Below are positions 1-64,000 of a DNA stretch of 64,000 nucleotides, one piece after another. Position 1 is the first letter of the stretch. Every line of letters starts with the position of its first letter. Made by a program: the position numbers and the translations under genes. The notes beneath the pieces were generated by a model. That model was given only the letters and a program-made list of their open reading frames with translations. It ran no database searches and was not told the DNA's origin. The DNA is from Antrihabitans cavernicola (GTDB lineage: Bacteria > Actinomycetota > Actinomycetes > Mycobacteriales > Mycobacteriaceae), in contig NZ_VLNY01000004.1 of NCBI RefSeq assembly GCF_008297975.1, forward strand, positions 186,001 through 250,000, in the 5' to 3' direction.

Positions 1-1
1 G

Positions 2-2128
2 CGGGCTCATGCGGTGGCGACGCACCCGTTGTCGTCGACAGACGACGGTGGCCATGCGACGGCGACGATCGTCCTGTCCGACGACCCGAAACTGTTGCGC
101 GCCAACGGTGGTGCACCGTTCGGGGGCGGCAATCGGGTGGTGGTGCACGCACAACTGCGGGAGGTGCGTACGGCGGGGCGAACGATCGACGTCGGCGGGG
201 CGGTCGTTGTCTTGGCACCCGCGGACGGCTGGCTCGCATTGTTGCCGGGGCAGCGGGTGGAGGTCCGCGGACGCGTCACCGAACCGTTGCATCGCGATCT
301 CTCTGTCGCCACCATCAGGGCTACCGGTCCACCCTCGAGCGTGAGCGAGGCGCCCATGCTGCAGCGGTTTGCCGGCGCGATCCGCCACAACCTCTCCGAC
401 ACCGCGACGCGGGCACTCGGATCCGACTCCGCCGGACTGCTTCCGGGCATGGTCGTCGGTGACACATCGGGGATGTCGGACGAGCTGCTCACCGATTTCA
501 AGGTCGCGGGACTGTCTCACCTCACGGCGGTGTCCGGCGCAAACTTCTCGATCCTGCTCGGGGCGGTGCTGCTTGCTGTCCGCGGGTTGACCCTCGGCCC
601 GCGCGCCGGCGCGGCGATCGCAGGGGTAGCGCTGGTTCTGTTCGTCGTTGTCGTACGACCGTCACCGAGCGTGTTGCGCGCAGCGGTGATGGGCTCGATC
701 GGACTGTTGGCGTTGGTGACCGGCCGACGCAAGCAGGCACTGCCGGCGCTCGGCGGTGCGATCATCGCACTGCTTGCGCTGTTTCCCTCCCTCGCAGTCG
801 ATTTCGGGTTCGCGCTGTCCGTCTTCGCCACCGCGGGCCTGATCGTCCTCGCACCGAGTTGGGCGGATTGGCTGCGTGCGCGTGGCTGGCCGCGCTGGGC
901 GGCGGAGATGGTTGCCGTGGCGAGCGCCGCCTTCGCGGTGACCGCTCCGATCATCGTCGGCATGTCCGGGACGGTGGGTCTCGTCTCCATCCTCGCGAAC
1001 CTGCTTGTCGCGCTGGTTGTGCCACCGGTGACGGTGCTCGGCGCATCGGCAGCGGTGCTCGCGTCGATCTGGTCTCCGCCCGCTGTGTTGCTCGCGCGGA
1101 TGGCAGGCCCGCCACTGTGGTGGATGGTGTGGGTTGCTCGGCATGCAGCGGCATTCCCCGGTGCGACGATGACGGTGCCGGGCGGCCTCGCGGGCGCATC
1201 GGTGGCGGCAGGGGCAGTCGCGCTGACGATTGTCGCGTTGCGGTTCGGAATCACTCGTCGATTGCTGCTGGCGATCGCGATCGGAGTCGCAGCAGTGTTG
1301 ATCCCGGTTCGGATATCGAATCCGGGTTGGCCACCGGCGGGCTGGATCTTCGTGGCGTGCGACGTCGGTCAGGGTGACGGTCTGGTGGTCTCGACCGGCG
1401 ACGGTAGAGCGGTGGTCGTCGACGTCGGACCGGACCCAAGTGCGATGCGTACCTGCCTGGATCGGCTCGGCATCCACAGTGTCGCGCTACTGATCCTGAG
1501 TCACCTGCACGCCGACCACATCACCGGTCTCGCAGGTGTGCTGCGCAGCAGATCTGTTGCCGCGGTAGCACTCGGACCGATGAAACTGCCTGCCGAAGGA
1601 TTTCGCAGCGTTGTCGAGACGACGGCGGAAATGCGAACGCCGCTCCTCGATCTCGCCGCAGGCGACCGGATCGACTTCCCGTCGCTGCACCTACGGGTGC
1701 TGGCACCGCTGCTGCCGCAACCCCGGGATCCGGTCGAGGCCGCGGATTCGGCGAACGACCAGTCACTCGTCATCGCAGCCGATACCCCGGCCGGACGGCT
1801 TCTGTTGACCGGCGATGTCGAGATCGCAGCACAGGAATCTCTGCTACGCGCAGGTGTGGACCTGCACGCGGACATTCTCAAGGTTCCCCATCACGGTTCG
1901 AGGAACACGTCGAACGCCTTCCTGGCCGCGGTGAAACCGCGGTTGTCGGTGATCAGCGTGGGGGCGGACAACACTTTCGGCCATCCCGCGCCAGGCTTGG
2001 TGAGCCAGCTCGAAAGTCTCGGCTCTGCGGTCGCTCGAACCGATCGCGACGGCGACGTCGCCGTGGTCATGACCGGCTCCGGGGTGGGTGTGGTGGGAAG
2101 CAGCGATCGTGCAACGATTCTTTCGTGA
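2..2128 (+). CDS. comEC: ComEC/Rec2 DNA-uptake channel protein, 5' end cut by the window
   Basis: Membrane channel family that passes single-stranded DNA across the membrane in competent bacteria; its role in non-competent actinobacteria is unclear. The frame is open to the left edge and begins inside the N-terminal OB-like (DUF4131) part, so the first membrane helices are missing. Then comes the Competence domain with the typical stretch [20 protein letters not shown] and many hydrophobic helices. The C-terminal third is a metallo-beta-lactamase-like domain opening with DVGQGDG and carrying the metal motif [10 protein letters not shown]. The stop overlaps the GTG start of holA by 4 bp (GTGA), so the two are co-translated. 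A GTG at 14 is a possible internal start but would leave the protein without its N-terminal helices. Confidence 0.93.
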
Positions 2129-3105
2129 TCGAATCCGGCATCCACCAACTCCATCTGGTCCTCGGCGAAGAGGAACTGCTGATCGAGCGCGCTGTCGCGC
2201 AGGTGGTGAGCCAGGTTCGCTCGGTGGCCGAATCCGCGGACGACCTGCCCGTCACCCGCCTCCGCGCAGGCGATGCCAGCGAGGCGGAACTGCTGGAGCT
2301 GCTGAGTCCGTCGTTGTTCGCCGAAGACCGGGTGATCGTTCTGGAGGCTGCGGCCGAGGCAGGCAAGGACGCTGTCGCGATCGTGGAGGGGGCAGCGAGA
2401 GACCTGCCGGACGGCGCAGTGCTGGTGGTCCTGCACACCGGCGGTGGCCGGGCGAAGGCGTTGGCGGGCACGTTGCAAAAGGCGGGTGCCGAGGTGCACG
2501 ACGTGGCAAAGGTGACCAAACCTGCCGACCGCGCCGACTTCGTTCGCGCCGAATTCCGGGCGGCCGGCGTACGGGTGTCCGGTGAAGTGATTCAGGCCGT
2601 CATGGAGGCGGTGCGACCGGATCTGCGTGAACTCGCCGCGGCGTGCTCACAGCTGGCCGCCGACACCGGCGGCCGTATCGACGTCGCAGCCGTGCGGCGC
2701 TACTACTCCGGTCGCGCGGAGGTGACCGGTTTCGATGTCGCCGATCTGGCTGTGGCGGGAGACCGGGCGGGCACCATCGAAGCCTTGCGCTGGGCGACGT
2801 TGCTGGGAGTTCCGCCGGTGCTGCTGGCCGACGCTCTCGCCGATTCGGTCCATACGATCGCGCGGGTGGGGTCGGCGGGCCGAGGCGATCCGTTCCGGAT
2901 GGCGTCGCAGTTGGGGATGCCGCCGTGGAAGGTGAAGAAGGCGCAAGCGCAGGTCCGCGGCTGGAATCCGACCACCATCAGTACCGCCCTGCACGTGGTC
3001 GCAGACCTGAATGCCGATGTGAAGGGTGCCGCGGTCGATCCGAACTATGCGATCGAACGCGCGGTCACCAGAGTGCTGGACCTACGCGAGCAAAGCCGCG
3101 CGTAA
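2125..3105 (+). CDS. holA: DNA polymerase III subunit delta
   Basis: The delta subunit is the clamp-loader wrench that opens the beta sliding clamp. The protein has 326 residues, normal for actinobacterial HolA. It begins with [20 protein letters not shown], the usual start of the AAA+-like domain I, continues with the segment [20 protein letters not shown], and ends with the collar domain ([20 protein letters not shown]). GTG start in a 4-bp overlap with comEC. Mycobacteria have the same comEC-holA order. A strong hairpin follows the stop. Confidence 0.93.
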
Positions 3106-3169
3106 CAGGTTTCGAAACTTTTTCTGCAGAAGGCGTAACGAACCCGTCCTCATGCCGATCTACCTATCG

Positions 3170-3220
3170 ACCCCGCGTTGTTGCCGGACCCCCGACCTGG
3201 CAACAACACGGGGTCTTCTC
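3170..3220 (+). terminator. Rho-independent-type terminator after holA
   Basis: Arms CCCCGcGTTGTTGCC (from 3171) and GGCAACAACaCGGGG (to 3213) pair almost perfectly around an 11-13 nt loop and are followed by a pyrimidine-rich TCTTCTCTTT. It lies between the end of holA and the end of the convergent gene, so it may serve both strands. The T-run is weak, which is common in high-GC actinobacteria. Confidence 0.75.
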
Positions 3221-3236
3221 TTTGCCCGGGGCCGGG

Positions 3237-3734
3237 CTACTGCGTCGAGATGCAGCCGCGCAGCGTGAGTAGGTCGCCTGCGAATGCGACGCCGCCAGAG
3301 CACGAGAATTGGTTGGCGCTGTCTGTTGTGACCTTGGCGCCGCTCATTGCCACGGCGATCGACAGGCCGGGGTCGATGGCCGTCGCGTCGACGCTCGCGC
3401 CGGGTCCCATCGCGATCGCGGCCGGGCCGAGCAAGCTCTGAGCGGTGGACGTTGCGGTGCCGCCGCCGCTCGCGATCGCGAGAGCGAGACCCGAAGCGCC
3501 TGCGTTGGCGGTCGCCGTGCCGTCGGTGCCGTAGGCAGCGGCGGCGCCGCCGGGAGCAGCAGTCGCCGAACACGACGACCCGTCGGCTGACGTGGCAACG
3601 GTGCCCGCGCCAGGAGACGGACATCCTGCTGTGGGTGCGGCGCCCGCAGGCGCAGCCAGCGCAACAGCGCCTGCGGTGGCGATCGAGGCGCCGAACAACA
3701 TCACCATCGAGCGTTGACCAACGTGACTTGCCAT
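3237..3734 (-). CDS. Secreted Ala/Gly-rich protein of unknown function (DUF6764-like)
   Basis: The 165-residue product starts MASHVGQRS and has a signal peptide (hydrophobic VMLFGASIATAGAVALAAPA, cleavage near AGA-AP), so it is probably exported. The mature part is rich in Ala, Gly, Ser and Thr and has four cysteines (GCPSPG, SSCSAT, FSCSGG, RGCIST) that could form two disulfides. The start was chosen because AGGAG precedes this ATG and the longer upstream frame is Arg-rich and unlike a protein. It begins 4 bp after the stop of the SDR gene, so the two are probably one operon. It resembles small secreted proteins of mycolata that I recall as DUF6764; the function is unknown. Confidence 0.65.
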   Translation of the reverse strand: MASHVGQRSMVMLFGASIATAGAVALAAPAGAAPTAGCPSPGAGTVATSADGSSCSATAAPGGAAAAYGTDGTATANAGASGLALAIASGGGTATSTAQSLLGPAAIAMGPGASVDATAIDPGLSIAVAMSGAKVTTDSANQFSCSGGVAFAGDLLTLRGCISTQ

Positions 3735-3738
3735 TCTT

Positions 3739-5196
3739 CTACTCCTGTTCGATAGGTTCGCCCCGCGACGCGGGGCTTGTCGACGATGCGGTGGCGGCGA
3801 TGTTCTCGAGCATCCCGCGAAAGAGGGCAGCTCGAATCGGCGCGATCGAATACCAATACATCCGTCCCGCAAGACCGTTCGGGAAATAGACGACACGCTG
3901 GTCCAGTCGTGATCGTCGATCGGCCAACTCGGTGACGCGTAGTTCCAGCCACGCGCGTCCTGGAACCTTCAGGTGGGTGCGCAGTCGAACGAACTGTCCC
4001 GCATCGACCTGCTCCGCCTCGACAGGTGCCACGACTGGCCACGCGGAGGGAAACTCGTTCCAGCCGGTGGGCTGCCCCACCGATTCGACGCTCCGCCAGA
4101 GTGTGGCCGCGTCGACGGCGCACTCGTGGCTGCGTCGGTCGACGTACACGGTCTCGCCCGCCCAATGCGGGTCGGACGGCAACGGATCGGACGGGGCGTC
4201 CGTGGCCGTTGTCGTGGTCCACTGCGTGTCGATCTCGCCGACCTCGGCGCTGCGGAGCGCAAGTGTCACAGCGTCCCGGTAGGTGGTCAAACCGCCATCC
4301 GGCGGTGAGATCACCTGGTCGATGTCGTGATCGTGCGCGATCGCTTCACACTGAACCGATTCGATCAACGGCATCGCCAGACCTCGAGGCAACGGGGTGA
4401 CGAATCCGATCCACAGGCTGGCAAGATGCGGTGTCAGCACAGGAAGCACAAGGATCCGACGCCTCGACAGTCCCGCGACATCTCCGTAGATCTTCATCAT
4501 GTCGCCGTAGGTGAACACCTCGGGTCCGCCGATGTCGTAGCTGCGATTCGCCACGGTCGGCAATTCTGCGGCAGCGAGCAGGTAGTGCAGCACGTCCCGA
4601 ACGGCGATCGGCTGGATGCGATTGTGCACCCATTTCGGTGTCGTCATCACCGGGAGGCGATTGGTGAGGTGCCGAATCATCTCGAATGATGCTGAGCCCG
4701 AACCGATTACGACTCCGGCCTGCAAGATGACGGTCGGTACGCCGGAGTTGTGCAGGATCTCGCCGACCTCGGCGCGCGAGCGTAGATGGGGCGACAGCTC
4801 ACCGTCGAGTGGATGCAGGCCACCCAGATAGACGATGCGGCCGACGCCTGCCTCTTTCGCTGCCTGCGCGACGTTCCATGCGTTGTTTCGATCGGCGTCG
4901 GCGAACGATCCCGACGTGCCCATCGCATGTACGAGGTAGTAGAGAACGTCGATTCCCTTGCACGCCAAGCGAAGTGATTCGAGATCGCCCAGGTCGCCCT
5001 CGCAGATCTCGGCGTCGTCGGCCCACGGGACGTCCCGCAACTTCTCGGGTGTTCGCACCAATACGCGGGTGTGATGTCCGCGTGCGATCAGTCGGGGTGC
5101 AAGCCGCCCGCCGATGTACCCGGTTGCGCCGGTGACCAGAGCGTTGACGGGTGCCACCGGTTCATCGACTGCGTTCTCGGGGTTCGGGATACGCAT
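3739..5196 (-). CDS. SDR-family NAD(P)-binding protein with C-terminal DUF2867 domain
   Basis: An atypical, extended-SDR-like protein of 485 residues. The N-terminal Rossmann fold is clear: NALVTGATGYIGGRL carries the GxxGxxG dinucleotide motif, followed by HTRVLVRTPEKL and the Asp-rich segment CEGDLGDLESL. Residues from about 340 onward match the DUF2867 (SRPBCC-like) domain often fused to such proteins. The substrate is unknown; relatives are annotated as NmrA-like or NADH dehydrogenase-like epimerases. The ATG at 5196 (MRIPNPEN) is the first plausible start, but AGGCGGAG touches it directly, so the true start could be slightly different. Followed 4 bp later by the secreted Ala/Gly-rich gene. 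Confidence 0.82.
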   Translation of the reverse strand: MRIPNPENAVDEPVAPVNALVTGATGYIGGRLAPRLIARGHHTRVLVRTPEKLRDVPWADDAEICEGDLGDLESLRLACKGIDVLYYLVHAMGTSGSFADADRNNAWNVAQAAKEAGVGRIVYLGGLHPLDGELSPHLRSRAEVGEILHNSGVPTVILQAGVVIGSGSASFEMIRHLTNRLPVMTTPKWVHNRIQPIAVRDVLHYLLAAAELPTVANRSYDIGGPEVFTYGDMMKIYGDVAGLSRRRILVLPVLTPHLASLWIGFVTPLPRGLAMPLIESVQCEAIAHDHDIDQVISPPDGGLTTYRDAVTLALRSAEVGEIDTQWTTTTATDAPSDPLPSDPHWAGETVYVDRRSHECAVDAATLWRSVESVGQPTGWNEFPSAWPVVAPVEAEQVDAGQFVRLRTHLKVPGRAWLELRVTELADRRSRLDQRVVYFPNGLAGRMYWYSIAPIRAALFRGMLENIAATASSTSPASRGEPIEQE

Positions 5197-5309
5197 CTCC
5201 GCCTCACGTGTGCCGACTGGAACCGATCTTGATCGGCCTTTCCTCACTGTAGCCCGCGGAGGGCAACGATGCATCGGTTGTGCATCGAAAAGCAGGAATC
5301 CGGTGGCCC

Positions 5310-6161
5310 TCAGGCGAGGAGGTCGAGCACCGAGACCAGACTTGTTCCGGCGACGGTGCCGTGGGGGAGAGTGACGTCGGTCCAGCCCGGACCAGCCGCG
5401 ACGACCACGGCGCCACCTGCTGCTGCGCGGCGGAGCGTGGATGTGCGTGCGGTCTGCGGGCCCTGTGACCACACCACAACGGCACGCGGCGACACGTCGC
5501 GTGTCAACGAGTCGCGGATGGCCGATGCGGGCACAGACGCACCGAGCATTCTGACCGTGTGGCCACGTTCGGCGAGCGCGGCACGTAGCGCTTCGAGGGG
5601 GAGCGTGTGGAACTCACCGCGCGAACACGCGAGCATGATCGGCGGACGATTGTCGGAGGTGCTGGGCTCGACACGTTGGAGGCACATGACGATCGAGCGG
5701 GACAGGATGTGTTCGACGTCGATGCATTCGTCGCCACTGCTGTGCCGCTCCTCTATCGCGGCGAGGGCAGGTCTGCAGAGCTCGTCCCAGGTGGTCAGCA
5801 CGCCGTCCCGCGTCAGGGTGGTTCGCAGGATGGCGTTGATGCGATCGGCGTCCAATCGAAAGGCCGCGTCGACGACGGCGTCCACATCCCCGAACGCCGG
5901 CGTGGCGGTTGCAGTGTTCGCAATGGCGGCCCGCGCTGCGCTGCCGGGCGTCGCGCCGGCTCGGATCAGCTGCAGCATCCGCTCGAGAATGGCGATGTCG
6001 ATCTCGGTGTAATGGCGATGGGTGCCGGGCTCGTGGCCGTCGGGACCGATGCCGTACCGCCTGGTCCAGCTGCGCAGCGTGGCGGTCGCGAGACCAAGGC
6101 GCTGGGCTACCGCCGCGACGGTGTACTCCACCGTCGGCGCATCGGAGAGAGATGAACGCAT
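5310..6161 (-). CDS. MerR-family regulator with cobalamin-binding-like C-terminal domain
   Basis: DNA-binding regulator of the CarH/LitR type. The N-terminal winged helix (about residues 11-80) reads YTVAAVAQRLGLATATLRSW, then RRYGIGP and HRHYTEIDIAILERM. A helical linker and a Rossmann-like B12-binding domain follow: PIMLACSRGEFHTLPLEALR and GHTVRMLGASVPASAIRDSL. CarH-type proteins use a His in an ExHxxG-like motif as lower ligand to cobalt; here E-F-H is kept but the usual glycine is not, so cobalamin binding is plausible but unproven. ATG at 6161 follows AGGGGTGG. Monocistronic, just downstream of the rpsT terminator on the same strand. Confidence 0.78.
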   Translation of the reverse strand: MRSSLSDAPTVEYTVAAVAQRLGLATATLRSWTRRYGIGPDGHEPGTHRHYTEIDIAILERMLQLIRAGATPGSAARAAIANTATATPAFGDVDAVVDAAFRLDADRINAILRTTLTRDGVLTTWDELCRPALAAIEERHSSGDECIDVEHILSRSIVMCLQRVEPSTSDNRPPIMLACSRGEFHTLPLEALRAALAERGHTVRMLGASVPASAIRDSLTRDVSPRAVVVWSQGPQTARTSTLRRAAAGGAVVVAAGPGWTDVTLPHGTVAGTSLVSVLDLLA

Positions 6162-6200
6162 CGCCACCCCTACATCTTCGCCCTGAAACCTGCGCGCATC

Positions 6201-6233
6201 AAAAAGCCGCCGTGGCCATTGGACCACGGCGGC
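6201..6233 (-). terminator. Rho-independent terminator of rpsT
   Basis: A perfect 10-bp stem (GCCGCCGTGG / CCACGGCGGC) with an 8-nt loop, followed on the minus strand by TTTTT. It lies 23 bp after the rpsT stop and before the MerR gene. This is the clearest intrinsic terminator in the window. Confidence 0.93.
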
Positions 6234-6256
6234 GCGTACGCGTCACTACAGATGAA

Positions 6257-6517
6257 TCAAATCTTGTTCAGTGCCAGCGCGAGCGCCGACTTCTTGTTGG
6301 CAGCCTGGTTGGCGTGGATGACGCCCTTGCTGGCTGCCTTGTCGAGCTTACGGCTGGCAGCGAGGAGCAGGCCGTTGGCCTTTTCCTTGTCACCGGCGGC
6401 AGCGGCCTCGCGGAACGAGCGGATGGAGCTGCGCAGCGCCGACTTGACCGACTGGTTGCGCAAGCGTGCACGCTCGTTGGTCTGGATCCGCTTTACCTGG
6501 GACTTGATGTTGGCCAC
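6257..6517 (-). CDS. rpsT: 30S ribosomal protein S20
   Basis: Small, basic protein of the 30S body that binds 16S rRNA. The 86-residue product starts [20 protein letters not shown] and shows the usual S20 helical pattern, ending [20 protein letters not shown] start chosen because GAGGAA precedes it at proper spacing and it matches the family start. Transcribed alone, ended by the hairpin at 6201-6233. The position beside holA is the same as in mycobacteria. Confidence 0.97.
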
Positions 6518-6718
6518 GCGTAATTCCTCTGCTTCAGCTGTTGGTTTTCTTAAGTATTGGGGCGTGGTAGCACGCCGACAGACGAGAATACCAGGATCGG
6601 CGGGAACGACCCAAACCGAGTGACCCCGTCGCGCAGTCGAGCGCCCGTAAATCGGCGGATTCGAGAAATTAACATTCAGTGCTCTCCCCGCAGCGCCGAC
6701 ATGTAGCACCATGACCGA

Positions 6719-8365
6719 ATGAGCCGCCGATCATCGACGAAGTCGGCCCGTACTCCCGTCGCGTCAGCCCGGAGTAGGGCAACCCAGAAGCAAATTTTCG
6801 ATGGTTACAACGATTCCGGGTCCTATGACCAAGCGTTCGACGAAATGTTCGACAGCGACGGTGGTGTTCGAGCGCCGTACAAGCGGATTTTCGAAGCGTT
6901 GGCACCGACGCGGCCCGACGATCTGGGGGCCCGTGCCGACGCGCTCGGCCGTGCGTTCGTCGATCAGGGCATCACTTTCTCGCTGTCCGGCCAGGAGCGG
7001 CCGTTCCCTCTGGACCTGGTGCCACGCGTGCTGGCGGCGGCGGAATGGGCGCGTCTGGAGCGCGGAATCAAGCAGCGGGTCGAGGCGCTGGAAATGTTCC
7101 TCGCCGACGTCTACGGCGAACAGACCATCTTGCGCGACCTCGTCATTCCCAAAAGGCTCGTCACGTCCTGCGAGCACTTTCACCGCGAGGCCGCCGGGTT
7201 CGTCCCGCCGAACGGCGTGCGTATCCATGTTTCCGGCATCGATCTGATTCGCGACGAAAAAGGCGTCTTCCGTGTGTTGGAGGACAACCTGCGGTCGCCG
7301 TCGGGCGTGTCGTACGTGATGGAGAACCGCCGCACGATGGCGCGGGTGTTCCCCGATCTGTTCTCCTCGCACCGTGTGCGCGCAGTCGGCGACTACGCGA
7401 GCCACCTGCTGCGTGCACTGCGGGCATCGGCCGCGTTGAACGAAGCCGACCCCACGGTGGTGGTGCTGACGCCTGGCGTGGCGAACTCCGCGTACTTCGA
7501 GCATTCGCTGTTGGCGCGTCAGATGGGTGTGGAACTGGTCGAGGGTCGCGACCTCTTCTGCCGTGACAACCTCGTCTACATGCGGACGACGGAGGGGGAG
7601 CGACAGGTCGACGTCGTCTATCGGCGTATCGACGACGACTTCCTCGACCCGATGCACTTCCGACCCGATTCGGTACTGGGCGTCGCGGGCATCCTGAACG
7701 CGGCGCGCGCGGGCAACGTGGTGATCTCGAGTGCGGTCGGTAACGGTGTCGGCGACGACAAGCTGGTCTACACCTACGTGCCGACCATCATCGAGTACTA
7801 CCTCAACGAAAAGCCGTTGCTGGCCAACGTCGATACGTTCCGCTGCTGGCTGGACGACGAGTGTGAAGAGGTGCTCGATCGCGTCGACGAACTGGTGATC
7901 AAACCCGTGGAGGGCTCCGGCGGCTACGGGATCGTGTTCGGTCCGGACGCGTCGCCGAAGGAGCTCGACACGATCACCCGCAAGATCAAGGCGGATCCCC
8001 GAGGCTGGATCGCGCAGCCGGTGGTGCAGCTCTCGACGGTGCCGACCAAGATCGACGATCAGCTGGCACCGCGCCACGTCGACCTGCGTCCGTTCGCCGT
8101 CAACGACGGCGAGAGCGTGTGGGTACTGCCCGGCGGCCTCACCCGGGTCGCGTTGCCGGAAGGATCGCTGGTGGTCAACTCCAGCCAAGGCGGTGGCAGC
8201 AAGGACACCTGGGTGCTGGCGAGCCGCGCATCCGTTGCCGAGCAAGAACTCTCGGGTGACGAGTTGGTCGGCGAGCCGCCGGAAGGTCGGGACGCAGAGC
8301 ACGGGCCGGAGCTGTCGAACCAGCAACAGCAACAGCAGCAGCAACAGATCGGCGGTGAGGGCTGA
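6719..8365 (+). CDS. Circularly permuted ATP-grasp type 2 protein
   Basis: A predicted peptide-bond or amide ligase of the circularly permuted ATP-grasp group (DUF404/DUF407), counterpart of M. tuberculosis Rv2411c. Family landmarks are [56 protein letters not shown] and [13 protein letters not shown]. At 548 residues it has normal family length. The C-terminus carries nine consecutive glutamines (codons at 8321-8347), an unusual tail. The stop overlaps the alpha-E gene start by one base (TGATG). Substrate unknown; the conserved trio suggests synthesis or modification of a small peptide or amide. No strong ribosome binding site precedes the ATG, so the exact start is less sure. Confidence 0.88.
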
Positions 8366-9342
8366 TGCTCGCACGAAATGCGGAGTCGCTCTACTGGATC
8401 GGCCGATATGTCGAACGTGCCGACGACACGGCACGCATCCTCGACGTCGCGGTGCATCAGCTGCTCGAGGACGCGACTGTCAACCCCGATCGCACCTCGC
8501 GACTGCTGCTTCGGGTGCTCGGCATCGAGCCGCCCGAGGGAACTCTCGACGTGTGGTCGGTGACCGAACTGGTTGCCTTCAGCGGGGAGCACGGCGGCTC
8601 GATCGTCGACTCGATTTCCAGCGCGCGCGAAAACGCCCGTGGTGCACGGGAAGTGACGTCCAGTGAAATGTGGGAGTGCCTCAACGCCACCTACAACGGC
8701 CTGCCGGACCGGGAGCGCGCGGCGCGCAGGCTCGGCCCGCACGAGTTCTTCCGCTACGTCAAAGAGCGCGCCGCGATGTTCGCCGGTCTCGCCGATTCGA
8801 CACTCAGCCGTGACGACGGTTATCGGTTCCTGCTGCTCGGTCGTTCCGTCGAGCGGGTGGACATGACTGTGCGCCTGCTGCTTTCGCGTGCGGGCGATCG
8901 GTCGTCGTCGCCTGCGTGGGTCACGGTGCTGCGCTCGGCCGGTGCGCACGACACGTATCTGCGTACCCACCGCGGCGCCTTGGACGCACACTTGGTCGCC
9001 GAATTCATCCTGTTGGACAGGCTGTTTCCGCGATCGGTGTTTCATTCGGTTCGGGTCGCGGAGCGGTGCCTGGAGGAATTGGATCAGCGGCCGAACAGCC
9101 GGGTCGGCGCGCGGCACGAGGCGCAACGGTTGCTGGGCCGTGCGCGGAGCGAACTGGAATTCCTGCCGCCGGGAGAACTGTTGGAGGACTTGCAATCTCG
9201 GCTGTTGTCGTTGCAGGACACCTGCCACGACGTCGGCGAGGCCATCTCTCTGCAGTACTTCCACGCCGCACCCTGGGTGGCGTGGACCGATGCGGCGATC
9301 GGCAACGATCGTCCGGAAGCCAAAGTCGAGGGGGAGCTGTGA
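8365..9342 (+). CDS. Alpha-E domain protein (DUF403)
   Basis: All-helical protein of 325 residues found beside circularly permuted ATP-grasp proteins; counterpart of Rv2410c. The start [20 protein letters not shown] is the classic alpha-E signature, with further marks FRYVKERAAMFAGLADSTLS and GYRFLLLGRSVERVDMTVRL. It has no known catalytic activity; it has been proposed to work as a helper or binding partner of the ligase. Translationally coupled to both neighbours (1-bp overlap upstream, GTGA overlap downstream). Confidence 0.92.
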   Translation: MLARNAESLYWIGRYVERADDTARILDVAVHQLLEDATVNPDRTSRLLLRVLGIEPPEGTLDVWSVTELVAFSGEHGGSIVDSISSARENARGAREVTSSEMWECLNATYNGLPDRERAARRLGPHEFFRYVKERAAMFAGLADSTLSRDDGYRFLLLGRSVERVDMTVRLLLSRAGDRSSSPAWVTVLRSAGAHDTYLRTHRGALDAHLVAEFILLDRLFPRSVFHSVRVAERCLEELDQRPNSRVGARHEAQRLLGRARSELEFLPPGELLEDLQSRLLSLQDTCHDVGEAISLQYFHAAPWVAWTDAAIGNDRPEAKVEGEL

Positions 9343-10181
9343 GCTGGCGTATGCGCGTGGTCCACACGACGGGCTTCGCCTACGAAGAACCTGTCACCTC
9401 GTCCTACAACGAGGCGAGACTGACTCCGCGAGCGGACAATCGGCAGAACGTGATTCTCAATCGGGTCGAGACGGCACCTGCGACCAGGTCGTATCGCTAC
9501 ACCGACTACTGGGGCACTGCTGTCACCGCGTTCGACTTGCACGCCCCGCACACCGAGCTGGAGGTGACCGGATCCTCGGTGGTGGAAACGGATCCGTTCG
9601 CGGAGCCCGCCGAGGCGTGGTCGTGGGAGGACCTGCGTGGTGATCTGTCGCTCGACCGATTCGACGAGTTGCTCTCGCACACCACGTATGTTCCGAAGGA
9701 TCGCAAGCTGGCGTCGGTTGCCAAGCAGCTGACGAAGGGCCTCGACCCCGTCGATGCGGTTGTCGCGGCAGCCGATTGGGTCCACAGCGAGATGTCGTAT
9801 TCGGCGGGCACTACTTCTGTACACACCTCTGCGGTCGAGGCTTTCGGCGATCGAACGGGCGTCTGCCAGGACTATGCGCATCTGACGCTGCTGCTGCTGC
9901 GTAGCGTCGGCATCCCCAGTCGCTACGTTTCCGGGTATCTGCACCCGCGGCCGAAGGCGCCGATCGGCGAGACGGTGCAAGGCGAGAGTCATGCCTGGGT
10001 GGAGGCCTGGACCGGTGCGTGGTGGGGCTACGACCCCACCAACGCCGTCAAGGTGAACGAGCAACACGTCTCGGTCGGTGTCGGTCGTGACTACGGGGAT
10101 GTGCCACCGCTGAAAGGCATTTACTCGGGCGGCGGCTCCACGGCACTCGATGTTGTCGTGGAGATCACACGACTCGCGTAG
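9339..10181 (+). CDS. Transglutaminase-like cysteine protease/amidase
   Basis: 280-residue transglutaminase-core protein, counterpart of Rv2409c. The N-terminal beta domain starts MRVVHTTGFAYEEPVTSSYN. The catalytic triad is visible: Cys in RTGVCQDYAHLTLLLLRS, His in GESHAWVEAW and Asp in YDPTNA. Such proteins hydrolyse or transfer amide bonds. GTG at 9339 overlaps the alpha-E stop as GTGA and follows GAGGGGGAG. Together with the ligase and alpha-E genes it forms a three-gene operon that could make and trim an isopeptide or peptide-like product. Confidence 0.9.
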   Translation: MSWRMRVVHTTGFAYEEPVTSSYNEARLTPRADNRQNVILNRVETAPATRSYRYTDYWGTAVTAFDLHAPHTELEVTGSSVVETDPFAEPAEAWSWEDLRGDLSLDRFDELLSHTTYVPKDRKLASVAKQLTKGLDPVDAVVAAADWVHSEMSYSAGTTSVHTSAVEAFGDRTGVCQDYAHLTLLLLRSVGIPSRYVSGYLHPRPKAPIGETVQGESHAWVEAWTGAWWGYDPTNAVKVNEQHVSVGVGRDYGDVPPLKGIYSGGGSTALDVVVEITRLA

Positions 10182-10230
10182 AGTCCTGGCTACATCTCGG
10201 GCAGCGGACCTATCGGGCAAAGGTGGGGCA

Positions 10231-11034
10231 GTGTCTAACCAAGAACCGTCGTCAAGTCGAGTACCTTCCAACTCGCCGTCTTCAGCGGCCCCAGGCATCG
10301 ATCACATAGCGCAAGAGCACATCTCGGAGCCGAAGAAGGCCGTCGCCGAAGCGCTCGGGACATTCGTTCTCGTCCTCGGTGGTGTCGGAACGGCCGTCCT
10401 CGCCGGCGATCGCGTCGGAAACGTCGGTGTCGCCTTGGCTTTCGGATTCACCCTGTTGTTCCTGGTCTACGCGATCGGGCCGATCTCGGGCTGTCACGTG
10501 AATCCGGCAGTCACACTGGCGAATCTGCTGCTCGGCCGTATCTCTGCGGTGGCCGCGGGAGCCTACGTGGTGGCCCAGTTGGTCGGCGCGTTCCTTGCCG
10601 GGGTGGTGATCTACGCGGTCGCGAAGGGTCGCCCCACCTACGACCGCGCAGCGGACGGGCTTGCGGCCAACGGTTGGGGTGCGCACAGCCCCTCGGCCGG
10701 AGCCGGTCTGAACGGTTACGGCGTTGCGGCAGTTGTCATCATCGAGGTAGTGCTCACCGCGCTGCTGGTGTTCGTAGTGCTTTCGTCCACCGATCAATTG
10801 GCGGATCGTCCTCTGGCAGGGCTGTCGATCGGTTTCACACTGGCTGTGTGCCACCTCATTTCGATCCCGGTGGACAACACGTCGGTGAACCCGGCTCGCA
10901 GCCTCGCGGTTGCGCCCTACCAGGACGGTGCACTCGCGCAGGTGTGGGTGTTCGTGGTGTTCCCGCTGATCGGCGGCGCCTTGGGTGCCTTGGTGTACCG
11001 CGGCCTGTTCGGCAGGTACAAAGGTGTGAACTGA
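10231..11034 (+). CDS. aqpZ: Aquaporin (MIP family)
   Basis: Membrane water channel of 267 residues. Both half-helix NPA motifs are present, as CHVNPAVTLANLL and SVNPARSLAV, with six hydrophobic helices between and around them. The N-terminal 35 residues are hydrophilic and Ser/Pro-rich. GTG start at 10231 after AAAGGTGGGG. The arginine following the second NPA and the narrow-filter His (ICHLISIP region) fit a water-selective AqpZ rather than a glycerol facilitator, though this is by eye. Confidence 0.9.
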   Translation: MSNQEPSSSRVPSNSPSSAAPGIDHIAQEHISEPKKAVAEALGTFVLVLGGVGTAVLAGDRVGNVGVALAFGFTLLFLVYAIGPISGCHVNPAVTLANLLLGRISAVAAGAYVVAQLVGAFLAGVVIYAVAKGRPTYDRAADGLAANGWGAHSPSAGAGLNGYGVAAVVIIEVVLTALLVFVVLSSTDQLADRPLAGLSIGFTLAVCHLISIPVDNTSVNPARSLAVAPYQDGALAQVWVFVVFPLIGGALGALVYRGLFGRYKGVN

Positions 11035-11044
11035 CCGGCGTCAA

Positions 11045-11602
11045 CTAGCGCCAGCTGTAGCCCGTGATCAGGCGGGCGGCGACGGTGTCGAAGACCTTTC
11101 GATCCAGGATTGCGCCTTCGCGGCGAATCCCGGCTTCGGGAACGTCCAGCACGCGGTCGAGGCGGACCCAGCTGGGCCTGCCTTCGCCGTCCCATGCGCC
11201 GGCACCGATCCCGATCCAGTCGCGATCATGGGCGCGGTCTTCGTTCGACGAGAGCATCAGTCCCAACAGTGTGGACCCGTCACGGCCGACAACCAGCACC
11301 GGCCGATCCTTGCCCTTCGACGCGTCCTCTTCGAACGTGACCCAGGTCCACACGACCTCGCCGGGATCGGCACGACCGTCGAGGTTGGGTGCGTAGACCA
11401 CCTGTCGTGCTCGGTGTGCGGTGGGAACGGAGCTGGACGCGACCGGTCGGCCCGGAATCACGGGTACTCGTTTCGCAGGCAAGATGCCCGACTTCTCGAG
11501 TTGCTCGACCAGCTTGGGGGCGCGGGAGCGCACCAGTTTGGGCGCTTGCTCCTTGGCGATGCTGCCGAGTTGCTTGCCGATCGTGTTCCACGTGCCCGCC
11601 AT
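11045..11602 (-). CDS. PemK/MazF-like protein next to lepA
   Basis: 185-residue protein. The N-terminal 60 residues are basic and helical; the rest resembles the PemK/MazF fold: ARQVVYAPNLDGRADPGEVV, then WTWVTFEEDASKGKDRPVLV and LLGLMLSSNE. MazF-type toxins cut RNA, but there is no antitoxin gene beside it and the family is conserved at this position in mycolata (Rv2405-like), which speaks for a housekeeping role. It is convergent with aqpZ (10 bp between stops) and divergent from lepA. Confidence 0.7.
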   Translation of the reverse strand: MAGTWNTIGKQLGSIAKEQAPKLVRSRAPKLVEQLEKSGILPAKRVPVIPGRPVASSSVPTAHRARQVVYAPNLDGRADPGEVVWTWVTFEEDASKGKDRPVLVVGRDGSTLLGLMLSSNEDRAHDRDWIGIGAGAWDGEGRPSWVRLDRVLDVPEAGIRREGAILDRKVFDTVAARLITGYSWR

Positions 11603-11698
11603 CGTTCCGAGTTTAGTAGCCGCTCATGGGACGATGGAGGGCGCGTCGGGCCCAGCGGCCGCCGCAAAACGTGTTTCACCATGCCTTGAAGGAGTCGA

Positions 11699-13555
<1,857 letters not shown>

Positions 13556-13563
13556 GAGTTCCG

Positions 13564-14487
13564 ATGCTCGAGACCTGGTTGACCCGTGAACTCGGCATCG
13601 CGTTGCCGATCCTGAGCGCGCCGATGGGTGGTCGTGCCGGTGGCGAACTGGCGGGCGAGGTTTCCAAGGCGGGCGGACTCGGCATGCTCGGTGCGGCGCG
13701 CTACACGACCGCCGATTGGATCGCGACAGAGTCTGCTGTTGCTCGTGACATCGGCGGCGCGTTCGGGATCGGGCTGCAGACGTGGTCACTCGACGACGGG
13801 TCCTTGCTCGATGCCGCGATTGCCGCGAAGCCGACCGTGATCGGACTGTCCTTCGGCGATCCGGCGCCCTATGTCGACCGGGTGCACGCGGCGGGTATTC
13901 CGGTGCTGTCTCAGATCAACACGGTCGACGACATGCGGCTTGCCGAGCGCGCCGGTGTCGACGTGATCGTCGCGCAGGGCGGCGAAGCGGGCGGCCATAC
14001 CGGCCATATCGGGACGCTGCCGCTGCTGCAGGAGGTGCTCGAAGCCACCGAGCTGCCGGTCCTGGCTGCGGGTGGCATCGCAACGGGCAGGGGATTGGCC
14101 GCCGTGCTGGCTGCGGGTGCCGAGGGCGCGCTGCTGGGAACTGTCCTGCTGGCGAGTCCCGAGACCATCGGTCCGGAGTACGCGAGGGACCGTTTGTTGG
14201 CCGCCGGGAGCGGCGACACCGTTTACACTTCGGTGTTCGATCAAGCCCGCGACCAACCTTGGCCGCAGCGCTGGGGCGGACGCGCGTTGCAAAACGCCTT
14301 CACATCGAAATACCACAACAGTGACGTCGATCACGCTAAGTTGGCAGACGCATACGATCCCGCCGATCCGAACCTCGGGGTCGTATACGCCGGTCAGGCA
14401 GCAGGTTTGGTCAACGTGGCCCGTGGTGCGGGTGCGATTGTCCAAGACATCGCTGCTCGCGCCGAGCAGCTGCTCGAACGGTTCTGA
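13564..14487 (+). CDS. Nitronate monooxygenase-type FMN protein
   Basis: FMN TIM-barrel of the nitronate monooxygenase/2-nitropropane dioxygenase family, 307 residues. It starts ELGIALPILSAPMGGRAGGE; the phosphate and substrate loops show in VIVAQGGEAGGHTGHIGTLP and LPVLAAGGIATGRGLAAVLA, and GALLGTVLLASPE ends the barrel. The role is usually detoxification of nitronates such as 3-nitropropionate. ATG preceded by TAGGAG. Confidence 0.88.
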   Translation: MLETWLTRELGIALPILSAPMGGRAGGELAGEVSKAGGLGMLGAARYTTADWIATESAVARDIGGAFGIGLQTWSLDDGSLLDAAIAAKPTVIGLSFGDPAPYVDRVHAAGIPVLSQINTVDDMRLAERAGVDVIVAQGGEAGGHTGHIGTLPLLQEVLEATELPVLAAGGIATGRGLAAVLAAGAEGALLGTVLLASPETIGPEYARDRLLAAGSGDTVYTSVFDQARDQPWPQRWGGRALQNAFTSKYHNSDVDHAKLADAYDPADPNLGVVYAGQAAGLVNVARGAGAIVQDIAARAEQLLERF

Positions 14488-14503
14488 CGAGGGAGCACCA
14501 ACC

Positions 14504-14923
14504 GTGGCAACACAGGTCACATCGCCGACCGGACGTCTTCGTCGTCTGACCAGTGCGGCGCTCAACGCCGACACCACCATGCGCGGAATCGACGACATGC
14601 TGGTGGACCTCGTCGACGTCATCGAGGAACTGGATCCTGCCGTCGACAACCTCAACGAGGTGCTGATCGCCGCTCGCGACGAATTCGCTGCGATCGGTCA
14701 GGCGCGGGCCGGTGCCGAAGAACTCGTCCAGCGACTCGGCGACATCCTGGACCTGGTGGAATGGGCGTTGACGCCCGCATTCGTCGCCAAGGCTCAGGTC
14801 GAGAAGCTGGTGGTCGCTGTTGCGAAGGCGCGCAGAACTTTGGTGCCGCACCGCCGTCGTCGACCTGTCGCCCTCCCAGCTCCGACGGCGGTGGAGTTTC
14901 CGCCGATGCAGCTGGTGGGCTGA
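14504..14923 (+). CDS. Conserved coiled-coil-like protein of unknown function
   Basis: 139 residues, mostly helical and rich in Ala, Leu, Asp and Glu (for example MLVDLVDVIEELDPAVDNLN and ARAGAEELVQRLGDILDLVE), with a basic Pro/Arg tail (HRRRRPVALPAP). No catalytic motif or signal peptide is seen. GTG start after GAGGGAGC. It follows the monooxygenase by 16 bp and is convergent with the GH15 gene (8 bp between stops). I do not recognise the family; the pattern recalls small helical phasin-like proteins. Confidence 0.7.
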   Translation: MATQVTSPTGRLRRLTSAALNADTTMRGIDDMLVDLVDVIEELDPAVDNLNEVLIAARDEFAAIGQARAGAEELVQRLGDILDLVEWALTPAFVAKAQVEKLVVAVAKARRTLVPHRRRRPVALPAPTAVEFPPMQLVG

Positions 14924-14931
14924 GGTCGCCG

Positions 14932-16977
14932 CTACTTCGAACTGTGTGCCGGCTGGAAATGCCCGGACTGCCGTGCCTCTTCTGCTCTGATGACGTGCAC
15001 CACAGCGTTGATCAGCGCCAGGTGGGTGAACGCCTGTGGGAAGTTGCCGAGATGCCTGCTGGATTTGGTGTCGATCTCCTCGGCATAGAGCTTGAGCGGG
15101 CTGGCATAGCCGAGTAGCCGTTCGCACAGCCGCTTGGCGCGATCCAGCTCGCCGATCTCCACCAGCGCCGACACCAGCCAGAACGAACATATGGTGAAGG
15201 TGCCCTCTTCGCCGGACAATCCGTCGTCGGTGGTATCGGTGCGGTAGCGCAGCACCAATCCGTCCTCGGTCAGTTCGTCGGCGATCGCCAGCACTGTCGC
15301 ACGGACACGCTCGTCGTCGGCGGGCAGGAAACGCAGCAGCGGCACCAACAGCAACGACGCATCGAGGGAGTCGACGCCGTACGCCTGCGTGAAGACGCCC
15401 CGCGAATCGACCCCGTTGGTGAGAATGTCGTCCTTGATCTCGTCGGCGAGCTGTTGCCACTCCTGCGCGTAGCTCTTCTCGGCGTGCAGCAGTGCCAGCT
15501 TGGCGCCGCGATCGAGAGCGACCCAACACATCACCTTCGACGACGTGAAGTGCTTGGGTTCCCCGCGCACCTCCCAGATGCCGCGGTCCGGCTTACGCCA
15601 GTGCTTGATGGCCTCTTCGACCTGACGCTTGAGCAGTGGCCACAGCGACTCCGGCACATGCTCGCGTGAGCGGATGTGCAGATACACGGAGTCCAGCATG
15701 GTGCCCCAGATGTCGTGCTGCTCCTGGTCGAAGGCGCCGTTGCCGATACGGACCGGGCGGGCGCCTTCGTAGCCCGAGAGGTGATCGAGTTCGGCTTCGT
15801 CGAGCTGCAGCTCGCCGCCGATGCCGTACATCACCTGCAGCGGAACGGCATTGCCGTCCTTGTCCTTGCCGACGTCGGAGATGAAGGAGAAGAAATCGTT
15901 GGCCTCGCGATCGAGCCCCAGTGTGTAGAGACCCCACAACGCGAAAGTGGAGTCGCGAACCCACGCATAGCGGTAGTCCCAGTTGCGTTCGCCGCCAGGC
16001 GTTTCCGGAAGCGACGTCGTCGAGGCCGCCATCAGCGCACCGGTCGGTGCGTAGGTGAGGCCCTTCAAGGTGAGCGCGCTGCGTTGCAAGTAGCCGCGCC
16101 ACGGGTGATCGGGGAATCGGCCGATGGTGATCCACTGCCGCCAACATTCGGCGGTCTGCCACATCTTCTTCTCCGCCTCGGCGAAATCCTGCGGCGCAGG
16201 CAACTCGGACCACGACAGGGCGACGAAGACGTTGTCGCCCTCCACCATCCGGGTGCGGGCACGGGCTTCACGCCCTTCCAGTCCGAGCCGCAGATTAGTC
16301 GTCAGCTTCAGCGACGGATGGTCGCCGACCGTGGCCTTGCAGGTGGCCGTGGCTTCCCCGTAGACCTTGCCGGTGTAGGTCCACTCGGCGGCGGCGCGGT
16401 GATAGTCGAAGGCGGGTTCGCAGCTCACCTCGAGTTCCACGGTGCCGCTGACGCATTTCACCGTGCGCAGCAGGATGTGCTCCGCATCCCAGTCCGTCGG
16501 GGTTCGGCGGTGGGTCTTCGAGCGCTGATCGGTGTTGTGCCACGGGCCGAGGACCAGAGCGTCGCGAACGATCAGCCATCCGGTTTCGGTCTGCCACGTG
16601 GTTTCGACGATCAACCCGCCCGGCAGATAGCGACGAGCGGCGGGGACGTTCTGTCCGTAGGGGCCGACACGAAAGTGGCCCGCACTGCGATCGATGACCG
16701 CGCCGAAGACACTCGGGGCGTCCGGTCGCGGAACGCACATCCATTCGACAGCGCCGTTGCGGGCGATCAGACAGGTGGTTTCGCAGTCGGAGAGAAACGC
16801 GTAGTCGTCGATGGGCGGGAAGTTGCTGCGATGCGAGGCAATGGCGGACAGCGGTTTTTCGCCGTCCTGATCGAGATCGAAGTCCTCCCTGCCGTCGTCG
16901 TCCAGAACGGGTGCGGACACTTCCATTGCGTCGGAATCCGACGACTGCTGGTCGAGGGGAGCCATGTGCAACATCAT
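14932..16977 (-). CDS. Glycoside hydrolase family 15 protein (trehalase/glucoamylase-like)
   Basis: 681-residue GH15 enzyme, counterpart of M. tuberculosis Rv2402, which has been assigned trehalase activity. The N-terminal part binds as a beta-sandwich (PPIDDYAFLSDCETTCLIAR). The (alpha/alpha)6 barrel shows ERNWDYRYAWVRDSTFALWG, RPVRIGNGAFDQEQHDIWG and GIWEVRGEPKHFTSSKVMCW, all typical of the family. No signal peptide, so it is cytoplasmic and probably acts on trehalose, an abundant sugar in mycolata. Start: ATG ATG at 16977 after AAGGTCG; the ATG at 16965 (MAPLDQQ) is an alternative. Confidence 0.9.
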   Translation of the reverse strand: MMLHMAPLDQQSSDSDAMEVSAPVLDDDGREDFDLDQDGEKPLSAIASHRSNFPPIDDYAFLSDCETTCLIARNGAVEWMCVPRPDAPSVFGAVIDRSAGHFRVGPYGQNVPAARRYLPGGLIVETTWQTETGWLIVRDALVLGPWHNTDQRSKTHRRTPTDWDAEHILLRTVKCVSGTVELEVSCEPAFDYHRAAAEWTYTGKVYGEATATCKATVGDHPSLKLTTNLRLGLEGREARARTRMVEGDNVFVALSWSELPAPQDFAEAEKKMWQTAECWRQWITIGRFPDHPWRGYLQRSALTLKGLTYAPTGALMAASTTSLPETPGGERNWDYRYAWVRDSTFALWGLYTLGLDREANDFFSFISDVGKDKDGNAVPLQVMYGIGGELQLDEAELDHLSGYEGARPVRIGNGAFDQEQHDIWGTMLDSVYLHIRSREHVPESLWPLLKRQVEEAIKHWRKPDRGIWEVRGEPKHFTSSKVMCWVALDRGAKLALLHAEKSYAQEWQQLADEIKDDILTNGVDSRGVFTQAYGVDSLDASLLLVPLLRFLPADDERVRATVLAIADELTEDGLVLRYRTDTTDDGLSGEEGTFTICSFWLVSALVEIGELDRAKRLCERLLGYASPLKLYAEEIDTKSSRHLGNFPQAFTHLALINAVVHVIRAEEARQSGHFQPAHSSK

Positions 16978-17044
16978 CGACCTTGGACGGTGCTCCGTCC
17001 ACGCGAATCGCAGAAGTAGAAGGGGTCAACGATAAGGTGGCCGA

Positions 17045-17260
17045 GTGCATCGAATCGCCGGCTGGTGGGACGGACTGGAACTGTGGGTGGCCGGTCTGCC
17101 GTTCATCCCGCAATTCATCGTCGTCCTCGCCGTCATGGTTCCGGTGAGCTGCGCAATCGCGTGGCTACTCGATCGTGTCTTGATTTCGGTGCTCCATTTG
17201 CTCGGGCGTGCCAATCCCGACTCGACGACCACCCCCGACCGAACTGGGAGGCTGCCCTGA
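17045..17260 (+). CDS. Small membrane protein (Rv2401-like)
   Basis: 71 residues with one long hydrophobic segment (FIPQFIVVLAVMVPVSCAIA) followed by WLLDRVLISVLHLLGRAN and a polar tail. GTG start with AAGGTGG just upstream. It overlaps the next small ORF by one base (TGATG). A pair of tiny membrane genes also sits here between the GH15 gene and subI in M. tuberculosis. Function unknown. Confidence 0.7.
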   Translation: MHRIAGWWDGLELWVAGLPFIPQFIVVLAVMVPVSCAIAWLLDRVLISVLHLLGRANPDSTTTPDRTGRLP

Positions 17261-17337
17261 TGCCTCGTTCACGCGTCACACTGGCGCTGTTCGCCTTGCT
17301 TCTGCTCGTCATCGTCGGATGGTTGCTGACCAGGTAA
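17260..17337 (+). CDS. 25-residue single-pass membrane peptide (Rv2401A-like)
   Basis: A very short ORF: basic N-terminus MPRSRVT, then one uninterrupted hydrophobic helix (LALFALLLLVIVGWLLT) and a final Arg. ATG overlaps the stop of the preceding membrane gene (TGATG), so translation is coupled. The composition is that of a genuine membrane mini-protein rather than random sequence. Possibly a small subunit or regulator of its 71-residue partner; the role is unknown. Confidence 0.6.
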   Translation: MPRSRVTLALFALLLLVIVGWLLTR

Positions 17338-17383
17338 TTTCGGTGTCCCGCACTTTCGATTCGAGGCCTTTCGCCTGCTCTGC

Positions 17384-17397
17384 TACGCTTCGCCGCG
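17384..17397 (+). promoter_or_regulatory. -10 element and predicted start point of the subI leader transcript
   Basis: TACGCT at 17384-17389 fits the actinobacterial TANNNT -10 pattern. Seven bases later comes the GTG of the leader ORF at 17397, so the transcript would begin on the start codon (leaderless mRNA). No convincing -35 element is seen. Confidence 0.55.
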
Positions 17398-17486
17398 TGT
17401 CTGCAGCCGTCGCTCATCGGGTCCGCCATAGGTTGGCGTTGATCGCGATCGGCATGCTCGCTGTCGCCGATATCGACTGTCGCTGA
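17397..17486 (+). CDS. Cysteine leader peptide upstream of the sulfate transporter
   Basis: 29-residue ORF beginning VSAAVAHRVRHRLALIAIG and ending DIDCR-stop, 147 bp before subI. Short, leaderless ORFs with cysteine codons at the end precede sulfur genes in mycobacteria, including one before the sulfate-binding protein gene of M. smegmatis (Ms4533A, from memory). There, stalling at Cys codons under cysteine starvation raises expression of the operon. The Cys-Arg-stop ending, its position and the predicted leaderless start all fit. It has only one Cys codon, so the response may be weaker than in polycysteine leaders. Confidence 0.7.
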   Translation: MSAAVAHRVRHRLALIAIGMLAVADIDCR

Positions 17487-17633
17487 CCTCTCAGCGACTG
17501 ATCGGGCACCTTTCTGCCATCTGTCGTAGGCCCCGGTTCGTCCGGTCTCCGCGCGAATCGTGGCCGGTTTCGTTTGTCTCACCCCCGCCACATTTCTGTC
17601 GAACAGCACCATGCATGAAAGGCATTTCCCGTC
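17487..17633 (+). promoter_or_regulatory. Leader-to-subI interval, possible attenuator
   Basis: 147 bp between the leader peptide stop and the subI start. It contains several GC-rich CCGG-centred inverted repeats (17528-17572) that could form competing hairpins, and the subI ribosome site GAAAGG lies between ATGC and GCAT arms near 17610-17628. I see no classical terminator, so attenuation could be Rho-dependent or translational. Confidence 0.35.
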
Positions 17634-18668
17634 ATGAGACGCAGATCTCGTTATTTCGCCACCGCCCTCGTCACCATCGGAGCAGTAGCTCTCACCGCGT
17701 GCAGCGGCGGCTCGAGCGACACGGTCGGTGCCGACAGCGGCTCGGGCAACGGTGGCAAGACCACAACGCTGAACCTGTACGCCTACGCGGTGCCGAAGCC
17801 CGGCTTCGACAAGGTGATTCCGGGATTCAACGCCAGCGACGCGGGCAAGGGCGTGGAGTTCCAGCAGTCCTACGGCGCATCGGGTGATCAGTCTCGCAAG
17901 GTCAAGGACGGCGCTGCCGCAGACGTCGTGAACTTCTCCGTGGAGCCGGACGTCACCCGCCTCGTCGATGCCGGCCTGGTCGACGAGAACTGGAACAAGG
18001 ACGCCAACAAGGGCATTCCGTTCGGATCCGTCGTGACCATCGTCGTCCGCAAGGGCAACCCCAAGAACATCCGTACCTGGGACGACCTGCTCAAGCCAGG
18101 CATCGAGGTTGTCACGCCCAACCCCTTCAGCTCGGGTTCGGCCAAGTGGAACCTCCTCGCGCCGTACGCGGACAAGAGCGACGGCGGCAAGAACCCGCAG
18201 GCCGGCCTCGATTACCTGAGCCAGCTGGTCGGCGGGCACGTCAAGGTGCAGCCGAAGTCCGGTCGCGAAGCCACCGAGACCTTCCTGCAGGGCACGGGTG
18301 ACGCGCTGCTCAGTTACGAGAACGAGGCGCTGTTCTCCGAGCGCAACGGCGATCCGGTCGAACATGTCACGCCCGCGACCACGTTCAAGATCGAGAACCC
18401 GGTTGCCGTGATCAAGACCAGCAAGAACCTGGAGAAGGCCACCGCCTTCAAGGACTTCCTCTACACCCAGGACGGTCAGCGGCTGTGGGCGCAGGCCGGG
18501 TTCCGTCCGGTCGATCCGGGCGTCGCACAGGAGTTCGCGAAGGATTTCCCGCAGCCGGAGAAGCTGTGGACCATCGATGACCTCGGCGGCTGGAAGACTG
18601 TGGACAAGGATCTGTTCACCAAGGACACCGGCTCTGTCGCCAAGATCTACGACAGCGCAACCAAGTAA
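17634..18668 (+). CDS. subI: Sulfate/thiosulfate-binding lipoprotein
   Basis: Substrate-binding protein of the sulfate ABC importer, 344 residues. The N-terminus is a lipoprotein signal with lipobox LTAC (Cys23). The mature part shows the sulfate-binding fold: LNLYAYAVPKPGFDKVIPGF, SYGASGDQSRKVKDG, DVVNFSVEPDVTRLVDAGLV and NPFSSGSAKWNLLAPY. First gene of the subI-cysT-cysW-cysA operon; the Cys leader upstream suggests induction on cysteine shortage. ATG after GAAAGG. Confidence 0.95.
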   Translation: MRRRSRYFATALVTIGAVALTACSGGSSDTVGADSGSGNGGKTTTLNLYAYAVPKPGFDKVIPGFNASDAGKGVEFQQSYGASGDQSRKVKDGAAADVVNFSVEPDVTRLVDAGLVDENWNKDANKGIPFGSVVTIVVRKGNPKNIRTWDDLLKPGIEVVTPNPFSSGSAKWNLLAPYADKSDGGKNPQAGLDYLSQLVGGHVKVQPKSGREATETFLQGTGDALLSYENEALFSERNGDPVEHVTPATTFKIENPVAVIKTSKNLEKATAFKDFLYTQDGQRLWAQAGFRPVDPGVAQEFAKDFPQPEKLWTIDDLGGWKTVDKDLFTKDTGSVAKIYDSATK

Positions 18669-18679
18669 CTGGAATCGAT

Positions 18680-19570
18680 GTGACGACAACACAGACAACG
18701 GAGCAGGGAGCCGGGGCACATCTGCCCGGCCCCGGCTCCGGCCTGCCCGCCAAACCTCGATCGCGCTGGATGCGCGTCAACGGGACAGTGGGGCCGCTCG
18801 GCATCGCAGTATCGGTGCTGTGGCTCAGCATCATCGTGCTGCTGCCACTCGCGGCGTTGACTGTCACATCGTTCGACAACGGCCTCGGTGGATTCTGGGA
18901 CGCGGTGACCGCACCGGTGGCGCTCGCGTCGCTGCGGGTCACCGTCCTGGTGTCCATCGTGGTCGCGCTGATCAACGTGGTGATGGGCACGCTGGTCGCG
19001 TGGGTGCTGGTCCGGGACGAGTTCCCGGGTAAGCGAATCGTCAACGCGCTCATCGATCTTCCGTTCGCGTTGCCGACCATCGTCGCCAGCATCGTGTTGC
19101 TGTCGCTCTACGGTCCGGACAGCCCGATCGACATTCACCTCAATGCGACGCAGCCAGGCCTGATCGTCGCGCTGGCGTTCGTGACGTTGCCGTTCGTCGT
19201 CCGCTCCGTTCAACCGGTGCTGATCGAAGCGGATCGTGAAGTGGAGGAAGCGGCCGCGTCGCTCGGCGCCGACAACTGGACGACGTTTCGTCGAATCGTG
19301 TTGCCCGCGTTGTTCCCCGCCGTGCTGAGCGGTGGCGGGCTCGCGTTCGCACGTGCCATCGGTGAGTACGGCTCGGTGGTGCTCATCGGCGGCAACATTC
19401 CGCGAGAGACGCAGATGGCGTCGCAGTACATTCAGCAGCAGATCGAGATCGACGCTCCTGCCAATGCCGCGGCGGTGTCGGTGGTCCTGTTGCTGATCTC
19501 GTTCTTGACACTGCTGATTCTGCGGATCATCGCCGAGCGGAGCATTCGCAAACAGGAGCAGGCAGCGTGA
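18680..19570 (+). CDS. cysT: Sulfate ABC transporter permease CysT
   Basis: Inner-membrane permease subunit with six helices; 296 residues with a polar Gly/Pro-rich N-terminal extension of about 30 residues. The EAA loop that docks on the ATPase is EEAAASLGADNWTTFRRIVL. GTG start 11 bp after subI; its stop overlaps the cysW start. Forms a heterodimer with CysW. Confidence 0.94.
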   Translation: MTTTQTTEQGAGAHLPGPGSGLPAKPRSRWMRVNGTVGPLGIAVSVLWLSIIVLLPLAALTVTSFDNGLGGFWDAVTAPVALASLRVTVLVSIVVALINVVMGTLVAWVLVRDEFPGKRIVNALIDLPFALPTIVASIVLLSLYGPDSPIDIHLNATQPGLIVALAFVTLPFVVRSVQPVLIEADREVEEAAASLGADNWTTFRRIVLPALFPAVLSGGGLAFARAIGEYGSVVLIGGNIPRETQMASQYIQQQIEIDAPANAAAVSVVLLLISFLTLLILRIIAERSIRKQEQAA

Positions 19571-20373
19571 ACGTCACCAGGTCGTCTCGGATCGCGCTGC
19601 GCAGTGTGGCGTTGCTCTATCTGTTCGTGCTGCTGGTGCTGCCGATCGTCTTGATTCTGTGGCGAACGTTCGGTGACGGCATCGGCGCGTTCGTCGATTC
19701 GATCAGCACGCCCGCCGCCATCTCGGCGCTGAACCTGTCTCTGCTGATCGTCGCGATCGTGGTTCCGATCAACGTCGTCTTCGGTGTGGTGACCGCACTT
19801 GCGTTGGTGCGCGGGCGATTCCCGGGGCGTGGGCTCATCCAGGGCATCGTCGATCTGCCGTTCGCGGTGTCTCCCATCATCGTCGGCGTTTCGCTGATCC
19901 TGCTGTGGGGTGTCAACGGCTGGTTCGGCGGAGTCGAGAACCTGGGTTTCAAGGTGATCTTCGGCATACCGGGCATGGTGATCGCGACCATCTTCGTCAC
20001 ATTGCCGTTCGTCGTGCGTGAGGTGGAACCGGTCTTGCACGAGATCGGTGACGATCAAGAGCAAGCGGCGGCGACGCTGGGCGCGTCCGGGTGGCAAACG
20101 TTCTGGCGTATCACGCTTCCGGCCATCCGCTGGGGCCTCACCTATGGCGTCGTGTTGACGGTGGCCCGTGCCCTCGGCGAGTTCGGTGCCGTGATCATGG
20201 TGTCCTCCGGATTCCCCGGTGTATCGCAGACGTTGACGCTGCTGGTGCATTCGCGCTACATCGACGATCGCAATACCTTCGGCGCCTATTCGGCCGCGAC
20301 ACTGTTGATGGGCATCGCGCTCGTCGTGTTGCTGGCGATGACGGCCCTCGACCGTAAGAGGACAAGCAAATGA
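19567..20373 (+). CDS. cysW: Sulfate ABC transporter permease CysW
   Basis: Second permease subunit, 268 residues. It has the typical [20 protein letters not shown] start, [19 protein letters not shown] in the core, and the EAA loop [23 protein letters not shown] start in a 4-bp overlap with cysT, and its stop overlaps cysA. CysW differs from CysT by the [15 protein letters not shown] region, which is intact. Confidence 0.94.
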
Positions 20374-21458
20374 GCTCCAGTGCACCGACGCAGTACTCCG
20401 GCGCCAACATGATCACCGTGACCGGTGCCAACAAGCACTACGGCAACTTCGCGGCGCTGGACAACGTGACGCTCGACATTCCGTCGGGTTCGCTGACGGC
20501 ACTGCTCGGCCCGTCGGGCTCCGGTAAGTCGACGCTGCTGCGCTCGATCGCAGGCTTGGAGACGTTGGACTCGGGGATCGTGACGATCGCCGGCCGGGAC
20601 GTCACGCACATCTCGCCGCAGAAGCGTGACATCGGCTTCGTGTTCCAGCACTACGCCGCGTTCAAGCACATGTCGGTCCGCGACAACGTGGCCTTCGGCC
20701 TGAAGATTCGCAAGCGTCCGAAGCCCGAAATCGCCAAGCGGGTAGACGAATTGCTCGGAATCGTCGGACTCGACGGCTTTCAGCATCGCTACCCGGCGCA
20801 ACTCTCGGGAGGCCAGCGTCAGCGCATGGCGCTGGCGCGTGCGCTCGCCGTCGATCCGCAGGTGCTGCTGCTCGACGAGCCGTTCGGCGCGCTCGACGCC
20901 AAGGTGCGCACCGATCTGCGGACGTGGCTCCGGCGTTTGCACGAGGAAGTGCATGTCACGACCGTGCTGGTGACTCACGATCAGGAAGAGGCGCTCGACG
21001 TCGCCGACCGGATCGCGGTGCTCAACAAGGGCCGCATCGAGCAGGTCGGCACACCGGAAGACCTCTACGACCGGCCGGAGAACGATTTCGTCATGTCGTT
21101 CCTGGGGCCCGTCGCGAAGTTGAACGGCAAGTTGGTGCGCCCGCACGACATTCGGGTCGGGCGCGATCCCGCGATGGCGCAGGCTCAGCTGGAGGGCACA
21201 GCGGAATCGGCCGGTGTCACCCGCGCCACGGTCGAGCGAGTGGTGCACCTCGGGTTCGAGGTGCGCGTGGAATTGCGCAATGCGGCAACCGGCGACCTGT
21301 TCGCCGCGCAGGTGACGCGTGGCGACAGCGAAGCGCTGCGGCTCAGTGAGGGCGAAACGGTCTACGCGCGGGCAACGCGACTGCCGCAGCTGCCGGAAAA
21401 CGTTATCGAGCAGCCGGAATCCGCAGGAGTCGGGGAACCCCTCACCACGTCTAAGTGA
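20370..21458 (+). CDS. cysA: Sulfate/thiosulfate ABC transporter ATPase
   Basis: ATP-hydrolysing subunit of the importer, 362 residues. Walker [11 protein letters not shown]-loop [12 protein letters not shown], signature [15 protein letters not shown], Walker [12 protein letters not shown] and the H-loop [10 protein letters not shown] are all intact. A TOBE-like regulatory domain follows from about residue 240. ATG in a 4-bp overlap with cysW. Its 3' end overlaps the end of the convergent MFS gene by 8 bp. Confidence 0.95.
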
Positions 21459-22692
21459 GGGAGGGTGCCCCTGACTCGGGCCGTCGGGTGCGAACCAGGC
21501 GACGCAGTCCGAATGCGAGCAGGAGTGCGGCGACGAGCAGGACGCCGACGAAAATCGTCAACCCGTTCCAGCCTGCCGCGTGAAATGCGATTCCGCCGAC
21601 GGCGCCGGCGATCGCGCTGCCGAAGTAGTAGCCGAACAGGTACAGCGACGACGCCTCGGCGCGGTGCACCGTTGCGATCCGGCTCACCCAACCGCTGGCC
21701 ACCGAGTGCGCACCGAAGAATCCGGCCGTGAACAGTGCGACACCGATCAGTATCCAGGCGATCGAATTCGCCAGTGTGGCAAGCAAGCCCACGCTCGCGA
21801 CCACTACGGATACCGTCAGCACCTGCGATCGGCCGAAGCGATCTGCCGATCGACCGGCTGCCGCTGACGACACGGTGCCTGCCAGATAGAGCAGGAAGAC
21901 CGACCCGATCACCGCTTGCGACAGGTGAAACGGCGCGGCCATGAGTCGGTAGCCCAGATAGTTGTAGACCGTGACGAACCCACCCATCAGGACAAATCCG
22001 AGCGTGAACAAACTCAGCAGCGCGGGATTGCGCAGGTGCGCAGCCAGATTGGCGACGGTCGAGCGGATGCCGACGCGACGCGAGGTGAAGTAGCGCGACT
22101 CCGGGAGTTCGCGGACGAAGATCAGCGCGAACGCCGTCGCAGCGATCGCGGCGCATTCCATCGCCCACCGCCACGACGTGAGATCCAGTACCGCGGCGGG
22201 GATCAGCCGGCCGACAAGGCCACCGATGGTCGTTCCCGCGATGTAGCGGCCTGCGGCTGCACCCAACGAATCCGAGTGGATTTCCTCGGCCAGGTAGGCC
22301 ATCGCAACAGCAGGGACACCGGCGAGCGCGATGCCTTGGGCCGCACGACACGCCAGCAGCACTTCGATCGACGGGCTGAGGGGGAGTAACAAGCCGATTG
22401 CGGACGACGCCGCCGCGGAGATGGCCATCACCCTGCGGCGTCCGTAGCGTTCGGACAACACGCTCGCCGGAACGATGGCGAGCGCCAAGAAGCCGGTGGT
22501 GACCGAGACCGCGAGCGCCGAGGTCGCTGGGGACACGCCGAAATACTCGGAGAACGTCGGCAGCACGGCTTGCGCGCTGTACATCGACACGAACGTCGTC
22601 AGACCCGCCGCGAACAGCGCGAGCGTGATGCGTCTATATCCGGCGGATCCGCGCTGGTGAGCGTGGGTTCTCGCTTCGGCCTGCAGTGTCAT
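21451..22692 (-). CDS. MFS transporter (drug/metabolite exporter type)
   Basis: 413-residue twelve-helix transporter. The motif-A-like loop is [13 protein letters not shown] after helix 2, and its second copy [14 protein letters not shown] sits between helices 8 and 9. The closest known type by eye is YnfM/arabinose-exporter-like. Start ATG 22692 chosen because AGGAGG precedes it. It is transcribed away from the LysR gene, the usual arrangement for a LysR-controlled exporter, and lies beside the NRPS gene, so export of the NRPS product is one possibility. Substrate unknown. Confidence 0.85.
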
Positions 22693-22759
22693 CGAACCTC
22701 CTGATTCCCATCGTCGTCCGAGCGGTCTCATAACGGAAATGAATCGTTGTCGCCTCGGT

Positions 22760-22776
22760 TATGCTCTAGCTGCATA
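22760..22776. promoter_or_regulatory. Palindrome between MFS and LysR genes, candidate LysR operator
   Basis: TATGC-N7-GCATA is a perfect inverted repeat and contains the T-N11-A core bound by LysR-type proteins. It ends immediately before the AGGAGG of the LysR gene and lies 68 bp from the MFS start, a position suited to autoregulation and divergent control. Confidence 0.55.
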
Positions 22777-22787
22777 TAGGAGGTGCG

Positions 22788-23687
22788 ATGCTGGGCGACG
22801 ATCTCCGGTGGTTCATCACTCTCGCCGAACTGGAGCAGGTCACTGCCGCCGCAGACGAGCTCCACATCGCTCAGCCGACGTTGTCGCGCATGTTGGCGCG
22901 ATTGGAACGCAGGCTGAACGCCGAACTGTTCGACAGACGCGGTAAACGCATAGCGCTCAACCGCTTCGGGCGCATCTACTACGAGCGGGCGCGACGTGCG
23001 CAAGCCGAACTCGATGCGGCGCAACGAGAGATCGGCGATCTGATCGATCCCGCGCAGGGGACCGTCGCGCTCTCGTTCCTGCATTCGTTCGGGGTGCGAC
23101 TGGTCCCGGCTCTGATCGCGCAGTTTCGTACGCAGTCGCCGCGAGTGACGTTCACTCTGACGCAGGATGCTGCGGACGCGGTGACGAGGCGGGTGACGAC
23201 AGGTGAAGCCGACCTGGCGATCGTGTCGCCGCGGCCTGCGGGATCGACGGTGGCGTGGCGACGACTGATGTTGCAGCGACTGGCCCTGGCTGTCCCCGCC
23301 ACCCACCGCTTCGCCGATCGCCGCCAGATCGGACTCGCCGATGCGATCGACGAACCGTTCATCGCGATGCACCCCGACTTCGGCATGCGGCGCATCCTTG
23401 AAGAGCTCTGTGCCGCAGCGCATTTTCGGCCTCGAGTGACGTTCGAGTCGAGCGAGCTCGGCACGGTTGCCGGGCTGGTGAGTGCAGGCCTAGGCGTCGC
23501 CGTCCTGCCCGTCGACGATCAGCCTCAGCTCCCGCCGGGCCTGGTGCTCATCCCGCTCGTCGACGCCGGCGCCACCCGGGAGATCGGGGTGATCTGGAAC
23601 CCGGACAGGCCGTTGTCGCGGCCGGTCCGGGCGTTCCGAGACTTCGTCGAAGAATGGAGCACGCGCCCCGATCAGCTGCGCGCGTGA
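22788..23687 (+). CDS. LysR-family transcriptional regulator
   Basis: 299 residues. The N-terminal helix-turn-helix is LEQVTAAADELHIAQPTLSR and MLARLERRLNAELFDRRGK. The C-terminal part is a type-2 periplasmic-binding-like effector domain (VALSFLHSFGVRLVPALIAQ, GEADLAIVSPRP, GLVSAGLGVAVLPVDDQP). It is likely to control the divergent MFS gene and itself. ATG after a strong AGGAGG. Its end overlaps the end of the convergent NRPS gene by 16 bp. Confidence 0.9.
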   Translation: MLGDDLRWFITLAELEQVTAAADELHIAQPTLSRMLARLERRLNAELFDRRGKRIALNRFGRIYYERARRAQAELDAAQREIGDLIDPAQGTVALSFLHSFGVRLVPALIAQFRTQSPRVTFTLTQDAADAVTRRVTTGEADLAIVSPRPAGSTVAWRRLMLQRLALAVPATHRFADRRQIGLADAIDEPFIAMHPDFGMRRILEELCAAAHFRPRVTFESSELGTVAGLVSAGLGVAVLPVDDQPQLPPGLVLIPLVDAGATREIGVIWNPDRPLSRPVRAFRDFVEEWSTRPDQLRA

Positions 23688-26600
23688 ACGGGTGCCCCGA
23701 GTGCTTCGCCGAGAACGGGACCGAGTAGCTGCAACGCACCCGGTGCCATCATCTCGCCGTGGTGGGCGGCGATAGAGACGTCCGTGATGCGACCGGTCAC
23801 GTGTGGAGCCCAGGTATCGGCAGCATCGGCGCGGGTCGGATGATCCAGCGCCGCACTGAAGAACAGCACATCGCCGTCGAACGGCCGAGGCCGGTGCTGC
23901 TGCATCAGATCGCCTGCACGCAGCGCACTGGCGAACAGACGTTGCGCCCGTTCCGGGGTGAGTGCCGAGGATCCGACTGCCATGTCGTCGAGGAGACGCT
24001 GCGCCTGCGCCAACGAGAACTCGCCGTCCGGCGCGTCCAAGTCCACGTCGACTCCGAGCGAACGTAGGGTCTGCGCCAGTTCGGTGCGCACCATGTCCGC
24101 GTCCGTCTCGCGGATGGAGTCGACCAATGTCAGCGATGCCACCTCTTCACCCGCGGCCTGCAACTGCGTGGCCATCGCGTGGGCGATCACACCGCCGAGC
24201 GACCAGCCGAGTAGGTGGTACGGGCCGTGCGGTTGTGCGCGGCGAATCTCCTCGACGTAGCGTGCAGCGATCCGGTCGATCGACGCGGGGTTGTCATCCG
24301 CCTCGAGAATCGAGGGCGACTGCAGCCCGTAGATCTGGCGCGTCGGTTGCACGTATTCGGTGAGGCCCCAGTACATCCAGGCCAGACCGCTGATGGGGTG
24401 CACGCAGAACAGCGGCTGCTCGGTGTTGCCGCGACCGATCGGAATCAGTACGTCGAGTCCGTCGCTCGCCTTGTCGGCAGTATCGACATCGGAGGTGACT
24501 CGGCGCGCCAGGTCGTGCACCGTCCGATGGGTGAAGAACCATTGCAGCGCAACGCGTATGCCCAATGTCTTGGTGAGCCGGGCGCTGGCGCGTGCCGCGA
24601 GGAGTGAGTGTCCGCCGAGTTCGAAGAAGTCGTCGTCGATGCTCACCCGATCGACCGCGAGCAGATCTTCGAAGACCGCTGCGATCGCGTCTTCGATTCG
24701 ATTGCTCGGCGCGCGGTAGGGGGTGACGTCCGTCCGCGGCGCGGGCAGCGCCTGCCGGTCCAGCTTGCCGTGCTTGGTCAGCGGTAGCTCGTCCAACACC
24801 ACTGATGCGGACGGAATCATGTACGACGGCAGTTGATGTGCGAGTGTCGATTTGAGATCGGCGGTGTCGATGCTGGCGCCCTCGGTGGGAACCACGTAGC
24901 CGACCAGCTGGTCACCGGAACTCTCGTTGGATCGCGACAACACCGCCACCTGCGCAACGTCTTCCAGGCGCAGCAGCGCTGCCTCGATCTCGCCGAGCTC
25001 GATGCGGAAGCCACGCACTTTCACCTGGAAGTCGGTGCGGCCCACATATTGCAGCTCGCCCTGTTCGGTCCACGACACCAGGTCGCCGGTTCGATACATC
25101 CGCGCGCCGACATCGCCGTAGGGATTGGCGACGAATCGCTCTGCCGTCAAAGCGCTTTGGCCGTGGTAGCCGCGAGCGAGTTGTGTACCCGCCAAGTACA
25201 ACTCCCCAGGAACCCCTGCGGGCATGGGGTGCAGCCGGGCATCGAGGACGAGCACCTGCGTGTTCCACTCGGGCATTCCCACCGGTACGGCCGCCGTATC
25301 CGCCGCGTCCACGGTGTGCGCTGTGACCGACACCGCGGCCTCGGTGGGACCGTAGAGGTTGAACAACGTCGCGTTGTTGCCACCGAGGAAGCGTTGAGCC
25401 GTCGCAGCGGGGAGCACTTCACCGATTGCGAGGACGCGACGCAATGAGGTCGGTAGCTTGCCTTCCGCTTCCACGAGCAGGGCGTCGAGCATCGACGGCA
25501 CCGCATGCAGCGTGGTGATCTCTTCGGCACGCAACACGTCGTTGAGATACGACGGGTCACGATGGCCGCCGGGTCCCGCAAGCACCATGCGCCCACCCGA
25601 CACTGCCGCAGTCCAGTACTCCCAGACGGAGAGATCGAATGTCGCCGCGGTCTTGACAAGGATGGCGTCGTCGGCACCGAGCTCGAACTCGGATCGCTTC
25701 CACTGCAACTGATGTGCAATCGCGCCGTGGCTCAGCGACACGCCCTTCGGTCGGCCGGTCGAACCGGACGTGAAGATGACGTAGGCGGTGTTCGTCGGGT
25801 TCAGCGGTGCCAGTCGATCGCTGTCACGGATGGTGCTGTCGTCGTAGTCGGCGAGGTTCAGCTCGTCGACTACCACCGTGCGTACGGTAGTGGCCTCGAA
25901 GCTGTCTCGGCTCGTCGTCAGAACACACACCGGATCGACGATGTCGAATTGGTAGGCGGTGCGATCGGCGGGCTGAGACGGATCGATGGGAACGTACGCG
26001 CCGCCTGACTTCGCGACGGCGAACATGGCGATCACCAACTCCACTGATCGCTCCATGGCGAGAACGACCGTGGACTCGGGTCCGACGCCGGCGTCGATCA
26101 GGTAGCGCGCGAGGCGATTGACGCGAGCGTCCAGTTCGGCGTACGACAAAGTGGCATTGCGTTCCCAGCCGCTGTCTCCGCATGCAACCAGGGCTGTGTT
26201 GTCGGCGTGTTCGGCAACCTGCGCGTCGAGGAGCGTGGCGAGAGTCGCCGAGGTATCGGTGCGTTGCTGTGTGCGATTCCACCGTGACACCACGCGCTCA
26301 CGCTCGCCGGTTTCCAGCAGATCGATGTCACCGACGGGCGCCTGCGGGTCGGCGACGACCGACCGCAGCACGCGCTCGTAGCGTTCGGCGAACTGCGCGA
26401 TGGTGGCCTGATCGAAAAGGTCTACCGCGTAGGAGAATTCGATCACGATGTCATCGGGGCGGCCGTCGTGATCGTGTTGATCGATGACGGTCACCTGCAG
26501 GTCGGTCTTGGCGAGGTTGGCGTCGAGCTCGACGGGACTTACGGTCAGTCCGGGCAGTTCCAGCGTGCCGTGCGAGAGATTCTGGAACAGGAAGCCGATT

Positions 26601-29524
26601 TGGTAGATGGGGTTGCGGGCGTTGCTGCGAGGCGGATTGAGCACCTCGACGAGCCGCTCGAACGGCACCTCTGCATGCGCGTAGGCCTGTAGATCCGTTT
26701 CGCGGACCCGACTCAGCAGATCGTCGAAGCCCTCCGACTGTTCCAACCGCACTCGCAGCACGAGGGTGTTGACGAACATGCCGATCAGATCGTCGAGTAC
26801 CGCTTCGCCACGCCCGGCGATCGGAGTGCCGACGGCCACGTCGTCGGTGCCGGACAGCCGACCCAGCAGCACCGACAATGCCGCGTGCATGACCATGAAC
26901 AACGACGATCCGTTGCGGCGCGACAGCTCCAGCAGGTCGTGGTGCAGTGCGCCGTCCAACGTGAATTGCGTTGTGGCGCCTCGGAAGGACTGCGCCGCCG
27001 GGCGCGGGCGGTCACCGGGGAGTTCGAGTTGATCGGGCATACCGGCCAATTGCTCGGTCCAATAGTCGATCTGGCGGGCCGCCAACGAATTCGGATCGTT
27101 GTCGGCGCCGAGCAACGCGCGCTGCCACAACGAGTAGTCGGCATATTGCACGCTCAGCGGTGCCCATTGCGGCGCCATCCCCTGGGTGCGCGCCGCGTAC
27201 GCGACGGTGAGATCCCGCGCGAACGGAGCGATGGAGGAACCGTCGGCGGCAACGTGATGGACGACGAACGCCAGCACGCAGTCGTCGCCGACCTCGAAGA
27301 CGCGTGCGTGCACGGGAACCTCGACGGCGACGTCGAAACCGCGCATTGCGACGGCCAACACGCTGTCGAGTACCTCGTGCTCGTCGATCACGACGGGCGT
27401 CAAATCTGGGATGGCCTGTGCCGCAGGAACAACGACCTGGCACGGCTCGGTGTTGTCGAGCGGGTAGTACGTACGCAACGATTCGTGACGCTCGAAGACA
27501 TCGGCGAATGCTGCCTGCAATGCGCCTGTGTCGAGATCGCCCGAAAGTCGAAGGGCGAACGGAATGTTGTCCACCGCGGACGCGGTGTCGAATTGATTCA
27601 GGAACCAGTACCGCTGCTGCGCAAAGGACACCGGGACCCGTTCGGGCCGCGGGCCTGCGACGAGTGCGGGGCGAGCACCCTGGCCGCGCAGCGGTTCGAC
27701 CACCGTCGCGAGTGTGCTGACCGTCGGTGATTCGAACAGCGCACGGGCTGGAATACGCGCGTCGAGCGCGGCGCCCAGTCGAGCTGCGACCTGCGTTGCG
27801 ATGAGCGAGTTTCCGCCCAGTTCGAAGAAGTCGCCGTTGCCGCCCACGTTGTCTATCCCGAGAACATCGGCATATACGGACGCGATCAATTCTTCGAGCG
27901 GTCCTTCGGGTGCCCGGTAGGCGGCGGTTTCGAAAATCGGTTCGGGCAATGCGGCGCGGTCGAGCTTGCCGACCGGTGTCAGCGGGATCTCGTCGAGCAC
28001 GATGATCGACGAGGGAAGCATGTACGCGGGGAGCGACAACGCGATGAAGGATTCGAGCTCTTTGACATCGACGCGGCCTGCCTTCGGCAGGACGTAGGAA
28101 ACCAATGTCGTTGCACCCGAGGGGGCTTCCCGACCGACTGTGGCTGCGAAGCTGACATCGGGATGATCGGCGAGTGCGGCATCGATTTCGCCGAGCTCGA
28201 TGCGGAAGCCGCGGACCTTGACCTGAAAGTCGTTGCGCCCGATGAACTCGATCGCACCGTTCTCACGGCGACGGACGACATCGCCGGTGCGATACATCCG
28301 TGTGCCCGGCTCACCCGACGGGCTCGCGACGAAACGACCGGCCGTCAGTGCGAGCCGGTGGTGATAGCCGCGGGCCAGCTGGATTCCGGTCAGATAGAGC
28401 TCGCCGGCAACGCCGACAGGGACGGGCGAGAGGCGCTCGTCGAGTACGTGCGCTGCCATGTTGCGAACGGCGGGGCCGATGGTGATCGATTGGCCGGGCA
28501 CCAGCGGATCGCTGATGTTGGACATGATCGTGGTCTCGGTCGGCCCGTATCCGTTGTAGAACTCGCGGCCGGTCGCCCACCGGTTCACCAGGTCCGGGCC
28601 GCATGCATCGCCGCCGACCACCACGACGCGGAGATCGTCGAGGCCATCGGGATCGACCGACGACAGCGCGGCGGGCGTGATGAACGTGTGTGTGACCCGC
28701 TCGCGGGCGAACAGATCCTTCAACTCGTCGCCGCCGTAGACGGACGGGGGAGCGATGACCATCGTGGCGCCCGCCCCGACCGCAAGCAGTAGCTCGAGAA
28801 CGGACGCGTCGAAGCTCGGCGAGGCGAAGTGCAGCGCGCGGGACTCGGCGGAGACGCCGTAGCGCTCGCGCTGTTCGGCGCAGAAGCTGTCCAGTCCGGT
28901 ATGGGTGACCAGCACACCCTTCGGGCGACCGGTGGAACCCGATGTGTAGATCACGTATGCGGTGTGTTCCGGGCGGAGCGGGCTGATCCGATCGTCGTAG
29001 GACACCGGATCCGCGGACTGCTGCGCGACACCCTTCGTCAACTCGTCGTCGTCGAGCGCGAGCCAGGCGATCCCGTCGGGAAGCTGATCGCGGACGCCGG
29101 TCAGCGTCAGGCCCACGAGCGCGCCGGAGTCGGTGATCATGTGCGCTACCCGGTCGGCCGGATAGTCGGGATCGACGGGAACGAAGCCGGCACCGGTCTT
29201 GGCCACGGCCCACACGGCGACGATCGAGTCGATCGAGCGGGGAATACCGATGGCGATCAAATCCTCCGGACCCAGGCCCCGAGCGATGAGTACCCGGGCC
29301 AACTGCGACGAGCGGGCGTCCAGTTCGGCATAGGTGACGGTGGCACCTGCGAAGGACAGCGCGGTGCCGTCGGGATTGGCTTCCGCGGCGCTGCCGAGTA
29401 GCTGTGGCAACGTCGCGACCCGCTTCGGCTTGCGACGAACCGGTCGTTGCCTGCTCGCGGGCCGTTTCGAGGACGAATCTCGCGCGTCGGGATCGATCCG
29501 TGACAGTGAATTACCTATCGTCAT
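23672..29524 (-). CDS. Two-module non-ribosomal peptide synthetase (A-PCP-C-A-PCP-TE)
   Basis: 1950-residue NRPS. Order: adenylation A1 (about 36-545; YVIYTSGSTGRPKGV, YGPTETT, GKLDRAALP), carrier PCP1 with Ser573 in FFELGGNSL, condensation C (about 615-1060) with HHVAADG at 756-762, A2 (about 1115-1610; YVIFTSGSTGRPKGV, YGPTEAA), PCP2 with Ser1640 in FFELGGHSL, and a thioesterase with GWSLGG (Ser1775) and a late HHGE histidine. There is no epimerase, methyltransferase or MbtH gene. The layout predicts a dipeptide or a dimerised or cyclised product. Binding-pocket residues read by eye: A1 D-A-L-I-V-G-G-I-M-K (no sure match, hydrophobic); A2 D-L-W-H-L-I-L-V-S-K (nearest to serine codes but differing at key positions). 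ATG after AAGGAG. It sits between two sulfur operons where M. tuberculosis has none. Confidence 0.95.
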   Translation of the reverse strand: MTIGNSLSRIDPDARDSSSKRPASRQRPVRRKPKRVATLPQLLGSAAEANPDGTALSFAGATVTYAELDARSSQLARVLIARGLGPEDLIAIGIPRSIDSIVAVWAVAKTGAGFVPVDPDYPADRVAHMITDSGALVGLTLTGVRDQLPDGIAWLALDDDELTKGVAQQSADPVSYDDRISPLRPEHTAYVIYTSGSTGRPKGVLVTHTGLDSFCAEQRERYGVSAESRALHFASPSFDASVLELLLAVGAGATMVIAPPSVYGGDELKDLFARERVTHTFITPAALSSVDPDGLDDLRVVVVGGDACGPDLVNRWATGREFYNGYGPTETTIMSNISDPLVPGQSITIGPAVRNMAAHVLDERLSPVPVGVAGELYLTGIQLARGYHHRLALTAGRFVASPSGEPGTRMYRTGDVVRRRENGAIEFIGRNDFQVKVRGFRIELGEIDAALADHPDVSFAATVGREAPSGATTLVSYVLPKAGRVDVKELESFIALSLPAYMLPSSIIVLDEIPLTPVGKLDRAALPEPIFETAAYRAPEGPLEELIASVYADVLGIDNVGGNGDFFELGGNSLIATQVAARLGAALDARIPARALFESPTVSTLATVVEPLRGQGARPALVAGPRPERVPVSFAQQRYWFLNQFDTASAVDNIPFALRLSGDLDTGALQAAFADVFERHESLRTYYPLDNTEPCQVVVPAAQAIPDLTPVVIDEHEVLDSVLAVAMRGFDVAVEVPVHARVFEVGDDCVLAFVVHHVAADGSSIAPFARDLTVAYAARTQGMAPQWAPLSVQYADYSLWQRALLGADNDPNSLAARQIDYWTEQLAGMPDQLELPGDRPRPAAQSFRGATTQFTLDGALHHDLLELSRRNGSSLFMVMHAALSVLLGRLSGTDDVAVGTPIAGRGEAVLDDLIGMFVNTLVLRVRLEQSEGFDDLLSRVRETDLQAYAHAEVPFERLVEVLNPPRSNARNPIYQIGFLFQNLSHGTLELPGLTVSPVELDANLAKTDLQVTVIDQHDHDGRPDDIVIEFSYAVDLFDQATIAQFAERYERVLRSVVADPQAPVGDIDLLETGERERVVSRWNRTQQRTDTSATLATLLDAQVAEHADNTALVACGDSGWERNATLSYAELDARVNRLARYLIDAGVGPESTVVLAMERSVELVIAMFAVAKSGGAYVPIDPSQPADRTAYQFDIVDPVCVLTTSRDSFEATTVRTVVVDELNLADYDDSTIRDSDRLAPLNPTNTAYVIFTSGSTGRPKGVSLSHGAIAHQLQWKRSEFELGADDAILVKTAATFDLSVWEYWTAAVSGGRMVLAGPGGHRDPSYLNDVLRAEEITTLHAVPSMLDALLVEAEGKLPTSLRRVLAIGEVLPAATAQRFLGGNNATLFNLYGPTEAAVSVTAHTVDAADTAAVPVGMPEWNTQVLVLDARLHPMPAGVPGELYLAGTQLARGYHGQSALTAERFVANPYGDVGARMYRTGDLVSWTEQGELQYVGRTDFQVKVRGFRIELGEIEAALLRLEDVAQVAVLSRSNESSGDQLVGYVVPTEGASIDTADLKSTLAHQLPSYMIPSASVVLDELPLTKHGKLDRQALPAPRTDVTPYRAPSNRIEDAIAAVFEDLLAVDRVSIDDDFFELGGHSLLAARASARLTKTLGIRVALQWFFTHRTVHDLARRVTSDVDTADKASDGLDVLIPIGRGNTEQPLFCVHPISGLAWMYWGLTEYVQPTRQIYGLQSPSILEADDNPASIDRIAARYVEEIRRAQPHGPYHLLGWSLGGVIAHAMATQLQAAGEEVASLTLVDSIRETDADMVRTELAQTLRSLGVDVDLDAPDGEFSLAQAQRLLDDMAVGSSALTPERAQRLFASALRAGDLMQQHRPRPFDGDVLFFSAALDHPTRADAADTWAPHVTGRITDVSIAAHHGEMMAPGALQLLGPVLGEALGAPVHARS

Positions 29525-30046
29525 TCGAGTTCGACTCCTTGCTTACGGTGATGCGCGTTCATCGAAATGCTTCGGGCTCGATCTCATGACCCAGATTTGA
29601 GTACCCAATTATCGCAAATTACCTCTGCTTACGAAAATCGAACTGGTCACTCGAGTGATAATTTGCACAAGAAATTACTGCGGGTGATCGAGGGCGCGGC
29701 CGCTACGACTGCAGTCCGAATTGTCCGACGCGATCGGGAAATATGCAGGTGAAGTGATGTTTTTGGCCGATTAACGCATCGTGGACTCTTTGTATTACAG
29801 TCTGTTCGTACACCGTGAATGCATTCATTACAGTAGGAATGCGGCGCAGATAAAGTCTTTCGATATTATTTCGACGCGATTCAAGCCCTGGTGACACGCA
29901 TATTCACGACGGTAAACAGAATTCTTTCGAGAATTATCGGATCTTTGCGGACCTACGGTCTGTTTAGCAGCGCATACTCACACGGCCGGTCAGGAATGCG
30001 ACACATTGTGCGCGTGCTGCAACGCAGCGTCAGGCGGCGCTCGCAG
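29525..30046. other. AT-rich gene-free region upstream of the NRPS
   Basis: 522 bp without a convincing gene on either strand, and clearly poorer in G+C than everything around it. It must hold the NRPS promoter. On the minus strand a GATAAT (about 29612-29617) could be the -10 element, some 90 bp before the start. It also contains a 12-bp perfect palindrome at 29647-29658. The part from 29760 to 29960 shows nothing I can name; it may be a remnant of an insertion. No iron box of the IdeR type is seen. Confidence 0.6.
29647..29658. promoter_or_regulatory. 12-bp perfect palindrome upstream of the NRPS promoter
   Basis: TCACTCGAGTGA, its own reverse complement, lies about 30 bp upstream of the presumed NRPS -10 element on the minus strand. 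That is where an activator or a repressor covering the -35 region would bind. No regulator can be named. Confidence 0.4.
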
Positions 30047-30799
30047 TCATGCCGTCAAATCGCTCGGGCGCCCATCGAGCTGTGAGCGTGCCAGGTCGTA
30101 CCGATCCAGCAACACGCTCGCGACCAGGTGATGTGAGCCGAGGACGTCTGCGCAGGTCACGTCGGCGTCGGCGGAATTCGCGGCAGCCGCGACCCGGTCG
30201 GTGAGCAATCCGGGCGCCAAGAACCACGGTGCAACGACGATGCGGCGGGCACCGCGCGCTCGCAGCGCGGCAATCGCGTGCTCGACGGAGGGATCGGCAG
30301 TCGCGAAACACAGTTCCGCTCGCCACTCCGTGCCCGCCACGACGGCATCGACCACGCGGCGGGTGCGCAGATTCGCGGCGACGCGGGATGAGCCGACAGC
30401 GGCCACGGCAACGCCGAGACGAGCATCACCGCTGATGGCGCCAGCGTCGATCACCCTGTTCCGCACGATCGTGGGCAGACGCGGATCGGCACCGAGAACG
30501 TCGGCTTGCTGCAGTGCGAGGTGAGGGTGGTCGGCCCGGGCGCGCGCGAGGATGCCCGGTAGGTCGATGCGTGCGTGAAATGCGTTGCCGAGTAGCAGCG
30601 GTGCCACCACGGCGCCGGTGTGCCCCTCGGCGGCGATCGCGTCGATCAACCCGTGCACCGATGGCGCGTTGAGATCGAGAAAGCAGAGTCGTACGTCCAG
30701 GCCCGGTCTGGTTCGCCGAACCTCGTCGACCACCGCAGCCATGACCCTCGCGGAACGAGGGTCGCGGCTGCCGTGTGCGACGGCGATCAACGGAACCAT
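30047..30799 (-). CDS. Sirohydrochlorin chelatase (CbiX-type)
   Basis: Inserts Fe into sirohydrochlorin to make siroheme, the cofactor of SirA encoded in the same operon. 250 residues in two CbiX-like halves: PLIAVAHGSRDPRSARVMAA with VVAPLLLGNAFHARIDLPGI in the first, and LGVAVAAVGSSRVAANLRTR with RRIVVAPWFLAPGLLTDRVA in the second. His in AHGSRD and the LLLGNAFHAR His are the expected metal ligands. Last gene of the sulfur operon, 10 bp after cysN; same location as Rv2393. Confidence 0.88.
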   Translation of the reverse strand: MVPLIAVAHGSRDPRSARVMAAVVDEVRRTRPGLDVRLCFLDLNAPSVHGLIDAIAAEGHTGAVVAPLLLGNAFHARIDLPGILARARADHPHLALQQADVLGADPRLPTIVRNRVIDAGAISGDARLGVAVAAVGSSRVAANLRTRRVVDAVVAGTEWRAELCFATADPSVEHAIAALRARGARRIVVAPWFLAPGLLTDRVAAAANSADADVTCADVLGSHHLVASVLLDRYDLARSQLDGRPSDLTA

Positions 30800-30809
30800 G
30801 AATGCGGTC

Positions 30810-32135
30810 CTAGGCCGACTTGCCGACCTCGACGGAGCTCAAGACATCTCCGACCAGCCCGGCCGCGAGGGTGTTGCCGCCCGCCGGGTCGATCAGCAGG
30901 AAGCTGCCCGTGTGGCGATTGACGGCGTAGTCGTCGGCAACGATCGGCTCGGCGACACGGATCGAGATCCGGCCGATGTCGTTGAGCTCCAACGTTTCCG
31001 GGTCCGGATCCGACGAGAGGTTCTGCTCGTCGAATCGGTCGACCAGGGTTCCGACGATGGCCTGCGTGGTCTTGGTGCCGTGCTTGAGTAGCACTCGAGC
31101 GCCTGGTCGCAGACCCTTCTCGGCCAGCCAGCACACGGTCGCATCGAACTCGCCGATCGGTTCGGGCGCATCCGCGGGGGAGGCGATGGTGTCGCCGCGG
31201 GAAATGTCGACCTCATCGGCAAGGATCAGCGTGACGCTGCGACCGACCTGTGCCGAATCGAGTTCGCCGTCCGGTGTGTCGACCCGCTCGACCGTGGTGC
31301 GGATGCCGGACGGCAACACGACCACCTCGTCGCCGGGCGAAACGCTGCCTGCGGCGACCTGGCCGGCGTAGCCGCGGTAGTCGGGGTACTCGGCGGTACG
31401 AGGGCGGATCACATACTGCACGGGGAATCGTAGGCCCAACGAGTGGCGACCCGCGCTGTCCGCGTCCACCGGAACGGACTCGAGGTGCTCGATCAGGGAG
31501 GGGCCCGTGTAGTACGGAGTGTTCTCGGAACGGCTCGCCACGTTGTCACCGTGCAGGGCGGAGACGGGGATCTCGGTGACGTCTTCGGTCGACCAACCGA
31601 GAGTGCTTGTGAGTGAATTGAATTCGGCCGAGATCTGAGCGAACACCGTTGCCGGATCCTCGACCAGATCGATCTTGTTCACGGCAAGCACCAGCTTGGG
31701 CACTCCGAGCAACGCCAGAACGGCTGCGTGCCTACGCGTCTGCTCGATCACACCCTTGCGTGCGTCCACAAGCAGAATCACCAACTGTGCCGTTGATGCG
31801 CCGGACACGGTGTTGCGGGTGTACTGCACGTGTCCCGGGGTGTCTGCTAACACGAAAGACCGAGTGGGCGTTGCGAAATAGCGGTACGCGACGTCGATGG
31901 TGATGCCCTGCTCGCGTTCGGCGCGAAGGCCGTCGACCAGTAGAGAGAGATCCGGTGTGGACAATCCCTTGTCGACCGATGCGCGGGTCACCGCGTCGAT
32001 CTGATCGGCGAGAACGGACTTGGTGTCGTAGAGCAACCGGCCCACCAGTGTGGACTTGCCGTCGTCGACGCTGCCGGCAGTGGCAAGTCTCAACAGGTCG
32101 GGCTGATGCTCGCTTCGCGGGCTTCGCTCGTGCAT
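30810..32135 (-). CDS. cysN: Sulfate adenylyltransferase subunit 1 (GTPase), without APS kinase
   Basis: GTPase subunit that drives ATP sulfurylase. 441 residues with G1 TAGSVDDGKSTLVGRLL, the G2 region EREQGITIDVAYRYFATPTR, G3 LADTPGHVQYTRN and G4 VNKIDLV, then beta-barrel domains. The M. tuberculosis protein is a CysN-CysC fusion of about 614 residues; here the C-terminal APS kinase is absent. ATG at 32135, one base after the cysD stop, with GAGAGGG upstream. The first 12 residues (MHERSPRSEHQP) lie in a near-palindromic repeat and look like an added N-terminus before the conserved LLRLATAG. Confidence 0.93.
   Translation of the reverse strand: MHERSPRSEHQPDLLRLATAGSVDDGKSTLVGRLLYDTKSVLADQIDAVTRASVDKGLSTPDLSLLVDGLRAEREQGITIDVAYRYFATPTRSFVLADTPGHVQYTRNTVSGASTAQLVILLVDARKGVIEQTRRHAAVLALLGVPKLVLAVNKIDLVEDPATVFAQISAEFNSLTSTLGWSTEDVTEIPVSALHGDNVASRSENTPYYTGPSLIEHLESVPVDADSAGRHSLGLRFPVQYVIRPRTAEYPDYRGYAGQVAAGSVSPGDEVVVLPSGIRTTVERVDTPDGELDSAQVGRSVTLILADEVDISRGDTIASPADAPEPIGEFDATVCWLAEKGLRPGARVLLKHGTKTTQAIVGTLVDRFDEQNLSSDPDPETLELNDIGRISIRVAEPIVADDYAVNRHTGSFLLIDPAGGNTLAAGLVGDVLSSVEVGKSA
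32106..32135. repeat. Near-palindromic element at the start of cysN
   Basis: 30 bp reading ATGCTCGCTTCGCGGG then CTTCGCTCGTGCAT, an imperfect inverted repeat built of CGCTTCG/GCTTCGC units. It covers the first codons of cysN and adds residues not found in related CysN proteins. Such GCGAAGC-rich palindromes look like a dispersed short repeat that has entered a coding end. Confidence 0.45.
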
Positions 32136-32136
32136 A

Positions 32137-33156
32137 TCAGAAGTAGCCCTCTCGCTTACGGTCTTCCATCGCTGCTTCGGATACCCGGTCGTCGCCACGA
32201 GTGGCGCCGCGCTCGGTGAGTCGGGATGCGGCGACCTCGGCGAGGATCGCCTCGTTGTCCGCGGCTTCGGAGAGCACGGCACCGGTGGTGGAACCGTCGC
32301 CGACGGTGCGGTAGCGCACCGAAAGCTCTTGCAGCTCTTCGTTTTCACTCGGCCCGCCCCACACGCCGGGCGTCATCCACATGCCGTCACGCTGATAGAC
32401 GGGACGCTGGTGGGCGTAGTAGATGCTGGCCAATGCCACGTTCTCGCGGGCGATGTAGCGCCAGATGTCCAGCTCGGTGAAGTTGCTCAACGGGAACACG
32501 CGAACCTGCTCGCCGGGGGAGTGCTTGCCGTTGTAGAGGTTCCACAGCTCGGGGCGCTGCCGCTTGGGGTCCCACTGACCGAATGCGTTGCGCAGCGAGA
32601 AGATTCGCTCCTTGGCGCGTGCTCGCTCCTCGTCGCGGCGGGCGCCGCCGAAGACCGCGTCGAAGCGGTTTTCGGTGATCGCGTCGAGAAGGGGCACGGT
32701 CTGCAACGGGTTGCGGATGCCGTCAGGGCGCTCGGTGAGCCGCCCGTCGGCGATGTAATCCTCCACGCTGGCGACATGCAGACGCAGGTTGTAGCGCTCG
32801 ACGATCTCGTCGCGGAACGCCAGCACCTCGGGGAGGTTGTGCCCGGTGTCCACATGCAGGAGTGCGAACGGCAGGGGTGCGGGCCAGAACGCCTTGAGCG
32901 CCAGATGCAGCAGCACCGTCGAGTCCTTACCGCCCGAGAACAGGATCACCGGGCGCTCGAATTCGCCTGCGACCTCACGGAAGATGTGGATCGCTTCGGA
33001 TTCGAGGGCGGCGAGCGTGTCGAAGCCAGGCGCGGAGCCTGCGGAGTGCCCGTTGTCAGGCGCGGAGCCTGCGGAGTGCCCGTTGTCAGGCGCGGAGCCT
33101 GCGGAGTGCCCGTTCGGTACAGACAGGTTCGGCATCGTACTGATTTGAGCGGTCAT
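32137..33156 (-). CDS. cysD: Sulfate adenylyltransferase subunit 2
   Basis: Forms APS from ATP and sulfate together with CysN. The PP-loop ATP pyrophosphatase motif is PVILFSGGKDSTVLLHLAL; also seen are HVDTGHNLPEVLAFRDE, FDAVFGGARRDEERARAKER and NFTELDIWRYIARENVALAS. At 339 residues it is about 35 longer than usual because the N-terminus contains three copies of NGHSAGSAPD, encoded by a 30-bp tandem repeat. ATG at 33156 overlaps the cysH stop (ATGA). Confidence 0.94.
   Translation of the reverse strand: MTAQISTMPNLSVPNGHSAGSAPDNGHSAGSAPDNGHSAGSAPGFDTLAALESEAIHIFREVAGEFERPVILFSGGKDSTVLLHLALKAFWPAPLPFALLHVDTGHNLPEVLAFRDEIVERYNLRLHVASVEDYIADGRLTERPDGIRNPLQTVPLLDAITENRFDAVFGGARRDEERARAKERIFSLRNAFGQWDPKRQRPELWNLYNGKHSPGEQVRVFPLSNFTELDIWRYIARENVALASIYYAHQRPVYQRDGMWMTPGVWGGPSENEELQELSVRYRTVGDGSTTGAVLSEAADNEAILAEVAASRLTERGATRGDDRVSEAAMEDRKREGYF
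33027..33114. repeat. Tandem 30-bp repeat (3 copies) inside cysD
   Basis: Unit CAGGCGCGGAGCCTGCGGAG followed by TGCCCGTTGT, at 33027-33056, 33057-33086 and 33087-33114 (last copy two bases short). Copies are identical, so the expansion is recent. It keeps the frame and encodes NGHSAGSAPD three times in the non-conserved N-terminus of CysD. Confidence 0.93.
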
Positions 33157-33869
33157 GAGCTGTGCAACCCACATTCGGTCTTGGCGAGGCCGGCCCAGCG
33201 GCCACTTCGCGGATCGGCTCCAGGGGCGGGCTTGGCCGTGCACGGCGCACACCCGATGGACGGATAGCCCTCGTCGACAAGCGGATTCACCAAGATGGAG
33301 TGCTTCTCGATGTATTCCTGCATCTCATCGTCCGTCCACGCCGCGATCGGGTTGATCTTGACGAGGCCGAACGAGTCGTCGAACGAAATCAGTGGCGCGT
33401 TGGCGCGGGTCGGCGATTCGACGCGGCGAATGCCGGTGACCCACGCGTCGTAATTGCGCAAAGTGTTCTGCAGCGGAACGACTTTGCGGAGGAAGCAGCA
33501 CCGACCGGGATCGCGGGCGAACAGGTCCTTGCCCTCCGCGACATCCTGCTCTGCGACACTGGCTTCGGCCTTTGCGTTGACGACGTTGACGCCGTACACC
33601 GCCTCCACCGCGTCACGCGTGCCGATGGTCTCGGCGAAGTGATAGCCGGTGTCCAGGAACAGCACGTCCACGCCGGGGTGTACTTGCGCGCCGAGGTGAA
33701 CAAGGACGCCGTCCTGCATGTTCGACGCCACCGTGAAGTTGGTACCGAAGTTGTCTTCGGTCCACTGCAGCAATTCCAGGGCCGATGCGCCGTCGAGTTC
33801 GGCGGCGCCCTTCGCCGCGAGATCACGCAGCTCTACCTCGGACTTGGTGCGGGTGTGAGTCACTGTCAT
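33153..33869 (-). CDS. cysH: Assimilatory APS reductase (Fe-S type)
   Basis: Reduces adenylyl sulfate to sulfite with thioredoxin. 238 residues. The four cluster ligands of the APS-type enzyme are present as RCCFLRK and IGCAPCTA, and the catalytic Cys is in the C-terminal ECGLH. Other marks are DVLFLDTGYHFAET and NPIAAWTDDEMQEYIEKH. The cysteine pairs, absent from PAPS-specific enzymes, together with the missing APS kinase, show that the substrate is APS. ATG overlaps the sirA stop by 4 bp. Confidence 0.93.
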   Translation of the reverse strand: MTVTHTRTKSEVELRDLAAKGAAELDGASALELLQWTEDNFGTNFTVASNMQDGVLVHLGAQVHPGVDVLFLDTGYHFAETIGTRDAVEAVYGVNVVNAKAEASVAEQDVAEGKDLFARDPGRCCFLRKVVPLQNTLRNYDAWVTGIRRVESPTRANAPLISFDDSFGLVKINPIAAWTDDEMQEYIEKHSILVNPLVDEGYPSIGCAPCTAKPAPGADPRSGRWAGLAKTECGLHSS

Positions 33870-35653
33870 CGCAAATCATCCTCGTCAGCTCGGACGGCCC
33901 ACTGTGCGAACCGCTCGCCTTCGTTCTTGTTCTTGATGAAGTTGCGCACAACCCGATCGATGTAGTCGCCGAGCTCCGGGCTGGTCACCTTGTGCTGCCG
34001 CAGCTTTCGACCGAAGGCGCTGTCGAAGCCGAGGCTGCCTCCTAGGTGAACCTGGAAGCCCTCCACTACATTCCCCTCGTCGTCGTCCATCAACTGACCC
34101 TTGAAGCCGATGTCGGCTACCTGGGACCGAGCGCACGAGTTGGGGCAACCGTTGATGTTGATGGTCACCGGCACGTCCAGCTGATCGTTGAGATCTGCCA
34201 GCCGCTGCTCCAGCTCCGGCACCAAAACCTGTGAGCGCTTGCGGGTTTCGGCGAACGACAGCTTGCAGAACTCGATGCCGGAGCAGGCCATCAGGTTCTT
34301 GCGCCAATGCGACGGGCGCGCAGGCAGATTGATCGCGTCCAGGTCGGCGATCAGGTCGTCGAGCTTGTCGTCGGGGACGTCGAGCACGATCAGCTTCTGG
34401 TACGGCGTGAAGCGGATCCGATCGGAGCCCGCTTTCTCGGCGATGTCGGCGACCTTGCTCAGGATGGTGCCGGACACGCGGCCCGCGATCGGGGCGACGC
34501 CGACGGCATTGAGGCCGTTCTTCAGCTTCTGCACACCGACGTGATCGATCGGGCGGGTGATCTGCTCGGGCGCGGGTCCGTCGATCAGTTTCCGCTTCAG
34601 GTATTCGGTTTCGAGAACCTCGCGGAACTTCTCGATGCCCCAGTCCTTGATCAGGAACTTCAGCCGCGCCTTCGACCGCAACCTGCGGTAGCCGTAGTCA
34701 CGGAAGATGGAGACGACGCCTTCCCAGACGTCGGGAACCTCGTCGAGCGGAATCCACACGCCGACACGCTTGGCAAGCATCGGGTTGGTGGACAGACCGC
34801 CGCCGACCCACAGGTCGAGGCCGGGGCCGTGCTCGGGGTGGTTCACGCCGATGAAGGCGACGTCGTTGATCTCGTGGACCACGTCCTGCTGGCCCGAGAT
34901 CGCGGTCTTGAACTTGCGCGGCAGGTTGGAGTATTCCTTCTTGCCGACGTAGCGCTTCACGATCTCGTCGATGGCCGGAGTGGGGTCGATGATCTCGTCG
35001 AGCGATTCACCCGCCAACGGCGATCCGAGGACCACGCGCGGGCAATCGCCGCACGCCTGAGTGGTCTTGAGGCCGACGCCTTCGATTCGCTTCCAGATCT
35101 CGGGGACGTTCTCCACCTCGATCCAGTGGAACTGGACGTTCTCGCGGTCCGAGATGTCCGCGGTATCGCGGCCGAATTCGGTGGAGATACCGCCGAGCGT
35201 GCGGAGCTGCGCAACGTTCAGTGCTCCGGCATCGCAGCGGATGCGCATCATGAAGTACTTGGCTTCGAGTAGATCGATGTTCTCGTCGCCGGTCCAGGTG
35301 CCGTCGTAGCCCTGCTCACGCTGGGTGTAAAGCCCCCACCAGCGCATCCGGCCGCGCAGATCGCCCTTGTCGATGCTGTCGAAGCCACCCTTGGCGTAGA
35401 TGTTCTCGATGCGCGCGCGCACGTTGAGTGGGTGATCGTCCTTCTTCGCCTGCTCGTTGGCGTTGAGCGGCTCGCGGTAGCCGAGTGCCCACTGGCCCTC
35501 AGCCTTGCGCTTGACGGGCCGGGCGACGCGCTCGCGAGGGGCGACATCGGCGCGGGTTGCCGCTGTCTTGTGTGCCGCGCGTACGCGAGCCGAGGGCTCG
35601 GCGTGGGCACGGGTGTGACGCTCTGTCGGACCGGCGTCGGGTGTCGACGTCAT
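33866..35653 (-). CDS. sirA: Ferredoxin-dependent sulfite reductase (siroheme, 4Fe-4S)
   Basis: Six-electron reduction of sulfite to sulfide. 595 residues of the nitrite/sulfite reductase family. The cluster and siroheme cysteines are CSGIEFC (C-X5-C) and CPNSC (C-X3-C) within NLMACSGIEFCKLSFAETRK and INGCPNSCARSQ. The N-terminal 55 residues are basic and variable. Nitrite reductases share this fold, but operon partners cysH, cysD, cysN and the chelatase make sulfite the natural substrate. First structural gene of the operon; ATG with AGGAG nine bases upstream, preceded by a Cys leader peptide. Confidence 0.94.
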   Translation of the reverse strand: MTSTPDAGPTERHTRAHAEPSARVRAAHKTAATRADVAPRERVARPVKRKAEGQWALGYREPLNANEQAKKDDHPLNVRARIENIYAKGGFDSIDKGDLRGRMRWWGLYTQREQGYDGTWTGDENIDLLEAKYFMMRIRCDAGALNVAQLRTLGGISTEFGRDTADISDRENVQFHWIEVENVPEIWKRIEGVGLKTTQACGDCPRVVLGSPLAGESLDEIIDPTPAIDEIVKRYVGKKEYSNLPRKFKTAISGQQDVVHEINDVAFIGVNHPEHGPGLDLWVGGGLSTNPMLAKRVGVWIPLDEVPDVWEGVVSIFRDYGYRRLRSKARLKFLIKDWGIEKFREVLETEYLKRKLIDGPAPEQITRPIDHVGVQKLKNGLNAVGVAPIAGRVSGTILSKVADIAEKAGSDRIRFTPYQKLIVLDVPDDKLDDLIADLDAINLPARPSHWRKNLMACSGIEFCKLSFAETRKRSQVLVPELEQRLADLNDQLDVPVTININGCPNSCARSQVADIGFKGQLMDDDEGNVVEGFQVHLGGSLGFDSAFGRKLRQHKVTSPELGDYIDRVVRNFIKNKNEGERFAQWAVRADEDDLR

Positions 35654-35769
35654 GGAGATGGCTCCTGAAATTCGAGGTCGCCTGTGCGGTGGTGCGCGAC
35701 GGGCTGGTCACGCTTGTTTCACCGCAGCCGGCGGGGGTTCGGCGTGGAACTCGAGAATTGCTGGCTGAA

Positions 35770-35862
35770 CTACCGGGGGCTGCCGGGCAGACAACACGAG
35801 CTACAGACACGCTTGAGGTCGACGTGGCGACGCGCCACAAGTCGCACTCCGGGTCCGGTCAT
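35770..35862 (-). CDS. Cysteine-rich leader peptide upstream of sirA
   Basis: 30-residue ORF: MTGPGVRLVARRHVDLKRV, then CSSCCLPGSPR-stop, with three Cys codons in a five-codon window. The RRHVDLxR motif followed by cysteines is the hallmark of actinobacterial sulfur leader peptides; in M. smegmatis the leader before sirA (Ms4527A, from memory) acts as a cysteine-responsive attenuator. It ends 116 bp before sirA. Ribosome stalling at the Cys codons when cysteine is scarce would allow expression of the sulfur operon. Confidence 0.88.
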   Translation of the reverse strand: MTGPGVRLVARRHVDLKRVCSSCCLPGSPR

Positions 35863-35875
35863 GGCCCCTATTGTG
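35863..35875 (-). promoter_or_regulatory. -10 element of the sirA leader, leaderless start
   Basis: CACAAT (minus strand, 35875 to 35870) matches four of six bases of the -10 consensus and is separated by exactly seven bases from the leader ATG at 35862. The transcript would therefore start at the A of the start codon. The same spacing is seen at the subI leader. Confidence 0.55.
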
Positions 35876-35978
35876 CCACGTCAGATCGGTCCGTCCGACC
35901 GCACGAACCTATTTCCCTCGATTTCGGGGGAAATGCCCAGGTGGTGGGAAGGCTGTCGAGTTGCGGGAGACTGGAGTG

Positions 35979-37172
35979 ATGACCGGGCTGGTGGAGAGTG
36001 AACAACTCGAACGTGCGCTCCTCGCGCGACCTCGCAACTCGGCAGCACCGTTCGGCATCTACGTTCACGTGCCGTTCTGTGCGACACGCTGCGGCTATTG
36101 CGACTTCAACACCTACACGGCCGGTGAACTCGGCACGTCGGCGTCGCCACAGTCCTGGTTGGAAGGTTTGCGGTGCGAATTGGACCAGGCTGCGCGGTTG
36201 TTCGGCGACGCACCCGCCGCGGACACGGTTTTCGTCGGGGGCGGCACGCCGTCGTTGCTGGGCGGTGACGGCCTTGCCGAGGTGCTGGACGCGGTTCGTG
36301 GCACTTTCGGGCTCTCCGGTGGGGCGGAAGTGACCACCGAGTCGAATCCGGAGTCGACGTCTCCGCAGTTCTTCGATCGAATACGTGATTCCGGCTACAC
36401 CCGGGTGTCGTTGGGTATGCAGTCGGCGGCGGCGCACGTATTGAAGGTGCTCGATAGGACGCACACGCCGGGCCGCGCGGTCGCGGCCGCCAAGGAGGCT
36501 CGAGCGGCAGGTTTCGAGCACGTCAACCTGGACCTGATCTACGGAACCCCCGGCGAACGGGACAGTGATCTCGATGCGTCGCTGGATGCGGTGCTCGCTG
36601 CCGGCGTCGACCATGTCTCCGCCTATGCGTTGATCGTCGAGGACGGTACGGCGCTGGCTCGCCGGGTGCGGCGAGGTGAACTGCCCGCCCCCGACGACGA
36701 CGTTCTCGCGTCGCGCTACGAACGCATCGACTCGGCGCTGGCGGCAGCGGGACTGAGTTGGTACGAGGTGTCGAACTGGGCCGCCGACGCGGACGCGGTG
36801 TGCAAGCACAACATCGGCTACTGGGACGGCGGCGACTGGTGGGGTGCCGGACCTGGAGCGCACAGCCACGTGGCCGGCGTGCGCTGGTGGAACGTCAAGC
36901 ATCCGGCCCGTTACGCGGAAACCCTTGCAGCGGGACAACTTCCGGTTGGCGGTTCGGAGGTGTTGACCGGCGCGGAACAGCACATGGAGCGAGTGATGCT
37001 GACGACGAGGCTGCGCAGCGGGCTGCCGCTCGATGCGCTGGATTCCGACGAGCGGGCAGCCGCCGACGCCGTGGTCGAGCGCGGTTTGCTGAGGCAGGCC
37101 GGGGAGCGGTTGATCTTGACCGATCGGGGCCGGTTGCTGGCCGACGGCGTCATCCGTGACGTGTTGCGCTGA
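35979..37172 (+). CDS. hemW: Heme chaperone HemW (radical SAM, formerly HemN-like)
   Basis: 397-residue radical-SAM protein that binds heme and delivers it to respiratory enzymes; it is not a true coproporphyrinogen oxidase. The cluster motif C-X3-C-X2-C is in HVPFCATRCGYCDFNTY. The HemW mark HNIGYW is present (CKHNIGYWDGG), and GGGTPSLLGGDGLAEVLDAV follows the cluster. ATG at 35979 follows GGGAG/GGAG; an earlier in-frame start would run back into the sirA leader promoter. Divergent from the sulfur operon. Confidence 0.92.
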   Translation: MTGLVESEQLERALLARPRNSAAPFGIYVHVPFCATRCGYCDFNTYTAGELGTSASPQSWLEGLRCELDQAARLFGDAPAADTVFVGGGTPSLLGGDGLAEVLDAVRGTFGLSGGAEVTTESNPESTSPQFFDRIRDSGYTRVSLGMQSAAAHVLKVLDRTHTPGRAVAAAKEARAAGFEHVNLDLIYGTPGERDSDLDASLDAVLAAGVDHVSAYALIVEDGTALARRVRRGELPAPDDDVLASRYERIDSALAAAGLSWYEVSNWAADADAVCKHNIGYWDGGDWWGAGPGAHSHVAGVRWWNVKHPARYAETLAAGQLPVGGSEVLTGAEQHMERVMLTTRLRSGLPLDALDSDERAAADAVVERGLLRQAGERLILTDRGRLLADGVIRDVLR

Positions 37173-37187
37173 CGCTCATCTCACCGC

Positions 37188-37484
37188 TCAGGCTTCGAGT
37201 TCGAGCACCCTTGCGTGTAGGACCAGGCGATTTCGCAGTGCTGCGCGCACGGCGCGGTGGAGGCCATCTTCCAGGTAGATCACGCCTCGCCAGCGGACTG
37301 CATGCGGAAAGAGGTCGCCGTAGAAGGTGGAATCTTCCGACAGCAAGCGGTCGAGGGCCAGGACTCGGGTGGTGGTGACGATCTCGTCCAGTCGTACCTG
37401 GCGGGGCGGAATTTGCGACCACTCTCGGATCGACAGTCCGTGATCGGGGTAGGGCTTGCCGTCCATGGTCCCTTTGAAGATCAT
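37188..37484 (-). CDS. Small ParB/sulfiredoxin-like protein
   Basis: 98 residues. The segment RWRGVIYLEDGLHRAVRAAL carries the DGxHR-x-x-A-A pattern of the ParB/Srx nucleotide-binding fold, preceded by PPRQVRLDEIVTTTRVLAL, which fits the strand-helix part of that fold. It is too short to be a partition protein. ATG at 37484 is preceded by a purine-rich stretch. Convergent with hemW (15 bp between stops). Conserved hypothetical proteins of this size occur near hrcA in mycolata; the function is unknown. Confidence 0.72.
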   Translation of the reverse strand: MIFKGTMDGKPYPDHGLSIREWSQIPPRQVRLDEIVTTTRVLALDRLLSEDSTFYGDLFPHAVRWRGVIYLEDGLHRAVRAALRNRLVLHARVLELEA

Positions 37485-37624
37485 GCGGTGCCCTCGAGGA
37501 TCATGGCGACAGCCTATGTCGTCGGGCGGCCGAAGCGGTTGTACCCACTAGACTGGATAGTTGCGGGCTATGTGAATCACCTCGACCGACGAGGATCTGC
37601 CCAGGTGACGGGAGGTGACCTTCG

Positions 37625-38668
37625 ATGTCGAGTACTGACGACAGACGATTCGAGGTCCTTCGCGCAATCGTCGCCGACTACGTCTCCACCCAAGAGCCGA
37701 TCGGCTCGAAAGCGCTGGTCGACCGACACAATCTGGGTGTTTCCAGTGCGACGGTCCGCAACGACATGGCCTTTCTCGAAGCCGAGGGCTACATCACGCA
37801 GCCGCACACCAGCTCGGGCCGAGTGCCCACGGACAAGGGTTATCGGCAGTTCGTCGATCGAATTGCAGAGGTCAAACCGCTTTCGCCTGCCGAACGTCGC
37901 GCGATTCTGGAGTTCCTGGATTCTGGCCTCGACCTCGACGACGTGTTGCGACGCGGTGTCCGACTGCTCGCTCAGCTGACCCGCCAAGTCGCGGTCGTGC
38001 AATATCCGACGCTGTCCGCGTCGTCGGTCCGCCACCTCGAGGTGGTCGCATTGACACCTGCGCGGTTGTTGCTGGTATTGATCACCGACACCGGCCGCGT
38101 CGATCAGCGCATGGTCGAGCTGGGCGACGTGATCGACGACGACGATCTGTCCAAGTTGCGTGCGTTGCTCGGCGGTGCGATGGAAGGCAAGAAGCTTTCC
38201 GAAGCCTCCGCCGCCGTTGCCACGCTCGCCGAGAACGCGCCGGAACACCTGCACGACGTCGTGATTCGGACGGCGACCGTGCTGGTCGAGAGCCTCGTCG
38301 AGCATCCGGAAGAACGCCTCGTGCTGGGCGGAACCGCTAATCTCACCCGCAACGCCGCCGATTTCGCCGGAGTCGCCGGGTTCCCCGGTTCGCTGCGGTC
38401 CGTACTCGAAGCGCTGGAAGAGCAGGTGGTTGTGCTCAAACTCATCGCCGCCGCGCAGCACCCCGGAACGGTGACCGTGCGGATCGGCGAAGAGACGCAG
38501 GTGGAGCAGATGCGCGGAGCATCGGTGGTGTCGACGGGTTACGGCGCGCAGGGCATGGTGTTGGGCAACATGGGCGTGCTGGGCCCGACGCGAATGGATT
38601 ACCCGGGAACAATCGCCAATGTGGCCGCCGTTGCCAGATATATCGGCGAGGTACTGGCCGGAAGATAG
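37625..38668 (+). CDS. hrcA: Heat-inducible transcription repressor HrcA
   Basis: Represses chaperone genes by binding CIRCE elements. 347 residues. The N-terminal winged helix is [20 protein letters not shown] and [20 protein letters not shown], then [17 protein letters not shown], the usual HrcA sequence. ATG after GGGAGG. No CIRCE copy is visible upstream, so it is probably not self-repressed. First gene of hrcA-dnaJ2-rsmE. Confidence 0.95.
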
Positions 38669-38725
38669 CTTTTTCATGGATGGCACACAGTTTCGACAGT
38701 GGACAGTTAGGACGAGAGACTCAAC

Positions 38726-39877
38726 GTGGCACGCGACTACTACGGAATGCTCGGTGTCGGGCGCAATGCGACCGACCAGGAGCTCAAGCGGGCGTACCGC
38801 AAGCTCGCGCGCGAGTTGCACCCCGACGTCAATCCCGACGAGGCGGCACAGGCCCGCTTCAAGGAAATCTCGACGGCGTACGAGGTGCTCACCGATCCGG
38901 AGAAGCGCCGGATCGTCGATCTCGGTGGCGATCCACTCGAATCCGGCGGCGGTGGTGGCGGTGGATTCGGCGGTGCCGGCTTCGGTGGGGGACTCGGCGA
39001 CGTGTTCGAAGCCTTCTTCGGTGGCGGCGGCGGTGGCTCACGACGCCCTCGCGGTCGAGTGCAGCCCGGCGCCGACTCGCTGCTGCGCACCAAACTGACG
39101 CTCGACGAGTGCGCTGTGGGCGTGACCAAGCACATCACCGTCGACACCGCGATCCTCTGCGACGTGTGCACCGGCTCGGGAACCAACGGCAATTCCAAGC
39201 CCATCCGATGCGACACCTGCGGCGGCGCAGGCGAGGTGCAGAGCGTGCAGCGCTCGTTCCTCGGTCAGGTCATGACCTCGCGCCCCTGCCCGACCTGCCG
39301 CGGTGCCGGCGAAGTGATCCCCGATCCATGCCACAAGTGCGGCGGTGACGGTCGAGTCCGCGCCCGCCGCGACATCACCGCGAAGGTGCCCGCAGGCGTT
39401 GCCAGCGGGATGCGGATCCGGCTCGCTGCTCAGGGTGAGGTGGGCCCCGGCGGTGGTCCCGCAGGCGACCTGTACATCGAGGTGATCGAGCAACAGCACG
39501 AGGTGTTCGTCCGCGACGGCGACGATCTGCACTGCACCGTTCGCGTCCCGATGGTGGATGCGGCGCTGGGTACCACCGTGGTGATCGACACGATCATCGA
39601 CGGGCCAACCGAGCTCACGGTGGAGCAGGGTACGCAGCCGAACGCGGTCAGCGTCATTCGGGGCCACGGGATGCCGAAGCTGCGTTCCGGTGTGCGCGGC
39701 GATCTGAACGTGCACCTCGAAGTGGTGGTGCCGAACAGGCTCGATCACAAGCAGGCCGATCTGCTGCGCGACTACAAGGGCCTGCGCGATCGCGAGCATG
39801 CCGAAGTGGTGACCACGTCGTCGGCACAGAGCGGTGGCTTGTTCTCCCGCCTGCGTGCCTCGTTCAGCGGTCGCTGA
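38726..39877 (+). CDS. dnaJ2: Chaperone DnaJ (second copy type, DnaJ2)
   Basis: Co-chaperone of DnaK. 383 residues: J domain with HPD in [20 protein letters not shown], Gly/Phe region ([19 protein letters not shown]), and a zinc-finger domain with four CxxCxGxG-type repeats ([32 protein letters not shown]), followed by two substrate-binding barrels. GTG start. The hrcA-dnaJ linkage marks it as DnaJ2, not the dnaK-operon copy. Confidence 0.94.
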
Positions 39878-39892
39878 CCAACGACCTCGATC

Positions 39893-40654
39893 GTGGCAGC
39901 CACTGTCTTCTACATCGAGCGGGTACCCGCGGTGGACGACATCGCGGTACTCGACGGCAAAGAAGGTCACCACGCCGCGACCGTCCGGCGTATCAAGGTG
40001 GGGGAGCGGCTGACCGTCTCGGACGGCGCGGGCGAGTTCGCCGATACGGTTGTGGTTGCGGCGCAACGTGATCGGCTCGACTTGACTGTCACCCGACGCT
40101 GGACTGTCGACCTGCCGAGGCCGACCGTGACGTTGGTGCAGGCGCTACCGAAGTCCGAGCGCTCGGAGTTGGCAGTCGAGTTGGCGACCGAGGCGGGCAT
40201 CGACCGCATCGTCCCCTGGCAGGCATCTCGTTGCGTCGCACGGTGGGACGGGCCCAAGGCGCCCAAGGGAATTGCGAAGTGGCGCGCGGCAGCGCTGGCG
40301 GCGGCGAAGCAATCGCGGCGCGCGATCGTGCCGACCGTCGACGATCTGCACGACACGGCGGGCGTCGTCGAACTGGTACGCCGTGAGGTCGCTGACGGCA
40401 GTGTCGTTGCGGCACTGCACGAGTCGGCGAGTCATCGGTTCGCCGACCTTCCGGTTTCCGATGCGCCTGGTGTGGTATTGATCGTGGGACCCGAAGGCGG
40501 CCTCGACTCTTCCGAACTCGATCGGCTGATCGACGCCGGCGCCCGCACCGTGTTGCTAGGCCCCACCGTGCTGCGAACCTCGACCGCCGCCGCGGTGGCG
40601 TTGGGTGCGTTGGGCGTGCTCACCCGTCGCTGGGATTCGGCTCCGCCTCAATAA
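39893..40654 (+). CDS. rsmE: 16S rRNA (uracil1498-N3)-methyltransferase
   Basis: SPOUT-class methyltransferase of the 30S subunit. 253 residues. The start KEGHHAATVRRIKVGERLTV is the PUA-like domain; the knot has VTLVQALPKSERSELAVELA, IVPWQASRCVARW, VVLIVGPEGGLDSSELD and LGPTVLRTSTAAAVALGALG. GTG start 15 bp after dnaJ2. Confidence 0.94.
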   Translation: MAATVFYIERVPAVDDIAVLDGKEGHHAATVRRIKVGERLTVSDGAGEFADTVVVAAQRDRLDLTVTRRWTVDLPRPTVTLVQALPKSERSELAVELATEAGIDRIVPWQASRCVARWDGPKAPKGIAKWRAAALAAAKQSRRAIVPTVDDLHDTAGVVELVRREVADGSVVAALHESASHRFADLPVSDAPGVVLIVGPEGGLDSSELDRLIDAGARTVLLGPTVLRTSTAAAVALGALGVLTRRWDSAPPQ

Positions 40655-40665
40655 CGCGACAACCT

Positions 40666-41184
40666 TCAGCGATGTCGCAGCGAGGGCTCGATGGTCAAGG
40701 CGAACGCGGGTGTGTCGATTCGAACGGGTGCCAGCGCCGTTTCGGTCGATGCGCCGGCCGCGGCATCCGCGCCGACGAAGATGCAGTGCCCGTTCGGATT
40801 GATCACCAGCCGTCCGCCGGTTGCCAGGTCGGGAACCGTGACCCGTGCGGCGCCATGGAGTTCGACGACGCTGTCCGGATCGATCGGGATCGCGGCGTGT
40901 ACCCAGGGTGCAAGGAACGGATGGGCCGTCACCGTCGTCGTATCGGCTTCGGTCGTCACAGTCGGTGCGGGTAGTTGGACCGGTGACATCGGTCCGGTCA
41001 GCAGCGGTCCGACAACGCCGAAACCGTTCGCTGGTTGGTTCGGATCCGGCGTGACCGGATCGGCCTGGGCGAGCCCGGAGCCGAAGACGACGAACCCGGC
41101 GACGGCCAGTGTGAGCAGAGCAATTCGGTTGTGCACGCGCACATTTTGGCCCACTTCGCGCGCTATGGGCATGGTTGTGGTCAC
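40666..41184 (-). CDS. Secreted protein of unknown function
   Basis: Up to 172 residues with a signal peptide, RIALLTLAVAGFVVFGSGLA with cleavage at AQA-DP. The mature part is Pro/Thr/Val-rich with one Cys and ends DTPAFALTIEPSLRHR. The first start is GTG at 41184; a GTG at 41136 (VHNRIALLT) would give a shorter, more typical signal peptide and may be the real start. Convergent with rsmE. No family recognised. Confidence 0.6.
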   Translation of the reverse strand: MTTTMPIAREVGQNVRVHNRIALLTLAVAGFVVFGSGLAQADPVTPDPNQPANGFGVVGPLLTGPMSPVQLPAPTVTTEADTTTVTAHPFLAPWVHAAIPIDPDSVVELHGAARVTVPDLATGGRLVINPNGHCIFVGADAAAGASTETALAPVRIDTPAFALTIEPSLRHR

Positions 41185-41202
41185 GCGGATTCGATCCTGA
41201 CA

Positions 41203-41775
41203 TCAGCGTCCCGAGAGGGCGGCCACAGCCCGAGCGAGGTCGTCGCCGTCGGGTAATTCACCCTCGGGGGTCAGCAGCGACAGCGTCGCAAACCCCTGCA
41301 GCAGAACGAAATACAACTGGGCGATCGATCGGGCCTGTTCGGAATTCAAGTCGGGATGCGTGGTACGCACTACGGCGGCGAGGTCGTCGTAGACCCCTCC
41401 GATCGAGTTGGTCATGTGCTGCTGGGCCTCCGGCGACCGCGCGATTCGGGACCCGTTCTCGAAGCTGAGCATCAGGCCGTCGCGGTTGCGCTCGAGCACG
41501 TCGCGCATACCGTTCCACGTCGCTGCGAATGCTTCGGGCAGCGACTGGGTGGCACCCGTGTCTCGGATCAGGGTCTCCATCGCATCCCCGATGCCACTGC
41601 CCAACGACTCGTTGAGCGCTTCGGTTATCAATCGATCCTTCGACCCGAAGTGGTAGCCGATGGCGGCGAGGCTCACCCCGGCGGCAGTCGCGATATCGCG
41701 CGCCGTCGTGTTCGCCAGACCGTGCTCGAGGATCGCCTTTCGAGCGCCTGCCATGAGGTCTTCTCGATTTCCCAT
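41203..41775 (-). CDS. TetR-family regulator, divergent to a FAD monooxygenase
   Basis: 190 residues. The DNA-binding helices read ARKAILEHGLANTTARDIAT and AAGVSLAAIGYHFGSKDRLI. The C-terminal domain is a helical ligand pocket with GLMLSFENGSRIA. It is divergent from the monooxygenase gene with the palindromic operator between, so it most likely represses that gene and itself and is relieved by a small aromatic or drug-like ligand. Confidence 0.88.
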   Translation of the reverse strand: MGNREDLMAGARKAILEHGLANTTARDIATAAGVSLAAIGYHFGSKDRLITEALNESLGSGIGDAMETLIRDTGATQSLPEAFAATWNGMRDVLERNRDGLMLSFENGSRIARSPEAQQHMTNSIGGVYDDLAAVVRTTHPDLNSEQARSIAQLYFVLLQGFATLSLLTPEGELPDGDDLARAVAALSGR

Positions 41776-41794
41776 GCGCTGACTCTAGCGGTCG

Positions 41795-41833
41795 CTGACA
41801 CATTCGTGTTAGACATATGTCTGACACATTCGT
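41795..41833. promoter_or_regulatory. TetR operator with inverted and direct repeats
   Basis: The 12-bp perfect palindrome AGACATATGTCT (41811-41822) extends to TGTtAGACATATGTCTgACA (41807-41826) with one mismatched pair. The 13-bp sequence CTGACACATTCGT occurs twice, at 41795-41807 and 41821-41833. It sits between the divergent TetR and monooxygenase starts. Confidence 0.75.
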
Positions 41834-41853
41834 ACAACAGGTTGGACGTCGTC

Positions 41854-43083
41854 ATGAACCAGAATCGAACCCCGCTGAACGTGCTGGTCTGCGGCGGCGG
41901 CATCGCAGGAAACGCGGTAGCGCTGCAACTGATCCGAGCGGGAATCCGCACCACGGTTGTCGAGCGCTCCGCCGGTCCGCGTCCGGGCGGGCAGGCCGTC
42001 GACCTGCGCGGCCCGAGCCGTAAAGTCGCGCAGCGGATGGGCCTCATGCCCGGCGTCCGCGCACGGCAGCTGGACGAACGCGGCATGTCCTACGTCGACG
42101 GGCAGGGGCGCGAATTCGCGCGCATGTCGATGGAGATGCTCGACGGCAAGGGGCCCGTTGCCGACATCGAGATCACTCGCGGCGACCTCAATCAAGTGTT
42201 GCTCGACCAGATCGACGCCGCCGGCGGCGTCGACTACCGCTACGGCGAGTGGGTCGGTGCGGTGCGGCAGAACGACGACGGCATGGACGTGACCTTCGCC
42301 TCCGGGGCGAACGGCAGGTTCGACCTGGTGATCGGTGCCGACGGTGTGCATTCGGCTTTGCGAGGCATGGTGTTCGGTCCGGAGGAGCAGTTCGCGACCA
42401 ACCTCGGCGGCTACATGTCGTTCTTCACCATCCCGACACCCGAGAACATCCAGCAGGGTTGGCTTTCGATGCACACGGTCCCGAACGCCTCGGTCGCGAT
42501 CCGCGCCGACTACGACCCCTCGACCTCGAAAGCTGTCATCACCGTGCGCGCACCGGCCGACCCGACACTTCGTCGCGACGTCGACGCGCAACGACGGCTG
42601 ATTCGCGAGCATCTCGCAACCGCGCGCTGGGAAGCGCCGACCGTCCTCGACGCCATGAACAGCGCCGACGACTTCTATTTCGACGAGCTTGCCCGTGTGG
42701 ACATGCCGAGTCTGTCGAAGGGCAGCGCGACGCTGCTCGGCGACGCCGGGTACTGCGGCTCGCCGCTCACGGGGCAAGGCACCGCCATGGCGCTCGTCGG
42801 CGCCTACGTCCTTGCCGGCGAAATCGCAGCCGACCCCGACGACGTTGCGGCTGCGCTGGCCCGTTACGAAGAGGCGGTACGTCCGTTGCTTGCCACAGCG
42901 CAGGAGGTGCCCGGCGGCGGCGTGAAGTTCATGTTGCCCAAGACGTCATTCGGTGTGCGGATCGGCCGGGTGGCGATGCGGGTCATGACGAGTAGGCCGA
43001 TGCGTCCGCTGTTGGTCAAGATGATGACGGACACCGACGACTACACGTTGCCGAGTTACACCGATCCCGCCGTCGCGCCGTGA
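41854..43083 (+). CDS. FAD-dependent monooxygenase (PHBH/TetX-like)
   Basis: Class A flavin monooxygenase of 409 residues. The dinucleotide motif is NVLVCGGGIAGNAVALQLIR with ERSAGPRPGGQAVDLRG, the DG fold is LVIGADGVHSALR, and the second FAD motif is GSATLLGDAGYCGSPLTGQG. Related enzymes hydroxylate aromatics or inactivate tetracyclines and rifamycins; the substrate here is unknown. ATG chosen because the conserved N-terminus starts right after it. Controlled by the divergent TetR. Confidence 0.9.
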   Translation: MNQNRTPLNVLVCGGGIAGNAVALQLIRAGIRTTVVERSAGPRPGGQAVDLRGPSRKVAQRMGLMPGVRARQLDERGMSYVDGQGREFARMSMEMLDGKGPVADIEITRGDLNQVLLDQIDAAGGVDYRYGEWVGAVRQNDDGMDVTFASGANGRFDLVIGADGVHSALRGMVFGPEEQFATNLGGYMSFFTIPTPENIQQGWLSMHTVPNASVAIRADYDPSTSKAVITVRAPADPTLRRDVDAQRRLIREHLATARWEAPTVLDAMNSADDFYFDELARVDMPSLSKGSATLLGDAGYCGSPLTGQGTAMALVGAYVLAGEIAADPDDVAAALARYEEAVRPLLATAQEVPGGGVKFMLPKTSFGVRIGRVAMRVMTSRPMRPLLVKMMTDTDDYTLPSYTDPAVAP

Positions 43084-43189
43084 CGACCCTTCTGCCCGCG
43101 GCTTAACCAGTGGGCGTCGTCCGATGCGAGAGTTAGACTTTCGGTAGAAGAGTCGGCAGAACTGCCGAGAGAGAGGCGAGCGCCACCAC

Positions 43190-44275
43190 GTGAGTGCACA
43201 AAGCGACATCGGCGAGTCTTCGAAGGCCACCCCGAGCGGCAACGCTGCAGGTCAAGCGCGGACGGTCCGGTCCGTAGTCGAGCTTTCCTCCGACGCCGTC
43301 TTTCCGTTCCTCGGTTCGGCCGATGCAAATCTTCGGCAATTGGAACAGGTACTGGACGCCGACATTCACGTTCGCGGCAACGCTGTGACGCTCACCGGTG
43401 CAGGTCCGGACGTCGCGCTCGCCGAGCGTGTCGTCGGTCAGCTGGCAGCTCTGGTCGAACGCGGACAACCGATCACACCGGAGGCCGTGCGGCACACGTA
43501 TTCGATGCTCACGCAGGGCGTTTCCGAGTCGCCCGCGGAAGTGTTGAGCCTCGACATTCTGTCGCGGCGCGGCAAGACGATCCGCCCGAAGACGCTGAAC
43601 CAGAAGCGCTACGTCGACGCGATCGATGCCAACACAGTGGTTTTCGGCATCGGCCCGGCAGGCACCGGTAAGACGTACCTGGCGATGGCCAAGGCGGTGC
43701 AGGCCCTGCAGACGAAGCAGGTCACCCGCATCATCCTGACCCGGCCCGCCGTCGAGGCGGGGGAGCGGCTCGGCTTTCTCCCTGGCACGCTGAACGAAAA
43801 GATCGACCCGTACCTACGGCCGCTGTACGACGCGCTGCACGACATGATGGATCCGGAGGCGATCCCGAAACTGATGGCCGCCGGCGTCATCGAGGTCGCA
43901 CCGCTCGCGTACATGCGTGGCCGCACCCTCAACGATGCGTTCATCATTCTCGACGAGGCGCAGAACACCACGGCCGAGCAGATGAAGATGTTCCTCACAC
44001 GGTTGGGCTTCGGCTCGAAGATCGTGGTCACCGGCGACGTCACGCAGGTGGACCTCGGTGGTGGCGCGCGCTCGGGTCTGCGCGCGGCGGCGGACATCCT
44101 CACCGATATCGACGATATTCATTTTGCCCAGCTGACCAGCAGTGACGTGGTGCGGCATCGCCTGGTTGCCGACATCGTCGACGCGTATGAGCGGTTCGAG
44201 TCCGAAGGCGAGCGTCCGGCGCTGGGCAATCGAACTCAGCGTCGCGCAGCTCAGTCGCGCACAGCGCGGCGTTGA
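43190..44275 (+). CDS. phoH: PhoH-like ATPase
   Basis: 361-residue P-loop protein linked to RNA metabolism. Walker [20 protein letters not shown], Walker [13 protein letters not shown] and the [17 protein letters not shown] sensor are intact. The N-terminal part has the KH-like [23 protein letters not shown] start with GAGAGAGG upstream. First gene of the phoH-ybeY-CNNM-deaminase-like-era operon. Confidence 0.93.
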
Positions 44276-44361
44276 GGTTGGCGGGTCTGTCGGATCAGGG
44301 CCGATAGGGTGAGACCGGACAGTACCGGACTGCCCGCCCATCGATCCCGAGGATTGCAGCT

Positions 44362-44913
44362 ATGAGTATCGAGGTCTCGAACGAATCGGGGATGGATGTC
44401 TCCGAGTCGGACTTGATCAGCGTCGCGCGATTCACGATCGCCCGGATGGACGTGCATCCGGCGGCGGAACTGTCGATGGTGCTCGTCGATCTCGACACCA
44501 TGGCCGATCTGCACGTGCGATGGATGGACCTCCCAGGCCCCACCGACGTCATGTCTTTCCCGATGGACGAGTTGGAGCCGGGCGGCCGCCCGGACAGTCC
44601 CGAACCCGGCCCGTCGATGCTGGGCGACATCGTCTTGTGCCCGGCGTTCGCGTTCGGCCAGGCCAAGCAGGCTGGGCATTCGTTGGCGCACGAACTCGCC
44701 TTGCTGACCGTGCACGGTGTGCTGCACCTCTTGGGCTACGACCACGCCGAGCCGGACGAAGAGAAGGAAATGTTCGGCCTCCAGAATCAACTGCTCGCCG
44801 ACTGGGAAGACAGTGTGCGGCAAGCCGCCCGCGCAGCAGCACTTGCCGAGCGCGATGCGCGACTGCTCGGTAAGGCCGGATTCTTCGACCGTCCCGACGA
44901 CGCCCACCGGTGA
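44362..44913 (+). CDS. ybeY: Endoribonuclease/rRNA maturation factor YbeY
   Basis: Zinc RNase needed for 16S rRNA 3' processing and ribosome quality control. 183 residues. The metal motif H-X3-H-X5-H is in [15 protein letters not shown], preceded by [13 protein letters not shown]. It has a longer acidic and Ala-rich C-terminus than the E. coli protein. ATG start. Confidence 0.95.
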
Positions 44914-44922
44914 GCGACTGCA

Positions 44923-46239
44923 GTGAGTAGTCCTCTGGCGCTGATCGTCCTCGCGGTTCTGCTGGTTCCGGCCGGCGGTGCTTTCGCCGCAGTCGATTCC
45001 GCCCTCAACACTATTTCGCCAGCGCGCGTCGAAGAGATGGCGAGAGTCAACCGTGCGGGTGCCGCTCGCCTGATTCGAATCGTGTCGGATCGGCCGCGCT
45101 ATATCAATCTCGTTGTGCTGCTGCGCATCCTGTGCGAGATCACATCGACTGTGCTCCTTGCGGGCGCGCTGATCGATCTGATCGGGACGGTGTGGGCTCT
45201 GGTCGTCACCGCGGTGGTGATGGTGCTGGTCGACTACATGGTGATAGGTGTCGGTCCGCGAACGCTCGGCCGCCAGCACGCGTACACGATCGCGCTGGTC
45301 GCGTCGCTGCCGATGCAGGCGATCGGTGCGTTGCTGGGGCCGGTGAGCAGACTGCTGATCCTCATCGGTAACGCGATCACGCCGGGTAGGGGATTTCGCA
45401 ACGGCCCCTTCGCATCCGAGATCGAGTTGCGTGAGCTGGTCGACATGGCACAGGAACGCGGTGTGGTCGCCGACGGTGAGCGCCGCATGATCCAGTCCGT
45501 GTTCGAACTCGGCGACACCTCCGCCCGCTCGGTGATGGTGCCCCGTACCGAGATGGTGTGGATCGAGTCGAACAAGACGGCGGGCCAGGCGACATCGCTG
45601 GCCGTGCGCAGCGGCCATTCCCGGATACCTGTCATCGGTGAGAATGTCGACGACATCTTGGGCGTCGTGTACCTCAAAGACCTTGTGCAGCAGACGTACT
45701 ACTCCACCGATCGGGGACGCGAGGTGAGCGTGTCGCAGGCGATGCGGCCTGCGGTCTTCGTCCCCGACTCGAAAGCCCTCGACAGCCTGCTCGCCGAAAT
45801 GCAGCGCGATCGCAATCACATGGCGTTGCTGGTCGACGAATACGGCGGTATCGCAGGGCTTGTCACGATCGAGGACGTCCTCGAGGAGATCGTCGGCGAG
45901 ATCGCGGACGAGTACGACACCGACGAGACGGCGCCCATCGAGCAGCTCGGCGTCGGCGAATACCGACTGTCGTCGCGGCTGTCGATCGACGATCTCGGCG
46001 AGTTGTTCGACATCGAAATCGACGAGGACGATGTCGAGACCGTCGGCGGCCTACTGGGTTACGCGCTGGGTCGCGTTCCGCTGCCCGGCTCGGAGGCTGA
46101 AAGCCATGGGCTGTTGCTCTACGGCGAAGGTGGCACCGATACCCGAGGCCGCGTGCGCGTGCACACGGTGCTGGTCCGGCGGGCGCCCTCGATGGACGAC
46201 GATTCACACGACACCGACGACAAGGGACGCGATGACTGA
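44923..46239 (+). CDS. CNNM/CBS-domain membrane protein (HlyC/CorC family)
   Basis: 438 residues: N-terminal DUF21 membrane domain ([35 protein letters not shown]), a CBS pair ([49 protein letters not shown]), and a CorC_HlyC domain ([20 protein letters not shown]). Members are linked to Mg or Co efflux. GTG start 9 bp after ybeY; overlaps the next gene by 8 bp. Confidence 0.92.
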
Positions 46240-46564
46240 GCCGAACGCCGAAGACCAGAAGCTCGTGGTGCTCGCTCGCGGGGCACAGGGTCGCAGTGGT
46301 GGATCCGAGGGCGCCGCGGTCCGCGACCTCGACGGGAGAACCTATGCGGCCGGGCAGGTCTCGCTGCCGTCGCTGTCGTTGACGGCGTTGCAGGCCGCTG
46401 TGGCGGCGGCGGTGTCGAGTGGTGCCGAAGGGTTCGAGGCCGCGGTGATCGTCGGTGGAGGTGCCAATGATCCCGGCGTGCACGCTGTGCGCGATCTGAC
46501 CGCGTCCGCCGTGGTCAGCATCGTGGGAACCGACGGTTCGCTCACCGAGGTGCCCCGTGGCTGA
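46232..46564 (+). CDS. Cytidine-deaminase-like fold protein lacking the active site
   Basis: 110 residues, counterpart of Rv2365c. The pattern [20 protein letters not shown] then [20 protein letters not shown] parallels cytidine deaminase, where the middle would be a C-A-E catalytic helix. Here those positions read T-A-L, and the later C-x-x-C is missing, so zinc and catalysis are lost. It ends by overlapping era. Perhaps a structural or regulatory protein; unknown. Confidence 0.72.
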
Positions 46565-47492
46565 CTCCGAATTTCGTTCCGGCTTCGTCTGTTTCGTCGG
46601 CCGGCCCAACACCGGCAAGTCGACGCTGACGAATGCTCTTGTCGGATCGAAGATCGCGATCACGTCGTCGCGACCGCAGACCACCCGACACACCATCCGC
46701 GGCATCGTGCACCGCGATCATGCACAGCTGATCCTCGTCGACACCCCCGGATTGCACCGTCCCCGAACACTGTTGGGCCAGCGGCTCAACGATTTGGTGC
46801 GGGACACGTACTCCGAGGTCGACGTCATCTGCCTGTGTATTCCAGCGGACGAGGCGATCGGTCCCGGCGACCGTTGGATCGTGACCCAGGTGCGCCAGAT
46901 GGCGCCGAAGACCACGCTGGTGGGCATTGTCACCAAGATCGACAAGGTGGGGCGGCAGAAGGTCGCCGAACAGCTGATGGCGCTCTCGAATCTGCTCGGG
47001 CCGGACTGCGAGGTGATCCCGGTATCGGCACAATCCGGCGAACAGGTCGAACTGCTGGTCGATGTGCTGGCGAAGGCGATGCCGGAGGGTCCCGCGTTCT
47101 ATCCGGACGGCGAGCTGACCGACGAGCCCGAAGAGACGCTGATGGCCGAGTTGATTCGCGAAGCCGCGCTGGAAGGACTCGGCGACGAACTCCCGCACTC
47201 GTTGGCCGTGGTGATCGAGGAGATCACCGAGCACGAGAGCCGCGACACCGTGTCCAAAACCGGTCGCTCCGCTCCACCGATGTTGCACGTGCACGCATTG
47301 CTCTACGTCGAACGCTCGAGTCAGAAGGGCATCGTCATCGGCAAGGGCGGTGCGCGCCTCAAAGAGGTGGGCACCAACGCGCGCAAGCAGATCGAGAAGA
47401 TTCTGGGCACCAAGATCTACCTCGACCTGCATGTGAAGATCGCCAAGGATTGGCAGCGCGATCCGAAGCAGCTCGGCAGGCTCGGCTTCTAA
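46557..47492 (+). CDS. era: GTPase Era
   Basis: Essential GTPase for 30S assembly. 311 residues. G1 VGRPNTGKSTLTNAL, G2/G3 PQTTRHTIRG and VDTPGLH, G4 TKIDKVGR. The C-terminal KH domain has SSQKGIVIGKGGARLKEVGT. GTG start overlaps the preceding gene by 8 bp. Last gene of the phoH operon. Confidence 0.96.
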   Translation: MADSEFRSGFVCFVGRPNTGKSTLTNALVGSKIAITSSRPQTTRHTIRGIVHRDHAQLILVDTPGLHRPRTLLGQRLNDLVRDTYSEVDVICLCIPADEAIGPGDRWIVTQVRQMAPKTTLVGIVTKIDKVGRQKVAEQLMALSNLLGPDCEVIPVSAQSGEQVELLVDVLAKAMPEGPAFYPDGELTDEPEETLMAELIREAALEGLGDELPHSLAVVIEEITEHESRDTVSKTGRSAPPMLHVHALLYVERSSQKGIVIGKGGARLKEVGTNARKQIEKILGTKIYLDLHVKIAKDWQRDPKQLGRLGF

Positions 47493-47496
47493 CGCG

Positions 47497-48039
47497 CTAA
47501 CGAGCGAGCAGCGCGATCAAAGCAGCGGAGATATCGTCGTCCTTCGATCCGGTTGCCAAGCGCCGCAACTGAAGACCCGTGATCGTCGCGACGAGTGTCG
47601 GCGCCAGCTGCTCCGCGTTCGGCACGCCGAGCGCCTCGAGGATGCTGACCGTGAGCTTGTCGTAGGCGGCGAAGCATTCGCCTGCGGCACCGCGTAGCGA
47701 TCGATCACGACCGGCGTGCAGGTAGAGCTCGAACGTTGCGAATTGGACTTCGGTGAACGAGAAGTCCTGCGCGATTCGCGCCGTGATCTGCGCTGCGTGG
47801 GCAAGATCGATCGTGGTGTCGCGGTACTGCTCGGCGAGCTCCTGCATACGCACGGTCTCCTTGCTCGCGTAGCCGAGCAGGGCCTCCTGCAGGAGATCGC
47901 TCTGGGTGGGGAAGTGGTAGGTGATCGATCCCAGCGACACCTTTGCCTGCGCCGCGATCCTCCGGTTCGATACGGCCCCAACGCCATCCGTAGCAACGAT
48001 GGTCAGCGCAGCGGCGAGGATCCGATCGCGAGCACTCAC
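47497..48039 (-). CDS. TetR-family regulator of the amidase operon
   Basis: 180 residues. Helix-turn-helix ARDRILAAALTIVATDGVGA then NRRIAAQAKVSLGSITYHFP. GTG at 48039 overlaps the amidase stop as GTGA, which decided the start. Downstream in the same transcript as the amidase, so the 20-bp palindrome before the amidase would give autoregulation. Confidence 0.86.
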   Translation of the reverse strand: MSARDRILAAALTIVATDGVGAVSNRRIAAQAKVSLGSITYHFPTQSDLLQEALLGYASKETVRMQELAEQYRDTTIDLAHAAQITARIAQDFSFTEVQFATFELYLHAGRDRSLRGAAGECFAAYDKLTVSILEALGVPNAEQLAPTLVATITGLQLRRLATGSKDDDISAALIALLAR

Positions 48040-49463
48040 CCCAGCCACCACGGATCGGGTCGTTGCAGGTCCCAGCGCAGTACCGATTCCAGTTGTGCGG
48101 CAAGCGATACCAGGAGTGGTTCGGTATTCGCATTGCCCATCAACTGTGCTCCCACCGGCAGACCGTCGGCGGTGAACCCGCCGGGGATCGCGACGCTCGG
48201 CCAGCCCAGCACGTTCCACGGCCATGCGTACGGGCAGGCGTTGGTGATCAGCTTGTTGATGCCCCACGAGCTCAGTCCGTCCGGAGCGTGCAGCGCAGGC
48301 GGTGGCGTGCCGGTCGATGGCGCGATCACCACGTCGAAGTCTCGGTAGATGCGGCCGACCTGCTTGTGCAGCAACGGTTCCAATCGTGTCACCGCTTGCA
48401 ACGGACCGTTGCGGAGGACCTTACCGAGCCGTGCGTTGGACAGGGTGTGCGGATCCAGCTTCGACGGATCCGCAAGGTCGCGCGTCCAGTTGTCGATACC
48501 GGCCATGGATCGGGGCATGAAGTTGGCGCCGATCTGCGGGCCGTAGATCGGGTCGGCGACGGTGACCTGATGACCCAGCGACCGCAGTGCGGTGACGACG
48601 CGTTCGACTCCGGCCTTCACTTCGGGATGCAGGGATGTTCGGGTGGCGGTGAAGGGGCGACGGTACGAGAGGGCGATTCGCAGGACGCCAGGATCCCGAC
48701 CGACGGCATCGCTGACCGTGAGCGGCTCGGGCGTATGCAGATCGCCGGCGTGGTTTCCGGCGGCCACATCGAAGAGCAAGGCGGCGTCGGCAACGGTCCT
48801 GGTGAGAGGCCCGTTGACGGTGAGTCCGTAGAAGGATTCGGGTTCCGGCCAGGTGGAGATGCGGCCACGTTGCGGCTTGATGCCGAACAGATTTGTCCAC
48901 GCGGCGGGGATACGGATCGATCCGGCGCCGTCCGAACCGAGCGCGGCGGGCACCAAGCCGGCGGCGACGGCGGCACTGCTGCCACCCGACGATCCGCCTG
49001 GCGTGTGATCGGCGCTCCACGGATTGCGGGTGTAGCCGAATCCGGGTCCGCTGGTGAACGGCCACTGGCCGATCTCGCAGGCGTTGGTCTTGCCGACGAT
49101 GACAGCACCGGCCGCGCGGAGGCGTCGCACGGCTTCTGCGTCTTGGAGCTTGACAGGGAAGTCGCCGACTCGGCCGAATGCCGTCGGTTCGCCTGCGACG
49201 TCGGTGTCGTCCTTCACCGCGATCGGGACGCCGAGCAGCGGCGGCCGATCGCCTGCTGCGAAGCGGGCGTCCGCCGCAGCGGCTTCGGCGAGGGCTTTCT
49301 CTCGTCGGACGATCTTGAATGCGTTCAGGTTGGGCTGGCTCGCGTCGATGCGGTCGAGTGAGTCGGATACGGCCTGCACAGAGGTCAGTGTGCCTGCGGC
49401 GATGGCCGATGCAGTCTCCTGCAGGCCTAGATCCTGAGTCTGTCGTGAGTTTCCGACCGTCAC
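48036..49463 (-). CDS. Amidase (amidase-signature family)
   Basis: 475-residue hydrolase of carboxylic amides, at the position of amiA2 in M. tuberculosis. The Ser-cisSer-Lys triad is visible: Lys in LLGVPIAVKDDTDVAGEPTA, and the Ser pair in GGSSGGSSAAVAAGLVPAAL with GSDGAGSIRIPAAW. GTG start after CGGAGC. Substrate unknown. Operon with the TetR gene. Confidence 0.93.
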   Translation of the reverse strand: MTVGNSRQTQDLGLQETASAIAAGTLTSVQAVSDSLDRIDASQPNLNAFKIVRREKALAEAAAADARFAAGDRPPLLGVPIAVKDDTDVAGEPTAFGRVGDFPVKLQDAEAVRRLRAAGAVIVGKTNACEIGQWPFTSGPGFGYTRNPWSADHTPGGSSGGSSAAVAAGLVPAALGSDGAGSIRIPAAWTNLFGIKPQRGRISTWPEPESFYGLTVNGPLTRTVADAALLFDVAAGNHAGDLHTPEPLTVSDAVGRDPGVLRIALSYRRPFTATRTSLHPEVKAGVERVVTALRSLGHQVTVADPIYGPQIGANFMPRSMAGIDNWTRDLADPSKLDPHTLSNARLGKVLRNGPLQAVTRLEPLLHKQVGRIYRDFDVVIAPSTGTPPPALHAPDGLSSWGINKLITNACPYAWPWNVLGWPSVAIPGGFTADGLPVGAQLMGNANTEPLLVSLAAQLESVLRWDLQRPDPWWLG

Positions 49464-49484
49464 CGTGTGCTCCGTTTCTCGATT

Positions 49485-49504
49485 CTGTTCGTTCGAACGA
49501 ACAG
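49485..49504. promoter_or_regulatory. 20-bp perfect palindrome, operator of the amidase-TetR operon
   Basis: CTGTTCGTTCGAACGAACAG reads the same on both strands and lies 22 bp upstream of the amidase start. The length and symmetry fit a TetR dimer site covering the promoter. Confidence 0.85.
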
Positions 49505-49611
49505 TAGCAGCACTCGCGTGCGTGGCCTCGCGCCTAACGGGTTCTGTCGGACCCTCGTGGGAAACTGGAAACGGCCGTTTCGAGTGGGTGCTGGGTGAAT
49601 AGAACTGCGAG

Positions 49612-50430
49612 GTGAGTGCTGTGCGGGTCTATCGAGACAATGCTGTGGTGTTGCGCCAGCACAAACTCGGCGAAGCCGATCGCATCGTCACGTTGCTCAC
49701 CCGGCAGCACGGGTTGGTACGGGCCGTCGCGAAGGGGGTGCGTCGGACTCGGTCCAAATTCGGGGCCCGGCTCGAGCCGTTCGCGCACATCGACGTGATG
49801 CTCTATCCCGGCCGCAACCTCGACATCGTCACCCAGGTGCACACCGTCGACGCGTTTGCCGGCGACATTGTCAACGACTACGGCCGCTACACCACGGCGT
49901 GCGCGATCCTCGAAACCGCCGAGCGGCTCGCGGGCGAGGAGCGGGCACCCGCGCTCCAACTGCACCGGCTGACCGTCGGCGCGCTGCGAGCGGTGGGGGA
50001 GCAATCGCGGCCGTCGGAGCTGGTACTCGATGCTTTTCTGTTGCGCGCCATGGGCTTTGCCGGCTGGGCGCCCTCGCTCGAAGAATGTGCACGGTGCGCG
50101 AACCCCGGTCCGCACCGTGCCTTTCACGTTGCTGCCGGCGGCGCGGTGTGCGTGCATTGCAGGCCGCCCGGTGCCGCGACACCCGCGCCCGGTGTGCTGG
50201 ATCTGATGGACGCTCTCTATCGCGGCGACTGGGAATACACCGAAACCACCACTGCGAACGTCCGTCGTCAAGCGAGTGGATTGGTGGCCGCTCACCTGCA
50301 GTGGCATCTCGAACGACAGCTGCGGACGCTGCCGCTCATCGAGCGTGCGAAGCCGCATGCCACGCCGCTGGTCGACGTCGTGCAGGATGGACATCGTGAT
50401 TCGACGCAACGAACCGCAAGCTCGGCCTGA
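49612..50430 (+). CDS. recO: DNA repair protein RecO
   Basis: Loads RecA onto SSB-coated DNA with RecR. 272 residues. N-terminal OB fold [20 protein letters not shown] and [20 protein letters not shown]; helical part with a zinc site in [10 protein letters not shown] and CVHC. GTG start after GAGGTGAG. Overlaps the uppS start region. Confidence 0.94.
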
Positions 50431-51193
50431 CCGCGTCATTCGGCCGCCGGACCCGCATCCGTCGGGTGCCCGCGCGCCGATACTGCAGCCGGAGTTGATT
50501 CCACGGCACGTGGCTCTCGTCATGGACGGAAACGGTCGCTGGGCGCAGGATCGCGGGCTACCTCGCACTGCTGGGCACGAGCGTGGCGAGGCCGTCCTGA
50601 TGGACACGGTGGAGGGGTGCATCGAGATCGGTGTCACCTGGCTGTCGGCCTACGCGTTCTCGACCGAGAACTGGCGACGCAGCCCGGAGGAAGTCCGCTT
50701 TCTCATGGGCTTCAACCGCGACGTGATTCGCCGACGACGCGACGAGATGCACGAAATGGGTGTCCGAGTGCGATGGGCGGGGCGCCGACCCCGCCTGTGG
50801 CGCAGCGTGATCAAGGAGCTCGAGATCGCGGAAGAGTTGACCAAGGACAACACCGTGATGAACCTGACGATGTGCGTCAATTACGGTGGTCGTGCCGAAA
50901 TTGCCGATGCTGCACGGGAAATCGCGCGTCTCGCGGCGGCGGGCAAGCTCGATCCCGAGCGGGTCAACGAGGCGACCATCGCGAAGTATCTCGACGAGCC
51001 GGACATGCCGGATGTCGACCTGTTCCTCCGGCCGTCAGGTGAGTTGCGGTCGTCGAACTTCATGTTGTGGCAGTCGGCGTACGCCGAATTCGTGTTCCAG
51101 CACAAGCTGTTTCCCGATTTCGATCGCCGAGACCTGTGGGCCGCGTGTGTCGAGTTCGCCTCACGCGATCGTCGATTCGGGGGAGTCAAATGA
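50396..51193 (+). CDS. uppS: Polyprenyl (decaprenyl) diphosphate synthase, Z-type
   Basis: Cis-prenyltransferase making the lipid carrier for peptidoglycan and arabinogalactan. About 265 residues. Marks: [51 protein letters not shown] and [19 protein letters not shown] at 50396 with AGGA eight bases upstream chosen; ATG at 50387 is nearly as good. Overlaps recO by 35 bp and the next gene by 4 bp. Confidence 0.93.
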
Positions 51194-51591
51194 GCGACAA
51201 CGCCGCAAGCGAACTGCAGACGCGAGCGCAAGAAGCGTTGTCGCACATGATGGAAGTGCGCGTCACCGAGGATGGATCGGTGGGTTTCGAGTACGGCGGT
51301 GCGCTGTGCTCGCTGCGCGCGGTCACGTTGTCGCCGGGTCTCGACGTGCTGTCGTTGACGTGCGTGCTGGCGTGGGATCGCCCGCTCCGTGCGGCGCTGA
51401 CGAAGCGAGTCGCCGATCGCAACAATGCGCTGCAGTTCGGTTCCATCACCGTGATCGGCAACGGAAAGTTGGCGGACGTGATCATGCGTTACACGTTCCC
51501 TGGAACCGGTCTCAGCGACGAGGCGCTCACCACGATGTTGCTGCTGGTGCTCTCCGGAGTCGACCGCAGCCGTCAGGGCTTGGTGCCCTGA
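51190..51591 (+). CDS. YbjN-domain protein of unknown function
   Basis: 133 residues, counterpart of Rv2360c. Core pattern: [35 protein letters not shown] and [20 protein letters not shown], typical of the YbjN fold seen in type III secretion chaperone-like proteins. No signal peptide. ATG overlaps the uppS stop (ATGA). Role unknown. Confidence 0.72.
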
Positions 51592-51601
51592 GTTTTTGGA
51601 T

Positions 51602-52240
51602 GTGACAGCCGACATGGAGCGCGCCGCATACATCGATCGGGCTCGGTCGCTGCTCGACGGTGTCGCCGACCGTCGGGTAATTCTCGGCATCACCGGTGCG
51701 CCCGGTGCGGGGAAGAGCACGTTCGCGCAGTGGCTGGTGCAGGCGCTGGCCGATGCAGGTATCGAGGTCGCGTACGTTCCGATGGACGGATTTCACCTGG
51801 CCACAACGGAATTGGTTCGCCTCTGCCGAGCCGACCGCAAAGGTGCGCCGGATACTTTCGACGTCGGTGGCTATCGCGCTCTGTTGCAACGAGTTCGTGG
51901 TGAACGTGCGGACATCTGGGCGCCGTCGTTCGATCGAACGCTCGAGGAACCGGTTGCCGGTGCGGTTCCGATCGCAGCTGATTGTCGTCTGGTCGTCACC
52001 GAAGGGAACTATCTGCTCCACGACGATGGCGGGTGGGCCGATATCCGGCCGCAGCTCGACGAAGTCTGGTTCTGCCTCGCTGCAGACGACGTTCGGCTGC
52101 AGCGATTGATCGCGCGTCGGGTGGAATTCGGTCAGGATCCGATCGCGGCGGATGCCTGGGCGCGGGGCAGCGATCAGCGCAACGCTGACTTGGTGGCTGC
52201 GACAGCAGCGCGCGCCGACCTGATCGTGTCGGTGGATTAG
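51602..52240 (+). CDS. Uridine-kinase/pantothenate-kinase-like P-loop kinase
   Basis: 212-residue kinase. Walker A ILGITGAPGAGKSTFAQWLV, then EVAYVPMDGFHLATTELVRL with the catalytic Asp, and RRVEFGQDPIAADAWARG in the lid region. Relatives act on nucleosides, sugars or pantothenate. Start GTG 51602; ATG 51614 is also possible. Substrate not deducible. Confidence 0.82.
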   Translation: MTADMERAAYIDRARSLLDGVADRRVILGITGAPGAGKSTFAQWLVQALADAGIEVAYVPMDGFHLATTELVRLCRADRKGAPDTFDVGGYRALLQRVRGERADIWAPSFDRTLEEPVAGAVPIAADCRLVVTEGNYLLHDDGGWADIRPQLDEVWFCLAADDVRLQRLIARRVEFGQDPIAADAWARGSDQRNADLVAATAARADLIVSVD

Positions 52241-52256
52241 GCGCTAGCGTGATTAC

Positions 52257-52640
52257 GTGACTCTTTCCACGGAAGATCGTCTGGCCATCCACGAACTCGT
52301 CGCGCTGCACGGACATCTCGTCGACGACCACCAGCCGGAGCGCCTCGACGAATTGTTCACTGCCGACGCGGTTCTCGACATCGAGCAGTTCGGCTACGGA
52401 ACCATCCGCGGCCTCGCTCGGCTACGCGAAGTGTTTGCCGGGCGAGAAGGGCACCCGATCGGACACCACACCACCAACACCATCGTCACGGTGTCCGCGG
52501 ATGGAACGGTGCGGGCGCGCTCGAAAGGATTCGGCGTCAACGCGGACGGCACGGCAGGGACCACCGTCTACGACGACGTCGTCACCGCAACTCCGAACGG
52601 GTGGCGGATCGCGCACCGCACGGTAGTCAAACGCGAGTAG
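52257..52640 (+). CDS. NTF2/SnoaL-like protein
   Basis: 127 residues with an alpha+beta-barrel pattern: EDRLAIHELVALHGHLVDDH, then DELFTADAVLDIEQFGYGTI and VTATPNGWRIAHRTVVKRE. Such folds include isomerases and dehydratases; the catalytic His/Asp pair cannot be fixed by eye. GTG start 16 bp after the kinase. Convergent with zur. Confidence 0.75.
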   Translation: MTLSTEDRLAIHELVALHGHLVDDHQPERLDELFTADAVLDIEQFGYGTIRGLARLREVFAGREGHPIGHHTTNTIVTVSADGTVRARSKGFGVNADGTAGTTVYDDVVTATPNGWRIAHRTVVKRE

Positions 52641-52643
52641 CGA

Positions 52644-53057
52644 TCACGCTGCCGCGCAGGTGCGGCAGGTGCCGAAGATTTCGATGGTGTGACTGACGTC
52701 GGTGAAGCCGTTCTGCTCGGCGATCGACTGTGACCACTGCTCCACCGCCGGCCCCTCCACCTCGACCGTGAAGCCGCAGTTGCGGCAGACCAGGTGATGG
52801 TGGTGGCCAGACGAACAGCGCCGATAGACGGATTCGCCGGTGTCCGTGCGCAATACGTCCACGGCTCCGGCGTCGGCCATGGTCTGCAAGGTGCGGTAGA
52901 CGGTGGTCAGCCCGATGCCGCCGCCGCGCTTACGCAATTCGTCGTGCAGCTCTTGGGCCGAGCGGAACTCATCGGTGTCGTCGAGCAGGGCCGAGATGGC
53001 GCTGCGTTGCTTGGTGCTGCGGACACCGACGGTCACCGATCCGGTTTTGTCTGGCAA
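52644..53057 (-). CDS. zur: Zinc uptake regulator Zur (FurB)
   Basis: Fur-family repressor of 137 residues. Winged helix TKQRSAISALLDDTDEFRSA and GGIGLTTVYRTLQTMADAGA. Metal sites: GHHHHLVCRNCGF and a C-terminal CRTC, forming the structural CxxC pair. Starts with TTG 3 bp after smtB (GGAAGG upstream) or a GTG at 53036. The smtB-zur operon is the same as Rv2358-Rv2359. Confidence 0.93.
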   Translation of the reverse strand: MPDKTGSVTVGVRSTKQRSAISALLDDTDEFRSAQELHDELRKRGGGIGLTTVYRTLQTMADAGAVDVLRTDTGESVYRRCSSGHHHHLVCRNCGFTVEVEGPAVEQWSQSIAEQNGFTDVSHTIEIFGTCRTCAAA

Positions 53058-53060
53058 CTC

Positions 53061-53426
53061 TCAACCTTCCTGAGCGTGGGCGACGGCGTCGACGACGATG
53101 TGCGCGAGGTGATCGTCCACCAACTCGTAGAGAACTTCGCGGCCGTTGCGCTCGCCGCGCACCACGCCGGCGGCCTTCAGCACCCGTAGATGTTGGCTGA
53201 TCAGCGGTTGCGTCACGCCCAGCGCCCCGACCAGTTCGTGGACGCATCGACCCGACTCGCGTAGCTGCAGCACGATCGCAATTCGCACCGGAGCCGCCAG
53301 CGCGCGCAACAGTTCACCGGCGGCGACCAGAGTCTGCTTGTCGGGTACGGCTGCGGGAGCGGTCGCCGCGAACGGATCGCGGGTGTGTTCGACGATCTCG
53401 ATGTCGTCGGGTTCAGCAGTCGCCAT
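53061..53426 (-). CDS. smtB: ArsR/SmtB-type zinc-sensing repressor
   Basis: 121 residues. Winged helix [40 protein letters not shown]. The helix-5 zinc site D-x-H-x10-H-x2-E is intact in [17 protein letters not shown], so it should be zinc-responsive. ATG at 53426 after a perfect AGGAGG. Upstream of zur; it represses the operon when zinc is low, from knowledge of M. tuberculosis. Confidence 0.92.
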
Positions 53427-53483
53427 GTGGCCCTCCTGCGCTGGATTCGTACGAAACAACAGCTTATTGCAAATCGATTCCAT

Positions 53484-53511
53484 TTTGATATGCATAGGTG
53501 CGCATGTCAAA
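53484..53511. promoter_or_regulatory. Inverted repeat upstream of smtB-zur
   Basis: TTTGAtATGC-N8-GCATgTCAAA, 10-bp arms with one mismatch, lies 58 bp from the smtB start in the region divergent to glyS. A second small palindrome TTCGTACGAA is at 53446-53455, even closer to the gene. Either may be the SmtB site. Confidence 0.5.
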
Positions 53512-53619
53512 CACGATCCGTGTCGCCCATGTCCAGACCACCTGGTTTCGGCGGATAGGCTTGGTCGGTCCCAATTCCAACCGACCCGGCATCTATTCGC
53601 CAGATGGAGAGCTCGAGAC

Positions 53620-55011
53620 GTGGCCCCCAAATCCAAAGTCGACACCGTTGCCAACCTCGCCAAGCGCAGGGGCCTGGTGTTCCAGTCCGGCGAGATCTAC
53701 GGCGGCACCAAGTCGGCATGGGATTACGGGCCGCTCGGCGTCGAGCTCAAGGACAACATCAAGAAGCAGTGGTGGCGGTCCATGGTCACCAGCCGCGAAG
53801 ACATCGTCGGCCTCGACTCGGCCGTGATCCTGCCCCGGCCGGTGTGGGTGGCGTCGGGTCACGTCGGCGTCTTCAACGATCCGCTGGTCGAGTGCCTGAA
53901 CTGCCACAAGCGGCACCGCCAGGATCACCTGCAGGAGGCGTACGCGGAGAAGAAGGGCCTCGACGACCCGGACGCGATCGGTATGGACCTGATCGGCTGC
54001 CCCGACTGCGGCACCGTCGGCCAGTGGACCGAGCCCCGCGACTTCAACATGATGCTCAAGACCTACCTCGGCCCGGTCGAGTCGGAGGAGGGCATGCACT
54101 ATCTGCGACCCGAGACCGCGCAGGGCATCTTCGTGAACTTCGCGAACGTGGTCACCACGTCGCGCCGCAAGCCGCCGTTCGGCATCGCCCAGATCGGCAA
54201 GAGCTTCCGCAACGAGATCACGCCCGGCAACTTCATCTTCCGCACGCGGGAGTTCGAGCAGATGGAGATGGAGTTCTTCGTCAAGCCCGGCGAGGACGCG
54301 GAGTGGCACCAGTATTGGATCGATCAGCGCTTCGGCTGGTACACCGGCCTGGGCATCGACCCGGAGAACCTGCGGCTCTACGAGCACCCGAAGGACAAGC
54401 TGTCCCATTACTCCACGCGCACAGTCGATATCGAGTATCGCTTCCGCTTCCAGGGCAGCGAATGGGGTGAGCTGGAGGGCGTCGCGAACCGTACGGACTT
54501 CGATCTGAAGACGCACTCGGAGCATTCGGGCGCCGACCTGAGCTACTACGACCAGGCCAACAACGAGCGCTACACGCCGTACGTGATCGAGCCTGCGGCC
54601 GGTCTGACGCGCTCGTTGATGGCGTTCCTGGTCGACGCGTACGCCGAGGACGAGGCACCGAATGCCAAGGGCGGCATCGACAAGCGCACGGTGCTGCGAC
54701 TCGATCGTCGACTTGCGCCGGTCAAGGCGGCAGTACTTCCGTTGTCCCGCAACGCCGATCTGACGCCGAAGGCAAAGGATCTCGCTGCCGCGCTGCGCCA
54801 GAACTGGAACGTGGAGTTCGACGATGCCGGCGCGATCGGCCGTCGCTACCGTCGGCAGGACGAGATCGGCACACCGTTCTGCATCACTGTCGATTTCGAC
54901 ACGCTGGAGGATCAAGCCGTCACCGTTCGCGAGCGCGATTCGATGGCGCAGGAGCGGGTCTCGCTCGATCAGGTGGAGGGGTACCTCGCGCAGCGGTTGA
55001 TCGGGTCCTAG
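53620..55011 (+). CDS. glyS: Glycine--tRNA ligase (alpha2 type)
   Basis: 463-residue class II aminoacyl-tRNA synthetase. Starts [20 protein letters not shown], motif 2 [20 protein letters not shown] with [14 protein letters not shown], motif 3 [20 protein letters not shown]; anticodon-binding domain at the end. GTG start after GGAGAG. It ends one base before the convergent DDN-like gene. Confidence 0.97.
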
Positions 55012-55497
55012 CTAGCTCGAGATTCTGCGGAGCTGGATGATGCGGAACTCGCGGTGCCCCGCGAGTTCGTATTCCATCTCGTAGCCCGGCCAGAACTCGA
55101 CGATTGCGTCCCACGCGAGCTTGCGCTCGACGCCGTCGATCAGCCGCACCGACGCCTGGAACATTTCCTTGCCGAGTCGGACGGTGGCGGTCTCGGCATT
55201 CATCAGGTTCACGGTCCAGACCGGGTGCTTCGGGCGACCCCAGTTGGATCCAGTTACCAGGTACGAATCGTCGTCGTACGGCACGTAGAGCAGCGACGTG
55301 GTCCTCGGCAGGCCGGTCCTACGGCCGAGGACGGTGATCTGGATCGACGGGAGACCGGCAATTCCGACGACGCTGACGCGATCGTTGGTCAGGCGGCGAA
55401 CAGTCGCTTCGGTCCAGGTGATCTGCGGTGCCAGTCGCATCAGCCAGGGGTAGGTGCCGATGCGCCGTGCGACCTTCTGAATCGGGTTGCGGCTCAT
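55012..55497 (-). CDS. Deazaflavin (F420)-dependent nitroreductase-like protein (DDN family)
   Basis: 161 residues with the split-barrel pattern of DDN: ITVLGRRTGLPRTTSLLYVP, SYLVTGSNWGRPKHPVWTVN and VRLGKEMFQASVRLIDG. Relatives use reduced F420 to reduce quinones and nitro drugs. ATG at 55497. The substrate is unknown. Adjacent, tail to tail, to glyS. Confidence 0.86.
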   Translation of the reverse strand: MSRNPIQKVARRIGTYPWLMRLAPQITWTEATVRRLTNDRVSVVGIAGLPSIQITVLGRRTGLPRTTSLLYVPYDDDSYLVTGSNWGRPKHPVWTVNLMNAETATVRLGKEMFQASVRLIDGVERKLAWDAIVEFWPGYEMEYELAGHREFRIIQLRRISS

Positions 55498-55601
55498 TCC
55501 GCCAGGTTAAGTGGGCATCAGCTCGAGTCCCGCATCGAACCAGGGTGACAATCGCCACCCTGCTGTGCGGCGAGCCGTTCTGTGTGGTTGTGTGCCGGTG
55601 T

Positions 55602-56885
55602 TTACGCGGGGACGGGCGCCCCGCGGTTGTTGGCGGGTATGGGTTCTCGGAATCGGTCACGTTGCACGGGCGGGATGAACCACGGGTGACGGTCCTCGCC
55701 CATGACAACTTGCCAGCCGCTGTGATGAATCATCCGGTGGTGAAACCGGCAGAGCAGGACCAGATTATCCAGATCTGTGGGTCCGCCATCTGCCCAGTGT
55801 TTGACATGATGCCCGTCGCACCACGACGGGGGCCGCCCGCAGCCCGGAAAGGCGCACCCGTGATCCCGAGCCACCAACGCCCGCCGCAGTTTCCGCGAAA
55901 TCACTTTGGTAGTTCGACCCAAATCGATCGGGGTGCCGTTCTCGTCCAACAAAATCGGTGACAGGGTGCAGTCACACGCCAACCGACGAACCGTATCGAC
56001 GGACAAGGGGCCCATCCACGGCGTCCAGCCGACATCGGTGGCGGCGAACATCTCCTGGTAGGCGCCACGATCCGCGGCCGGCTTGCCTGAGCCGGACTTG
56101 TCGACGAGATCGTTGGCGTTGATGTGGACGTGTAGGTGTGGGCGTTCGTTGCCTTCGTCGGGTCCGCACGCGGCATCGTGGTAGCGGCGCAGCACCTCGG
56201 TGAACGCGTCCGCGCGGCGTTGGGCTGGGGTGCGTCGGTCGGGTTCGGCATCGGAGGTGGGTCGTGGTTTCGACAACGGGGACAACGCGGAGAGCAGCAT
56301 CTCCCCGGTTTCGGCATCGACATCACCCTTGAGCAGGACCCGCCCGTTGCTGGTGGGGGAGGCGAAGAACTCGTTGCGATCAAGGTCTTCGGCGGGTGGC
56401 GGATCATCGGTCTCGAAGACCTGCTTCAACTTTACGACCGCACCCCGCAACACCCGAGTATCCCGATCGCGAGCAGCATCCAACAGAAACTTCAGAGCGG
56501 CGGGTGCCGCCTCGGCAGGCATCGCCGCCGGGGGTCGTTCCATGAAATTGATCACCATCGCCGCATGATCGGCACAGATGTCGTCGGCTTCGAACGCGGC
56601 CCGCACCTCCGGACTACTCCGCAACGCATCCGCACGCCGTTCGATCCGAACCGCCTCACGGGTGTTCAACGATGTGTTGCACGCCAACCACGCCGCGACA
56701 CCCGTGTACCCGGACGGGACCGCACCGCGCTCGTTCATGTCGCTGATCAACCGGTACCGCAACGCTTCGAAACCATGAATCGCGGAGCACACCTCGATCA
56801 GAGACGACGCCAACGCGTCGTCGGTCAGCTGCCACGACTCGCAGCTCACCGACCTGATCTCCTCGAGAACCTCCCCTAACCCCAT
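55602..56885 (-). CDS. DUF222/13E12-type HNH endonuclease-like protein
   Basis: 427 residues. Helical DUF222 N-terminal part (ERGAVPSGYTGVAAWLACNT, then IERRADALRSSPEVRAAFEA) and C-terminal HNH: CAFPGCGRPPSWCDGHHVKH with NLVLLCRFHHRMIHHSGWQV. All HNH and zinc residues are present. These genes occur in many copies in mycolata (13E12 repeat family), and may be selfish or defence-linked. Monocistronic. Confidence 0.9.
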   Translation of the reverse strand: MGLGEVLEEIRSVSCESWQLTDDALASSLIEVCSAIHGFEALRYRLISDMNERGAVPSGYTGVAAWLACNTSLNTREAVRIERRADALRSSPEVRAAFEADDICADHAAMVINFMERPPAAMPAEAAPAALKFLLDAARDRDTRVLRGAVVKLKQVFETDDPPPAEDLDRNEFFASPTSNGRVLLKGDVDAETGEMLLSALSPLSKPRPTSDAEPDRRTPAQRRADAFTEVLRRYHDAACGPDEGNERPHLHVHINANDLVDKSGSGKPAADRGAYQEMFAATDVGWTPWMGPLSVDTVRRLACDCTLSPILLDENGTPIDLGRTTKVISRKLRRALVARDHGCAFPGCGRPPSWCDGHHVKHWADGGPTDLDNLVLLCRFHHRMIHHSGWQVVMGEDRHPWFIPPVQRDRFREPIPANNRGAPVPA

Positions 56886-56970
56886 GAGTGAATTGTATCG
56901 AGACCCTCCGACACGAAACTCCTGAAACTGTTGGGACTCAAGAGATTAAAGAGAATGAACCCGCGCGCAC

Positions 56971-57012
56971 TGTGAGTGAAGTTGGGTGCTCTGGCACCCA
57001 ACTTCACTCACA
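56971..57012. repeat. 19-bp perfect inverted repeat (long hairpin)
   Basis: TGTGAGTGAAGTTGGGTGC, loop TCTG, and the exact complement GCACCCAACTTCACTCACA. It lies between the 5' end of the HNH gene and the 3' end of the MerR gene. No T-run follows on either strand, so it is not a standard terminator; it looks like a dispersed palindromic element, or a bare hairpin ending the MerR transcript. Confidence 0.85.
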
Positions 57013-57088
57013 GGCTGCACTGGATCTTGCGCACTCCTATGCACCCAGCTGGTTCACCTGTCGGGATGCCGAATCTCCGACGCCGAAC

Positions 57089-57898
57089 CTAGATCGGTTC
57101 CTGCAACTCCGTGACCCAACCTGCCGGATCTTCGGTGTATTCGATGGTCACTTCACGGGCAAATCCGTGGCTGCGATGACCGTTCATATCGATCCAGCGC
57201 CCGAGGTTCTGCCAGGAATTGCCGACGGTGTCCATGCTTCCGCAGTGCAACACGGTGGCAGCGCGTTCGATGGCGGGCAAGTCGGTGATGGTGAAGTCGT
57301 ACTCGTCGCTCGGCTCCGCATTCACCTGCATGCCGGCGTGCACGATGACCGAGCCGTCGGCAGCGTTCTCGTACAGCGCGACCGCGGGGCCGGTGATCGG
57401 AACACCTGCGCGTTGCAACCGGCCGACGATGTCGCCGAACATCGGCGCAACGACCGGCCCGATCTCGTTGTGTTCGTAACCGGCTGCAGTGCCGGTCAAT
57501 TCGGCGATGCGGATAGCGGGCAACGGTTTGACGATGACGTCGTCGGTAGGCATGAAGTCCTCGCTCTCGATGATTCGGAGCCGTGCCTCCACCTGACCGA
57601 GTCGATCTTGGTCCTTCGAGATCTGTGTCCGCAGCTCCGATTGTCGAAGCCGCAGCATCCCTCGCAATTCGGCACCGCTGACGTTCTCGTCGAGAATCGC
57701 CTGCACCTGCGCGAGTGTGAAGCCCAGATCCTTCAGTGCGACAACGCGGTTGAGTCGAGCCAGCTGGGCTGCCTCGTAGAACCGGTATCCAGTCGACCGA
57801 TCGACGCGCGCGGGACGTAGCAGTCCGATGCTGTCGTAGTGACGCAGCATGCGGACCGAAATCCGGCCGTGGCGGGCAAAGTCTCCAATGGTGAACAT
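57089..57898 (-). CDS. MerR-family regulator with GyrI/BmrR-like effector domain
   Basis: 269 residues. Winged helix FTIGDFARHGRISVRMLRHY, YDSIGLLRPARVDRSTGYRF; dimer coiled coil; C-terminal GyrI-like domain (IRIAELTGTAAGYEHNEIGP; GYEHN and VALYENAADG) that binds drug-like cations in BmrR. ATG start. It lies 69 bp downstream of the TPM gene on the same strand. Confidence 0.87.
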   Translation of the reverse strand: MFTIGDFARHGRISVRMLRHYDSIGLLRPARVDRSTGYRFYEAAQLARLNRVVALKDLGFTLAQVQAILDENVSGAELRGMLRLRQSELRTQISKDQDRLGQVEARLRIIESEDFMPTDDVIVKPLPAIRIAELTGTAAGYEHNEIGPVVAPMFGDIVGRLQRAGVPITGPAVALYENAADGSVIVHAGMQVNAEPSDEYDFTITDLPAIERAATVLHCGSMDTVGNSWQNLGRWIDMNGHRSHGFAREVTIEYTEDPAGWVTELQEPI

Positions 57899-57967
57899 GA
57901 CGACCTCCGGTGTACGGCCTCACACGGTGTCAGGGTCAAGCAGTCCCAGCGAGTCAAGACCCAGCGA

Positions 57968-60049
57968 TCAGAACCGCCCGCCACCGCCGATACGCCCCGA
58001 GCTGCTCGATCCGCCGAACGATCCCGGACTGCCGCCTCCGAACCCGCCACCGAATCCGCCGCCGAAACCACCACCGAATCCGCCGCGTCCGCTCATCCCG
58101 CCGCGCAACATGCTGTCGATGAGAATGCCGCCGAGCACAGCACCTGCGTTGCCGCCACCACGCCGACCGTACGAGCTTTGCTGTTGACTGTTCTGCCACT
58201 GCTGCACGTCGGACTGCGCGGAATTCAGTGCTTGCGCGGCGAGATCGCCTGCTGCCCTTGCATGTGCAAGCGCCTGGGACAGATCGCTTGCTCGCAACGA
58301 CTGCGCCTGATCCAGGTGGCGCTGGGCCTCCGAGAGCCGGGTCCGAGCATCCGCATCGACGGCGCCACGCCGCGTCGAGATGAAGTCCGCGGCGGCCGTC
58401 ACCTGAGCGTTCGCCGACGTCAGCGCCTGATCCACCTGCTGCGTAAGGCGATCCGATTGCTGTTTGCGATCGGTGGCCGCGGCCAAGGCCTTGTCGAGTT
58501 CCACGTCTGCCGCGGAAATCTCGTTGAAGCTGCCCAACGGATTCTCCGACTGCGCGGCTTCGGCTCGAGTCAGGGCCGCCTGCGCTGCAGCCTTGGCCTG
58601 AGCCAGGGTCGCATCGCCGAACGGTGCGAGCTGCTCTGCTGCCGCAATGTCTTTGCGCGCGTCGTCCAGTGCCGCAGGAAGAGTGGCGATCGCGTTGCGG
58701 ATGTTGTCCGCGGCATGGTCGATCGCGTCCAGTAGTGTCCGCGCCTGGTTGATGGCACCCTCCGCGGCCCGGATGGCGGACACCGCTGGGCCCTGCTTGC
58801 CCGCAGGCAATTGCGTCGCTTCGCGTCCGGCAGTGATGTTCTGCTCGGCGAACGTCAGCCGTTCCTGTGTCATCGACACGTTGTCCTTGATCGGGGCCAA
58901 CGTGGCTGCCGGAAATTCGGACGTGAGATGCGTCAACGTCGTCTGCGATTCCGGCACCCGCACAGTGAGACCGACCATGTCCTGGGTCAGCGCGTCGAAC
59001 CTGGCGGGAGCGTTGATCAGCAAATCGCGCATGCCGTCGAATTCGGCGACACGTGCGTCGAGTTCCTTGTCGGCCTTGCCGCAACTGCTGATCAACTGCA
59101 CCAACATCTCGCGTTGCTGATCGGGGGTTTCGGGGACGTTGTCGTCGAGCCGCTGCCTGATCGAAAAGGCCTGAGCCATAGTCGACTTCGCGTTTTCGAA
59201 CGCGGTGATGAACGGCTTGGTCGCGTCGTCGCCGAATTCGCCGCGCGCCAGGTTGAGCTCCTCCTCGCTCGTGCGCAGCGCGTTGTCCATCTCGACCAGC
59301 ACTTCCTTCGCACGGGCGTCGAGCGCCGGAATCGGAAGTGTTGCCAGGGTATTGGTGTCCGTCGGGTCCACCTCGCGGGCGGCCTCGGTGCCCTGCTTGA
59401 CGCGATCGCCCTTCTTCTTCCGCGAATACAGCGCGACTCCACCCGCGCCGACCACCACCACGCCACCACCGATCAGCAACGTCTTGACGCTGCCGCTGCT
59501 GCTGCCCGACGAGTTCATCGCATCGGAGACACCGCTCGCGGCAGCGATACCCGCTGCGCCCCAATCGCCCTGACGCAAAGCAGGTTCGATCGCGTTGACC
59601 CGAATGCCGTCGACCTTGGCCTGCGTGACGTTGGACAACCCCTGCGGGACGGAGAAGTCGTAGGCGCGGTCGACAGTGGCGACGGACAGCAGCACATCGC
59701 GGTCACGCAACGAGCTGATCTGGGCTTCCTGGGCGCCCCATGCGGTGGGATCCTGGCCTGAGAAATCGGAGACGTAGACAACCCACAACCGCACCTTGTC
59801 CGTGCTGTAGAGGTTGTCGATCGCGCTTTGCAGACTTGCTCTTTCGCCTGCATCGAGTGCGGATACCTTGTCGACGATCTGATTCGGCAACCGTGACGGC
59901 GGTTCCGCACCCGCCGTCGCAGGCAGGCAGATCAGAGCTAGCAGAGCGATCACGAAGGTGAGGGCCGACGCCGCCGACCACCGCCGCGTTCTGGACTGCA
60001 GTGATCGAAAACCGAGGCGACCCGACGACGGTGCGAATGGCATAGGCAT
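57968..60049 (-). CDS. Secreted/membrane TPM-domain protein with long coiled coil
   Basis: 693 residues. Signal-like hydrophobic segment WSAASALTFVIALLALICLP with cleavage near GAEPP. TPM (phosphatase-like, PF04536) domain about 54-175: LPNQIVDKVSALDAGERASL and RLWVVYVSDFSGQDPTAWG. A transmembrane helix (LIGGGVVVVGAGGVALYS) is followed by basic KKKGD and about 400 residues of Ala-rich coiled coil, then a Gly/Phe repeat tail (GGFGGGFGGGFGGG). Function unknown; TPM proteins act in membrane or envelope homeostasis. ATG at 60049, with no good ribosome site. Confidence 0.85.
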   Translation of the reverse strand: MPMPFAPSSGRLGFRSLQSRTRRWSAASALTFVIALLALICLPATAGAEPPSRLPNQIVDKVSALDAGERASLQSAIDNLYSTDKVRLWVVYVSDFSGQDPTAWGAQEAQISSLRDRDVLLSVATVDRAYDFSVPQGLSNVTQAKVDGIRVNAIEPALRQGDWGAAGIAAASGVSDAMNSSGSSSGSVKTLLIGGGVVVVGAGGVALYSRKKKGDRVKQGTEAAREVDPTDTNTLATLPIPALDARAKEVLVEMDNALRTSEEELNLARGEFGDDATKPFITAFENAKSTMAQAFSIRQRLDDNVPETPDQQREMLVQLISSCGKADKELDARVAEFDGMRDLLINAPARFDALTQDMVGLTVRVPESQTTLTHLTSEFPAATLAPIKDNVSMTQERLTFAEQNITAGREATQLPAGKQGPAVSAIRAAEGAINQARTLLDAIDHAADNIRNAIATLPAALDDARKDIAAAEQLAPFGDATLAQAKAAAQAALTRAEAAQSENPLGSFNEISAADVELDKALAAATDRKQQSDRLTQQVDQALTSANAQVTAAADFISTRRGAVDADARTRLSEAQRHLDQAQSLRASDLSQALAHARAAGDLAAQALNSAQSDVQQWQNSQQQSSYGRRGGGNAGAVLGGILIDSMLRGGMSGRGGFGGGFGGGFGGGFGGGSPGSFGGSSSSGRIGGGGRF

Positions 60050-60069
60050 GAATCTAACCGGTCGGAGCC

Positions 60070-60099
60070 CATGACAGTTGTCATGTACAGGACATGACA
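60070..60099. promoter_or_regulatory. Inverted heptamers, candidate NarL-type response-regulator site
   Basis: CATGACA-GT-TGTCATG (60070-60085) is a perfect 7-2-7 inverted repeat, and another CATGACA follows at 60093-60099, also inverted to the second heptamer. It lies 21 bp upstream of the TPM start and 44 bp before the ABC operon, so it could control both directions. Confidence 0.65.
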
Positions 60100-60142
60100 T
60101 CCATGCGAGGCAGTGCGGGCAATCGACGAGCAGTGTGGAGTC

Positions 60143-61099
60143 ATGACCAGAACAGCGCCATCGCATGCCCCAGCAATCGAGTTGCGCGAGCTTCGCAAGA
60201 CGTTCACCACCCGCAGCGGTCCCGCGGTTCGCGCCGTCGACGGTGTCGATCTGACCGTGCAACCCGGCGAGATCGTCGCCTTCCTCGGGCCGAACGGAGC
60301 GGGCAAGACGTCGACCATCGACACGATGCTCGGGCTCGCGAAGCCGGACCACGGCAGCGTCGAACTGTTCGGTGGCGATCCTGCGTCCGCCGTCGCATCG
60401 GGGCGGGTGTCGGCAGTGATGCAGAGCGGTGGCCTGCTCAAGGATGTGACGGTCGAGGAGACCGTTCGCCTGGTCGCGGCGCTGTTCGCGAGTCCGCGCC
60501 CGGTGTCGGAAGTGCTGGCGCGGGCCGGGATCGCTGACATCGGTGGCCGATTCGTCGGCAAATGCTCGGGCGGTCAGCAGCAACGGTTGCGTTTCGCGCT
60601 GGCGCTACTACCCAACCCCGACCTGATCGTGCTCGACGAGCCGACGACGGGCATGGACGTCGAAGGCCGACGCGAATTCTGGAACGCGATGCGGGAGGAC
60701 TCCAGTCGCGGCCGCACCGTGCTGTTCGCCACCCACTATCTGGACGAGGCCGACGCGTATGCCGACCGCATCGTTCTGGTCAGCAAAGGGCGGATCGTTG
60801 CCGACGGCAGCGCGGCCCAGATCAAGAATCTCGCGTCCGGGCGAGTCGTACGCGCAACCTGGCGCGACGCCGACCAGGCCAAGTTGATGCGCATTCCCGG
60901 CGTCGACGAGGTGGAGTTGCGCGGGGATCGAGTGATGGTGCGGGCCAAAGACTCCGATGCCGTTGCTCGCTACCTGCTCAATTTCACCGATGCCGTCGAC
61001 CTCGAGATCGTCTCGCACAACCTCGAAGACGCATTCCTGACGCTGACCACCGATGCGGCAACTGCCGATGACACCGATTTCGTCCGAACGGGAGCATGA
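60143..61099 (+). CDS. ABC transporter ATP-binding protein (ABC-2 exporter)
   Basis: 318 residues. Walker A FLGPNGAGKTSTIDTML, Q-loop VMQSGGLLKDVTVEETVRLV, signature KCSGGQQQRLRFALAL, Walker B DLIVLDEPTTGMDVEG and H-loop FATHYLDEAD are complete; a C-terminal domain of about 80 residues follows. ATG at 60143 just after GGAG. First gene of exporter-kinase-regulator operon; drug or lipid export is typical for this type. Confidence 0.93.
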   Translation: MTRTAPSHAPAIELRELRKTFTTRSGPAVRAVDGVDLTVQPGEIVAFLGPNGAGKTSTIDTMLGLAKPDHGSVELFGGDPASAVASGRVSAVMQSGGLLKDVTVEETVRLVAALFASPRPVSEVLARAGIADIGGRFVGKCSGGQQQRLRFALALLPNPDLIVLDEPTTGMDVEGRREFWNAMREDSSRGRTVLFATHYLDEADAYADRIVLVSKGRIVADGSAAQIKNLASGRVVRATWRDADQAKLMRIPGVDEVELRGDRVMVRAKDSDAVARYLLNFTDAVDLEIVSHNLEDAFLTLTTDAATADDTDFVRTGA

Positions 61100-61100
61100 G

Positions 61101-61880
61101 ATGACCACGACGATCGACAACGCCCGCGCGCTGCCCGCCCTCGGCGGGTTCAGCCGCGGCTTCCTCACGCTCGAATTGCGCCGCGTGCTGCGCAATCGCC
61201 GCACCATGATGTTCACCCTGCTGATGCCGCCGCTGTTCTTCGTGATCTTCGGTCTGCAATCGGATTTCAAGACCCAAACGGTGGGGAGCGGCAACCTCAC
61301 CGGCTACATCATGGTGTCGATGGCGGTCTACGGAGCGATGCTCGCCACCACCGCGGGTGGCGCGATGGTTGCCGTCGAACGAGCCCAAGGTTGGAGCAGG
61401 CAACTGCGTCTGACACCGCTGCGACCGGTCGCCTACATTGCGACCAAGGTGATCGTCGCGATGACGTTGGGGCTGGTGTCGATCAGCGCGGTATTCATCG
61501 TCGGTGCCTTTCTCGGTGCTCACCTGACACCGATCGCGTGGGTGAGTTGCCTGGTACTGGCCTGGATCTGCTCGTTGGTGTTCGCCGCGTTCGGGCTGTT
61601 CATGGGCTATCTTTTGCCGTCGGAGAACGTGATGCAGGTGCTCGGCCCGGCGCTCGCGATGCTGTCGTTCGCAGGTGGACTGTTCATGCCGCTGCACGGC
61701 TGGTTCGGCGTCGTCGCGAAGTTCTCACCTACCTACGGCATCGCAACCATGGCTCGCATGCCATTCGGTGACGAGAGTGCTGGATCGGTTGCCGCAGCCG
61801 TGCTGAACATCGTGGTGTGGGGGACCATCTTCATCGGTGGCTCGGCGTACATGTTCCGTCGTGACACGGACCGAGTGTGA
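61101..61880 (+). CDS. ABC-2 type exporter permease
   Basis: 259 residues with six hydrophobic helices (TMMFTLLMPPLFFVIFGLQ, YIMVSMAVYGAMLATTAGGA, VFAAFGLFMGYLLPSENVM and others). ATG directly follows the ATPase stop; the histidine kinase GTG overlaps its stop. It would form the membrane part of the exporter. Substrate unknown. Confidence 0.92.
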   Translation: MTTTIDNARALPALGGFSRGFLTLELRRVLRNRRTMMFTLLMPPLFFVIFGLQSDFKTQTVGSGNLTGYIMVSMAVYGAMLATTAGGAMVAVERAQGWSRQLRLTPLRPVAYIATKVIVAMTLGLVSISAVFIVGAFLGAHLTPIAWVSCLVLAWICSLVFAAFGLFMGYLLPSENVMQVLGPALAMLSFAGGLFMPLHGWFGVVAKFSPTYGIATMARMPFGDESAGSVAAAVLNIVVWGTIFIGGSAYMFRRDTDRV

Positions 61881-63079
61881 GGGTGCCTGCCGCCGCTGCA
61901 GTCGGGGCGCGGACCCCTACTGTTGACCGTGTGACAGGCGAACGACCCCCGTTGGAATTGGGTGCGAGGGAACGCAACGGACGCATGGGCTGGATCCTGG
62001 CAGGCGTCTGGCTGATCTACCTCGCCTATCCCGTCGGCGCGGCGTGGAAGCTCGACACCGTTCCGCGGGTTTTCGGTCTGACGCTGATCGCACTGTTCGC
62101 GGTGGCGTACCTGTCGGCGTTCATGTTGTTCCGCACCAGGTACGCCTGGCCGCGGCCGGCGACTCGCATCGTATGGAGCGTCGTCGGGACACTGCTCTTG
62201 ATCATGGTCGTCGCGATGTTCCCACTGGGCTCGGCGGCATTCGCCTTCTCGGTGTACATCGCGGCACTCGGCGCATTCACGTTGCCCACGAAGCAGTCGT
62301 GGTTGCTGTCGCTGGGCTTGGTCGCGTCGGCGTTGATTCTGCCTCTGCTGATCTCGAGTTGGGAGAAGCAGGAATCCCTCGCATTCCAGTTGATCGTTGC
62401 GACGTTCGCGGCGTGGGGGATAGGCCAGATCATCCTGCGCAACCAGCAATTGGCCGCTGCCAGAGAGCAGTTGGCGGTGTGGGCAGTCGCCGAAGAGCGG
62501 TTGCGGGTGGGCCGCGACGTGCATGACATCCTGGGCCACTCGTTGACGGTCATCACGATCAAGACCGAACTCGCTCGCCGTTTGATCGACGTCGACGTGG
62601 AGCGCGCAAAAGCAGAACTCGAAGACATCGAACGGCTGTCTCGCGATGCCCTGGCCGGTGTGCGCAGCACGGTCGGCGGCCTGCGCGAAGTCACGTTGGC
62701 AGGGGAGTTGGCGAACGCGAACTCCGCCCTGTCGGCCGCGGGAATCCGCCCCGTATTGCCGCACATCGCCGATTCGGACATCTCGAAGCCGAGGGGTGAG
62801 ATCTTTGCCTGGGTACTGCGCGAGGCGGTGACGAATGTGGTGCGGCACAGCGGCGCCCAGCAATGCGAGGTGCGTGTCCGGCCGACCGAGATCGAAATCG
62901 TCGACGACGGTGGCGGTTACGACAAGGACAACGATTCCTCGGGCTCCGGGCTCGCCGGATTGCGCGAGCGCGTGAGTACAGCGGGCGGGACGCTGCGAAT
63001 AGGATCGAATCACGGTAGGGGCTTTCGCCTTGTCGCATCCTTTCCTGATTCGACTGTTGCAGAGGAGGTTTCGGCGTGA
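61877..63079 (+). CDS. Sensor histidine kinase (DesK/LiaS-like)
   Basis: 400 residues. Five hydrophobic helices in the first 195 residues, then a HisKA_3 box RVGRDVHDILGHSLTVITIK with phospho-acceptor His216, and an HATPase_c with VLREAVTNVVRHSGAQQCEV and DDGGGYDKDNDSSGSGLAGL. GTG start overlaps the permease (GTGA), with an alternative GTG at 61931. Short loops suggest sensing within the membrane, as in DesK. Confidence 0.93.
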   Translation: MRVPAAAAVGARTPTVDRVTGERPPLELGARERNGRMGWILAGVWLIYLAYPVGAAWKLDTVPRVFGLTLIALFAVAYLSAFMLFRTRYAWPRPATRIVWSVVGTLLLIMVVAMFPLGSAAFAFSVYIAALGAFTLPTKQSWLLSLGLVASALILPLLISSWEKQESLAFQLIVATFAAWGIGQIILRNQQLAAAREQLAVWAVAEERLRVGRDVHDILGHSLTVITIKTELARRLIDVDVERAKAELEDIERLSRDALAGVRSTVGGLREVTLAGELANANSALSAAGIRPVLPHIADSDISKPRGEIFAWVLREAVTNVVRHSGAQQCEVRVRPTEIEIVDDGGGYDKDNDSSGSGLAGLRERVSTAGGTLRIGSNHGRGFRLVASFPDSTVAEEVSA

Positions 63080-63690
63080 CCGATCCAATTCGCCTGCTGC
63101 TCGCCGACGATCAGGCCTTGGTGCGCGGTGCACTTGCCGCCTTGCTCGATCTGGAATCCGACCTGGAAGTAGTGGCCGAGGTGGGTCGCGGCGACGAGGT
63201 GCTCGACGCGGTGCAACGCACCACCCCCGACGTTGCCCTTCTCGATGTGGAAATGCCGGGGCTCGACGGCATTTCGGTGGCGGAACAGTTGCACGGCGCG
63301 CATCCGAACGTGCGCATTCTGATGGTGACGACGTTCGGGCGGCCAGGCTACCTACGCCGGGCGATCGATGCCGGCGCAAGCGGATTCGTCGTCAAGGACA
63401 CCCCGGCCCGACAGTTGGCCGATGCGGTGCGACGCGTGCACATGGGCTTGCGCGTCGTCGATCCGGCGTTGGCCACAGAGACGTTGACGTCCGGAACATC
63501 ACCGCTGACCGCTCGGGAGCGCGAAGTGCTGACCGCCGCCGCGGGTGGCGCGACGGCAGGTTCGATCGCGCGGTCGATGCATCTGTCGGAAGGCACTGTG
63601 CGCAACCACCTGTCGTCGGCGATCGGGAAAACCGGAACGTCGACCAGGGCCGAAGCCGCCCGTGAGGCGGAGCGGCTGGGCTGGTTGTGA
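63076..63690 (+). CDS. NarL/FixJ-type response regulator
   Basis: 204 residues. Receiver domain IRLLLADDQALVRGALAALL with acceptor Asp57 in VALLDVEMPGLDG and Lys in GFVVKDTPARQLADA; C-terminal LuxR helix-turn-helix LTAREREVLTAAAGGATAGS and MHLSEGTVRNHLSSAIGKTG. GTG start overlaps the kinase. Partner of the kinase; likely binds the 7-2-7 repeat at 60070. Confidence 0.95.
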   Translation: MTDPIRLLLADDQALVRGALAALLDLESDLEVVAEVGRGDEVLDAVQRTTPDVALLDVEMPGLDGISVAEQLHGAHPNVRILMVTTFGRPGYLRRAIDAGASGFVVKDTPARQLADAVRRVHMGLRVVDPALATETLTSGTSPLTAREREVLTAAAGGATAGSIARSMHLSEGTVRNHLSSAIGKTGTSTRAEAAREAERLGWL

Positions 63691-63695
63691 CACAG

Positions 63696-64000
63696 CTAGG
63701 GTTGCCGCCAATGCACGGCGAAGGCGCGGGCCGGGTTCGCAGTGAAGATCGCGGTTGCGACATCCGTACCCAGCTCGTGTTCGATCCGGGGGCGTAGGCC
63801 ACCGAGCAGGAACGGCATGCCGGGCCCGTCGGCTGTGGACCGCGCGGATGCCGTGACCGTATCGCCGCCGAGCAAGATCTGGTGGGTGTGACCTGCGTCG
63901 ACGAGCGCGGCGATACCGTCCAGCAGGCGCCAATCGGTGTTGTGGTGGGCTCGCGACGGACCGTCGAAGGCCAGGAAGGCGCCGGCCTCGGCGGCGCGGC
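63696..64000 (-). CDS. Phosphotriesterase-family hydrolase, 5' part outside the window
   Basis: Only the last 101 codons are in the window, and the frame runs off the right edge. The sequence AFLAFDGPSRAHHNTDWRLL, HTHQILLGGDTVTAS, GMPFLLGGLRPRIEHELGTD and IFTANPARAFAVHW matches the C-terminus of metal-dependent phosphotriesterase-like TIM-barrel enzymes; GGDT holds an expected metal Asp. Actual substrate may be a lactone. Convergent with the response regulator. Confidence 0.78.
   Translation of the reverse strand, partial: RAAEAGAFLAFDGPSRAHHNTDWRLLDGIAALVDAGHTHQILLGGDTVTASARSTADGPGMPFLLGGLRPRIEHELGTDVATAIFTANPARAFAVHWRQP

Follow-up and report, generated by a model that had tools for sequence, protein, structure and literature searches.

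Linear gramicidin synthetase LgrA carries a formylation domain, lacks a thioesterase (TE) and belongs to a longer assembly line, with valine loaded by the adenylation (A) domain of its first module and glycine loaded by A2. EntF consists of one module, which is fed by EntB and has a canonical serine pocket (DVWHFSLVD, or DVWH-x-SL-x-DK), and the A domains of both EntF and Txo load serine. The aureusimine synthetase AusA ends in a reductase domain. The nonribosomal peptide synthetase (NRPS) that we describe here, from a 64,000-nucleotide window (the whole stretch of DNA analysed) of Antrihabitans cavernicola, resembles each of LgrA, EntF and AusA in part. LgrA (PDB 6mfz and others) is its best solved relative, over NRPS residues 35-1689, and EntF (PDB 5ja1 and 3tej) has a C-A-T-TE order like that of its second half, with related A and TE domains. 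AusA (NCBIfam NF047350) is also an A-first enzyme of two modules, but the NRPS matches its model at 907 bits, far under the cut-off of 2500, and ends in a TE rather than a reductase. The complete order A-T-C-A-T-TE, at 1964-1982 aa, is found in the two-module NRPSs of genus g6 (genomes G304, G258 = Leaf278, G298 = KRD162, G286 and G163) and of Nocardia australiensis, and the N. australiensis enzyme has both pockets identical to those of the A. cavernicola NRPS.

Much larger systems are described in Nocardia, where the very large Ser-rich NRPS clusters #35 and #36 are predicted to incorporate 12-13 residues into a product that, like the role of these NRPSs, is unknown in that study (Komaki et al. 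2014, PMC4035055), in contrast to the two modules found here. A survey of 28 strains reports 79 NRPS families, 71 of them with unknown products (Ceniceros et al. 2017, PMC5550956). Among the listed papers that name Antrihabitans, we noticed none on an NRPS of this genus, and our searches for literature on a Rhodococcus sulfate-NRPS combination or a Ser-rich Nocardia lipopeptide found none.

Domain organization of the A. cavernicola synthetase

The gene, its domains and the two genes at its 3′ side are as follows.
21451..22731, (-) strand: MFS transporter (assigned at family level only, under the model cut-offs), divergent from the LysR gene
22788..23687, (+) strand: LysR-family regulator (assigned at family level only, under the model cut-offs), with a 16-bp overlap between its 3′ end and that of the NRPS gene
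23672..29524, (-) strand: NRPS gene, 1950 aa, ATG start, A-T-C-A-T-TE (from the open reading frame, Pfam and our own-profile scan)
23705..24427, (-) strand: type I thioesterase, residues 1700-1940, Ser1775/Asp1802/His1922
24503..24718, (-) strand: T2 carrier domain, residues 1603-1674, Ser1640
24728..26266, (-) strand: A2, residues 1087-1599, pocket DLWHLILVSK
26315..27649, (-) strand: C domain, residues 626-1070, HHVAADG, His757
27704..27919, (-) strand: T1 carrier domain, residues 536-607, Ser573
27935..29419, (-) strand: A1, residues 36-530, pocket DALFVGGIMK, valine-like, aligned to LgrA A1
29420..29524, (-) strand: Lys/Arg-rich N-terminal tail, residues 1-35, directly before A1

The initial annotation proposed a one-protein, two-module A-PCP-C-A-PCP-TE line with intact core motifs and no assigned product, and our analysis of the reading frame, Pfam matches, domain order and residues agrees with this. 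Pfam identifies two AMP-binding, two AMP-binding_C, two PP-binding, one Condensation and one Thioesterase domain (with Abhydrolase_1 also covering the TE region), and our own-profile scan places these in the order A-T-C-A-T-TE within a single protein. The carrier serines, the HHxxxDG motif, the adenylation lysines (520 in A1 and 1587 in A2) and the TE Ser-Asp-His are all present and are kept in both orthologues described below; loss of a key catalytic residue had been named as an observation that would speak against the annotation, and on alignment none of the residues checked is missing. By domain order and catalytic residues, as read from the sequence, this is a two-module NRPS with a TE. 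We found no characterised enzyme that it resembles closely over its full length, and none of its 25 best NCBIfam matches is to an equivalog above cut-off.

Adenylation pockets and predicted product

The A2 pocket had been read by eye as resembling, without equalling, serine codes; this reading, DLWHLILVSK, is exact, and differs from the canonical serine code at Leu236, Ile301 and Ser331, so that A2 was rejected as a canonical serine pocket. Among solved A domains, the A2 subdomain scores 209 bits against FscH, 189 against Txo1/Txo2 and 182 against EntF, compared with 125 bits (best single stretch) against LgrA A2, 207 over two stretches against 8xjz, and at most 130 against the others. The second residue is unsure, as Ile301 and Ser331 stand where Ser and Asp are usual, and with three departures from the code it could be other than serine-like; LgrA A2, which is also related to this domain, loads glycine. 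The A1 pocket, DALFVGGIMK, had been given no matching code; compared by eye in PDB alignments, it equals that of LgrA A1 (D-G-L-Y-I-G-G-I-M-K) at 7 of 10 positions, the rest being A/G, F/Y and V/I. These three differences are conservative, and A1 therefore appears close to LgrA module 1 and valine-like.

That the pockets are unusual is not supported, since both recur among the Nocardiaceae NRPSs of our sample. In the 530 A domains that we fetched, DLWHLILVSK occurs 125 times and DALFVGGIMK 26 times, the commonest pocket being DVWHFSLVD (143), although these counts are biased since the 139 loci of origin were chosen for likeness to the NRPS protein. The 530 domains remained from 644 aligned rows after removal of short rows (<330 letters) and duplicates, and a few copies may persist where loci overlap. 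Frames of at least 2500 aa hold 120 of the 125 domains with the A2 code and 18 of the 26 with the A1 code, and we infer that many of these large frames belong to the Ser-rich Nocardia cluster type of Komaki et al. No literature text containing either DLWHLILVSK or DALFVGGIMK was found, and one paper contains only the serine-type DVWHFSLVDK; the part seen of a lydiamycin paper (PMC12130866) contains no matching pocket code.

With moderate confidence, we read this NRPS as a stand-alone dipeptide synthetase, which probably joins Val/Ile to a serine-like residue and releases the product with its own TE. The residues, Val/Ile first and the serine-like one second, are predicted from the likeness of A1 to LgrA A1 and of A2 to FscH, Txo, EntF and LgrA. 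A1 would adenylate valine (or isoleucine) and load it on T1, A2 would place a serine-like residue on T2, the C domain would condense both into a dipeptide on T2, and the TE would release this in free, cyclised or oligomerised form; the enzyme would be served by a phosphopantetheinyl transferase and by an MbtH protein encoded elsewhere in the genome. Manufacture of the dipeptide by the NRPS alone is plausible, and a lone NRPS with no tailoring enzymes beside it may rely on genes located far away.

The TE may instead act as in EntF, oligomerising at least two dipeptides to a cyclic compound rather than releasing a monomer. A serine-like second residue would supply the hydroxyl for this, and by name that of EntF ranks second among solved TEs in nearness (92 bits), but the nearest is 7crn (Non-ribosomal peptide synthetase 4), at 138 bits, and TE similarity is too low to carry a mechanism; we consider oligomerisation possible, though unlikely. 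Knowledge of the substrates of A1 and A2 would reveal what DALFVGGIMK and DLWHLILVSK load, helping to decode the unassigned, very large NRPSs of Nocardia and relatives. The gene itself is ordinary, and as a self-contained two-module line with a TE it would be a small handle on pocket types that recur in Nocardiaceae.

Orthologues and genomic setting

The A. cavernicola genome (5.66 Mb, 41 contigs) is rich in NRPSs, with 77 matches to a condensation profile that also matches related domains, and the NRPS under study holds the only such match on its contig. On another contig (C41; locus L165, + strand frame from position 8025), the genome also encodes an A-first NRPS of three modules that shares this A1 pocket and ends in a TE 50% identical to the one studied here. 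A search of related genomes for the same protein, as the initial annotation had suggested, identified orthologues in two of the three other Antrihabitans genomes examined, A. stalagmiti YC3-6 (63.6% identity by codon alignment) and Antrihabitans sp. YC2-6 (61.3%), whereas the remaining one, G002, lacks an orthologue and at best has a 51% identical match inside a 4476-aa frame. The A2 pocket is identical in all three species, and the A1 pocket is DALFVGGIMK in A. cavernicola and YC2-6 and DALFIGGIMK in YC3-6, a single V-to-I change. A1 of the YC3-6 orthologue also has an insertion of about 12 residues just before the NGYGPTE motif.

Pairwise Nei-Gojobori dN/dS values are 0.23 (A. cavernicola and YC3-6), 0.27 (A. 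cavernicola and YC2-6) and 0.24 (YC3-6 and YC2-6), at dS values of 1.2-1.4 across the three orthologues that are near saturation (1.3 for A. cavernicola against YC3-6 and 1.2 against YC2-6). Judged by these ratios, the gene is under purifying selection in the three species. Its size, smaller than most frames carrying its pocket codes, and the lack of a tailoring gene among the neighbouring open reading frames scanned might suggest that the gene is decaying and is what remains of a larger NRPS, but its frame is open, its residues are intact and dN/dS is low across the three species; decay is thus highly improbable, and this reading was set aside.

NCBIfam places cysT, cysW and cysA on one flank of the NRPS and cysN, cysD and cysH on the other, the latter together with a cbiX-like chelatase and a sulfite/nitrite reductase assigned at family level only, below model cut-offs. 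The initial annotation placed the gene between two sulfur operons, a position that these flanks bear out; the MFS transporter and LysR regulator, which it did not mention, occupy the interval between cysA and the NRPS. No MFS or LysR homologue was present in the stretches fetched beside either orthologue, and these two genes are therefore no fixed part of the system. No MbtH gene and no tailoring enzyme was found among the neighbouring open reading frames scanned, in agreement with the initial annotation, and the two MbtH genes of the genome are on other contigs. As signs of a siderophore NRPS, metal-binding building blocks or iron-linked neighbours were looked for, and NCBIfam recognised none among 20 open reading frames (the NRPS and 19 around it).

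The same arrangement in A. stalagmiti YC3-6, where the orthologue occupies the same cbiX-cysA site, so that in both species the gene is located between the cysTWA and cbiX-cysNDH-nirA groups, would fit an NRPS tied to sulfur assimilation, e.g., one that is controlled by sulfate and whose peptide contains cysteine or sulfur. The YC2-6 orthologue, which has the same pockets, is however located between an SBP_bac_3-domain gene (adjoining pknG) and NUDIX and thiE genes, neither pocket is known to resemble a cysteine code, and six further cysA-cbiX regions (two from Antrihabitans and four from other family members) contain no NRPS match. We therefore set the sulfur link aside as the main reading, regard it as very unlikely, and give the sulfur setting of the initial annotation less weight: with the YC2-6 orthologue at another site, the sulfur operons are probably chance neighbours. 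The cysA-cbiX interval holds a second cysD/cysN pair in G002, YC2-6 (G003) and G025, which indicates that this junction is a variable site; cysA and cbiX are about 70 bp apart in one of the six further regions, and two of the six have intervals of about 1.8 and 6.7 kb matching none of the window proteins listed. As judged from these comparisons, the NRPS does not need the sulfur setting, and its site is variable.

Our DNA-level scans upstream of the NRPS found no sigma-70-like promoter (the only promoter type scanned), no terminator consensus, and no exact same-strand stretch of at least 11 bases shared by the upstream regions of the three orthologues. Base composition does not shift across the gene, except for 58% GC in the 1-kb bin with the upstream gap. 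Repeats were considered as marks of an insertion over positions 21300-30200 and rejected, as the longest are between the two homologous NRPS modules and the rest are short. Rfam gave one match at its gathering threshold, far from the NRPS: an F6 small RNA family member at window positions 3164-3220 (+ strand; 57.3 bits against a cut-off of 46).

Relatives in the Nocardiaceae and the N-terminal tail

A tree of 25 terminal C-A-T-TE stretches groups the three Antrihabitans enzymes as a clade at 100/100, with the same-site pair of A. cavernicola and YC3-6 at 100/99. The nearest kin of this clade (99/99) are N. australiensis, a four-module frame of G012 and Rhodococcus sp. 1168, followed with weaker support (81/93) by five two-module enzymes of genus g6, a genus that includes Rhodococcus sp. 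KRD162, Leaf278 and 1168. A query with the T2-TE region at 1e-45 has matches in 266 of 401 family genomes drawn evenly from a larger group, and among the matches listed those from outside Antrihabitans reach at most 48% identity. N. australiensis, Rhodococcus sp. 1168 and five g6 genomes carry two-module frames of 1964-1995 aa that end in a TE, in each case next to further NRPS genes. We viewed eight regions for NRPS context, and five show a complete two-module frame, a proportion that is no frequency because the regions had been selected by the length of their frames or the similarity of their TEs. By this placement, the A. cavernicola NRPS is kin to the A-first, two-module, TE-ended NRPSs of other Nocardiaceae, and its solitary position sets the Antrihabitans form apart from relatives that cluster with NRPS genes. 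As part of the explanation that we favour with moderate confidence, the lone Antrihabitans gene would have changed place at least once.

Counted over the 35 frame residues ahead of A1, of which the first precedes the ATG, the N-terminal tail of the NRPS has a net charge of +8. Similar charge is widespread in the A-first frames sampled: of 33, 23 reach a net charge of at least +6, four range from +2 to +5 and six from -3 to -9, compared with a mean of -2.9 for internal A domains, 20 of 181 of which reach +6 or more. The 33 frames, taken from 356 closed-start frames with exclusion of any that had masked letters ahead of the domain, are mutually related, and a C-first control for tail charge was empty, as only two C-first frames passed the filter. 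Arg/Lys-rich tails besides that of the NRPS were identified at loci L010, L011, L071, L077, L165, L199, L200, L202 and L203. Given this relatedness, and given that tails in high-GC genes are prone to be rich in Arg, we treat the tail as a lead, not a finding; it is doubtful that an Arg/Lys-rich tail common to Nocardiaceae A-first NRPSs represents an undescribed targeting or docking element. Were it one, the lone enzyme, having no neighbouring NRPS as a docking partner, would indicate that the tail acts on something different, e.g., the membrane or a shared partner protein.

The tail also bears on whether the NRPS works with another NRPS of the cell, its Arg-rich N-terminus serving as the docking element. 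The recurrence of such tails in A-first frames, and the position of the two-module relatives of g6, N. australiensis and Rhodococcus sp. 1168 next to other NRPS genes, are consistent with a partner, but the enzyme ends in a TE with its triad, has the sole C-domain match on its contig (C34) and possesses no N-terminal C domain to take a chain from an upstream enzyme, so that we judge such a partnership unlikely and retain the stand-alone dipeptide synthetase as the preferred reading. The six acidic A-first frames comprise five large NRPSs of Rhodococcus-group genomes and one of G012. A G012 NRPS frame (locus L168, + strand, from position 716) shows a short, weak A-domain match ahead of its first full A domain.
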